This document shows, piece after piece, positions 1-30,760 of a DNA stretch of 30,760 nt. Source of the stretch: a virus; the IMG/VR virus record IMGVR_UViG_3300032299_000032, positions 1 to 30,760 of that record; one strand, 5' to 3'. Every line of letters begins with the position of its first letter. The first letter of the stretch is position 1. The notes beneath the pieces were generated by a model. The model was not told the DNA's origin. It made no database searches and was given only the letters and a program-made list of their open reading frames with translations. Made by a program: the position numbers and the translations under genes.

Positions 1-480
1 ATCGCTCTGACCCATACCGGCAGGCTTGTCAATCCAACTGACAATAGTGAAGTTGGGGATGCGTGTAGTGCCTTTGCCGATCTTCTCCAGCTTGCTGCCG
101 GTGTACTCAAGTACAGGCATCTTGTTGGGATTGGCGGCACGTTGTGCGGCGCATTCGGTGTACAGCTTTTCTAATCCCATGTTGGGACCTACTCCTGATG
201 AACTCCACTCACAAGTACCGATCTCCTTGTTGTAAAGCGTGATGATGAAGCCGCGCTTGTGGTCAGGTGTAGGTTGTGAGCCTTTGCGTCCAAGCTCTGA
301 GTCGGGTTGCCAGTCGCGTATGCCGACACCGAGCTGTAGCCAGCCTGTTTGCACACCATCAAGATCAAAGACTACCTTTTTAAGTTGGATTTCCTCGCCG
401 AGGTTGTTTGTCCAAGCGTTTGCTTGTGGGCTGAATCGGATGTAGTTTCCATTGCCGCCGCCGGATGAGAGATTTAACAT
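1..480 (-). CDS. Partial protein, possible ssDNA-binding-like replication protein
   Basis: A leftward frame opens with ATG at 480 and runs off the left edge without a stop, giving at least 160 residues. The protein starts MLNLSSGGGNGNY and contains VVFDLDGVQTGWLQLGVG and IRDWQPDSELGRKGSQPTPDHKRGF, which reads as a compact beta-rich fold. I do not recognise a named family with certainty. It lies 32 bases downstream of the DUF2800 nuclease gene, a place where phages often encode their single-stranded DNA-binding protein, so that role is inferred from position. The C-terminus, where an acidic SSB tail would be, is outside the window. The reading frame is firm; the function is tentative. Confidence 0.6.
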   Translation of the reverse strand, partial: MLNLSSGGGNGNYIRFSPQANAWTNNLGEEIQLKKVVFDLDGVQTGWLQLGVGIRDWQPDSELGRKGSQPTPDHKRGFIITLYNKEIGTCEWSSSGVGPNMGLEKLYTECAAQRAANPNKMPVLEYTGSKLEKIGKGTTRIPNFTIVSWIDKPAGMGQSD

Positions 481-512
481 TTTGTGTTTTGCTTTCTAAG
501 TTTGGGTTTGCA

Positions 513-1622
513 TTATTGACTCAGACCGCGATCTTTTGCGAGAGTGAGTCCCGTTGATACCTTGGCCGTCAATGCGTCCAAGATAACTCTTTGATCCTTT
601 GGCAGTAGCTTTTCAGCCGCCGTAGGAGAAATTAATTCAGTTTCAAATATCTGTGTATCTGTAAGTCCTGCGTCAGTAAGAGCCTGACGCGCCGCTGTTG
701 CATCAATCCATTTGCGTGATGCACGTTTGGGTTGTAGCTGCCAGCCTGGTACGACTGCGCCATCTTCCATCTGCTTAGTTGCGTGTTCTTTGACTGCGTC
801 TATGAACTTCTCCACCAGCGGCGCTTTGTCTAATATGGCACTGATCTGTGTTGGCGATAAAGACAACATGACCTGATGGATGTCATCCTTAGTCATGATG
901 CTGATGTCAGGTTGCGCCGCCACGATGTCGAATTGCTCCTTTTGTGCAGGACATATGTGCTTCGCTGGACACCACTGGCAGGCTGACTCTGATGGCGCAA
1001 AGCGCGGTGCATCGCTTACAGCGTCATTGATGGCCGGCAGTAACACTTCTGTCTCCCACACGCCAAGCTCATCCACGCTCATGCGGTGTACGCGCTTCTC
1101 GCCATGGTGCGGTTGAACAATTTGGAACTCGACTTCTTTGGGCATTTGGTCGCTGTGCATCAATGCGCCCAAAGCGTAGATCTTCATCTGTTCGCTGTCA
1201 GCGTCAACGTAGCCGCGGCCTGTTTTAAGGTCAGCAATGATCAGCTTGTCCTTAGATATGCCCACCACATCGGCAGTGCCTTGTAGGGTGAACTGGGGCG
1301 TTTCGTATAGCTTGTAGAGCTGCTCTACCTTAACGTGGCCAAGCTCATCCTGCACCGCCCAAATTGCCTGCAAATGCTCTAAGGCAAACTCGCAGTTTTC
1401 CTCGGTCATCGTGATGCCCTCTACCTCTTGGCCGATAAACTTCATTGGGTCGGTATCTAGCTGAAAGCAAGTCTCAGCCAGCGCATGAATGGCAGTGCCG
1501 ATCTTGGCGGCTTCGCCTGCTTCTTGGTACGCAACTAGCGTAGACAGCTTGGCGCTGGCTGGGCAGGCGATCCAACGTGACGCTGAAGATGGCCTGAGTT
1601 TTAACTGTTGCTGTTTTGCCAT
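513..1622 (-). CDS. DUF2800 / Cas4-like PD-(D/E)XK nuclease with probable Fe-S cluster
   Basis: This 369-residue protein matches the phage DUF2800 family, Cas4/RecB-like exonucleases used in phage replication or recombination. The visible signature is the N-terminal RPSSASRWIACPAS with Cys20, GTAIHALAE with His46, TADVVGI with Asp118, IADLKTGRG with the catalytic-type Asp131 and Lys133, and QMKIYALGA. A C-terminal CQWCPAKHIC supplies Cys215, Cys218 and Cys224, which with Cys20 make the four-cysteine arrangement of Cas4/AddB-type Fe-S nucleases. The start ATG at 1622 follows a GAAAGAGA Shine-Dalgarno stretch. It overlaps the upstream small gene by 22 bases. Its neighbours are a RuvC-type resolvase and a possible SSB, consistent with a DNA recombination and replication operon. 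Family assignment is strong; in vivo activity is inferred. Confidence 0.88.
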   Translation of the reverse strand: MAKQQQLKLRPSSASRWIACPASAKLSTLVAYQEAGEAAKIGTAIHALAETCFQLDTDPMKFIGQEVEGITMTEENCEFALEHLQAIWAVQDELGHVKVEQLYKLYETPQFTLQGTADVVGISKDKLIIADLKTGRGYVDADSEQMKIYALGALMHSDQMPKEVEFQIVQPHHGEKRVHRMSVDELGVWETEVLLPAINDAVSDAPRFAPSESACQWCPAKHICPAQKEQFDIVAAQPDISIMTKDDIHQVMLSLSPTQISAILDKAPLVEKFIDAVKEHATKQMEDGAVVPGWQLQPKRASRKWIDATAARQALTDAGLTDTQIFETELISPTAAEKLLPKDQRVILDALTAKVSTGLTLAKDRGLSQ

Positions 1623-1828
1623 GAGTCTCTTTCGATGTGTGTGGAGTTAATTAACAGCGTGTACGCGATCTGTCGGCATTCGTTACTGACTGCGTGTCCA
1701 AGGTCTTCGGGGTCAAGCAGTCGCTTGATGAAGACTACAGTCTGTTGGTTTTGCTTGCGTTCTTGCTCAAGATGTGAGCCTAGCCAAACAATATGTTCAC
1801 GCAAGGTTTGCCGTTCTTTGTCATCCAT
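1601..1828 (-). CDS. Small hypothetical protein in replication operon
   Basis: This 75-residue protein starts MDDKERQTLREHIVW. I chose the ATG at 1828 because it forms an ATGGATGA overlap with the stop of the RuvC-like gene, the usual coupling arrangement here; an in-frame ATG at 1849 would lengthen it by seven residues and deepen the overlap. The sequence is mostly helical and charged (HLEQERKQNQQT, IKRLLDPEDLGHAVSNECRQIAYTL), with no signal peptide or membrane segment. No known family is recognised. Its place between a resolvase and a Cas4-like nuclease suggests an accessory role in DNA metabolism, but that is only context. Confidence 0.65.
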   Translation of the reverse strand: MDDKERQTLREHIVWLGSHLEQERKQNQQTVVFIKRLLDPEDLGHAVSNECRQIAYTLLINSTHIERDSWQNSNS

Positions 1829-2306
1829 GGCGCAACCCCCAGCAAGCAATCAGCGCCGCATCTGCTCGGCCATCATGTTTTTTAAGTTTGAAGTAGTCCA
1901 CGTTGTAGGGGAAAAGCTCCATCGCCCTCGCCCTTGCGCCGTCCTTACCACCGCTGACCCCCATAGCTTTCATCCATGTCTGTGGCGTGATAAGTGTGGC
2001 TTTAATTGATCTAGCTGCAATGACTCCCTCAATCGCACCAAGGCTACGGCCAAAGCTGAAGACACTTGTCACCCCCTGGCCTGCCATAGCAAACACTTTT
2101 TCAATGTATGCCTCTTCGGGCTTGAACTCATCAAGTATGGCGATCAATTCGGGAATGCTGATCTGTCGCTTTGCTTTGCCGTTGCGGTCTAGCGTTACTG
2201 TTGGCATATCGACAATGCCTGTGAGGGTTTCGCCTCTCATCATCGCAATTGCGCCGTTCAGACCTACGTCAATGCCAATGATCTTGCGCGGTGTGAATGT
2301 GGTCAT
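1821..2306 (-). CDS. RuvC-like Holliday junction resolvase
   Basis: This 161-residue protein has the RNase H-like fold signature of phage RuvC-type resolvases, which cut branched DNA and help resolve replication or recombination intermediates before packaging. Visible motifs are IIGIDVGLNGAIA with Asp13, AYIEKVFAMAGQGVTS with Glu69, and HDGRADAALIA with Asp145 and Asp149, giving the expected four acidic residues. Its size is close to bacterial RuvC (about 170). The start ATG at 2306 overlaps the repressor stop as ATGA, so it is probably translated from the repressor transcript. It is followed, overlapping, by a small gene and the DUF2800 nuclease. Confidence 0.88.
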   Translation of the reverse strand: MTTFTPRKIIGIDVGLNGAIAMMRGETLTGIVDMPTVTLDRNGKAKRQISIPELIAILDEFKPEEAYIEKVFAMAGQGVTSVFSFGRSLGAIEGVIAARSIKATLITPQTWMKAMGVSGGKDGARARAMELFPYNVDYFKLKKHDGRADAALIACWGLRHG

Positions 2307-2542
2307 TTGACGGCGTCCTCCATGGCTTTATTAAGGACTATTAGGCGAGCTGATACCAGCGCATCAGCCGCTTGATCCAAGCGCATCACTGATCCATACA
2401 ATGGCTCTGTGGTCCCACTCATCCAGCGGGATACCTGCGCCTGATCGATCTCCGCTACGCGGCAGACATCAGACATCCTGTAGCCAGCGCATTCGACTTT
2501 GTGGCGTATTGCAGATAGTGCTTCTTGTGAAACTGTTTTCAT
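2303..2542 (-). CDS. Cro/CI-like helix-turn-helix repressor
   Basis: This 79-residue protein carries a helix-turn-helix: VECAGYRMSDVCRVAEIDQAQVSRWMSG is the classic shape in which the second helix QAQVSRW reads DNA. It has no cleavage or oligomerisation domain, so it resembles Cro or a short CI-like regulator. I chose MKTVSQEAL (ATG at 2542) over the ATG at 2560 because a good promoter has its -10 at 2551-2556, so transcription should begin at about this ATG and give a leaderless mRNA; no Shine-Dalgarno is visible before either ATG. It is the first gene of the leftward operon and faces a divergent set of early promoters that it probably controls. Confidence 0.8.
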   Translation of the reverse strand: MKTVSQEALSAIRHKVECAGYRMSDVCRVAEIDQAQVSRWMSGTTEPLYGSVMRLDQAADALVSARLIVLNKAMEDAVK

Positions 2543-2548
2543 GTGTAA

Positions 2549-2579
2549 GATGTTAACCATGTTTTGTGGAAAGCGTCAA
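2549..2579 (-). promoter_or_regulatory. Leftward sigma70-type promoter, probably leaderless repressor transcript
   Basis: On the minus strand TTGACG (plus-strand 2574-2579) is followed after exactly 17 bases by TTAACA (2551-2556). The -10 element ends eight bases before the repressor ATG at 2542, so the expected start of transcription falls on or next to that ATG. An imperfect palindrome around GTTAAC overlaps the -10 and could be an operator. Promoter call is from consensus spacing only. Confidence 0.6.
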
Positions 2580-2587
2580 GTATAGGT

Positions 2588-2619
2588 AAAAAAAGGGGGG
2601 TCAGCGCAAGCCAACCCCC
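2588..2619 (-). terminator. Leftward rho-independent terminator upstream of repressor promoter
   Basis: Read on the minus strand, ACCCCC (plus 2614-2619) and GGGGGT (2596-2601) form a six-pair stem around a 12-base loop, followed directly by seven T (plus-strand A run at 2588-2594). There is no T run in the rightward direction. It lies just upstream of the repressor promoter, so it would stop leftward transcripts arising in the control region (antisense or attenuated RNA) before they enter the repressor operon. Confidence 0.6.
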
Positions 2620-2680
2620 AAAAAGGCAACTGACGAGGAACTAGAAAACCCCGCCAGTACTGAGTTTACAGGAATAATAG

Positions 2681-2709
2681 TTGACTAATTTGCAAGGTCT
2701 AAATAATAG
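2681..2709 (+). promoter_or_regulatory. Rightward promoter, upstream member of a tandem pair
   Basis: TTGACT (2681-2686) is separated by 17 bases from TAATAG (2704-2709). The -35 is embedded in AATAATAGTTG (2673-2683), which recurs at 2702-2712 at the next promoter, a 29-base-spaced direct repeat. TGACTAA at 2682-2688 also forms an inverted pair with TTAGTCA at 2721-2727 and could be an operator half-site. Based on consensus only. Confidence 0.45.
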
Positions 2710-2712
2710 TTG

Positions 2713-2740
2713 TTGACGACTTAGTCATCTATGATATGAT
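2713..2740 (+). promoter_or_regulatory. Rightward early promoter with internal palindrome
   Basis: TTGACG (2713-2718) and TATGAT (2735-2740) are 16 bases apart, a good sigma70-type match, 38 bases before the first rightward gene at 2778. A nine-base palindrome GACTTAGTC (2718-2726) sits between the -35 and -10, a typical operator position for the repressor encoded at 2303-2542. An eight-base perfect palindrome CAGTACTG lies further upstream at 2655-2662. Confidence 0.6.
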
Positions 2741-2777
2741 TCGTCCATCAACAACGCAACCCCAAGGAGATTTCCAA

Positions 2778-3050
2778 ATGACAAACGCAACTCAAACGAC
2801 CGCCCAAGAAGAACGCAACATCAATATGTATGGAGTCGCTGATATTGATGCTTATGTGGAATCGGTCAAAGAATCCATCACATACAAATTCACAGGCGCA
2901 AATATGGTGGTAGCTGGCCTGATGTCAGATGCACAAGAATTGATTGCTGGTGGAGCACAAAACAGCAGCCGTCAAACATTGAACATTGCCAAACATATTT
3001 TGTTTTTGATCATGGATGGCGAATTGGTTGGCACAGTAGAGCGCAAATAA
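2778..3050 (+). CDS. First early rightward protein, hypothetical
   Basis: This 90-residue protein starts MTNATQTTAQEERNI. The ATG at 2778 was chosen over an upstream in-frame ATG at 2736 because AAGGAGA lies at 2764-2770 and the upstream ATG falls inside the promoter -10. The middle reads DIDAYVESVKESITYKF and then a helical stretch with LMSDAQELIAGG and RQTLNIAKHILFLIMDGEL; no membrane segment or known domain is evident. It is the first gene behind the early promoters, with the strongest ribosome site in this block, so it is probably made early and well. Such first early genes often act on the host, but that is not shown here. Confidence 0.75.
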   Translation: MTNATQTTAQEERNINMYGVADIDAYVESVKESITYKFTGANMVVAGLMSDAQELIAGGAQNSSRQTLNIAKHILFLIMDGELVGTVERK

Positions 3051-3091
3051 TAACCAGGGGGCTACGGCCCCACCTTAAAGGAGACATCTCA

Positions 3092-3229
3092 ATGAACCAT
3101 ACCCAGCACCCCTACATGGAGCAAGCAAGGCGCCTTGAGCGCCGAGCTGACTCCGCATTAGACTTTGTCGCCGCCATCGCTATTGGCGTTGGCTTTGCCG
3201 TATTGCTCGCCGCATGGTGGTCAGCATGA
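3092..3229 (+). CDS. Small single-span membrane protein
   Basis: This 45-residue protein starts MNHTQHPYMEQARRLERRADS and ends in one hydrophobic helix, FVAAIAIGVGFAVLLAAWW, then SA. The ATG at 3092 follows AAAGGAGA. The arginine-rich N-terminal half next to the helix suggests the N-terminus stays in the cytoplasm. Its stop overlaps the next start as ATGA at 3226-3229, which supports it being a real gene in spite of its size. No family is recognised; small membrane proteins of this kind in early phage operons can affect host membrane functions or superinfection, an inference only. Confidence 0.65.
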   Translation: MNHTQHPYMEQARRLERRADSALDFVAAIAIGVGFAVLLAAWWSA

Positions 3230-3480
3230 CTGATCTGCAGGACTTCTGCCAAGAACCGCGCAGCATGGCCGAGCTGCAGGATGGCGGCTTTGATCGCGTC
3301 AAGGTCTACGCTGCCGTCAAGCGCGGTGACTTAAAGAACGCCAATGCCGTAGACGCATGGGGTCGTAAACAGCGCGGCAAAGGCTTATTTGTGTCCACCA
3401 TCACGCCCATCCCCTACAACGCCACACTGCTGGTCCATGCCTGGTCAACCCCTCAACCCCAAGGAGACATCCATGTCTAA
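3226..3480 (+). CDS. Small protein with HTH-like segment, hypothetical
   Basis: This 84-residue protein starts MTDLQDFCQEPRSMAELQ. The ATG at 3226 overlaps the previous stop as ATGA; an in-frame ATG at 3214 is less likely. The stretch SMAELQDGGFDRVKVYAAV followed by KRGDLKNANAVDAWGRKQRG has the look of a winged-helix DNA-binding unit (helix, turn, helix, then a basic wing), but the match is weak. The C-terminal 30 residues are more hydrophobic and proline-containing. Its last bases carry the ribosome site of the following gene, which it overlaps by eight bases. Confidence 0.6.
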   Translation: MTDLQDFCQEPRSMAELQDGGFDRVKVYAAVKRGDLKNANAVDAWGRKQRGKGLFVSTITPIPYNATLLVHAWSTPQPQGDIHV

Positions 3481-3742
3481 GAAGATGCAAGACGAAATCG
3501 ACTTGGAAGTTGTGCGCCTCTCACCGCCCAAAGAGACTGCCATTGGCGTGATGACTCAGGCCGAGATGGTGCAACTGATCCGCAAGTCTGTTCACTGTGG
3601 CGCCGTAATTGGCTGGGCTCACGCCGAGAGATTCACCCGCGAGCGTATGCAGGGAAAGATCGATCAGCTTGACTATGAGATGAAATGCATCCAAGAGCGC
3701 CTCAAAGACGCCGAGATGGAACTGCTGGCGGCAGGCAAATGA
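3473..3742 (+). CDS. Coiled-coil hypothetical protein
   Basis: This 89-residue protein starts MSKKMQDEIDLEVVRL. The ATG at 3473 is preceded by AAGGAGA at 3461-3467, and earlier in-frame ATGs lack a ribosome site. The N-terminal half includes AIGVMTQAEMVQLIRKS; the C-terminal 40 residues (FTRERMQGKIDQLDYEMK and onward) are a charged amphipathic helix with coiled-coil character. It overlaps the next gene as ATGA. No known family is recognised. Confidence 0.65.
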   Translation: MSKKMQDEIDLEVVRLSPPKETAIGVMTQAEMVQLIRKSVHCGAVIGWAHAERFTRERMQGKIDQLDYEMKCIQERLKDAEMELLAAGK

Positions 3743-3897
3743 GAGGCGATTGGAGGCCATCCAGAGGCACAAAGATCACGCTACCGAGCTGGTACGCTAA
3801 ATCGTTTCAGTATCCAAAACCAACTGATGTGCAGGCTACATGGCGGCGCTTCGGTTGGAAACCACCAAGTGAGGCTAAATTATGGAAACTATCCTGA
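3739..3897 (+). CDS. Small basic hypothetical protein
   Basis: This 52-residue protein starts MRGDWRPSRGTKI. Its ATG at 3739 overlaps the previous stop as ATGA, which decides the start. It is basic and rich in Trp and Tyr (WYAKSFQYPKP, TWRRFGWKPPSEAKLWKL), a composition seen in nucleic-acid- or protein-binding peptides. No family is recognised. It overlaps the next gene by 16 bases. Confidence 0.55.
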   Translation: MRGDWRPSRGTKITLPSWYAKSFQYPKPTDVQATWRRFGWKPPSEAKLWKLS

Positions 3898-3989
3898 TCT
3901 TTTTCTTAGTCGCCTTGTTTGGCATTTTTGTGGTGATCGGCACACTGCTCTGCTTTGTACTGTTTTTGTTGGACTGCGAGGTTGAGTGA
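3882..3989 (+). CDS. 35-residue membrane peptide
   Basis: An ATG at 3882 opens a 35-residue peptide that is almost entirely one hydrophobic helix: METILIFFLVALFGIF, VVIGTLLCFVLFLL, then DCEVE. The stop TGA overlaps the next start by one base (TGATG). The very high hydrophobicity, the acidic tail and the close packing with both neighbours favour a real inner-membrane peptide. No clear Shine-Dalgarno precedes it, so translation probably relies on coupling to the overlapping upstream gene. Function unknown. Confidence 0.5.
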   Translation: METILIFFLVALFGIFVVIGTLLCFVLFLLDCEVE

Positions 3990-4141
3990 TGAAAGAGAAG
4001 ATAGATTTGGGTAGAGCCATCACAGTGCGCCTCACCCAATCCGAATACGCCGAGTACATCAGGCTTGGCGGTGTAAAGTTTTTTAGGCTTTTCCTGCAAT
4101 CAAGTGCAGGCATTCAGAAAGAAATAAAGGAGAAGAAGTGA
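3989..4141 (+). CDS. Ribbon-helix-helix-like small protein
   Basis: An ATG at 3989 opens a 50-residue protein. The segment RAITVRLTQSEYAEYIRLGG followed by VKFFRLFLQSS looks like a short ribbon-helix-helix DNA-binding unit: a strand with alternating residues (ITVRL), a first helix (QSEYAEYIRLG) and a second helix (VKFFRLFLQ). Such proteins bind DNA as dimers and often regulate transcription or act as antitoxins. No toxin gene is recognisable beside it. Its stop overlaps the next GTG start. The fold is inferred by eye. Confidence 0.6.
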   Translation: MKEKIDLGRAITVRLTQSEYAEYIRLGGVKFFRLFLQSSAGIQKEIKEKK

Positions 4142-4359
4142 ACTTTAGAGAAACCACAATCAAATATATTAAAGACATTCTTAGAGCCAAAACCATTTCC
4201 GAGGTGATTCAAATAGAACTACAGGAGGCGCATCTCCGCAAGTTGGAGGCTGAGACTGCGGCAGAGTACGCACACGCCGCCATGCAGTACAACGATGAAC
4301 GCATTCAAAGGCTTGAGCGCCGACTGTTAGAGAATAAGGATAAAAACAATGAGCGATAA
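4138..4359 (+). CDS. Coiled-coil hypothetical protein, GTG start
   Basis: This 73-residue protein begins with GTG at 4138, overlapping the previous stop as GTGA and preceded closely by AAGGAGAAG. It is almost all helical and charged: ILRAKTISEVIQIELQEA, LRKLEAETAAEYAH and RIQRLERRLLENKDK form a coiled coil. No family is recognised. The overlap with the next gene is 11 bases, so it is embedded in a coupled run of genes. Confidence 0.6.
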   Translation: MNFRETTIKYIKDILRAKTISEVIQIELQEAHLRKLEAETAAEYAHAAMQYNDERIQRLERRLLENKDKNNER

Positions 4360-4531
4360 GAAAAATGCATTTGACTGGCGTGATGGCACACCATCTATTT
4401 GGAGCCGCGACAAAGAGTTACGCCAAATGACGCAAGGCAGAGCATGGGGTCTGGCGGTGCAGGCGCAGATCGAACTGAACAAAAAGAAACAGGTAACTGT
4501 TTACTCACACGCAAAGCCAAGCACCAAATGA
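4349..4531 (+). CDS. Small hypothetical protein
   Basis: This 60-residue protein starts MSDKKNAFDWRDGTPSIW from an ATG at 4349, with AAGGAT a few bases upstream. It is polar and lysine-rich toward the C-terminus (IELNKKKQVTVYSHAKP) with no membrane segment. It overlaps both neighbours, and the downstream one starts at its stop as ATGA. No family is recognised. Confidence 0.6.
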   Translation: MSDKKNAFDWRDGTPSIWSRDKELRQMTQGRAWGLAVQAQIELNKKKQVTVYSHAKPSTK

Positions 4532-4902
4532 AGTCTGTACGACTGCCACGCATCATCGATCTGTTACAGCGCGTTGGATGCACTGCGCCGGAGGTGGCAG
4601 CCAAGGTGTATTGCACAGAGAGATCGGCGCAGATACTGATCAACAGACTGCGCCAGCAAGGTGTCGTACACATACAGGAGTGGCGCAGATCGGGTAATGT
4701 TTGGGTGGCGGTGTACAGGCATGGCATAGGCACTGATGCCGCCAAGCCTAAACCTCTGACGGCGCAGGAGAGGCTTAAACGCTGGAGAGCCAAGGAGTCC
4801 TTAGACGATCATGCTTTTCGCATGGCCAAGGAAAGAGCAAAGAAGTGGAAGATTAAGCGCGATCCGCTGGTGGCTGCGCTGTTTGGAGAAGCAAATGGAT
4901 AA
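4528..4902 (+). CDS. Winged-helix DNA-binding protein
   Basis: This 124-residue protein starts MKSVRLPRIIDLLQRVG. The ATG at 4528 overlaps the preceding stop as ATGA, so longer readings of the frame upstream are not needed. Residues 1-60 form a winged helix: IIDLLQRVGCTAPEVAAKV is helix-turn, YCTERSAQILINRLRQQG is the recognition helix, and VVHIQEWRR then NVWVAVYRHG are the wing strands. The C-terminal half is very basic (RLKRWRAKESLDDHAF, ERAKKWKIKRD) and could add DNA contacts. It is the largest protein of the early rightward block and a candidate transcription regulator, for example of the early-to-late switch; that role is inferred. Confidence 0.7.
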   Translation: MKSVRLPRIIDLLQRVGCTAPEVAAKVYCTERSAQILINRLRQQGVVHIQEWRRSGNVWVAVYRHGIGTDAAKPKPLTAQERLKRWRAKESLDDHAFRMAKERAKKWKIKRDPLVAALFGEANG

Positions 4903-5029
4903 AGAGAAACTGAAAAAATTCCTGAATGAAATGCTTGAGCAGGCTGATGAAGTTGAGGCTGCATCAGGTGAAATACCAACTGCTCAAGAAGCAATTGGTT
5001 GGATCATCGACTGGCTTGATGAAAATTAA
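4895..5029 (+). CDS. Small acidic hypothetical protein
   Basis: This 44-residue protein starts MDKEKLKKFLNEMLEQADE and ends IGWIIDWLDEN. Its ATG at 4895 overlaps the previous stop by eight bases (ATGGATAA), the same coupling form seen elsewhere here. It is acidic and amphipathic. It is the last gene of the rightward block: its TAA overlaps the stop of the convergent late gene at 5026, leaving no space for a terminator. No family is recognised. Confidence 0.6.
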   Translation: MDKEKLKKFLNEMLEQADEVEAASGEIPTAQEAIGWIIDWLDEN

Positions 5030-6402
5030 TCAACCAGCAAACCGCCTTTGGTGATGCCGCCGGCATAAGCCTGACCGCGAATAATTAAATCTCTTGCAGC
5101 TTCAGGTGTGATATTTAATCGTCTTGCGGTTTCGCCAATTTGTTGCGCCAGCAGTTCTAACTTTGGTGCGCCAATTGGTGATGTAACTCCAGTAGCACCT
5201 GATCCAGCACCCCATATAACGGCTTGAGCAGGCACTGCTTCCATACCCATAGGCTGGGCAATTCTTTGATTGAACCAAGGGCCAAGCGACACCATTTCAG
5301 GCACTGATGCGCTGGCGTTTGGCACTGACTCTTTGCCCTTTTTGGTAGTAGCACCACGCACATCAGGCAATCCGACTAAGCGTGACCAGTGAGCGTCACC
5401 GACAGGCCATTGCGTTTGAAATCCTGTCTCAGGTACACCAGATGCATGGATATAGCTAGGTACTTTGGCCGATCCCATGTTGAGCAAACCAGTTTCCAAA
5501 TACTTTTCCATTGGACCTGATTGAGCTGTCTTGTGATATGGATGACCAGTTACACCGGCTAATTCTGGTGGAAAGTCTGCTTTGCGCTTATGTTCTGGAA
5601 GTCCACCATATTTGCGAAACTCTGCAAATCGTCCGGCAGTGTCCATCATGTTGGCGGCAGTGCCTCGGTTTAACTCTGTCAGTACTTCGCTACCAGGACT
5701 CGACATTCCTGTCAGCGTATTGAACTTGTTGTATTCACCAATGGCACGATCAGGTCCATAAATATCAACAAATCGCTTATACAGCGGGTCCATGGTGTAC
5801 CAAGATGCCATACCTTTGTACAACTCAGGCTGCTGCTTTGCTTCTGCAACAATGTCCTGCAATCGTTGCACATTGCGTGGATTCATAACCTGAGATGCGT
5901 GAGCTGCACCTTTAGGGTTGGCGGCTGTCTTGAATGGCACATCAGTCATATTTCCAGCGCGAGTACCTTGTTGAGATATATCAAACAAGTCTTGTCTAGT
6001 GACACCAAATAATTGTTTAAGCAAAGGGCTTTCAGGCGCAACGCGATTGGCGGCTTCCTGCACCAATTCTCTAGGGTTGGAATAGATACCAGGATAAGCA
6101 ATTCGCTCTGGATTCATCACAGTAGCCATCTTTTTGGTCATTCCAATAGGCGCAAACGCCATCGGACCATTCATGGTCATTTCTGTGAGCTGATCAAATG
6201 CTTCCTGATCTGTCACCTTCATGGGATTTTTCTTGTCGCCAAATGCTCGTTTGTTTAAATCACGAAACTTGGCTTGCGACTCTTTAATTGATGTAATACC
6301 AGACTCAAGCAGACCGCCAACTCCTTGCATCTGCTGAGTCCTGTTTGGGTTTTGCATATACGCAAGTGCATCGCCAAGTAAGCCTGTAAAATCTTTTGCC
6401 AT
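5026..6402 (-). CDS. Large virion-associated hypothetical protein, last late gene
   Basis: This 458-residue protein is the last gene of the leftward late operon. It starts MAKDFTGLLGDALAY at 6402. The N-terminal FTGLLG stretch resembles RAFTGLLGNIF in the protein encoded at 8509-10008, hinting at a shared targeting or assembly segment. The body has WYTMDPLYKRFVDIYGPD, NTLTGMSSPGSEVLTELNRG and HPYHKTAQSGPMEKYLETG, and looks like a folded soluble domain. No catalytic motif or membrane span is apparent, and I cannot name the family. Its position after three long internal-type virion proteins suggests that it is packaged or injected with the DNA, perhaps as an effector. Confidence 0.7.
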   Translation of the reverse strand: MAKDFTGLLGDALAYMQNPNRTQQMQGVGGLLESGITSIKESQAKFRDLNKRAFGDKKNPMKVTDQEAFDQLTEMTMNGPMAFAPIGMTKKMATVMNPERIAYPGIYSNPRELVQEAANRVAPESPLLKQLFGVTRQDLFDISQQGTRAGNMTDVPFKTAANPKGAAHASQVMNPRNVQRLQDIVAEAKQQPELYKGMASWYTMDPLYKRFVDIYGPDRAIGEYNKFNTLTGMSSPGSEVLTELNRGTAANMMDTAGRFAEFRKYGGLPEHKRKADFPPELAGVTGHPYHKTAQSGPMEKYLETGLLNMGSAKVPSYIHASGVPETGFQTQWPVGDAHWSRLVGLPDVRGATTKKGKESVPNASASVPEMVSLGPWFNQRIAQPMGMEAVPAQAVIWGAGSGATGVTSPIGAPKLELLAQQIGETARRLNITPEAARDLIIRGQAYAGGITKGGLLVD

Positions 6403-6405
6403 GAT

Positions 6406-8499
6406 TTATTGTCCTGCGAGGTTTGACCCGATTATTCCAGTTTGTCCACCGATATAACCACCAGTCCCAGCGGCGCGTGAACGCGCCTCATTTAAGCGGC
6501 GAATTGACTCGGACAGATCAAGTAGTTTTTGCTGTTCGCGTGAGAGCAGAATGCGCCCCATTTGGTTGCGTACTGCTTCGGGAGTCCTGACTTGGCCGAA
6601 TAGGTTAGAGGCTGATGTCACCATGCCTGGCACATTGCCGCTGGCAACCGCCTGCCCTGCCTGCATCATTGGTGCGACATCAAGATCGGCCATGCCAGCA
6701 GCCCTTGCCGCTGTCTGCGCTCCACGCCCAGCAGACTCCAATCCTTTGAGGCGAGCTTCTTTGGCAACTGCTGAAGAAAATTCTCTAAAGTCATTACCGA
6801 ATACAGCCTTGAGTCTCTCTTGCGTTGCTGGCTCTTTCCACATCTTCAACAATGATGTCTGACCAGCCTCTGTGCCTGTCTTTTGGCGTAAAGCCTGCAA
6901 AGCGCCAATGCGGAATGCGTCCATCTCTGACAAAGTCAATCCGCGCAATTCCTGCTTGAAGTTAACAATGTCACCAGTCATAGCCTTGCGGCCAAGCTCC
7001 GCGGCATCCATCATTTGTGATGGTCCTGCCCACTTCTCCATGGCCTGCGCGTATGCAGATTTACCGCCAACTTTTGGCGATCTATCGCTGAGTGCCTTAA
7101 TCAACTCTTGGCGTACATCATCGTATGCAGTAGCCTGCTGACCACTGCCTGATCGTTTGAGACTTTGCGCTGAGTCATACAAAGACTGCTTCAAAGTATC
7201 CAGCACATTCATTGGCACTGGCTGACCAGCCTGTATTTTTGATAGATCAATGGATTGACCAGTTTTTGTGCGATACAGCAATTCAGCAGCGCCCTGCAAT
7301 GACTCTGAACGCTTTAACAATTTCATCAATGGCTCATCAACTTGCACCACAGCCTGATCAATGACGTTATAGAAAGGCCGAGACTCAATGCGGCGCAATT
7401 CGCTAAAGGTGTCAATACTCTGCTGAAACTGCGAGCCTTGAGTGCCTAAAGCCGTATCAGCGGCAGTTACAAGACGGCCTGCGCGTCCAGCTTGGCGCTC
7501 TCTGATGGCGCGCTCTAAGGCTTGCTTTGTCTCGCCTGGTAGCGTTGCAATAGTGTCCAACAGTTGACGTAGATTCGCACCACCCACATCAGCCACGCGA
7601 GCTTCTGCGCCGAGCTTGCCCATGCGAGCCTGCGACATACCCAATGCGCTTTCAAGCAAATCAGGTGGCGTATCGCGCAACAAAGCCTCGGCTACCTTTT
7701 GCTGTGCGTACTGCTCTGCCTTGGTAGGAGAAACCCTTGCAGCGATCTGACGGCCACCAGCTCCAAGTATTCCCATCACTGGCTGAGATATTGGTCCTAC
7801 CACACCACCAACAGCGGCGCTCTTTGCCACATCTTTGCTGATGTCAGCAATGGTTTCACCTTCTGATGTACCAAGACCGCCAACAGTGCCGTAGCCAACG
7901 CCAGTAGCACCAGCCTGCGCCATGCGCTGACCCATACCCATGACTTGGCCTGTTTGTGGAGCTTGCGTCAAGTAGCTTTGAAGCTGCGCCAGCTTTGGAG
8001 ATACGGCCTCCACTACAGGCATCACGCTTCGGCTGACAGCTTGGCTAACCCTTGCTGGCGCACTAATTGCCAATGTTGGTAAGGTTGCCGCGGCCTGCAA
8101 CCCCATAGATGTATATGGTTTTTCTTTGGCGTATGACCCAACAGCGCCACGAATAATATCTCGCTGCTCTTGATAAGCCTGAGATAGTGGAACGCCCTCG
8201 CTAATAGCTCTTATTGGCGCAGCAACAGCGCCTGCAATCTCATCATAGAAACCCATAGTAGGGCCTTGCATGGCCGACAGAAATCCTTTTTCAAGCTCTG
8301 ACTTTTTAGCACCAGCTTCATAAGCAGCAGACTTGCGCTCAGACAAAAACTTCAACACCTCTGCTGGCGTGTAGTTGTTCTCAATGGCGGTATTGATCTG
8401 AGGACCTAAATCAGGCAGGCTCGACAGATAACCCATAATCTCGTCATCTTTGTAGCCCTCTTTTCTGGCTATTTCAATCTGCTTCTTTAAATCATCCAT
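6406..8499 (-). CDS. Internal virion / DNA-ejection-type protein
   Basis: This 697-residue protein starts MDDLKKQIEIARKEGYKDD and carries two N-terminal helical repeats of the form GYKDDEIMGYLSS and NYTPAEVLKFLSER. A long Ala/Gly-rich central part (about residues 95-245) with amphipathic and mildly hydrophobic helices is followed by a helical, Gln/Arg-rich C-terminal half. This composition is typical of podoviral internal head or ejection proteins that leave the capsid to line the channel through the cell envelope. It lies four bases upstream of the 5026-6402 gene and nine bases after the 8509-10008 gene, in one operon. The specific family is not identified. Confidence 0.7.
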   Translation of the reverse strand: MDDLKKQIEIARKEGYKDDEIMGYLSSLPDLGPQINTAIENNYTPAEVLKFLSERKSAAYEAGAKKSELEKGFLSAMQGPTMGFYDEIAGAVAAPIRAISEGVPLSQAYQEQRDIIRGAVGSYAKEKPYTSMGLQAAATLPTLAISAPARVSQAVSRSVMPVVEAVSPKLAQLQSYLTQAPQTGQVMGMGQRMAQAGATGVGYGTVGGLGTSEGETIADISKDVAKSAAVGGVVGPISQPVMGILGAGGRQIAARVSPTKAEQYAQQKVAEALLRDTPPDLLESALGMSQARMGKLGAEARVADVGGANLRQLLDTIATLPGETKQALERAIRERQAGRAGRLVTAADTALGTQGSQFQQSIDTFSELRRIESRPFYNVIDQAVVQVDEPLMKLLKRSESLQGAAELLYRTKTGQSIDLSKIQAGQPVPMNVLDTLKQSLYDSAQSLKRSGSGQQATAYDDVRQELIKALSDRSPKVGGKSAYAQAMEKWAGPSQMMDAAELGRKAMTGDIVNFKQELRGLTLSEMDAFRIGALQALRQKTGTEAGQTSLLKMWKEPATQERLKAVFGNDFREFSSAVAKEARLKGLESAGRGAQTAARAAGMADLDVAPMMQAGQAVASGNVPGMVTSASNLFGQVRTPEAVRNQMGRILLSREQQKLLDLSESIRRLNEARSRAAGTGGYIGGQTGIIGSNLAGQ

Positions 8500-8508
8500 G
8501 ATTTTGCC

Positions 8509-10008
8509 TTATGGGGTGCGTTTGAAGATATCTGTCATTGGCATACGTTGTTGCCCATCAGCACTAGGAGCTTTGATAATTGATGGCAACTTTGCAGGCG
8601 CGCCTAAAGCAGTATCAAGATTCTTGAATCCATACGATCCACCAAAACTCTTGTATTCATCACGCTTTTGGTTATAAGCCTGACCGGCTGCCGCATACAG
8701 CTCTGCCGACAATTGCTTGAATTCTTCGCGTTGTGTAGGTGTCAACTTCTCACCTGATGCCCAATTATTGAAATAGTACTGCAATCTATCCATTCTTCCT
8801 GATGCCGCCATAGCAATACCCAATTCAGTCTCGCGCACAACAGAGCCAGGATCAAGCAATTTCATCATCTTCGTTGCGCCAGCCACATCGCCAATTGGAG
8901 TGCCTTGGCTCAAGGCTGCATTGACTTGTGTATACGCTGTCTGCATATCGCTGAAGTCTTTATAGATAGGCTCTCCTTTGAATGCCCTGCTTAAATCCAT
9001 TTCGTTTTTAAAGCCTCTTTCACCAGCGGTAAAGTCAGGCACATTGACAATATTCTTTGGCGCAATCTGCTGGCGGTACTGCCCAACAGCGCTAATACCT
9101 CGCTGACCTGTACCCGCTAGTGGTGCGCCTTCAATGTATTCAACTGCGCGAATATCTGGTGACTGTGGCTCGTATGGCATTGCGCCTTCAACAACTCTGC
9201 TGTCGCCTTTTTTGTTGTACTGCACCATCATAGTTTTCCCCGCGATCACTACTGGTGTGGGTGGACCATATTCTTCAGCGCCTAAGTCAGCGGGTATGAC
9301 AGATGCAGGAACTGGTCCTTGCTTTGTTGGATAGTAATATCTTCCATCTTCGGCTTTAAATGCTTGACCAGTAATATCAGGTGGTTGCATCAGCTCTAAG
9401 AGCTTTGCCCGACCCTCTTTGGCTGGCATAGTTCTGAGTAAATTTCTTTGCATAGGGGTCAAAGAAGATAGGCCACCTTGAGCTGGCATACCAGCAGGCA
9501 TTGGCTGACCAATCATTGCAGCTCGTTCTTGTGTTGGTCCAACTGCCATATTAGGCATCGCCAAAGCCTGCATTGGAGTTATTGCACCGCCAGCGACTGG
9601 AGCCTGATTAAACATATCTTTATATGCCTGTTCATCAGCCACTTGCCGCCTATACTCATCCAGCTTCTGCTTGGTGAGTAACTGAGCCATAGCCCCCTGC
9701 TGCGCCTGCTGATAACCCTGCTGACCACCAGCGAGTCCAGCGCCAAGTATCTGCATGAAAGAGCGAGGTACTGTGCTTGGTGCGCTTGCCTGTGACGCTG
9801 CAATCGCCGCTTGCAACAGAGCCTGACGATTCATCTGCTCGGTCTGAGCCGCCGTCAAATACTCTTCTAGGCCAGTAGCACCGCCACCACCAAAGATGTT
9901 GCCGAGTAAGCCTGTGAATGCTCTATCCTGACCACCGCCTCTGATGGGGAGTGGTGCAAACTCATAAGGCTGACTCATCTGCGCTAGGTTTTCTTCGTAT
10001 GTCGCCAT
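8509..10008 (-). CDS. Internal virion / DNA-ejection-type protein
   Basis: This 499-residue protein starts MATYEENLAQMSQPYEF. Residues 30-180 are Gln/Ala/Gly-rich (GQQGYQQAQQGAMAQLL) with low-complexity, membrane-seeking helices. The C-terminal third is better ordered and conserved in appearance, with LLDPGSVVRETELGIAMA, then SGEKLTPTQREEFKQL and a YKSFGGSYGF motif. Related-looking proteins occur in many environmental podoviruses next to the hub and internal proteins. The start codon at 10008 sits behind AAGGCATAAATC, a ribosome-site form shared by several late genes. A role in DNA ejection is inferred from composition and position. Confidence 0.7.
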   Translation of the reverse strand: MATYEENLAQMSQPYEFAPLPIRGGGQDRAFTGLLGNIFGGGGATGLEEYLTAAQTEQMNRQALLQAAIAASQASAPSTVPRSFMQILGAGLAGGQQGYQQAQQGAMAQLLTKQKLDEYRRQVADEQAYKDMFNQAPVAGGAITPMQALAMPNMAVGPTQERAAMIGQPMPAGMPAQGGLSSLTPMQRNLLRTMPAKEGRAKLLELMQPPDITGQAFKAEDGRYYYPTKQGPVPASVIPADLGAEEYGPPTPVVIAGKTMMVQYNKKGDSRVVEGAMPYEPQSPDIRAVEYIEGAPLAGTGQRGISAVGQYRQQIAPKNIVNVPDFTAGERGFKNEMDLSRAFKGEPIYKDFSDMQTAYTQVNAALSQGTPIGDVAGATKMMKLLDPGSVVRETELGIAMAASGRMDRLQYYFNNWASGEKLTPTQREEFKQLSAELYAAAGQAYNQKRDEYKSFGGSYGFKNLDTALGAPAKLPSIIKAPSADGQQRMPMTDIFKRTP

Positions 10009-10011
10009 GAT

Positions 10012-11940
10012 TTATGCCTTTCCAAGCAGTGAGCCAATGTAAGCGCCTGTCAGTCCACCTGACAGCAAACTACCAGCAGTATTGTTGTACAAGGGTTGAG
10101 AAGTCGTGCCACCAACATTCGCAGGCTGAAGTCCTAATGCGCCGCTAGTGATAGCCAAACGCTCTTGACCGATGTTACGCAACGCATCAAGTCTTGCCTG
10201 CTCCAGTGCAGTGCGTGTAGTGCCAAGACCCAATGAAGTTTGCAAGCCTGCAATGTCCATGGGACGCGCTTGCAGTCCAAGATTGGCGGCTTGCGTGTAG
10301 CCAGCAGAGCGCAACTGTGCGGCAGTGTTAGCCGCTTGGCGCATTGCCGCCTCGTTGGTCATGCCTGAGACAACAGCTTGGCGTGAACCGCCAAACGCTC
10401 TAGCAGCAGTTGCCCGATCTCTGTTTGCCTGCTCCTGCATCAAGCGTGTACGCTCAATGTCACCCAACGCACCCTGCACCACTTGAGTTTCGTAAGGGTT
10501 GTAGAACTTCTCAATATCAGCCGCACCAAATGGTGTCATGCCGAGGTTGTAGAGCTGTTGCTCTGCGCCGGTGTACATCGCACCAGGCTGTGCAATTTGA
10601 CGCGCCTCTAAGCCAGCCGCCGTTGTCTTGGCTCGCTCAAGGTTGGCCAAATACTCGGCCTTGATCTGAGGGTCAATGCTTGTGGTTGAAGTTTGTGATG
10701 TAGGCGCATTGGAAGAGCCAATAGCACTTGTCACTGCACCAAGCAATGCGCCCGAAATGCTGGGATTAGCCTTTGCAAAGTCTAAGATTGCACTACCTAC
10801 ACCACCTAAAGAACTTAAATCAGGGAAACTACTAGCGGCGGCAGCAGCAGCTCTGGTAACAGCATCAGTAGTAAGACCACCAGAAATATTGGCTGCGGCT
10901 AAAGGATCAACAGTAGGAGGTACAACAGCAGGCACAACAGGAGAAGTAACAGGCGCTTCTGGCGTAGGAGTAACAGGAGCTTCTGGCGTAGGAGTAGCAG
11001 GCGCTTCTGGCGTAGGAGTAGATGGAGCTGTAGGTGTTACGCCCTGACCAAAAGTTATGCCAGTCCCTGCCAATGCCGCTTGCGTCAATGCATTCTGAGC
11101 CGCAGCCGCCTCTGCAATTCCCGCAAGGCTTCCAGCGGCAGCCGCACCAGCCGCAGCCGCACTGCCACCATAAGCACCAGCCGCTTGCGCCGCATAGGGG
11201 CTGAGTGCGGCAGCCCCACCGCCAGCCGCGCCCGCAGCGCCAGCGGCAGGCCCAAGAAGATTTGCACCTATACCAGCCAAAATCATCGGGCCAAAGTCTT
11301 CTAATAGCCCACCTATAAAGTCACCAAAACCGCCATCATCCTGATCATTTAAATCAAAAACTCCATAATCAACAATCTCGCCTTTTGCATTTATTTTTGG
11401 TGAAGAAACTATGTTTGGTTGATTTGGATCAGGAACTAAATAATCGCCGCCAGCAATTCCTAAATACTGAAAATTACCGCTTGCGTCATATTTGGCCTCA
11501 AGTGGCTTACCTTGAAATGTTTGTTCAGATGGTAATGTGTAGCCTATAACAGGAGCACCAGTCCTAACTTGAGCAAGGTCTCTATTTGCATATTGGGAAT
11601 AATCGTCACTAACTTTAGTGTATGCTGGAATCGACCCTCCCAATCCTCTATTTACTTGCGGAACTGTAGTTGTATTTAATTGAGTGGCAAGATTTGCCAA
11701 TGATTCGGGGGCTAACGCTTGGCCTAATGATGGCAATGGTTCTGGCTCCCTTTGTGGCATAAATCCAAATTGCCCCATACCATAAAACTCACGCAAACCA
11801 GTTTTAGGATTTATAGTGCCAGCGCCACCCATAGACTTCAGAAGTGACGCTTCTTGAGGATTGATGTGGGCGAGCATGGTGTCACCATATCTACCCTTTG
11901 ACGCTAGATTTTTATATTGACCACTGAGCATATCAAACAT
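10012..11940 (-). CDS. Ala/Gly-rich internal virion protein with proline-rich repeat
   Basis: This 642-residue protein starts MFDMLSGQYKNLASKG and includes HINPQEASLLKSMGG near residue 30, a form I associate with phage internal or tape-measure-like proteins. Residues about 215-300 are an Ala/Gly-rich, hydrophobic stretch. Residues about 305-340 are a Thr/Pro linker made of 8-residue TPTPEAP repeats. A second hydrophobic region follows near 370-415. The C-terminal part (RDRATAARAFGGSRQAVVSG, then helical) resembles the ends of podoviral DNA-ejection proteins. Two membrane-compatible blocks joined by a flexible linker would fit a protein that enters the envelope during DNA delivery. Function is inferred. 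Confidence 0.7.
   Translation of the reverse strand: MFDMLSGQYKNLASKGRYGDTMLAHINPQEASLLKSMGGAGTINPKTGLREFYGMGQFGFMPQREPEPLPSLGQALAPESLANLATQLNTTTVPQVNRGLGGSIPAYTKVSDDYSQYANRDLAQVRTGAPVIGYTLPSEQTFQGKPLEAKYDASGNFQYLGIAGGDYLVPDPNQPNIVSSPKINAKGEIVDYGVFDLNDQDDGGFGDFIGGLLEDFGPMILAGIGANLLGPAAGAAGAAGGGAAALSPYAAQAAGAYGGSAAAAGAAAAGSLAGIAEAAAAQNALTQAALAGTGITFGQGVTPTAPSTPTPEAPATPTPEAPVTPTPEAPVTSPVVPAVVPPTVDPLAAANISGGLTTDAVTRAAAAAASSFPDLSSLGGVGSAILDFAKANPSISGALLGAVTSAIGSSNAPTSQTSTTSIDPQIKAEYLANLERAKTTAAGLEARQIAQPGAMYTGAEQQLYNLGMTPFGAADIEKFYNPYETQVVQGALGDIERTRLMQEQANRDRATAARAFGGSRQAVVSGMTNEAAMRQAANTAAQLRSAGYTQAANLGLQARPMDIAGLQTSLGLGTTRTALEQARLDALRNIGQERLAITSGALGLQPANVGGTTSQPLYNNTAGSLLSGGLTGAYIGSLLGKA
10951..11022 (-). 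repeat. Three tandem 24-bp repeats encoding TPTPEAP units
   Basis: Three nearly identical 24-base units (10951-10974, 10975-10998, 10999-11022) share GCTTCTGGCGTAGGAGTA on the plus strand. Read leftward they encode repeated eight-residue Thr/Pro/Glu/Ala units inside the internal virion protein. The unit length keeps the frame, so copy number could change without breaking the protein. Confidence 0.85.
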
Positions 11941-11966
11941 TTTTTATTTCCTTTATACCTTGAATT

Positions 11967-13445
11967 TTATCTCTTACCCATGGCAACAATGTCTAACCGC
12001 ATCACGCCAATTCGCCAGTCTGCCAGCACATCACCTGTCACCATCATGTTGAATTGCCGACCTGAAAACCTCACGCTGGTCGGATTAGCCGCCGTAAATG
12101 GCCCAAAGGTTGACTCTGTACCTGTTGGGAATAGTCTAGTCTTGAATGACACTTTCGCCTCACCCAGTGTTTGCTCATCGGGAATGACTTGGCGAATATT
12201 AAACACATTGTCGCCATTGCCAATTTCCAAAGGTCCAGACTCGGCAAACAGTGTTGAGCCGTCATAGTCAAAGCCCACCTCATGCTCGTTGACTTCGCCA
12301 GCCGCGTCAACCATCAGGGGTAGCGTAAACACGCCAGCGTCAGCGCCTGCTAACCGAGACAATGTTCCAATATTCCAATGACCTTCGCGGTAGTTGTACG
12401 TCACATACGAATCATTCTCAAGTCCCGCATTGCTTGGGTAAAACCACCAAATCTCGCCAAACTTGGAGTTATGAACCGCAACTACTTTTGATCGCTGATC
12501 TAAGTTGATATTGCCAAAAACATAGTCAGACACATCGCATGGCAATGGCTTGACGTAACCGTCATATATAAAGAAGCCACTCTTGCTCATCCAGATCGCC
12601 GCTGTATCAATGGCGGCAACAGATTGGGTAGAAATCAAACCGCAACCAGAACCTGCCTTCTCAAAGCCGTAAACAAATGGCGCACCAACATACTGAGCCG
12701 TATGCACATCAACATCGGTAAACAACAAGTTGATGCCCTTGACCTTTTTACCAGCCATCAGAGTGCCGGAAGTGGTCAACTCATAATCACCAGCCAAGTT
12801 GTCTGCCGCTGGAGTCCAAAGCGTATTGTTCTCCTGATCACACCATTGCACTTTTCTAGGGTTACCACCAGCGCCAAGCGCAAACAGGATTCTGTCAGCA
12901 GTCACCAAGATGGCCTTGTTGCTAGTTGGTGCGTTGGTGATAACCGCCGCCAGCGTTGGCGTTGTAAAGCCTAGTTGCCACTCATAGATCTTTCCATCTG
13001 AGTCAGAGCATCCCACCAAATACTCGCCCCAAGTGTCCAAGCTCCAAGTCGTTGCAATATTTGCAAGACCAAGATCTGGTCTTGGTACGCCATAGGCAAA
13101 ACTGCCGTAAAGGTTTTTGCCGTAGCCTGTAGTGCTTGTTGCATCAACAAAGCCAGTTGTGAATCCAGTGGGTGTGATGTCCTTTAAGACTCCCACATTG
13201 TCCATTGCAAAAAGCTTGGAGTGAGTGCCAAGACCAATGTAAGAGTTACCAGAATTGTCCCGCCAAGTGATGATCGCCCTGCAAGCTCCAGTGACAGTTG
13301 ATGCCGACCTTGCTCGCCATCCATTAACAGGGCGCAGTGTGTTTTCGTACCAGCGCACTAGGTTGGCATCATGCCATCTGCCTGTGGACTGGTACTCTGT
13401 GCCGTTGCGGTAAACGCCTGGTGGTAATTTAACTGGTATGTACAT
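11967..13445 (-). CDS. Tail hub / packaged-DNA stabilisation-like protein (P22 gp10-like)
   Basis: This 492-residue protein starts MYIPVKLPPGVYRNGTEYQS with GRWHDANLVRWYENTLRPVN and GWRARS. It continues with repeated beta-strand segments such as WRDNSGNSYIGLGTHSKLF, WSLDTWGEYLVGCSDSDG and WNIGTLSRLAGADAG, which look like propeller blades. The length (P22 gp10 is about 470) and N-terminal style resemble podoviral proteins that close the portal and attach the tail. It lies between a fibre-like protein and the long internal proteins. The hub assignment is moderately supported; a different virion-surface propeller remains possible. Confidence 0.7.
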   Translation of the reverse strand: MYIPVKLPPGVYRNGTEYQSTGRWHDANLVRWYENTLRPVNGWRARSASTVTGACRAIITWRDNSGNSYIGLGTHSKLFAMDNVGVLKDITPTGFTTGFVDATSTTGYGKNLYGSFAYGVPRPDLGLANIATTWSLDTWGEYLVGCSDSDGKIYEWQLGFTTPTLAAVITNAPTSNKAILVTADRILFALGAGGNPRKVQWCDQENNTLWTPAADNLAGDYELTTSGTLMAGKKVKGINLLFTDVDVHTAQYVGAPFVYGFEKAGSGCGLISTQSVAAIDTAAIWMSKSGFFIYDGYVKPLPCDVSDYVFGNINLDQRSKVVAVHNSKFGEIWWFYPSNAGLENDSYVTYNYREGHWNIGTLSRLAGADAGVFTLPLMVDAAGEVNEHEVGFDYDGSTLFAESGPLEIGNGDNVFNIRQVIPDEQTLGEAKVSFKTRLFPTGTESTFGPFTAANPTSVRFSGRQFNMMVTGDVLADWRIGVMRLDIVAMGKR

Positions 13446-13447
13446 GG

Positions 13448-14104
13448 CTATATTGTCGGTAGGTTTGAGACAAAAGAAACAGTGACAATGGCTGATGGCA
13501 CTGCTGGTCTAGTGGGTGAACTACTGGATGCAAAATGCTCAATGCTGACACCTACATTTGTTGTCCTCCACATGATCTCTACATAGTCATTGGCCGCTAA
13601 ACTTACAAAGAAATTCAGCGCAGCAATTAAATGAGATGGATCACCCGCTGATTTTCTTGCTGGAGGGTGAAATCTGCTGTTTGAATTATCGATGTTTGTG
13701 CCGTTCTTGCGAAACCATACATCCACATCTTGGCCATCATTGGTGGTGTTTTTGAATTGGATGCTAAATTGCAAGTTCCAAATTCCGCTATCGGCTACAG
13801 TGATTCTAGAGCCGCTGGCCATCGTCACGCCATTGCTGAAGTCTGTTGTGTTGAATGTCACAGCGTAGGCCGTTGTCGTATTAGCCGCAGTCTGATCTGT
13901 TGAGTCTTGAAAAGCACCATGTGGATTGTTCAAGAACTTACCGCCACGCACACCAAACAACGCGCCCAGCGTACTAATAAGACTCCGAAAGTAGCCGTTC
14001 AAAGCCCCATGAATTTCAGCGAAATAGCTGCGCTGATACCCCTCAGGCGCAAAGCCAAGGCTTGGAATTGATGGGACTTCTAGCTGCTGCTTTTTATTGG
14101 ACAT
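13448..14104 (-). CDS. Tail fibre/spike-like protein with C1q/TNF-like beta domain
   Basis: This 218-residue protein has an N-terminal region (to about residue 65) with YQRSYFAEIHGALNGYFRSL, followed by a jelly-roll-like domain. DSGIWNLQFSIQFKNTTNDG, VDVWFRKNGTNI and NDYVEIMWRTTNVGVSIEHF alternate strands as in the C1q/TNF-like receptor-binding domains of phage fibres. The start ATG is at 14104. The gene lies two bases before the hub-like gene and after the peptidase gene. A receptor-binding or tail-decoration role is inferred. Confidence 0.68.
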   Translation of the reverse strand: MSNKKQQLEVPSIPSLGFAPEGYQRSYFAEIHGALNGYFRSLISTLGALFGVRGGKFLNNPHGAFQDSTDQTAANTTTAYAVTFNTTDFSNGVTMASGSRITVADSGIWNLQFSIQFKNTTNDGQDVDVWFRKNGTNIDNSNSRFHPPARKSAGDPSHLIAALNFFVSLAANDYVEIMWRTTNVGVSIEHFASSSSPTRPAVPSAIVTVSFVSNLPTI

Positions 14105-14139
14105 AGCATATTATTTCACTTATGTCCTGTCTATGCCCA

Positions 14140-14604
14140 CTAAGCCTGCAACCCATTCAGATACTGAGTCTTGCCTGCCACCTTAACGGCGGTCAATTCC
14201 TGCTTTTTGAGGTTGTTGGGGTCATACGACACATGAACCCAACCAGAGTCAGGGATGCCTTGTGTGTAGAATTCAAGGATTAGTTGTGTATAGTCCAAAT
14301 TATCCATAATCCACTGAGCAAGATCAGCATTGGCAATGCCAGCAATCTCAATATCGGCTGCTTGGCCTTTCACGTGGTCTGAGGACTTCGAGCCTCCAGT
14401 TGCTTGGTTTGTCTCTGAAGAGCGAAACCCAGAATTCACAGTAACAGACTTACCAAAGTGATCACGAACAGGCTGAAGCACCTTTTCGCACAACATCTTT
14501 AGATTGTCAATCGTTTCATCATCAGGTGTATTGTCAATCCCAAGGCGGGTGGCAGTGTCAGATTTCGTTAGTTCTTTCAAAGAAAAATTGGCTGATAAGT
14601 TCAT
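14140..14604 (-). CDS. Peptidase M15 family endolysin
   Basis: This 154-residue protein matches the M15A peptidases (D-Ala-D-Ala carboxypeptidase or L-Ala-D-Glu endopeptidase type) that cut peptidoglycan stem peptides. Visible zinc-site motifs are SSDHVKGQAADIEI with His77 and Asp84 and GWVHVSY with His124; VTVNSGFRSSETN is the family's arginine-containing strand. There is no signal peptide, so it needs a holin for release. The start ATG at 14604 follows AAAGG. It is separated from the rest of the lysis genes by the oppositely oriented acidic gene at 14710-14994. It is the most likely endolysin in the window. Confidence 0.88.
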   Translation of the reverse strand: MNLSANFSLKELTKSDTATRLGIDNTPDDETIDNLKMLCEKVLQPVRDHFGKSVTVNSGFRSSETNQATGGSKSSDHVKGQAADIEIAGIANADLAQWIMDNLDYTQLILEFYTQGIPDSGWVHVSYDPNNLKKQELTAVKVAGKTQYLNGLQA

Positions 14605-14639
14605 TTCTTTAACCTTTCGTTGTAAAAATTGATGGATTA

Positions 14640-14668
14640 TTGCTGGTGTCTGTCACAATTTATAGATA
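14640..14668 (+). promoter_or_regulatory. Possible promoter of the acidic rightward gene
   Basis: TTGCTG (14640-14645) is followed after 17 bases by TAGATA (14663-14668), with TATAGATA overlapping. The match is weak but lies 42 bases before the isolated rightward gene, which otherwise has no source of sense transcription since all surrounding genes are leftward. Confidence 0.3.
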
Positions 14669-14709
14669 GGATTTTACTTGGCAATCATGCCATAACCAAG
14701 GGGAACATT

Positions 14710-14994
14710 ATGTACAAAATTGATATTGACATTGCAGAGTGGGATTTTGGCTCAGACAAGGTAACTGTTGAGACAGAAGATTTTGACAAGATCGCTATCA
14801 TTCAGGAATTCATCCAATTCCAAAAAGACCATGACTGGTGCGTTGACTATGACGTTACCGAAGATTACGAGTACCAGTGCAATGAAGAAGAAGTTGAAGA
14901 AGACGAAATCGTTGAAGACGAAGAATTCGCCGAATACGAAATCGGAGAGATCGTAGAAGACGAAGATGGTATTGTCTGGGAACGTGTGGCATAA
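14710..14994 (+). CDS. Highly acidic protein, candidate moron / DNA mimic
   Basis: This 94-residue protein starts MYKIDIDIAEWDFGSDK. The ATG at 14710 follows AAGGGGA; in-frame ATGs further upstream lack a ribosome site. It has 36 Asp/Glu residues against 5 Lys/Arg, with a run such as NEEEVEEDEIVEDEEF, giving a very acidic C-terminal half and a more ordered N-terminal half. It is the only rightward gene in the 25-kb leftward late region and has its own terminator just after it, the usual design of a moron gene. Strong acidity in a small phage protein recalls DNA-mimic anti-restriction proteins such as Ocr, but no sequence relation to Ocr is seen. Function is unknown; DNA mimicry is a hypothesis. 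Confidence 0.72.
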   Translation: MYKIDIDIAEWDFGSDKVTVETEDFDKIAIIQEFIQFQKDHDWCVDYDVTEDYEYQCNEEEVEEDEIVEDEEFAEYEIGEIVEDEDGIVWERVA

Positions 14995-15017
14995 TTTAGG
15001 TGCAGTTGTTATTCACA

Positions 15018-15044
15018 GGGGGGTCTTAGGACTCCCCTTTTTTT
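15018..15044 (+). terminator. Rightward rho-independent terminator after acidic gene
   Basis: GGGGGGTC (15018-15025) pairs with GACTCCCC (15030-15037) with one G-U pair and a four-base loop TTAG, followed by seven T (15038-15044). It lies 24 bases after the stop of the acidic gene and adjoins the stop of the leftward gene at 15043. There is no T run in the leftward direction, so it should stop only rightward transcripts and spare the late operon. Confidence 0.85.
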
Positions 15045-15255
15045 ATTCAATATCGTGATCTGCTTCAATATCCCTAGCCAACTGTCGCCAATCAAGGCTG
15101 CGTGTATACAGTGTGTATATACGTTCATCGCTTAGTGGCTCAGATCGGCGGTTGAGCCTGACATTAGCTTGCGCTAAAGCAAGTTGAGTCTCATGCAATA
15201 TGTTGTGCAGTTCTTTTATCTCAGACTTGAGATAACTTACCAAATCAGACGTCAT
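15043..15255 (-). CDS. Small coiled-coil hypothetical protein
   Basis: This 70-residue protein starts MTSDLVSYLKSEIKELHN. The ATG at 15255 was chosen because it gives a short overlap with the phosphoesterase stop; longer readings enter that gene deeply. Residues 5-40 form a coiled coil, followed by PLSDERIYTLYTRSLDWRQL and ARDIEADHDIE. The C-terminal SDERI...W...A..IE.DH pattern recurs in many short phage proteins of unknown role. Its stop adjoins the rightward terminator of the acidic gene. Confidence 0.6.
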   Translation of the reverse strand: MTSDLVSYLKSEIKELHNILHETQLALAQANVRLNRRSEPLSDERIYTLYTRSLDWRQLARDIEADHDIE

Positions 15256-16201
15256 GGATTTTTCCCCTGAACTCGACTTTACCTTCAGACCACTTATGCA
15301 CCAACTCAGGCCAGAGCAGCTTACCCTCATGGAACGTAAGTACAGCAAACCCTGATCTCCAATTGGTTGGAGAGTCTTCTAAATAGTTTACAAACTGCGC
15401 CCCATCAGTATCAGCCAAAGTGCCTGTATCCACGCCAAACCTGTTTCCTGAATAATCTGCAAACGGGTTCACCTTGAGACTATGAAGGTGTCCTGTAACG
15501 ATGCTTACGCCAGCATTGACTGTATTGTTGTGTGTAGCGTGTACACCGCCCTTCCAGCGGTGTTTGACCACCACTTCCTCAGTAGGCCAGCAAGACCAAC
15601 AGGGATGCCATGCAGGGAAATGGTCTTTCAGGGAAAACCCTTTGACATACTCATATTGAGGTGCATTGGCTGCTAGGCGGTTCTCAAACCTTGCGTCATG
15701 GTTACCAAGTGTCCACACTAGGTTTACATTGTGCCTAGCTTTCTTGGCGGCTTCCTCAATCTCACCAAGGGCTATTTCACAGGCTTTTAGCTCTTGAACT
15801 ACCGATGGCGTTGAATCCCATCCAATGCGAGGATAGCGAGAAATACTAGCACCATCAAATACATCTCCATTGGCAATGACAGCCTTGGGTTGAAACTCTT
15901 TAATCGCCCAAAGAAAGCCTCTATACGCTGTTGTGTGGATGCCAGGCCAGAAGTGAGCATCACTAAAAACAAGAACAATGCCATTCTCAATCCCCAATTC
16001 TTTCCTAGCTGCATTTAATTTGACAGTTTGAGTGGGATTGTTCTTTGACTTTAAATTTTCGCTGTACCTAATCTCTATAGCATTTTTGCGCCTAAGAATA
16101 CTACGCAAATCCATGTTGATGGCTTTTGCCATAACAGAACCCGATTCGTATGTTCTCCAAAGCTCAATGAATTCCTCATCGCTGTATACAGGTTTTGGCA
16201 T
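15245..16201 (-). CDS. Calcineurin-like metallophosphoesterase with N-terminal HTH-like region
   Basis: This 318-residue protein shows the full metallophosphoesterase signature: FSDAHFWPG with Asp81 and His83, NGDVFDG with Asp113, TLGNHDARFE with Asn167 and His168, HATH around 211-214 and TGHLHS with His228 and His230. The first 50 residues (SDEEFIELWRTYESGSVMA, DLRSILRRKNAIEIRYS) look like a helix-turn-helix. Enzymes of this family hydrolyse phosphomonoesters or diesters, including nucleotides and nucleic acids. The start ATG at 16201 follows GGAG. It sits among lysis genes, an unusual place for a nuclease-like enzyme; it may process DNA ends or host nucleotides late in infection. Substrate unknown. 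Confidence 0.88.
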   Translation of the reverse strand: MPKPVYSDEEFIELWRTYESGSVMAKAINMDLRSILRRKNAIEIRYSENLKSKNNPTQTVKLNAARKELGIENGIVLVFSDAHFWPGIHTTAYRGFLWAIKEFQPKAVIANGDVFDGASISRYPRIGWDSTPSVVQELKACEIALGEIEEAAKKARHNVNLVWTLGNHDARFENRLAANAPQYEYVKGFSLKDHFPAWHPCWSCWPTEEVVVKHRWKGGVHATHNNTVNAGVSIVTGHLHSLKVNPFADYSGNRFGVDTGTLADTDGAQFVNYLEDSPTNWRSGFAVLTFHEGKLLWPELVHKWSEGKVEFRGKIHDV

Positions 16202-16258
16202 GACAACTCCAGTGAAGTTGCCTGAAATTAAACTAAATTAATGACAACAGCATGAATC

Positions 16259-16738
16259 TTAATGTGATTTGTTCAATGTTTCATAAACAGTGTTATAGGC
16301 ATCAATGCAAGCATTTAGTTGCCTGATGGCTTTGTCTCCATCGTCTGTGATGGCGACAAGAGATTTAGCAGTCTCTCTGTCAAGTTCGGCTGTTGCTTGA
16401 ACGCTATCTCTGGACTCAGTGGTGGTATCTGCGGTGGCTTGTACGGAGCAGTTGGGGGCTTTAGGGAGCCGCAACCGCAAAGCACCAGAGTCAATATCCA
16501 AATCACGTTTTTGTTTAGCAAGTTTTGCATCTTGATTTGCCTTTTGCAGTTTGTTTGATTGGGTCTGAACAACAGTTATAAGGGCTTGTTCCTTTACCCT
16601 TGCCTCATCATTGAGCTTGGCAATTTCAATTTGCTGGCGGGTATTCTCATCCTCGCCACCCTTGAGATAGCCACCACTAAAAGCGCCAAAAACAGCTATC
16701 AGGATGCTCAAAAGCAACCAAGGATTAAACAGACTCAT
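16259..16738 (-). CDS. Inner-membrane spanin subunit (Rz-like)
   Basis: This 159-residue protein has one N-terminal membrane helix (LLLSILIAVFGAFSGGYL) followed by a charged coiled-coil periplasmic part (QQIEIAKLNDEARVKEQAL, KLQKANQDAKLAKQKRDLD), the plan of the i-spanin Rz. A second gene for a proline-rich lipoprotein is fully nested in another frame at 16315-16530, as in lambda Rz/Rz1, which strongly supports the assignment. The pair would join inner and outer membranes and complete lysis of a Gram-negative host. The start ATG overlaps the holin-like gene stop as ATGA. The C-terminal half includes RQLNACIDAYNTVYETL. Confidence 0.85.
   Translation of the reverse strand: MSLFNPWLLLSILIAVFGAFSGGYLKGGEDENTRQQIEIAKLNDEARVKEQALITVVQTQSNKLQKANQDAKLAKQKRDLDIDSGALRLRLPKAPNCSVQATADTTTESRDSVQATAELDRETAKSLVAITDDGDKAIRQLNACIDAYNTVYETLNKSH
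16315..16530 (-). CDS. Outer-membrane spanin lipoprotein (Rz1-like), nested
   Basis: A 71-residue protein is read from ATG at 16530 in a frame different from the Rz-like gene that contains it; earlier in-frame starts would place a hydrophilic stretch before the signal peptide. It has a short basic N-terminus, a hydrophobic stretch (VIWILTLVL) and a lipobox LCGC, with the likely lipidated Cys just before GSLKPP. The mature part is proline-rich (TAPYKPPQIPPLSPE), the hallmark of Rz1. It would be anchored in the outer membrane and pair with the i-spanin. AAGG lies about nine bases upstream of the start. Confidence 0.82.
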   Translation of the reverse strand: MQNLLNKNVIWILTLVLCGCGSLKPPTAPYKPPQIPPLSPEIAFKQQPNLTERLLNLLSPSQTMETKPSGN

Positions 16739-17061
16739 CCTTCAGCCTTGCCTCGGACATAGGCTTGAGCAGCCATGAATGCCACCACAATAGTCCCCAT
16801 CGCCGCACAGTAAGTAGTGGTAAGTCCTGCCAACGCATTAACTTTTTCTAGAGTCACCCAAGCAGAAGCAAGGAATGCAATTAAGACAGGAGGTGCGCCT
16901 AAAGCCGCCCAAGCCATCACGCGTTGCTGATCGGCCATCTTGTCCATGTTCTCAATGAGAATCATGCGCTCTGATCTAGCCAACTCAGCGTCAGTCACTA
17001 CGCCATCATGATCAGTATCAAACTGGTTAAAACTTGAGTCTTTCTCTAATTGCTTATTCAT
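16735..17061 (-). CDS. Holin-like membrane protein with EF-hand motif
   Basis: This 108-residue protein starts MNKQLEKDSSFNQFDTDHDG. The ATG at 17061 follows AAAGGAGAAAAAGG and overlaps the previous stop as ATGAATAA. Residues 15-26 (DTDHDGVVTDAE) form a canonical EF-hand calcium loop with Asp15, Asp17, Asp19 and Glu26. Two hydrophobic segments follow, about residues 50-69 (AWAALGAPPVLIAFLASAWV) and 82-99 (TTYCAAMGTIVVAFMAAQ). The position directly before the spanins fits a holin. Other phages have short EF-hand membrane proteins in lysis cassettes. Whether it makes the lethal hole or tunes it is not shown. Confidence 0.72.
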   Translation of the reverse strand: MNKQLEKDSSFNQFDTDHDGVVTDAELARSERMILIENMDKMADQQRVMAWAALGAPPVLIAFLASAWVTLEKVNALAGLTTTYCAAMGTIVVAFMAAQAYVRGKAEG

Positions 17062-17344
17062 CCTTTTTCTCCTTTCGTTGTTTCTCAATGTCTCGTCTAA
17101 GTTGTTCCATCTTTTCAATTTGAGTCTTAGCTTCTTTTTTGGTTTGAAGCACATCCATGTACAGCATTCCAAGAATCGGAAGCAACATAACTACCAAAAT
17201 TAAGGCTGCGATATACCCCATCACTATTTCCCAATTCTGCTCAAGAGGCCGAGGAGTATCCACATATATAGGAGGAACAGAAAAGTTGCTAGTAGGTACG
17301 CTTGCCTTTCGTTTAGGAGTCGCTCCTTTTCCTTGCGTTGCCAT
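17054..17344 (-). CDS. Membrane-anchored coiled-coil protein in lysis region
   Basis: This 96-residue protein starts MATQGKGATPKRKASVP. One membrane segment lies near residues 44-64 (YIAALILVVMLLPILGML), followed by a charged helix (TKKEAKTQIEKMEQLRRDI, EKQRKEKKDE). Its first 121 bases overlap the end of the 17224-17868 gene in another frame, an unusually long overlap in this genome. The N-terminal 40 residues are Pro/Ser/Thr/Lys-rich and may be constrained by the overlapping gene. It could be a holin partner or antiholin; this is inferred from context and topology only. Confidence 0.6.
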   Translation of the reverse strand: MATQGKGATPKRKASVPTSNFSVPPIYVDTPRPLEQNWEIVMGYIAALILVVMLLPILGMLYMDVLQTKKEAKTQIEKMEQLRRDIEKQRKEKKDE

Positions 17345-17868
17345 GATTCATCATCTCGCTTTTTCCTTGCTTTGTCTTGCTCGGCCTTAATGATGTCCCG
17401 CATCTGAAACGTCCGGCTATACAAGGCCCCCATTTCTTTAGGAGCGCCGTACACCATCGCCTCTCTGATTTCCACCTCTAGCGCCGCCATCTGATCTTGC
17501 GCCATGATCCTGTGGAGGGCGGCCTCCATCAAATTTGCGTCAGGATCGTAGACAGTTTTGCTTTTTTCTTCCTCTTCTCGCAGATGTGCCGCTAACTGAT
17601 CCTGCAAACGAAAGAAACTTGAAAGCTGGGTGACAATGTTTGACATCACCACCGCCTCGTCTACTGCTACATACTTTTCCTTTTTTCGCGCCGCTTGCGC
17701 CACAGGCTTTTCTTTGGCTCCAAAGAGCTTTGCCCAAAATCCTCTGACCTCGTTGGCAACACCAACAACTTCGTCAACAGCGGATTTGACCTCCATGAAA
17801 GACTCTTTGGCCTGCTTATACAGGGCGACTCCCTCTGTAACAGCAGACACGCAGGCTCTGGCAGCCAA
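17224..17868 (-). CDS. Lysis-region hypothetical protein with C-terminal membrane helix
   Basis: The open frame gives 214 residues from a TTG at 17868, with AARACVSAVTEGVALYK near the start. A coiled-coil middle and charged stretch (KARKKRDDESWQRKEKE) follow, then a C-terminal membrane helix (AYLLATFLFLLYMWILLGLL). The TTG has no ribosome site. Upstream in the same frame the codons read EIDPLTILL, which joins smoothly to the protein and resembles IDP-type starts of related phage proteins. The ATG at 17894 overlaps the previous stop as ATGA but is out of frame by one base, so the real start may be ATG 17894 with a lost A in AAA. I report the frame as visible and flag the problem. Confidence 0.62.
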   Translation of the reverse strand: MAARACVSAVTEGVALYKQAKESFMEVKSAVDEVVGVANEVRGFWAKLFGAKEKPVAQAARKKEKYVAVDEAVVMSNIVTQLSSFFRLQDQLAAHLREEEEKSKTVYDPDANLMEAALHRIMAQDQMAALEVEIREAMVYGAPKEMGALYSRTFQMRDIIKAEQDKARKKRDDESWQRKEKERLLNERQAYLLATFLFLLYMWILLGLLSRIGK

Positions 17869-17890
17869 GAGGATCGTGAGAGGGTCGATT

Positions 17891-18088
17891 TCATAGCCCC
17901 AAAATCTTCTTCACAAACTCACCAGCAACACCTGGCCCAAACAAGACACACACAATCATTATGTACAACAAGTATTCAATCCTAGTCATACGCTTATCGT
18001 TATCAACAAAAGATTTCTCAATCGCCGCATAACGCTCTGCACAGACAGCAACGTGAACGTCTATCTTAGTGTCGGTGTCTTCAGTCAT
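17891..18088 (-). CDS. XhlA-like small protein with C-terminal membrane helix
   Basis: This 65-residue protein starts MTEDTDTKIDVHVAVCAERY. It has an N-terminal helical region (AAIEKSFVDNDKRMTRIE), then one membrane helix (YLLYIMIVCVLFGPGVAG) and a short basic end FVKKILGL. This plan resembles XhlA-type hemolysin/holin-associated proteins: a coil followed by a single span. It is coupled to the fibre chaperone gene by an ATGA overlap at 18085-18088 and starts the run of lysis membrane proteins. A lysis role is inferred from position. Confidence 0.65.
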   Translation of the reverse strand: MTEDTDTKIDVHVAVCAERYAAIEKSFVDNDKRMTRIEYLLYIMIVCVLFGPGVAGEFVKKILGL

Positions 18089-18363
18089 GGTGCATCAGGC
18101 CAAGTGACAGTCCAAGGGAAACCCGCCTGAGATGGCACATCACGCAGAGATTGGCAGTAATCCTTCCATGCCTGTGAGGGGGTCATGTCACTGCGAAACC
18201 GCCAATCAGTCTCTGATAACTTAGCGTCACGTTCTGCCCTAACCTCTATCGCTTTGCGGGTATTTGCGCCAGCAATCCATGCGGCTTGATCTGCTGCCCA
18301 TTGCGCTTCTTCCTCATCCGTAAATGGGATATTGCCCTCTGATGTTGTGTGATAGTTTGGCAT
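18085..18363 (-). CDS. Phage tail fibre assembly chaperone-like protein
   Basis: This 92-residue protein has the C-terminal pattern of the Phage_tail_APC family: RAERDAKLSETDWRF, then SQAWKDYCQSLRDVPSQAG and FPWTVTWPDAP. The N-terminal half (FTDEEEAQWAADQAAWIAG) is acidic and helical. Proteins of this type sit next to, and are thought to help fold or assemble, the tail fibre; here the fibre gene lies nine bases upstream. It overlaps the following gene as ATGA. Confidence 0.8.
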   Translation of the reverse strand: MPNYHTTSEGNIPFTDEEEAQWAADQAAWIAGANTRKAIEVRAERDAKLSETDWRFRSDMTPSQAWKDYCQSLRDVPSQAGFPWTVTWPDAP

Positions 18364-18372
18364 GATCTGTCC

Positions 18373-20055
18373 TTATGAATTAGCTATACCATACAGGCGA
18401 AATACTCCAGTCAATATATTGCCAGAGGCGTAAAGAAACCGAACCCCTGTAAGTGCTTCAAAAGAAGTATTAAACTGCCCAGAGCCAAATAATACTCGGT
18501 TTGAATCGCCCACCATTGATCCATTCCAACTTATACTTTTAATCGTGGCAGTGCTTGTCGGTGCGTTAATTCTTATGTGCATATCGGCTGTAGAACCAGC
18601 GTTGGTTGAACGAGTATTCTGTACTTCCCCACCCATAAGATTGATAAGATCAGTCGAGACATTAGTTTGTGCGGCATAACTAGCTGATGAACTAGCTGGT
18701 TTTGCGGCGTGGAAGCTATATCCTGATGTTTGATAAGTACCATTAATTTTTAATCGCACCCTTATATTATTGGTATCCACACTTGGAGCCACATTACTAA
18801 AAACAATAAGATACGAATCATATGTACTGTTAAATGTAGATTCAATGTCTACTGTTGCAGAGTTAGAGGCAGTAACAGTAGAAAGTAAAGTCAAAGCACC
18901 CGCACTAGCCGCAACCCAACTAGGTGCGCTTGCTCCATTGCTTCGTAAAAATTGACCAGAAGTACCAGCCGAATTCACAGCAATTGCTGTACCTGTTCCA
19001 TACGCAACACCGCCAGCCGTTGCTGTTGCCGTTGAGTTTGTACCACCATTAGCGATAGGAAGCGTTCCTGTCACACCAGTGGACAAAGGCAATCCAGTTA
19101 AGTTAGTTGCTGTCCCGCTTGTTGGAGTACCCAATATAGGTGTAACAAGTGTGGGACTTGTTGACAATACAGTATTACCAGAGCCAGTAGAAGTTGTGAC
19201 TCCAGTGCCACCATTGGCTACTGCCAATGTGCCTGCAAGGGTAATAGTGCCAGCACTTGTAACTGGACCACCGCTTGTGGTCAGTCCAGTTGTGCCACCT
19301 GATACATCAACGCTGGTGACAGAGCCAGAGCCTGGTCCTGTGAACGCAATTTGAATCGATCCAGCGCCTGGCGTAATCGTCACACCAGACCCAGCCGTCA
19401 AAGATGCCTTGGTAAGCGTGTTGCCGGTGCTGTTACCGATCAGCAATTGACCATCGGTGTAGCTGGTCTGTCCAGTGCCGCCGTTGGCAACTGCCAATGT
19501 TCCAGTAACGCCAGTAGCTAATGCCACTCCTGATGCCGATCCTGTACCGCCGTTGGCTACTGGCAGAATACCAGTAACGCCGGTGGTTAAGGGAAGTCCT
19601 GTGGCGTTGGTCAGCACAGCCGCGGAGGGTGTACCCAAAGCAGGAGTCACCAATGTAGGTGAATTGGTGAATACCAAATTGCCTGTGCCTGTTTCATCGG
19701 TTACAGCGGCGGCTAGGTTTGCACTTGATGGCGTAGCCAAAAAGGTAGCCACGCCAGTACCAAGACCGCTAACACCTGTTGAAATAGGCAAACCTGTGGC
19801 GTTGGTCAATGTGACTGATGTCGGTGTGCCAAGCAAAGGGGTTACAAGTGTGGGGCTGGTAGACAATACATTGTTGCCAGAGCCTGTACTTGTACCGACA
19901 CCAGTACCGCCCTTAGTCACCTTTAACAGTGGACCAGCGTCAAACAATGCATCGATCAAATCTAGGTCATTGTTGACCTTAGTACCCCAAGTGTTTGAGC
20001 TTGCACCTACCTCTGGCTTTGTCAGCAATAGGTTGGTGGTAGTGGTATCTGCCAT
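18373..20055 (-). CDS. Tail fibre protein with repeated GGTG shaft modules
   Basis: This 560-residue protein starts [20 protein letters not shown], a common fibre N-terminus that attaches to the virion, with [15 protein letters not shown]. Residues about 45-365 are shaft repeats: NGGTG motifs recur (residues 49-52, 168-172, 191-195, 280-284, 325-329), and blocks such as [12 protein letters not shown] and [11 protein letters not shown] occur three times. The C-terminal 175 residues (from [15 protein letters not shown] to [11 protein letters not shown]) form a beta-rich domain likely to bind the host receptor. It is followed by its probable chaperone gene. Repeats make this a site for recombination between fibre types. 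Confidence 0.85.
19072..19914 (-). repeat. Three dispersed ~50-residue shaft repeats inside the fibre gene
   Basis: Copies encode residues about 48-97 (19765-19914), 123-172 (19540-19689) and 279-328 (19072-19221). They share [11 protein letters not shown], a TGLP stretch and NGGTG or KGGTG boundaries. The DNA also keeps recognisable identity, so they are a substrate for homologous exchange or loss of modules. Confidence 0.8.
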
Positions 20056-20064
20056 TTTTAATCC

Positions 20065-20688
20065 TTAACCAAAAGTTTTTGCGCGGGTTAAGAGCTTGCC
20101 GCCAGAGGTTGCGCCTCGGTCATCGGCCAACTGCAAATCGCTTAACGCACGCTCATAAAGAGATGACCACACTGGAATTCTTGCATCGTCTAGCAAATAT
20201 GGCGCTGCTTGCAAAAGCGAGCCATAGAGGTAAACATCAGGACTTGATGTTAAAAGAAAATTGGTGGCTACGCTTGTGGATAGCTTGTTGAGCTTTGCAA
20301 AATACACAATCTCTGATGCGTAAGATGCATCTGGTGTCGGCACAAAACGAAACTCAGTGCCAATAACAGTAAAATACTTAGGCCGACCACTTCCAATGTC
20401 TATGGTTGACTGCTCATCCAAAGAGTCCATTGTCATAAAAGTCAAAGGCGTGATTGGATTTGTACCAGTCAACTTCAGCGTCCTAACCTCTAGGAAGTCA
20501 GCAGGCGTTGACTCAAACTCCGCGTCAATCGTCAAAGTTGTTCGCGTGAGCATTTGACGTGTACGCAACTGTCGCTCAATTTGAGCCTCGCTCAAAGAGA
20601 TGAAGTCAGGAATTTGAGTCGTTAGATCAGTCCTGTTAAGCCAGTCTGCAATAGATGCCTTCAGCTCAGTGTATGTAGTAAGTGCCAT
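20065..20688 (-). CDS. Head-tail adaptor protein (SU10-adaptor-like)
   Basis: This 207-residue protein starts MALTTYTELKASIADWLNRTD and continues with IPDFISLSEAQIERQLRTR, a helical start typical of podoviral head-tail adaptors that form a ring under the portal. The middle is beta-rich (EFESTPADFLEVRTLKLTG, EFRFVPTPDASYASEIVYFA) and the end helical (VYLYGSLLQAAPYLLDDA). It lies nine bases before the fibre gene and after the capsid region. Family and position agree; no tail-sheath or long-tail gene is present, which fits a short-tailed virion. Confidence 0.78.
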   Translation of the reverse strand: MALTTYTELKASIADWLNRTDLTTQIPDFISLSEAQIERQLRTRQMLTRTTLTIDAEFESTPADFLEVRTLKLTGTNPITPLTFMTMDSLDEQSTIDIGSGRPKYFTVIGTEFRFVPTPDASYASEIVYFAKLNKLSTSVATNFLLTSSPDVYLYGSLLQAAPYLLDDARIPVWSSLYERALSDLQLADDRGATSGGKLLTRAKTFG

Positions 20689-21342
20689 TTAGACTGCCTC
20701 TTTTTCAAGCTCTTCTTTCATCACCCAAGTGTGGTCATGTTTGAATTCAAACGTGCCAATATGTCCAATTTCTTTGGACACATCGTGATCTATCCATATT
20801 TTAAAGCCTGCTTCCCTTGCTTTGTTACAAAAGAAAACATCCTCTCCAATATACCCACGCTTGTCATGCCGCCAAGGAGTCTCAAACCAAGGCTCTGACA
20901 ACGCCTCAAAAACATTGGCCTTAATCAGCATCACGCCCATACCAACTGAGCCAACTTCTTGTAACCCAGTTGATTCGGGCATCGAATATACAAACTCACG
21001 CTCGCCATTCTCTTTATAAATCTGCGCTGTTGGTCCTGTAGGCATACGCCGTCTGGCGCAGTTGGTAGCAACAATGTCCACATCATGCGCCAGCAAACGC
21101 TCAATCATGTCCTGCGGAAACCGCATATCTGAATCAATAAAAAGCACATGAGTGCATTTTTCACGCATCGCATCCAAGCACAACTCAGCTCGCTGATTGG
21201 CAATTAAAGTACCTTGCGAGATTTTTAGGCTGACAGCGTCATTGGTGTTTAACGTGTGATACGCCACCATATTGACTAGGTCATAAGTAAACATGGTGTG
21301 AACCATGTCTCTTGCTGGTGTTGCTAACGCAATGTATTTCAT
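20689..21342 (-). CDS. GT-A fold glycosyltransferase-like protein
   Basis: This 217-residue protein resembles family 2-type glycosyltransferases: GTLIANQRAELCLDAMREKC, then HVLFIDSDMRFP with the metal-binding Asp70-Ser-Asp72 (DxD). Further on come IVATNCARRRMP, VGSVGMGVMLIK and GEDVFFCNKAREAG (ED-type catalytic acid region), then KIWIDHDV. It would transfer a sugar from a nucleotide donor to an acceptor that cannot be told from the sequence. It lies in the middle of the structural operon between capsid and adaptor genes, suggesting modification of the virion or of host surface during infection. Its start overlaps the previous gene as ATGA. Confidence 0.8.
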   Translation of the reverse strand: MKYIALATPARDMVHTMFTYDLVNMVAYHTLNTNDAVSLKISQGTLIANQRAELCLDAMREKCTHVLFIDSDMRFPQDMIERLLAHDVDIVATNCARRRMPTGPTAQIYKENGEREFVYSMPESTGLQEVGSVGMGVMLIKANVFEALSEPWFETPWRHDKRGYIGEDVFFCNKAREAGFKIWIDHDVSKEIGHIGTFEFKHDHTWVMKEELEKEAV

Positions 21343-21653
21343 ACTTGTCCTGGTCTTACGCGAAAGAATCTGTTCTCATCTGAGTTAAGCCAACGCTTCA
21401 TGTACTCCTGATCTTCCAGCTTACCCTCTGCTTTCAACTGAGAATATATAGACATAGGAATGCTTGCAACGCGGTGGAATTCACCCTTCCAGCCAGCACG
21501 TTCATCCACCATATTGAACTCTTGCTTATTCTCTTCAATGATTGCCGTTACATCCTGTTGCGTCTGAATCGTCGCCTCATCAGTCTCATCGTTGTAGTGC
21601 CAGTAGCGCATGATGCCCTGATCTTTGTCTTCGTTGAATATTCTTTTTTCCAT
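21339..21653 (-). CDS. Conserved-looking hypothetical protein after capsid terminator
   Basis: This 104-residue protein starts MEKRIFNEDKDQGIMRYW and has IIEENKQEFNMVDERAGWKG, then RVASIPMSIYSQLKAEG and WLNSDENRFFRVRPGQV. The shape recalls small phage proteins found beside capsid and adaptor genes; I do not know the function. The ATG at 21653 lies two bases after the T run of a terminator hairpin and has no Shine-Dalgarno. A second ATG at 21611 (MRYWHYNDE) also has only a weak site, so initiation here is unusual. Confidence 0.65.
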   Translation of the reverse strand: MEKRIFNEDKDQGIMRYWHYNDETDEATIQTQQDVTAIIEENKQEFNMVDERAGWKGEFHRVASIPMSIYSQLKAEGKLEDQEYMKRWLNSDENRFFRVRPGQV

Positions 21654-21655
21654 GT

Positions 21656-21679
21656 AAAAAAGGGGGGATTTCTCCCCCC
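21656..21679 (-). terminator. Leftward terminator directly after the major capsid gene
   Basis: On the minus strand GGGGGG (plus 21674-21679) and CCCCCC (21662-21667) make a six-pair stem with the loop AGAAAT, followed by six T (plus-strand A at 21656-21661). It lies 17 bases after the capsid stop. It should let capsid mRNA exceed that of the tail and lysis genes behind it, much as the T7 terminator behind gene 10 does, if read-through is partial. Confidence 0.85.
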
Positions 21680-21695
21680 TCTCCCTTTGCTTCGT

Positions 21696-22658
21696 TTAGG
21701 AAGTGATCAAGTCTGCTGCCAGACCATGAGCGTTTTCTGCCAAGACCTTGTGGCCCCATTCGACCAAAAGCATACGCTTCTCGGCATCACCAGTCTTTGC
21801 CAACTCAACTTGTTGGTAAGGACGCAGGACAACCATTTTTGCGTACTCAGGATCAAGCACCCAAGCGTCACGCTCGCGTTGGAACCTGTTGGGAACTACC
21901 TGAACCTGGCCGAAATCTGACACATAAATGTCTGCCGCGCCAATGATAGTTGCAGGACGATCACCGCCATTGATGTTGTAGCGAGCAGATGCGATGCCAG
22001 AGAAACCTGACACGCGTTGCTTGTTGACAGGACCAACCATCAAAATCTTAGGTGTGCCGCCTTGTGTCCATACTTTTTGAATCACATTCTTGAGAATGGT
22101 TTCAGTAAAAGTACGAACTGTGCCGTCAGTGCGAGCTGAACTAGGCAAGGTGGTGTAGCTAGGATTTACGCCGTTAGTGGTGTCATAGTCCACGTTGGTC
22201 TTGATGTAAGCCTGCAAAGAAGCGGTCACGCGAGCTGTGGTGGTGTTACCAGCAACAGCAATGCCGCCGTTCAACATCACAAACTCTTGGTCACGCTTCA
22301 ATTCAGAGCCGCGCTTGGCGATCTGATAGGCCAACTCAGAACGGCGGCCTGCTTTATTGACAACTTCTTCAGTGTTCGACAAGACAATAGTCTTGCGTGA
22401 AATCTGAGCGTAGTTGGTCAAGCGAACAGTTGCTGTCACTGAGTTAAAAGTTACATCATCACCTTCCAATTGAGCATTGGCCGCTGCTGAATCAAGCGAG
22501 TCGGTTTGGTACTCAAATAGAGTGTTAGTGATGTTTTCACGTCCAATGTTGGACATATAGGGGGTTTCTTCGGGAGAAATGTTTGTAATCACATTGCTCA
22601 AGTCTTCACGAATACCCTTTGCAGAGTAGGTCGTGAACGTGTTCGTTACGATAGCCAT
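21696..22658 (-). CDS. Major capsid protein (SU10 / DUF5309 type)
   Basis: This 320-residue protein starts MAIVTNTFTTYSAKGIREDL and has SNVITNISPEETPYMSNIGR, then FEYQTDSLDSAAANAQLEGD and LTNYAQISRKTIVLSNTEE. This is the look of the SU10-type (DUF5309) major capsid proteins, which take the HK97 fold. It continues with LAYQIAKRGSELKRDQEFVML in the spine region and LRPYQQVELAKTGDAEK toward the end. Position directly after the scaffold gene and the strong terminator behind it support the call. It forms the icosahedral shell around the packaged DNA. Confidence 0.9.
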   Translation of the reverse strand: MAIVTNTFTTYSAKGIREDLSNVITNISPEETPYMSNIGRENITNTLFEYQTDSLDSAAANAQLEGDDVTFNSVTATVRLTNYAQISRKTIVLSNTEEVVNKAGRRSELAYQIAKRGSELKRDQEFVMLNGGIAVAGNTTTARVTASLQAYIKTNVDYDTTNGVNPSYTTLPSSARTDGTVRTFTETILKNVIQKVWTQGGTPKILMVGPVNKQRVSGFSGIASARYNINGGDRPATIIGAADIYVSDFGQVQVVPNRFQRERDAWVLDPEYAKMVVLRPYQQVELAKTGDAEKRMLLVEWGHKVLAENAHGLAADLITS

Positions 22659-22669
22659 GATTTAATTCC

Positions 22670-23662
22670 TTATTTCAAAAGTTGGAAGATTGCATTGGCC
22701 GCATCATCGACACGACCAGTTTTAGCGACGCGCTGTTGTGCGCGAACTGCCTCAGTAGTATTTGAGACTCGCCCTGCTGCGCCAGGCTTGGCAGGTCGAG
22801 GGCCGTTGTTGACCACTGGCTTAATGTTGCCCCTCTTGGACATCATCTGATCGTAGAGTGCCGCTTTACGCAACATCAAGACCGCCCTGTGATCCACCAC
22901 ATTCTTCAGCTCGTCTGGCGAAAATCCAATCTTTTGACCGAATTCAACAAGCAAAGCCTTTTCAGCTTGAGCCTTTTTAGCGTCTTTCCAGTCCGGAATA
23001 GCCGCCAGTAAAGCCTCCTGCTCATGCTGTAATTTTTGTTGCATGAACTGTGCTTGCTCCTGCTGTGATAACTGAGACAGTCGCTGCTTTTCACTTTGAA
23101 TAGCCGCCGCCTTCTCTTGGTTATCCCGCATCACCTCGCGCTGCCGTACCCATTCGATGGGGTCTTCGTTATAAAGACGATCCCAATCAATGTTTGGCTG
23201 CGCCACTTGCTGAACCTGTGCTTCTAACGCACTCAATAACTGAGCGTACTGCTCACGTTCGGCACGCACTGCCTGCAACTCACCCTCGGTCTGCTTTCGC
23301 ACCTCGGCAATTTGCTGCGTTTTGCGTGTGTAATCCTGAGTCCTTGAATATCCCTTTTGAAGCTCCTCTAGCGTCACATCGACTTCTTTGCCGTCAACTT
23401 TGACGGAGAAGACTTGTGGCTGTTCTTGCTCCTCGGTTTCCTCATCTAACTCGGATTGTTCGGTATCTGTTTCGCCGTCAGCCGCGTCTGCATCTGCTGA
23501 TAACTCCTCGTCTACCGCCGCGCCCTCGTCGGGCGACTGCGCCTCGCGGTCTTCCTGTTGTCCCTCATCGGGCAGAAATCCCTCAAGTGCATTGGCTGCT
23601 TCAGCCACATTCATTGGACCTTGTACTGCACTGCCTGCTGGCGTTGGTGCTACTGTTTGCAT
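22670..23662 (-). CDS. Scaffolding protein
   Basis: This 330-residue protein has a very acidic N-terminus to about residue 85 (DADAADGETDTEQSELDEE), then VKVDGKEVDVTLEELQKGY. A long Gln/Glu-rich coiled coil from about 110 to 225 (EREQYAQLLSALEAQVQQ, KQRLSQLSQQEQAQFMQQ) follows, then a basic C-terminal part (KRGNIKPVVNNGPRPAKPG) ending DAANAIFQLLK. This is the standard design of phage scaffolds, with the basic end contacting capsid. It lies 11 bases upstream of the capsid gene and after the portal. Confidence 0.85.
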   Translation of the reverse strand: MQTVAPTPAGSAVQGPMNVAEAANALEGFLPDEGQQEDREAQSPDEGAAVDEELSADADAADGETDTEQSELDEETEEQEQPQVFSVKVDGKEVDVTLEELQKGYSRTQDYTRKTQQIAEVRKQTEGELQAVRAEREQYAQLLSALEAQVQQVAQPNIDWDRLYNEDPIEWVRQREVMRDNQEKAAAIQSEKQRLSQLSQQEQAQFMQQKLQHEQEALLAAIPDWKDAKKAQAEKALLVEFGQKIGFSPDELKNVVDHRAVLMLRKAALYDQMMSKRGNIKPVVNNGPRPAKPGAAGRVSNTTEAVRAQQRVAKTGRVDDAANAIFQLLK

Positions 23663-23676
23663 GGTCTATTTCCTAA

Positions 23677-23937
23677 TTAAACAATATTTTTGGTTGCGCG
23701 TTCAATGGCACGTTGTGCCACCTTGCCGTTGTCCACCATCTTGGTGACCTCAACTCGAAAGTTTTCAATAGCCTTTAGCATTGACCAAGCCAATTCACGC
23801 TTTGCGCTTTCTTCGGGTTTACTGGATTCAAAAACCCAATATTGGTCATTTCGCATCTTTTCCAAAATTCCCGAAAAGACCTCGTCATTGGCTAATTGGT
23901 TAGCTTTTTGGCCTTTGCGTAATGCGTCTTCGCTCAT
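23677..23937 (-). CDS. Small helical protein between portal and scaffold
   Basis: This 86-residue protein starts MSEDALRKGQKANQLANDEV. It is predicted to be mostly helical (FSGILEKMRNDQYWVFESS, AWSMLKAIENFRVEVTKM). Its start overlaps the portal stop as ATGA, so it is made together with the portal. Proteins of this size and place recur in phages with this capsid type; a role in prohead assembly is plausible but not shown. Confidence 0.7.
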   Translation of the reverse strand: MSEDALRKGQKANQLANDEVFSGILEKMRNDQYWVFESSKPEESAKRELAWSMLKAIENFRVEVTKMVDNGKVAQRAIERATKNIV

Positions 23938-26135
23938 TGAACCATTCCATTAAGGTTGATGGGGGGTGGCACTTGCGCCACTGGCGGTGCTTGCACTTGA
24001 CTTGCGGCTTGCACCGCATTCTGTACAAGCGCCGTCTGCTGGCGCATTGCCTCTCTGTCCATAGCCTGCCGAGCATCAATCTCAGCAGTGCTAATCTGTG
24101 TGCCGTACTTTAACTCTAATTCGTACTTTTTGAGCAGTAAGTCCTGCGCCAGTTGATCTCTTCGATAATCATCATCTCTGAGCATCTTCTCGCGTTGCAA
24201 TTCAAGCTCTGCCGCTTTCTTCTGAATGTCGGCTTGGATAGACTGCGCCTGCACTTGCGCCAGCACCTCTTCGGGTGTCGGCTTGGGTTGCTCTTGCGGC
24301 ATCTGAAAGTCAGCAGGCAACGTATTGAAGTAGCTGGATGCGTCCTTGTAGCCAGACAATTCGATGGCTTTTTGCAGTGTACGGATGTACATCGGCAGTG
24401 AGGCGATCTGATTCATTGGTCCAAACTGCGCCATCAGTTGCTCTTGCTTTTGCATAATGATATTAAGTGCCGCCAACTTCTCGTTGGTGTCACCATTACC
24501 CAAACCAATGTTGACATTGACATCCATACTGGCATCCCAAACGCGAGGGTCGATCTGCACCCATTCATTACGCAAACGCACCATTCTTGGTTTGTCTTGG
24601 TGGGTGGTCATCAGATACAAAATACCCTTAAAGAGCTTCTTCATGCCCTCGGCCAAGATGCGAGCTTGAAGCTCAAGCCTTGACTGGCTGGCGCTGACAG
24701 TGGCAGTTACCGCCGCCTTGGTGGTTGACTGCAACGCATCGGGGTCTAACCCCATCGCCGCCTTGCTCATGCCGGTGCGGTCTTCGCGCATCTGATCCAT
24801 GTATTCCAGCATGGGGAATGCGGCCTGACCAACGAATGGGGAACTAAACGCCTGCACCATGCCTGGCGCTCTCATGCGGATAATCGCTCCAGTCTCGTTG
24901 TTCAGAACATCGTCAATGTTGACCTGACCCTCGACGATTGCGGTACGCGGATGTATTGACTGCGCCAACGAATCCAGCGTATTTCGCATGATTTCTGACT
25001 TAATCTCTTGAATGTCATGCGTAATGTCAAAGATTGACATAGCCTCCAAAGGCGATGTGTGTGGCTCTGGATCGCAAGGGAAGTCCACAAATGGGATGTA
25101 GCTGGCTGGCAGATTACGAACCATTGTGTAGCCCGAACCCATGCAACAAATCTTGCGTAACTCAGGTATGCCGTCACCATCAAAGTCAACGCGCATATAC
25201 GCTTCGATGTACAAAACCCTGCGCTGCATAGGATTCATGCTATCCGCAGCGCCAAAGGTGGTACTCAATGGCTGACGCGCCAAATACTCGTCATTGCTAT
25301 CTAAGTCTGTGCTGGAGATGTTCTCTTCGATTTCGTCTTGGTCGTACCCCATGCCGATCAAGTCAGAGACTGTCGCCATTTGTCGGTGTGCAATGATGCC
25401 AGCATCGTCAAACGATCTCGCCCTGCGATCTAACAGCAACTCCTCTGGAGGTACGGCCATTATGCGGATGCGGCCATCTTTGGTATTACGCTTGATCTGT
25501 ACGTCATGCAACATGGGTTGCGGCATCTGCATTGGCAGTCCAGTGACAGGGTCTACCTGTGGTTGCATCATCGGCATCGATGGATCAGGGTAACTGGTCA
25601 CAATCTTGACCTCGGCATCCTCTTGCATCAGTATTTGGATAGTCTGGTCATCTAACCCAGAATATTGGTCGATCTTGACCTCTTCAACATCTTCCCAGTA
25701 GTACTTGGCAATGCCACACTTACGCACCAGCGAGTCTTTAAAAATCGCATAGGTGGTCATAAAACCATTGTTGTCGGCGCTGAATATGTAGTTGGCGTAG
25801 TCAGTCGCCTGCTGTGCGCCAGCCACATCCTCTGGACCCCGCGGCACATACTCGACCACATTCTCAGAGCTAAAGAATACTTTCATCAGGCTTGGCAACA
25901 TGGCGCTGACAGTGTCGCGCACCTCCATAGCCACTACCTGAGAGCGCCCCTCTTCCTCATTGCCAAAGGGGTCGCCGCGATAGTACTCAGTACCCTTGGC
26001 GCGAATAGGTGACACATCAGAGTCGATATAGCTGACAGCGTCTTCCAGCTCGGCAGAGACAATGCCTTGCAACTCGGTTTCATCCATTGGCTCAATGGCG
26101 GCCATATCGGTGGTAATGTTCATATCGTTAATCAT
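23934..26135 (-). CDS. Portal protein
   Basis: This 733-residue protein is close in length to the P22 portal (725). It has YRGDPFGNEEEGRSQVVAME, then VRDTVSAMLPSLMKVFFSS, NYIFSADNNGFMTTYAIF and RMPEF-like acidic/helical parts typical of portals, for example EDVEEVKIDQYSG and DITHDIQEIKSEIMRNTLD. The C-terminal 100 residues (AAELELQREKMLRDDDYRR, DLLLKKYELELKYG) form long helices like the barrel of P22 gp1. It forms the dodecameric channel at one capsid vertex. Its gene is overlapped at both ends by ATGA junctions and stands between terminase-side genes and the scaffold. Confidence 0.9.
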   Translation of the reverse strand: MINDMNITTDMAAIEPMDETELQGIVSAELEDAVSYIDSDVSPIRAKGTEYYRGDPFGNEEEGRSQVVAMEVRDTVSAMLPSLMKVFFSSENVVEYVPRGPEDVAGAQQATDYANYIFSADNNGFMTTYAIFKDSLVRKCGIAKYYWEDVEEVKIDQYSGLDDQTIQILMQEDAEVKIVTSYPDPSMPMMQPQVDPVTGLPMQMPQPMLHDVQIKRNTKDGRIRIMAVPPEELLLDRRARSFDDAGIIAHRQMATVSDLIGMGYDQDEIEENISSTDLDSNDEYLARQPLSTTFGAADSMNPMQRRVLYIEAYMRVDFDGDGIPELRKICCMGSGYTMVRNLPASYIPFVDFPCDPEPHTSPLEAMSIFDITHDIQEIKSEIMRNTLDSLAQSIHPRTAIVEGQVNIDDVLNNETGAIIRMRAPGMVQAFSSPFVGQAAFPMLEYMDQMREDRTGMSKAAMGLDPDALQSTTKAAVTATVSASQSRLELQARILAEGMKKLFKGILYLMTTHQDKPRMVRLRNEWVQIDPRVWDASMDVNVNIGLGNGDTNEKLAALNIIMQKQEQLMAQFGPMNQIASLPMYIRTLQKAIELSGYKDASSYFNTLPADFQMPQEQPKPTPEEVLAQVQAQSIQADIQKKAAELELQREKMLRDDDYRRDQLAQDLLLKKYELELKYGTQISTAEIDARQAMDREAMRQQTALVQNAVQAASQVQAPPVAQVPPPINLNGMVQ

Positions 26136-26422
26136 TTCTTGTTCCTTGCAGATATTGCTTTGGCCTTGGCTCGCGCATCAGCCTTGCTAGATGCACCCCA
26201 CGCTTTCAAACTTAACAACAAGCGCGTTGGCTCGCCGTCTTTCATCTCTGGGCCTGGCATATTGCCCATTCTCGCAAGGAATGATGCCCTGCGCGGGTTG
26301 TCACCAGACTTGACTGGCGCTTTCAGATTCATGCCCTCGGCTTTGGCACTAGCGCGTCCCTTGGCATTCAAGCCGCCGGATGCGTTTTTTCCTTCTTTAC
26401 GCTGCCACGCTGGTGTTTTCAT
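26132..26422 (-). CDS. Small basic DUF6321-like protein
   Basis: This 96-residue protein starts MKTPAWQRKEGKNASGGLNA and has SGDNPRRASFLARMGNMPG then PTRLLLSLKAWGASSKADAR. This matches my recollection of the DUF6321 family of phage proteins, found between terminase and portal genes. It is strongly basic with many Lys, Arg and Ala, and could bind DNA or be packaged with it. It overlaps the methyltransferase by 26 bases and the portal by four. The family name is from memory and should be treated as likely, not certain. Confidence 0.72.
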   Translation of the reverse strand: MKTPAWQRKEGKNASGGLNAKGRASAKAEGMNLKAPVKSGDNPRRASFLARMGNMPGPEMKDGEPTRLLLSLKAWGASSKADARAKAKAISARNKK

Positions 26423-26915
26423 AAGGCACTTTCTTCAATACAACATACATTGAGTCAACGGCGCGAGGCAACCGCATCACCTCATCTTGTGGCAATTTTA
26501 GACTCGCACCATACTCACTAAGGCGCATCTCTAAATGCATCAACTCAAATCTGCTTCCCTTCCATCCCAAATACCAAGCCCACTCGCAGTAGTAAACCCA
26601 AGACTTTTCATTAAACGCTCTCACATGAGTGGGGTCTTGCCACGCGCCATAGCTCAAGTCATAAGGCACATGGATGTGCATCTCGCCACCATCGACTAGC
26701 AAGTCTCGGCAATTAGTCATCGCCGCCACTAGATCAGGCAAATGCTCCAGTACATCATTGGCAATGATCTTTAAAAAGAGCTTGTCTGTATTTAATGGCT
26801 TGCAAATGTCAACTACCCAGTCAGCGCCAACATCCGCACGAATGTCGGCATTCACGCAATCATCTCGCCGGTCTTTGCCGGAACCTAGATTAAGCGTTAA
26901 ACCAGACGGCTGCAT
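26397..26915 (-). CDS. Class I SAM-dependent methyltransferase-like protein
   Basis: This 172-residue protein has the class I methyltransferase motifs: LTLNLGSGKDRRDDCVNAD with Gly-Ser-Gly at 11-13 and Asp24, and IIANDVLEHLPDLVAAM with Asp54 and Glu57-His58. A later MHIHVPYDLSYGAWQDPTH follows. The core is short, without a DNA-recognition domain, so it more likely acts on a small molecule, sugar or protein than on DNA. It overlaps the upstream glycosyltransferase gene by 26 bases, which suggests the two act together, for example on a sugar group. Substrate not known. Confidence 0.78.
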   Translation of the reverse strand: MQPSGLTLNLGSGKDRRDDCVNADIRADVGADWVVDICKPLNTDKLFLKIIANDVLEHLPDLVAAMTNCRDLLVDGGEMHIHVPYDLSYGAWQDPTHVRAFNEKSWVYYCEWAWYLGWKGSRFELMHLEMRLSEYGASLKLPQDEVMRLPRAVDSMYVVLKKVPYENTSVAA

Positions 26916-27588
26916 ATTTCGGTCTATTCTTAAAAATCCATGGTGCGGCGGCTTTGGTCAGCTTGTTGCCATCCATGCCCACAGTTTGGCTACCAATGTG
27001 ATGGACATAAGACCGCGACAAGTAATGATGGAAACCAGCGGCACGCAAGTCTTCACAATGCACATCATCGGAGTACCAGTTAAGTGGTGGGAACTTAGAG
27101 CACTCCCACGCATCCCAACCAATCCAAGCAAATATGGGGCTTAATACTTCCATCGGCATGATGGCATCTTCATAGGGGTACTTGAAGTAGTACAACTCCT
27201 GATCAAAGGGGTTGCTACGAATGTTCTGCACAGGACGCGCCGCGTCACATCTTGCAGACACCCAGCCTACTGGCTCGCCTGTCTCCTCTTTGAGCTGCGC
27301 CACATCCTCCATCAGATAGCGGTAACTGGTGGGGGTCAGCACAATGTCATCATTGGCGCAGATCACTGAGCCAAAGCCATCGGCAAAAGCCTTGTCCATG
27401 ATGTCGTTGTAATCGTCACCAAAATTGCTAGGCTTGCCAAAGACTTTAAGGTCAGCGTCAAAGCCGCCAATAATGGACTCTGGACCTCGCAAATAGACAG
27501 GCACTTCTGGACAATACTCGGCAATGCTTGTGAGCATCACCCGCAAACCTTTGCCGTTTACTGTGCTGATGCAAATCGGTGAGATCAC
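26890..27588 (-). CDS. GT-A-like glycosyltransferase, GTG start
   Basis: This 232-residue protein starts MISPICISTVNGKGLRVM from a GTG at 27588 that overlaps the previous stop as GTGA. It has features of GT-A glycosyltransferases: DDYNDIMDKAFADGFGSV, then ICANDDIVLTP with the Asp80-Asp81 metal site, and a later YSDDVHCEDLRAAGF typical of the acceptor/catalytic part. It lies in a small cassette with a methyltransferase between terminase and portal genes. A role in sugar transfer to virion or host surface is likely; donor and acceptor are unknown. The distance from the other glycosyltransferase at 20689-21342 argues against a recent duplication. Confidence 0.75.
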   Translation of the reverse strand: MISPICISTVNGKGLRVMLTSIAEYCPEVPVYLRGPESIIGGFDADLKVFGKPSNFGDDYNDIMDKAFADGFGSVICANDDIVLTPTSYRYLMEDVAQLKEETGEPVGWVSARCDAARPVQNIRSNPFDQELYYFKYPYEDAIMPMEVLSPIFAWIGWDAWECSKFPPLNWYSDDVHCEDLRAAGFHHYLSRSYVHHIGSQTVGMDGNKLTKAAAPWIFKNRPKYAAVWFNA

Positions 27589-27743
27589 TTCTTAGGCTTC
27601 TTGGCCGTCTTTGCCGCCAACTTAAAGTCAGCAGCGGATGGAGCCGCCTTAGACCCCACCCTGTTCATCTTCTCACCAGAGCCAGCCGCTATGCGTTTTT
27701 TCTTTGCGGCAATGTTGGCATACAAACCAGGTTTAGCTTTCAT
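27585..27743 (-). CDS. 52-residue very basic protein
   Basis: An ATG at 27743 opens a 52-residue protein starting MKAKPGLYANIAAKKKRIAAG and ending KLAAKTAKKPKK. It is extremely Lys-rich with GSGEKMNRVGSKAAPSA in the middle. The start overlaps the preceding stop as ATGA and its stop overlaps the next start as GTGA, so it is well placed as a real gene. Similar small basic proteins occur in terminase-portal regions of other phages and may bind DNA. Function unknown. Confidence 0.68.
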   Translation of the reverse strand: MKAKPGLYANIAAKKKRIAAGSGEKMNRVGSKAAPSAADFKLAAKTAKKPKK

Positions 27744-28219
27744 TTTTTAAGTCCAATCTTGATTGTTAGCAATGACTTAGGCATCTCTTCGCCCTCGCTC
27801 TCACCCTCTTCATCCACCACCCAAGCAGAACAGGTACGGCTGGACGCGCACTTGAAGTCAAAGATCTCGCAGTAACCTAAGTCACCAGCTTCAATCATCG
27901 CCCAAGGGTCACCCTCTTCGCCAATGCCTTTGGCAATGCACTCAAGCATAGAGTCATCCTGATTGAACGCCGCGCAGTTACCGCAAAGACTCATCTTTGC
28001 GTCTTCTGGCTCGACTTGCCACTCTTGTGCCATCTCCATCCAAAACTGCTTGTTTGGCAGTTGGGGATTCTCAGGGCCATAGTTGGCGCTATTAATCGCC
28101 TTGGCGCGATTCTTCAGATTCAGCGTGATGTCTTGAGTGGCCACTGGACAACTCTTTTCATCCTGATACCCCTCGTCTTGATCCATCACCTGATCCATGA
28201 TGCGTTGCATTGTTGCCAT
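27740..28219 (-). CDS. Cysteine-rich hypothetical protein, possible metal binder
   Basis: This 159-residue protein starts MATMQRIMDQVMDQDEGYQD. In its second half it has CGNCAAFNQDDSMLECI, then GDLGYCEIFDFKCASS and RTCSAWV, a set of six cysteines that could bind a metal ion or iron-sulfur cluster. The CxxC, CxxxxxxC and CxxxxxC pattern is unusual among phage structural-region proteins. The tail is acidic (VDEEGESEGEE). Its ATG shares one base with the previous stop (TAATG). It is in the late operon between TerL and portal; function unknown. Confidence 0.7.
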   Translation of the reverse strand: MATMQRIMDQVMDQDEGYQDEKSCPVATQDITLNLKNRAKAINSANYGPENPQLPNKQFWMEMAQEWQVEPEDAKMSLCGNCAAFNQDDSMLECIAKGIGEEGDPWAMIEAGDLGYCEIFDFKCASSRTCSAWVVDEEGESEGEEMPKSLLTIKIGLKK

Positions 28220-28413
28220 TACTTCATCCCCCTAGATTTCATGTTCTTTGCTGTACGGCTACCGCGCATGGGCATCTTTGCCTCACTCATCGCAATGGCA
28301 ATAGCCTGCTTTGGATTCTTGACTACCTTGCCGCCCTTGCCGCTGTGCAAAGTACCAGACTTGTACTCACCCATCACCTTGCCAACTTTCTTGGCCGCTT
28401 TGGTCATCTTCAT
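28219..28413 (-). CDS. DUF6496-like small basic protein
   Basis: This 64-residue protein starts MKMTKAAKKVGKVMGEYKSG and has TLHSGKGGKVVKNPKQAIAI followed by AMSEAKM. That matches the DUF6496 pattern (KxxxKVGKVMxEYK...GTLHSG...KQAIAIALSEA) as I know it. The start ATG at 28413 follows AAAGGGG. It is short and very basic, one of three such proteins in this stretch (with 27585-27743 and 26132-26422), and may associate with DNA or the virion. The exact role is unknown. Confidence 0.78.
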   Translation of the reverse strand: MKMTKAAKKVGKVMGEYKSGTLHSGKGGKVVKNPKQAIAIAMSEAKMPMRGSRTAKNMKSRGMK

Positions 28414-28440
28414 AAAGTACCCCTTTAAAGAATTAACGAA

Positions 28441-29928
28441 TTATGCAACCCTTGACAGGTTTCTTTTCAACGGCTGATTCCATTTCGTAGAAACAGACGA
28501 TCCATACATACCCACCACCGCATCTGACGCAAACGTCAAACAAAACGAATCAGCGCGATCAGGCGAGGCCAGTCCACGCTTTCTGATCTCATCTTTGCCC
28601 TCAATCTGAATCTTTCCACTAGACGTAAACGAATACCTCACAGTCGCCAGTTCAGCTATTAAGGACTCATCTTTTGGCATCGTACAGTCCCGCGACTCTA
28701 ACCAAGCCTTGGCTTTATGCCATAACTCAGCCTTCAGATTTCGATAGGTGTTACCCATGGCCGGTGACTCAGACACGTTAATGCCACGCGCAGGCAAACC
28801 CAGCTCTTTCAACCGATCCACCACACCAGCACCCAATCCAATGGAATCCACCAGTATTTCCTGTGGGCGCTCGCTCGGCGGCAATATCTCATACTCGGCC
28901 ACCACCGCACCAGTGAGTTGCATCAAGTCCAAATTCTTCCAAGTCTTAATAGACTCAGTAACAGCATTCCCCTTGCGCTTGCACAGCGCCGATCTGTCAG
29001 AGCCAAAACGCGCAACGTCCAAACCCCACACCAAGGGCGCGTGTTGGCTTGGTGCAACGTCACGATTCATCGCCAAGTCCAGTAGCTCCATCGGGATGAC
29101 TGTATCGTCATCACTTCTCGGAAACTCACCCAGTACGCGGATGCGGTAGGCGTTACTCTCCTCGCCGTACCGCGCCTTCATCTCATCAATGTACGCCTCA
29201 CTAACCCTCGGCGAGTCAACGCAACTCACCCTCATCGTGATCCAGTCGCTAGCGAGTCGGTTGTGCGTGTCAAAAAAGAAACCGCTGGAACGTACCGGAT
29301 TGCCAAGCAACAGCGTCACCGCGTTATGTCCAGACATAGAACCTGATGCCGCCTCGAATACCTGTTCGGGTATACCGCTAGCCTCATCCCCCACCAGCAT
29401 CACATGATCTGAGTGGACACCTTGGAGTGCTTCGGGCTGCTCGGCGCGGCTTGTCCTGGCTGAGATAAACGCCTCGTTGTTGGCATCCTTGACCTCAATC
29501 CTATCCTGCTTGACCTCCAACTGGTCAGCCAGCATCGGCGGCAATACCTTTACCCAACGCTTAACTTCAGCAAAGAGCGCGTCATACAACTGGCTGCTAG
29601 TGGGCGCAGTGACCACCACCTTGACAGGAAATCTCAAGAAGAGATACCAGATCATTGCCCACGCGCTTGCTGTCGATTTGCCTACGCCATGTCCTGATCT
29701 AACCGATATGCGTCTATTGCCGGCGGCAATGTGATTGAGGAACTCTATCTGCCAAGGATCAGGCTGCGTGTTGAGCACCTCGCGCACAAACTTCACAGGG
29801 TTGTTTTTGTACAACGTGACGAATTCAATGAATGGGTTATTCGCCACCAAGTCATCAGAAATTTTTTTTGGGACAGGCTTTGGCGCCACAAGGGGTAGGG
29901 GGGTGGGGGTCGAGTTAGGGATGCTCAT
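28441..29928 (-). CDS. terL: Terminase large subunit
   Basis: This 495-residue protein is the packaging motor ATPase and nuclease. Visible motifs are PDPWQ at 57-60 (Q-motif type), Walker A SGHGVGKST at 78-86, Walker B VMLVGDEA at 176-183 with the catalytic Glu182, and a coupling motif LLLGN at 206-210. The C-terminal nuclease has WGLDVARFGSDRS with Asp304, ILVDSIGLGAGV with Asp361, and LASPDRADSF with Asp457 and Asp460. The length is normal. The upstream ribosome site is weak (AGGTA). The gap to the TerS gene (30214) holds a DnaA-box cluster rather than the usual close coupling of the two terminase genes. Confidence 0.95.
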   Translation of the reverse strand: MSIPNSTPTPLPLVAPKPVPKKISDDLVANNPFIEFVTLYKNNPVKFVREVLNTQPDPWQIEFLNHIAAGNRRISVRSGHGVGKSTASAWAMIWYLFLRFPVKVVVTAPTSSQLYDALFAEVKRWVKVLPPMLADQLEVKQDRIEVKDANNEAFISARTSRAEQPEALQGVHSDHVMLVGDEASGIPEQVFEAASGSMSGHNAVTLLLGNPVRSSGFFFDTHNRLASDWITMRVSCVDSPRVSEAYIDEMKARYGEESNAYRIRVLGEFPRSDDDTVIPMELLDLAMNRDVAPSQHAPLVWGLDVARFGSDRSALCKRKGNAVTESIKTWKNLDLMQLTGAVVAEYEILPPSERPQEILVDSIGLGAGVVDRLKELGLPARGINVSESPAMGNTYRNLKAELWHKAKAWLESRDCTMPKDESLIAELATVRYSFTSSGKIQIEGKDEIRKRGLASPDRADSFCLTFASDAVVGMYGSSVSTKWNQPLKRNLSRVA

Positions 29929-30213
29929 GGCGATACCTGTTTGGGTGCTACATCAGCCGCCCCCGCCGCCGCGAGCAAAGGGGGGGCCATCGCGCCGTAG
30001 CCAGCCGCGGCCAGCCGCCGGATGCCAGTAAACGGCTGAAAAGTTATCCACAGGTCGATGCATCGGTAAGACATTGATCTATATGCTTTCTTACATGAGA
30101 CTTACATAATCGGCTTAACACGATGTTCATTATGTTAACTTTATTGTGGATAACTACAGCGATTCTGCTTAATAAACAAGCAGTTTGCACTTGTCCACAG
30201 GCCAGTGTGTACA
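29929..30213. other. terL-terS intergenic stretch: GC-rich then AT-rich, candidate origin or packaging-control region
   Basis: These 285 bases have no convincing gene. The left part (29958-30025) is very GC-rich with repeated AGCCGC/CCGCCG sequence and C5...G7 runs that could pair, but no T run follows in either direction. The right part is AT-rich, with DnaA boxes, a ten-base palindrome CGATGCATCG (30056-30065), a repeated CTTACAT (30090-30096 and 30101-30107) and GTTAAC. The AT-rich 30060-30145 block between boxes resembles a DNA-unwinding element. Confidence 0.5.
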
Positions 30214-30237
30214 TCATGCGCCATTTTCTGTGGATAA
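30044..30237. promoter_or_regulatory. Cluster of four DnaA boxes
   Basis: Three perfect 9-mers TTATCCACA occur at 30044-30052 (plus), 30145-30153 (minus) and 30229-30237 (minus, inside the end of the TerS gene), and a one-mismatch TTGTCCACA at 30191-30199 (plus). Four within 194 bases is far more than chance for a 9-mer. An AT-rich stretch lies between the first two. This could be an origin that recruits host DnaA, or a DnaA-responsive control or packaging site. Confidence 0.6.
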
Positions 30238-30645
30238 GTCATCGATAACCTCGACATGGCGCAACGCGGCCATGCGTAGGTCTTGGATGTTTATGTTAAT
30301 CTGCTGAGCCTTTTGTAAGCCATAAGTCTTCTGATCCCATCTTTCGGCCAGCCACTGCCGCGTACGGATGCGCTGGACATCGCGCTGCGGGTTGCTGTCT
30401 GCCATGCTGTCTGCGATCTTGATAGTGTCACAAGCCATCAAATCGGCGGCACGCGTGCGCGCGCGCGTAATCATAGCACCATGATCGTTTTCCTCAATCC
30501 AATCGTCTAGCGCACGCTTACCTATGCCCAAGTCGATGCATATGTCTGCGATGCTTTTGCCACTCTCTACCATTGCAAAGATCATCTCTTCTGGCATCTC
30601 ATTGAGAAAATCGACATCCTTTCGCCGCTTTGGTGTTCCTGCCAT
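30214..30645 (-). CDS. terS: Terminase small subunit
   Basis: This 143-residue protein starts MAGTPKRRKDVDFLNEMPEE. The first 60 residues make a helix-turn-helix (MIFAMVESGKSIADICIDLG, then IGKRALDDWIEEN) for DNA recognition. A middle helical region (RTRAADLMACDTIKIADSM, RIRTRQWLAERWDQKTYG) is the usual oligomerisation part. It recognises the phage packaging site and feeds DNA to TerL. The start ATG at 30645 follows AAAGGGG. Its C-terminal end carries a DnaA box on the DNA, and its codons 60-66 lie in an 18-base alternating purine-pyrimidine run. Confidence 0.85.
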   Translation of the reverse strand: MAGTPKRRKDVDFLNEMPEEMIFAMVESGKSIADICIDLGIGKRALDDWIEENDHGAMITRARTRAADLMACDTIKIADSMADSNPQRDVQRIRTRQWLAERWDQKTYGLQKAQQININIQDLRMAALRHVEVIDDLSTENGA

Positions 30646-30647
30646 GC

Positions 30648-30737
30648 TTAGAACCCCTTTAAAGCCGTTTTAACGCGCTGGACGATGTCCAGTACCCATT
30701 GACGTACAAATGCCACCATGAGCTTAATTTGAGCCAT
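30648..30737 (-). CDS. 29-residue micro-ORF upstream of terS
   Basis: A 29-residue frame starts MAQIKLMVAFVRQWV from ATG at 30737, with GGAAAGG seven bases before it, and ends two bases before the TerS start. It is an amphipathic or membrane-seeking helix with basic residues (LDIVQRVKTALKGF). The good ribosome site and tight spacing to TerS favour translation, perhaps to couple TerS translation, but 29 residues is short and no family is recognised. Confidence 0.42.
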   Translation of the reverse strand: MAQIKLMVAFVRQWVLDIVQRVKTALKGF

Positions 30738-30760
30738 CTCTGAACCTTTCCGCTTGTTTA

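Follow-up and report, generated by a model that had tools for sequence, protein, structure and literature searches.

The plasmid origin of bacteriophage P1, oriR, uses DnaA and contains DnaA boxes, and the loxP site of this phage lies near pac. Recombination by Cre at loxP is the multimer resolution system of P1, according to the portion of PMC10999674 that was available. At cer of ColE1 and psi of pSC101, elements of about 200 b that carry sites for accessory proteins, multimers are resolved by host XerCD (available part of PMC5357621). A dif-like site for host XerCD is also found in the IMEX phages (CTXphi, VGJphi and the gokushoviruses), filamentous phages and microviruses that have no integrase of their own and integrate at dif (PMC5357621, PMC2731167 and PMC7062461, each available in part). 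As laid out in the accessible part of PMC2731167, dif consists of 11-b XerC and XerD arms around a 6-b centre that varies among species, with the XerD arm best conserved and inner arm bases more conserved than outer ones.

The locus described here, within a 30,760-b stretch of DNA from an uncultured freshwater phage that is referred to as the window, combines features of these systems. As in P1, DnaA boxes accompany what appears to be a multimer-resolution recombination site, and dif-like sites lie close to terS and terL, where a lox-pac logic would place them if packaging starts there; unlike in P1, recombination would depend on XerCD of the host, nothing resembling cre was seen, and the DnaA boxes surround the dif-like site. 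Unlike the IMEX phages, the phage studied here is tailed, has a dsDNA genome and carries the site next to its terminase genes, an arrangement for which the open literature library that was searched held no example in a tailed phage. It differs from cer and psi in its six-base centre and its DnaA and IHF sites, those for ArgR, ArcA and PepA not being recognised. With bacterial oriC it shares DnaA boxes, an IHF-like site and locally unstable DNA; it differs in belonging to a phage, in having four boxes only and in enclosing a dif-like site, and neither 13-mers nor DnaA-trios were recognised by eye.

Composition of the element between terS and terL

The two terminase genes lie on the minus strand, terL (phrog_5902/phrog_2) at 28441-29928 and terS (phrog_1482, with the Pfam Sf6_terminase family matched by a close relative) at 30214-30645, and are separated by 285 b. 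An earlier note on this DNA had remarked that terminase subunits are normally adjacent or overlapping, which agrees with two distant relatives (L118 and L119) in which the genes overlap by a few bases. It had also placed three exact DnaA boxes and one near-exact box within 194 b between terL and terS, reaching into the end of terS, and both the positions and the setting are borne out. Box 1 (TTATCCACA, 30229-30237, minus strand) lies inside terS, in the C-terminal codons for L-S-T; box 2 (TTGTCCACA, 30191-30199, plus strand) is replaced by TTATCCACA or TTATGCACA in many relatives; box 3 (TTATCCACA, 30145-30153, minus strand) is separated by 4 b from the dif-like site, on the side of its XerD arm; and box 4 (TTATCCACA, 30044-30052, plus strand) is found on the other strand, or as TTGTCCACA, in some relatives. 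These are the only three exact copies of the consensus box in the record, against 0.25 expected (mean of 1000 Markov shuffles), and two exact boxes within 194 b occurred in none of the 1000 shuffles, so that the cluster is far from what chance would give. With one mismatch allowed there is no excess over the whole window (28 matches against 29.2 expected); the signal is thus the local cluster of exact boxes.

The comparison among related phages that the earlier note had called for shows the cluster to be conserved. Among 80 loci with terL 85-98% identical to that of the window, 68 extend 400 b or more upstream, and all of these carry boxes within 400 b (four in 34 loci, three in 32 and two in 2), although these counts, like all those from relatives given here, come from sequences that share ancestry and are inflated by kinship rather than independent. 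Outside the element, the same 68 loci hold just 2 further boxes in 553,678 b. Spacing is rigid across most relatives, at 38 (or 49), 46 and 101 (or 97) b, with constant offsets, and box 3 is absent from subgroups such as L035 and L049. In 97 of 123 distinct terS coding sequences (the 26 without [DE]LST were left out, most of them from other lineages but two, L071 and L083, from the wider clade), the codons beneath box 1 are nearly fixed: TTA for Leu in 96 of 97, compared with 131 of 1287 in the rest of these genes; TCC for Ser in 95 of 97, against 54 of 709; and ACA for Thr in all 97, against 117 of 734. Codons that elsewhere in terS make up 8-16% of those for their amino acid are thus retained here, which argues for selection on the DNA beyond that on the protein. 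That host DnaA binds the cluster, as the earlier note had supposed, is very likely, given that the boxes are exact, rigidly spaced and, in terS, under selection at the level of codons. A 70-kb contig (L272) with many TTATCCACA boxes, densely arrayed within about 170 b, matched the box pattern but is differently built and was rejected as a copy of the element.

The best conserved motif of the element, missed in the earlier note, lies between boxes 3 and 4. It is a 28-b imperfect palindrome of 11-6-11 layout (GCTTAACACGA-TGTTCA-TTATGTTAACT, 30113-30140, plus strand) with a XerC arm at 30113-30123, a centre at 30124-30129 and a XerD arm at 30130-30140. Over 117 distinct elements the arms are nearly invariant, above all over nine bases on the inner side of the right arm (TTATGTTAA), and variation falls on positions 13-16, in the centre, and on a few positions of the arms. 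The features of dif are present, namely a XerD arm of the form TTATGTTAAnn, conserved inner arm bases, and a variable centre and outer bases. Identity to the dif site of Rhodoferax ferrireducens, as tabulated in the available part of PMC2731167, is 22 of 28 for the window and 24 of 28 for some relatives. On the other side, the window site reaches only 14.9 bits when scored with a general proteobacterial matrix built from 32 dif sites, and ranks behind a chance match in coding sequence at 18.0 bits, a score that 7 of 300 shuffles reached. Of 398 genomes sampled across the phylum, 3 carry the unusual XerC arm ATACGA; in the bacterial family of one of these, 20 of 60 genomes have it, once each except in one genome, with no instance of the reversed pattern. 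Through the Rhodoferax entry, this arm type would point to a Comamonadaceae-like host. On these sequence comparisons we are highly confident that the motif is dif-like, and its predicted binding by host XerC and XerD is well supported.

An IHF-like site (30067-30079, minus strand) matches the IHF consensus WATCAANNNNTTR at 12 of 13 positions. Its core, ATCAANNNNTTR, is present in 116 of the 117 distinct elements and the full consensus fits 80, so that predicted binding of host IHF is likewise well supported. An 11-b direct repeat, CTTACAtgagaCTTACAt (30090-30107, plus strand), which reads TGTAAG twice on the other strand, resembles extra XerD half-sites. The earlier note had also described an AT-rich stretch, and this holds for the part between boxes 3 and 4: in a complete relative (G004) only two other separate 100-b segments are less stable than its counterpart, and 57 of 33,811 positions are less stable. 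The effect is weaker for wider segments, 845 positions being less stable at 150 b and 1376 at 190 b.

Ahead of terL lies a run of seven C (29980-29986, minus strand), the sole run of seven C or G in the window. It is conserved in the family, in a count that left out the 14 of 80 loci with less than 420 b upstream, and may serve as a landmark for the start of packaging. A hairpin at the run gave z -1.1 in the window, nothing beyond what composition predicts, and the C run alone is therefore claimed; the folded stretches of L118, L126, L129 and L181 lie outside the run and so do not bear on a hairpin. Nine of the 80 contigs (L023, L030, L034, L042, L043, L048, L052, L058 and L067) start within about 80 b of the C-rich terL start; by another measure, 9 of the 80 loci have no more than 38 b of sequence on the 5' side of that start. 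These bunched ends were considered as cos ends, but sequencing drop-out is the simpler explanation given that the terL start is C-rich and that G004 assembled as a circle.

The element in relatives and in other lineages

The complete relative forms a circle of 33,811 b once a 127-b end repeat is removed, with the order exonuclease, a 206-aa protein, primase-helicase (AAA_25), a 238-aa protein, terS, the element, terL, portal and capsid. The subset of its ORFs that was scanned gave no recognisable polymerase, known initiator, integrase or recombinase, and no recognisable partition gene. A conserved protein of 228-238 aa without a Pfam or PHROG match, encoded between primase-helicase and terS (L092:12596-13309 and homologues), accompanies the element; its AlphaFold model (pLDDT 56.9) was too poor for a fold search. 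An Rfam search of 28000-30760 and a tRNA search across the whole window gave no match, and DNA similarity to the element was absent from phage records and at chance level in plasmids.

The element recurs in a second lineage, in at least 9 loci on at least 8 contigs (L204 and L313 belong to one contig), which were found by a scan for the pattern of boxes 1-3, giving a lower bound, and by a search with the primase-helicase. Here terL is about 31% and terS 23% identical to those of the window, both terS belonging to phrog_1482, and boxes 1 to 4, with all that lies between them, are present but inverted, 3' of terS. The primase-helicase is 88-92% identical to that of G004 and the window clade in three contigs (L190, L204 and L243), whose terL is at the about 31% just given, and 33% identical in two; it does not fall within the stretches of the others. 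In L246 and L308, terS and the element together are inverted relative to the primase-helicase. The three contigs with the closely similar primase-helicase suggest that phage lineages have swapped replication and packaging modules, the DnaA/dif element lying at the junction. Homology between the lineages ends at the outer boxes, 1 and 4, which marks the box cluster as a functional unit tied more to the replication genes than to any one terminase.

A weaker, inverted copy, directly 3' of terS, is found in one contig (L113) of the lineage of MW202879. MW202879 itself, a relative, has neither the element nor a dif-like site at terS. In its sequence (MW202879.1, 2737-3400) two DnaA boxes follow repA on its 3' side, surrounded by repeats that resemble GAGGATAC and GGTATCTCCGA, an arrangement that looks like an iteron-plus-DnaA origin, and a gamma-delta resolvase is annotated in the record at 966-1634. 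Boxes 3' of repA would fit the tie between boxes and replication genes, and a resolvase in place of the dif-like site would fit the need for a resolution system.

The dif-like site has a wider distribution than the boxes. Of 86 more distant loci of the terL family, 11 score at least 18 bits with the dif matrix, the scores of relatives ranging from 18 to 33 bits, against 13 of 1720 shuffles; every one of the 11 sites is found 5' of terL at a distance of about 1 kb or less, and other types, with GCGYATAA arms, are in the majority. A generic pattern of that type, run over the viral collection without regard to genes, gave at least 96 loci, at least 21 of them with a terL of this family. Among the matches listed, all 21 have the pattern on the 5' side of terL, no more than 1134 b away in 20, the exception (L453, 4233 b away) having a weak terL match; at least seven C or G in a row occur within 300 b of the pattern in 19 of the 21 with a family terL and in 13 of the 75 without. 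For a set of 34 sites, made up of the 21 pattern loci among the matches listed (L453 included), the 11 matrix loci, and L113 and L145 (both below 18 bits), the full IHF consensus occurs within 150 b in 18, against 15 of 642 control pieces, and a C7 or G7 run within 250 b in 29, against 22 of 642. DnaA boxes are near only 2 of the 34, so that Xer function does not have to go hand in hand with origin function. The older and wider unit thus appears to be a dif-like site with a C7 run, and often an IHF site, at the terminase locus, and the DnaA cluster seems to belong mainly to the freshwater clade and its exchange partners. In L145 (1900-2110), repeated CTAAGTCGTTG/CAACGACTTA motifs form a repeat-rich region around a weaker dif-like site.

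Competing readings of the element

The dif-like site could be an attachment site, attP, through which XerCD would integrate the phage into the host dif, with the DnaA boxes regulating or accompanying the event. Such integration has precedents (PMC7062461 and PMC5357621, each available in part), the G004 proteins scanned include no integrase or partition gene, and the XerC side of the centre, TGT, is common to the bacterial TGTATA and to 81 of the 117 elements. The centre as a whole, however, differs among the phages and from TGTATA, and integration would bring an oriC-like cluster to the host terminus, an awkward place for it. Nor was an integrated relative found at a host dif among the genomes searched: a search of genome contigs gave six MAG loci, none Comamonadaceae by title; 299 genomes of the family with matching dif gave four weak terL matches, with no dif-like site in the short flanking loci; and six bacterial dif loci gave no match to the phage queries. 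The want of a close prophage argues against frequent integration, freshwater hosts being thinly sampled, and we regard this reading as unlikely.

A host site that binds DnaA and lowers its activity is known in datA, at which DnaA is titrated or inactivated. Four strong boxes with an IHF-like site could act likewise during infection, binding DnaA with IHF to lower the free or ATP-bound form without being an origin, and their copy number would rise as infection proceeds. Yet the element accompanies the primase-helicase across lineages instead of standing alone, and both a dif-like site and locally unstable DNA lie within it. The earlier note had raised titration as one possibility; a pure titration site fares poorly, as it would need neither fixed spacing nor a Xer site, and the whole datA-like reading is improbable.

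At cer, ArgR and PepA direct Xer recombination, and the DnaA and IHF sites might by analogy steer the direction of recombination at the dif-like site instead of marking an origin. The boxes do flank that site closely, box 3 being 4 b from the XerD arm, and the use of accessory proteins is described for cer and psi in the available part of PMC5357621. Most dif-like sites of relatives are without boxes, however, and the element goes with replication genes. We know of no case in which DnaA serves as a Xer accessory protein, and consider this reading quite improbable.

That the repeats form the recognition (pac or cos) site of TerS, their likeness to DnaA boxes being secondary, is very improbable, for despite the position 3' of terS, the Sf6-type TerS, and the IHF site and C7 run close by in the family, the boxes are exact DnaA 9-mers, relatives with the same TerS family have none, and one element serves, in opposite orientations, two lineages whose TerS proteins are 23% identical. 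The neighbourhood of the C7 run and the dif-like site could still be a pac site, even if the 195 b are not bound by TerS.

A proposed origin and resolution site served by host factors

The reading preferred here is that the stretch of about 195 b is a composite site for host factors, in which the DnaA/IHF cluster would be the replication origin and host XerCD would circularise the genome or make it monomeric; as a whole, this seems to us about as probable as its negation. The origin, taken by itself for the freshwater clade, is somewhat favoured, being the best reading of a cluster that can travel with the primase-helicase genes and that includes unstable DNA as well as an IHF-like site. The earlier note had proposed an origin and suggested cumulative GC skew as a check; skew has no inflection at the site and its detrended extremes lie elsewhere, which counts against an origin on that one point, and the test is weak because cumulative skew here tracks mostly one-way gene direction. 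Many origins of small replicons lack a skew inflection. Under this proposal, host DnaA would wrap and open the unstable stretch between boxes 3 and 4, and the phage primase-helicase would be loaded at the opened DNA.

In phages like P22 and Sf6, headful packaging usually starts at terS. With the dif-like site at terS/terL, a terminally redundant genome, at least the first one packaged, could carry the site at both ends; host XerCD could then recombine the two copies, circularising the incoming genome or splitting multimers into monomers, as Cre does at loxP in P1. A phage that circularises, makes multimers and has no recombinase of its own would gain from host XerCD. By analogy with these systems, a role of XerCD in circularisation or multimer resolution has an evenly balanced case. 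Of the link between replication and packaging that the earlier note had suggested, the part that stands runs through the dif-like site, which is common to relatives without boxes.

In its broadest form, which we put forward tentatively and with doubt outweighing belief, the proposal is that a family of integrase-less tailed phages keeps, beside its terminase genes, a host-type dif that acts as a 'Cre-lox' provided by the host, and that one freshwater clade has wrapped this dif in a host-DnaA/IHF origin. Replication start, XerCD monomerisation or circularisation, and packaging start would then lie within about 350 b, with everything but TerS/TerL and the helicase supplied by the host. If this is true, integrase-less tailed phages can use host chromosome-dimer resolution at their packaging locus, the type of dif arm would offer a sequence clue to the hosts of uncultured freshwater phages, and the element would be a compact test case for the coupling of origin firing, monomerisation and packaging.
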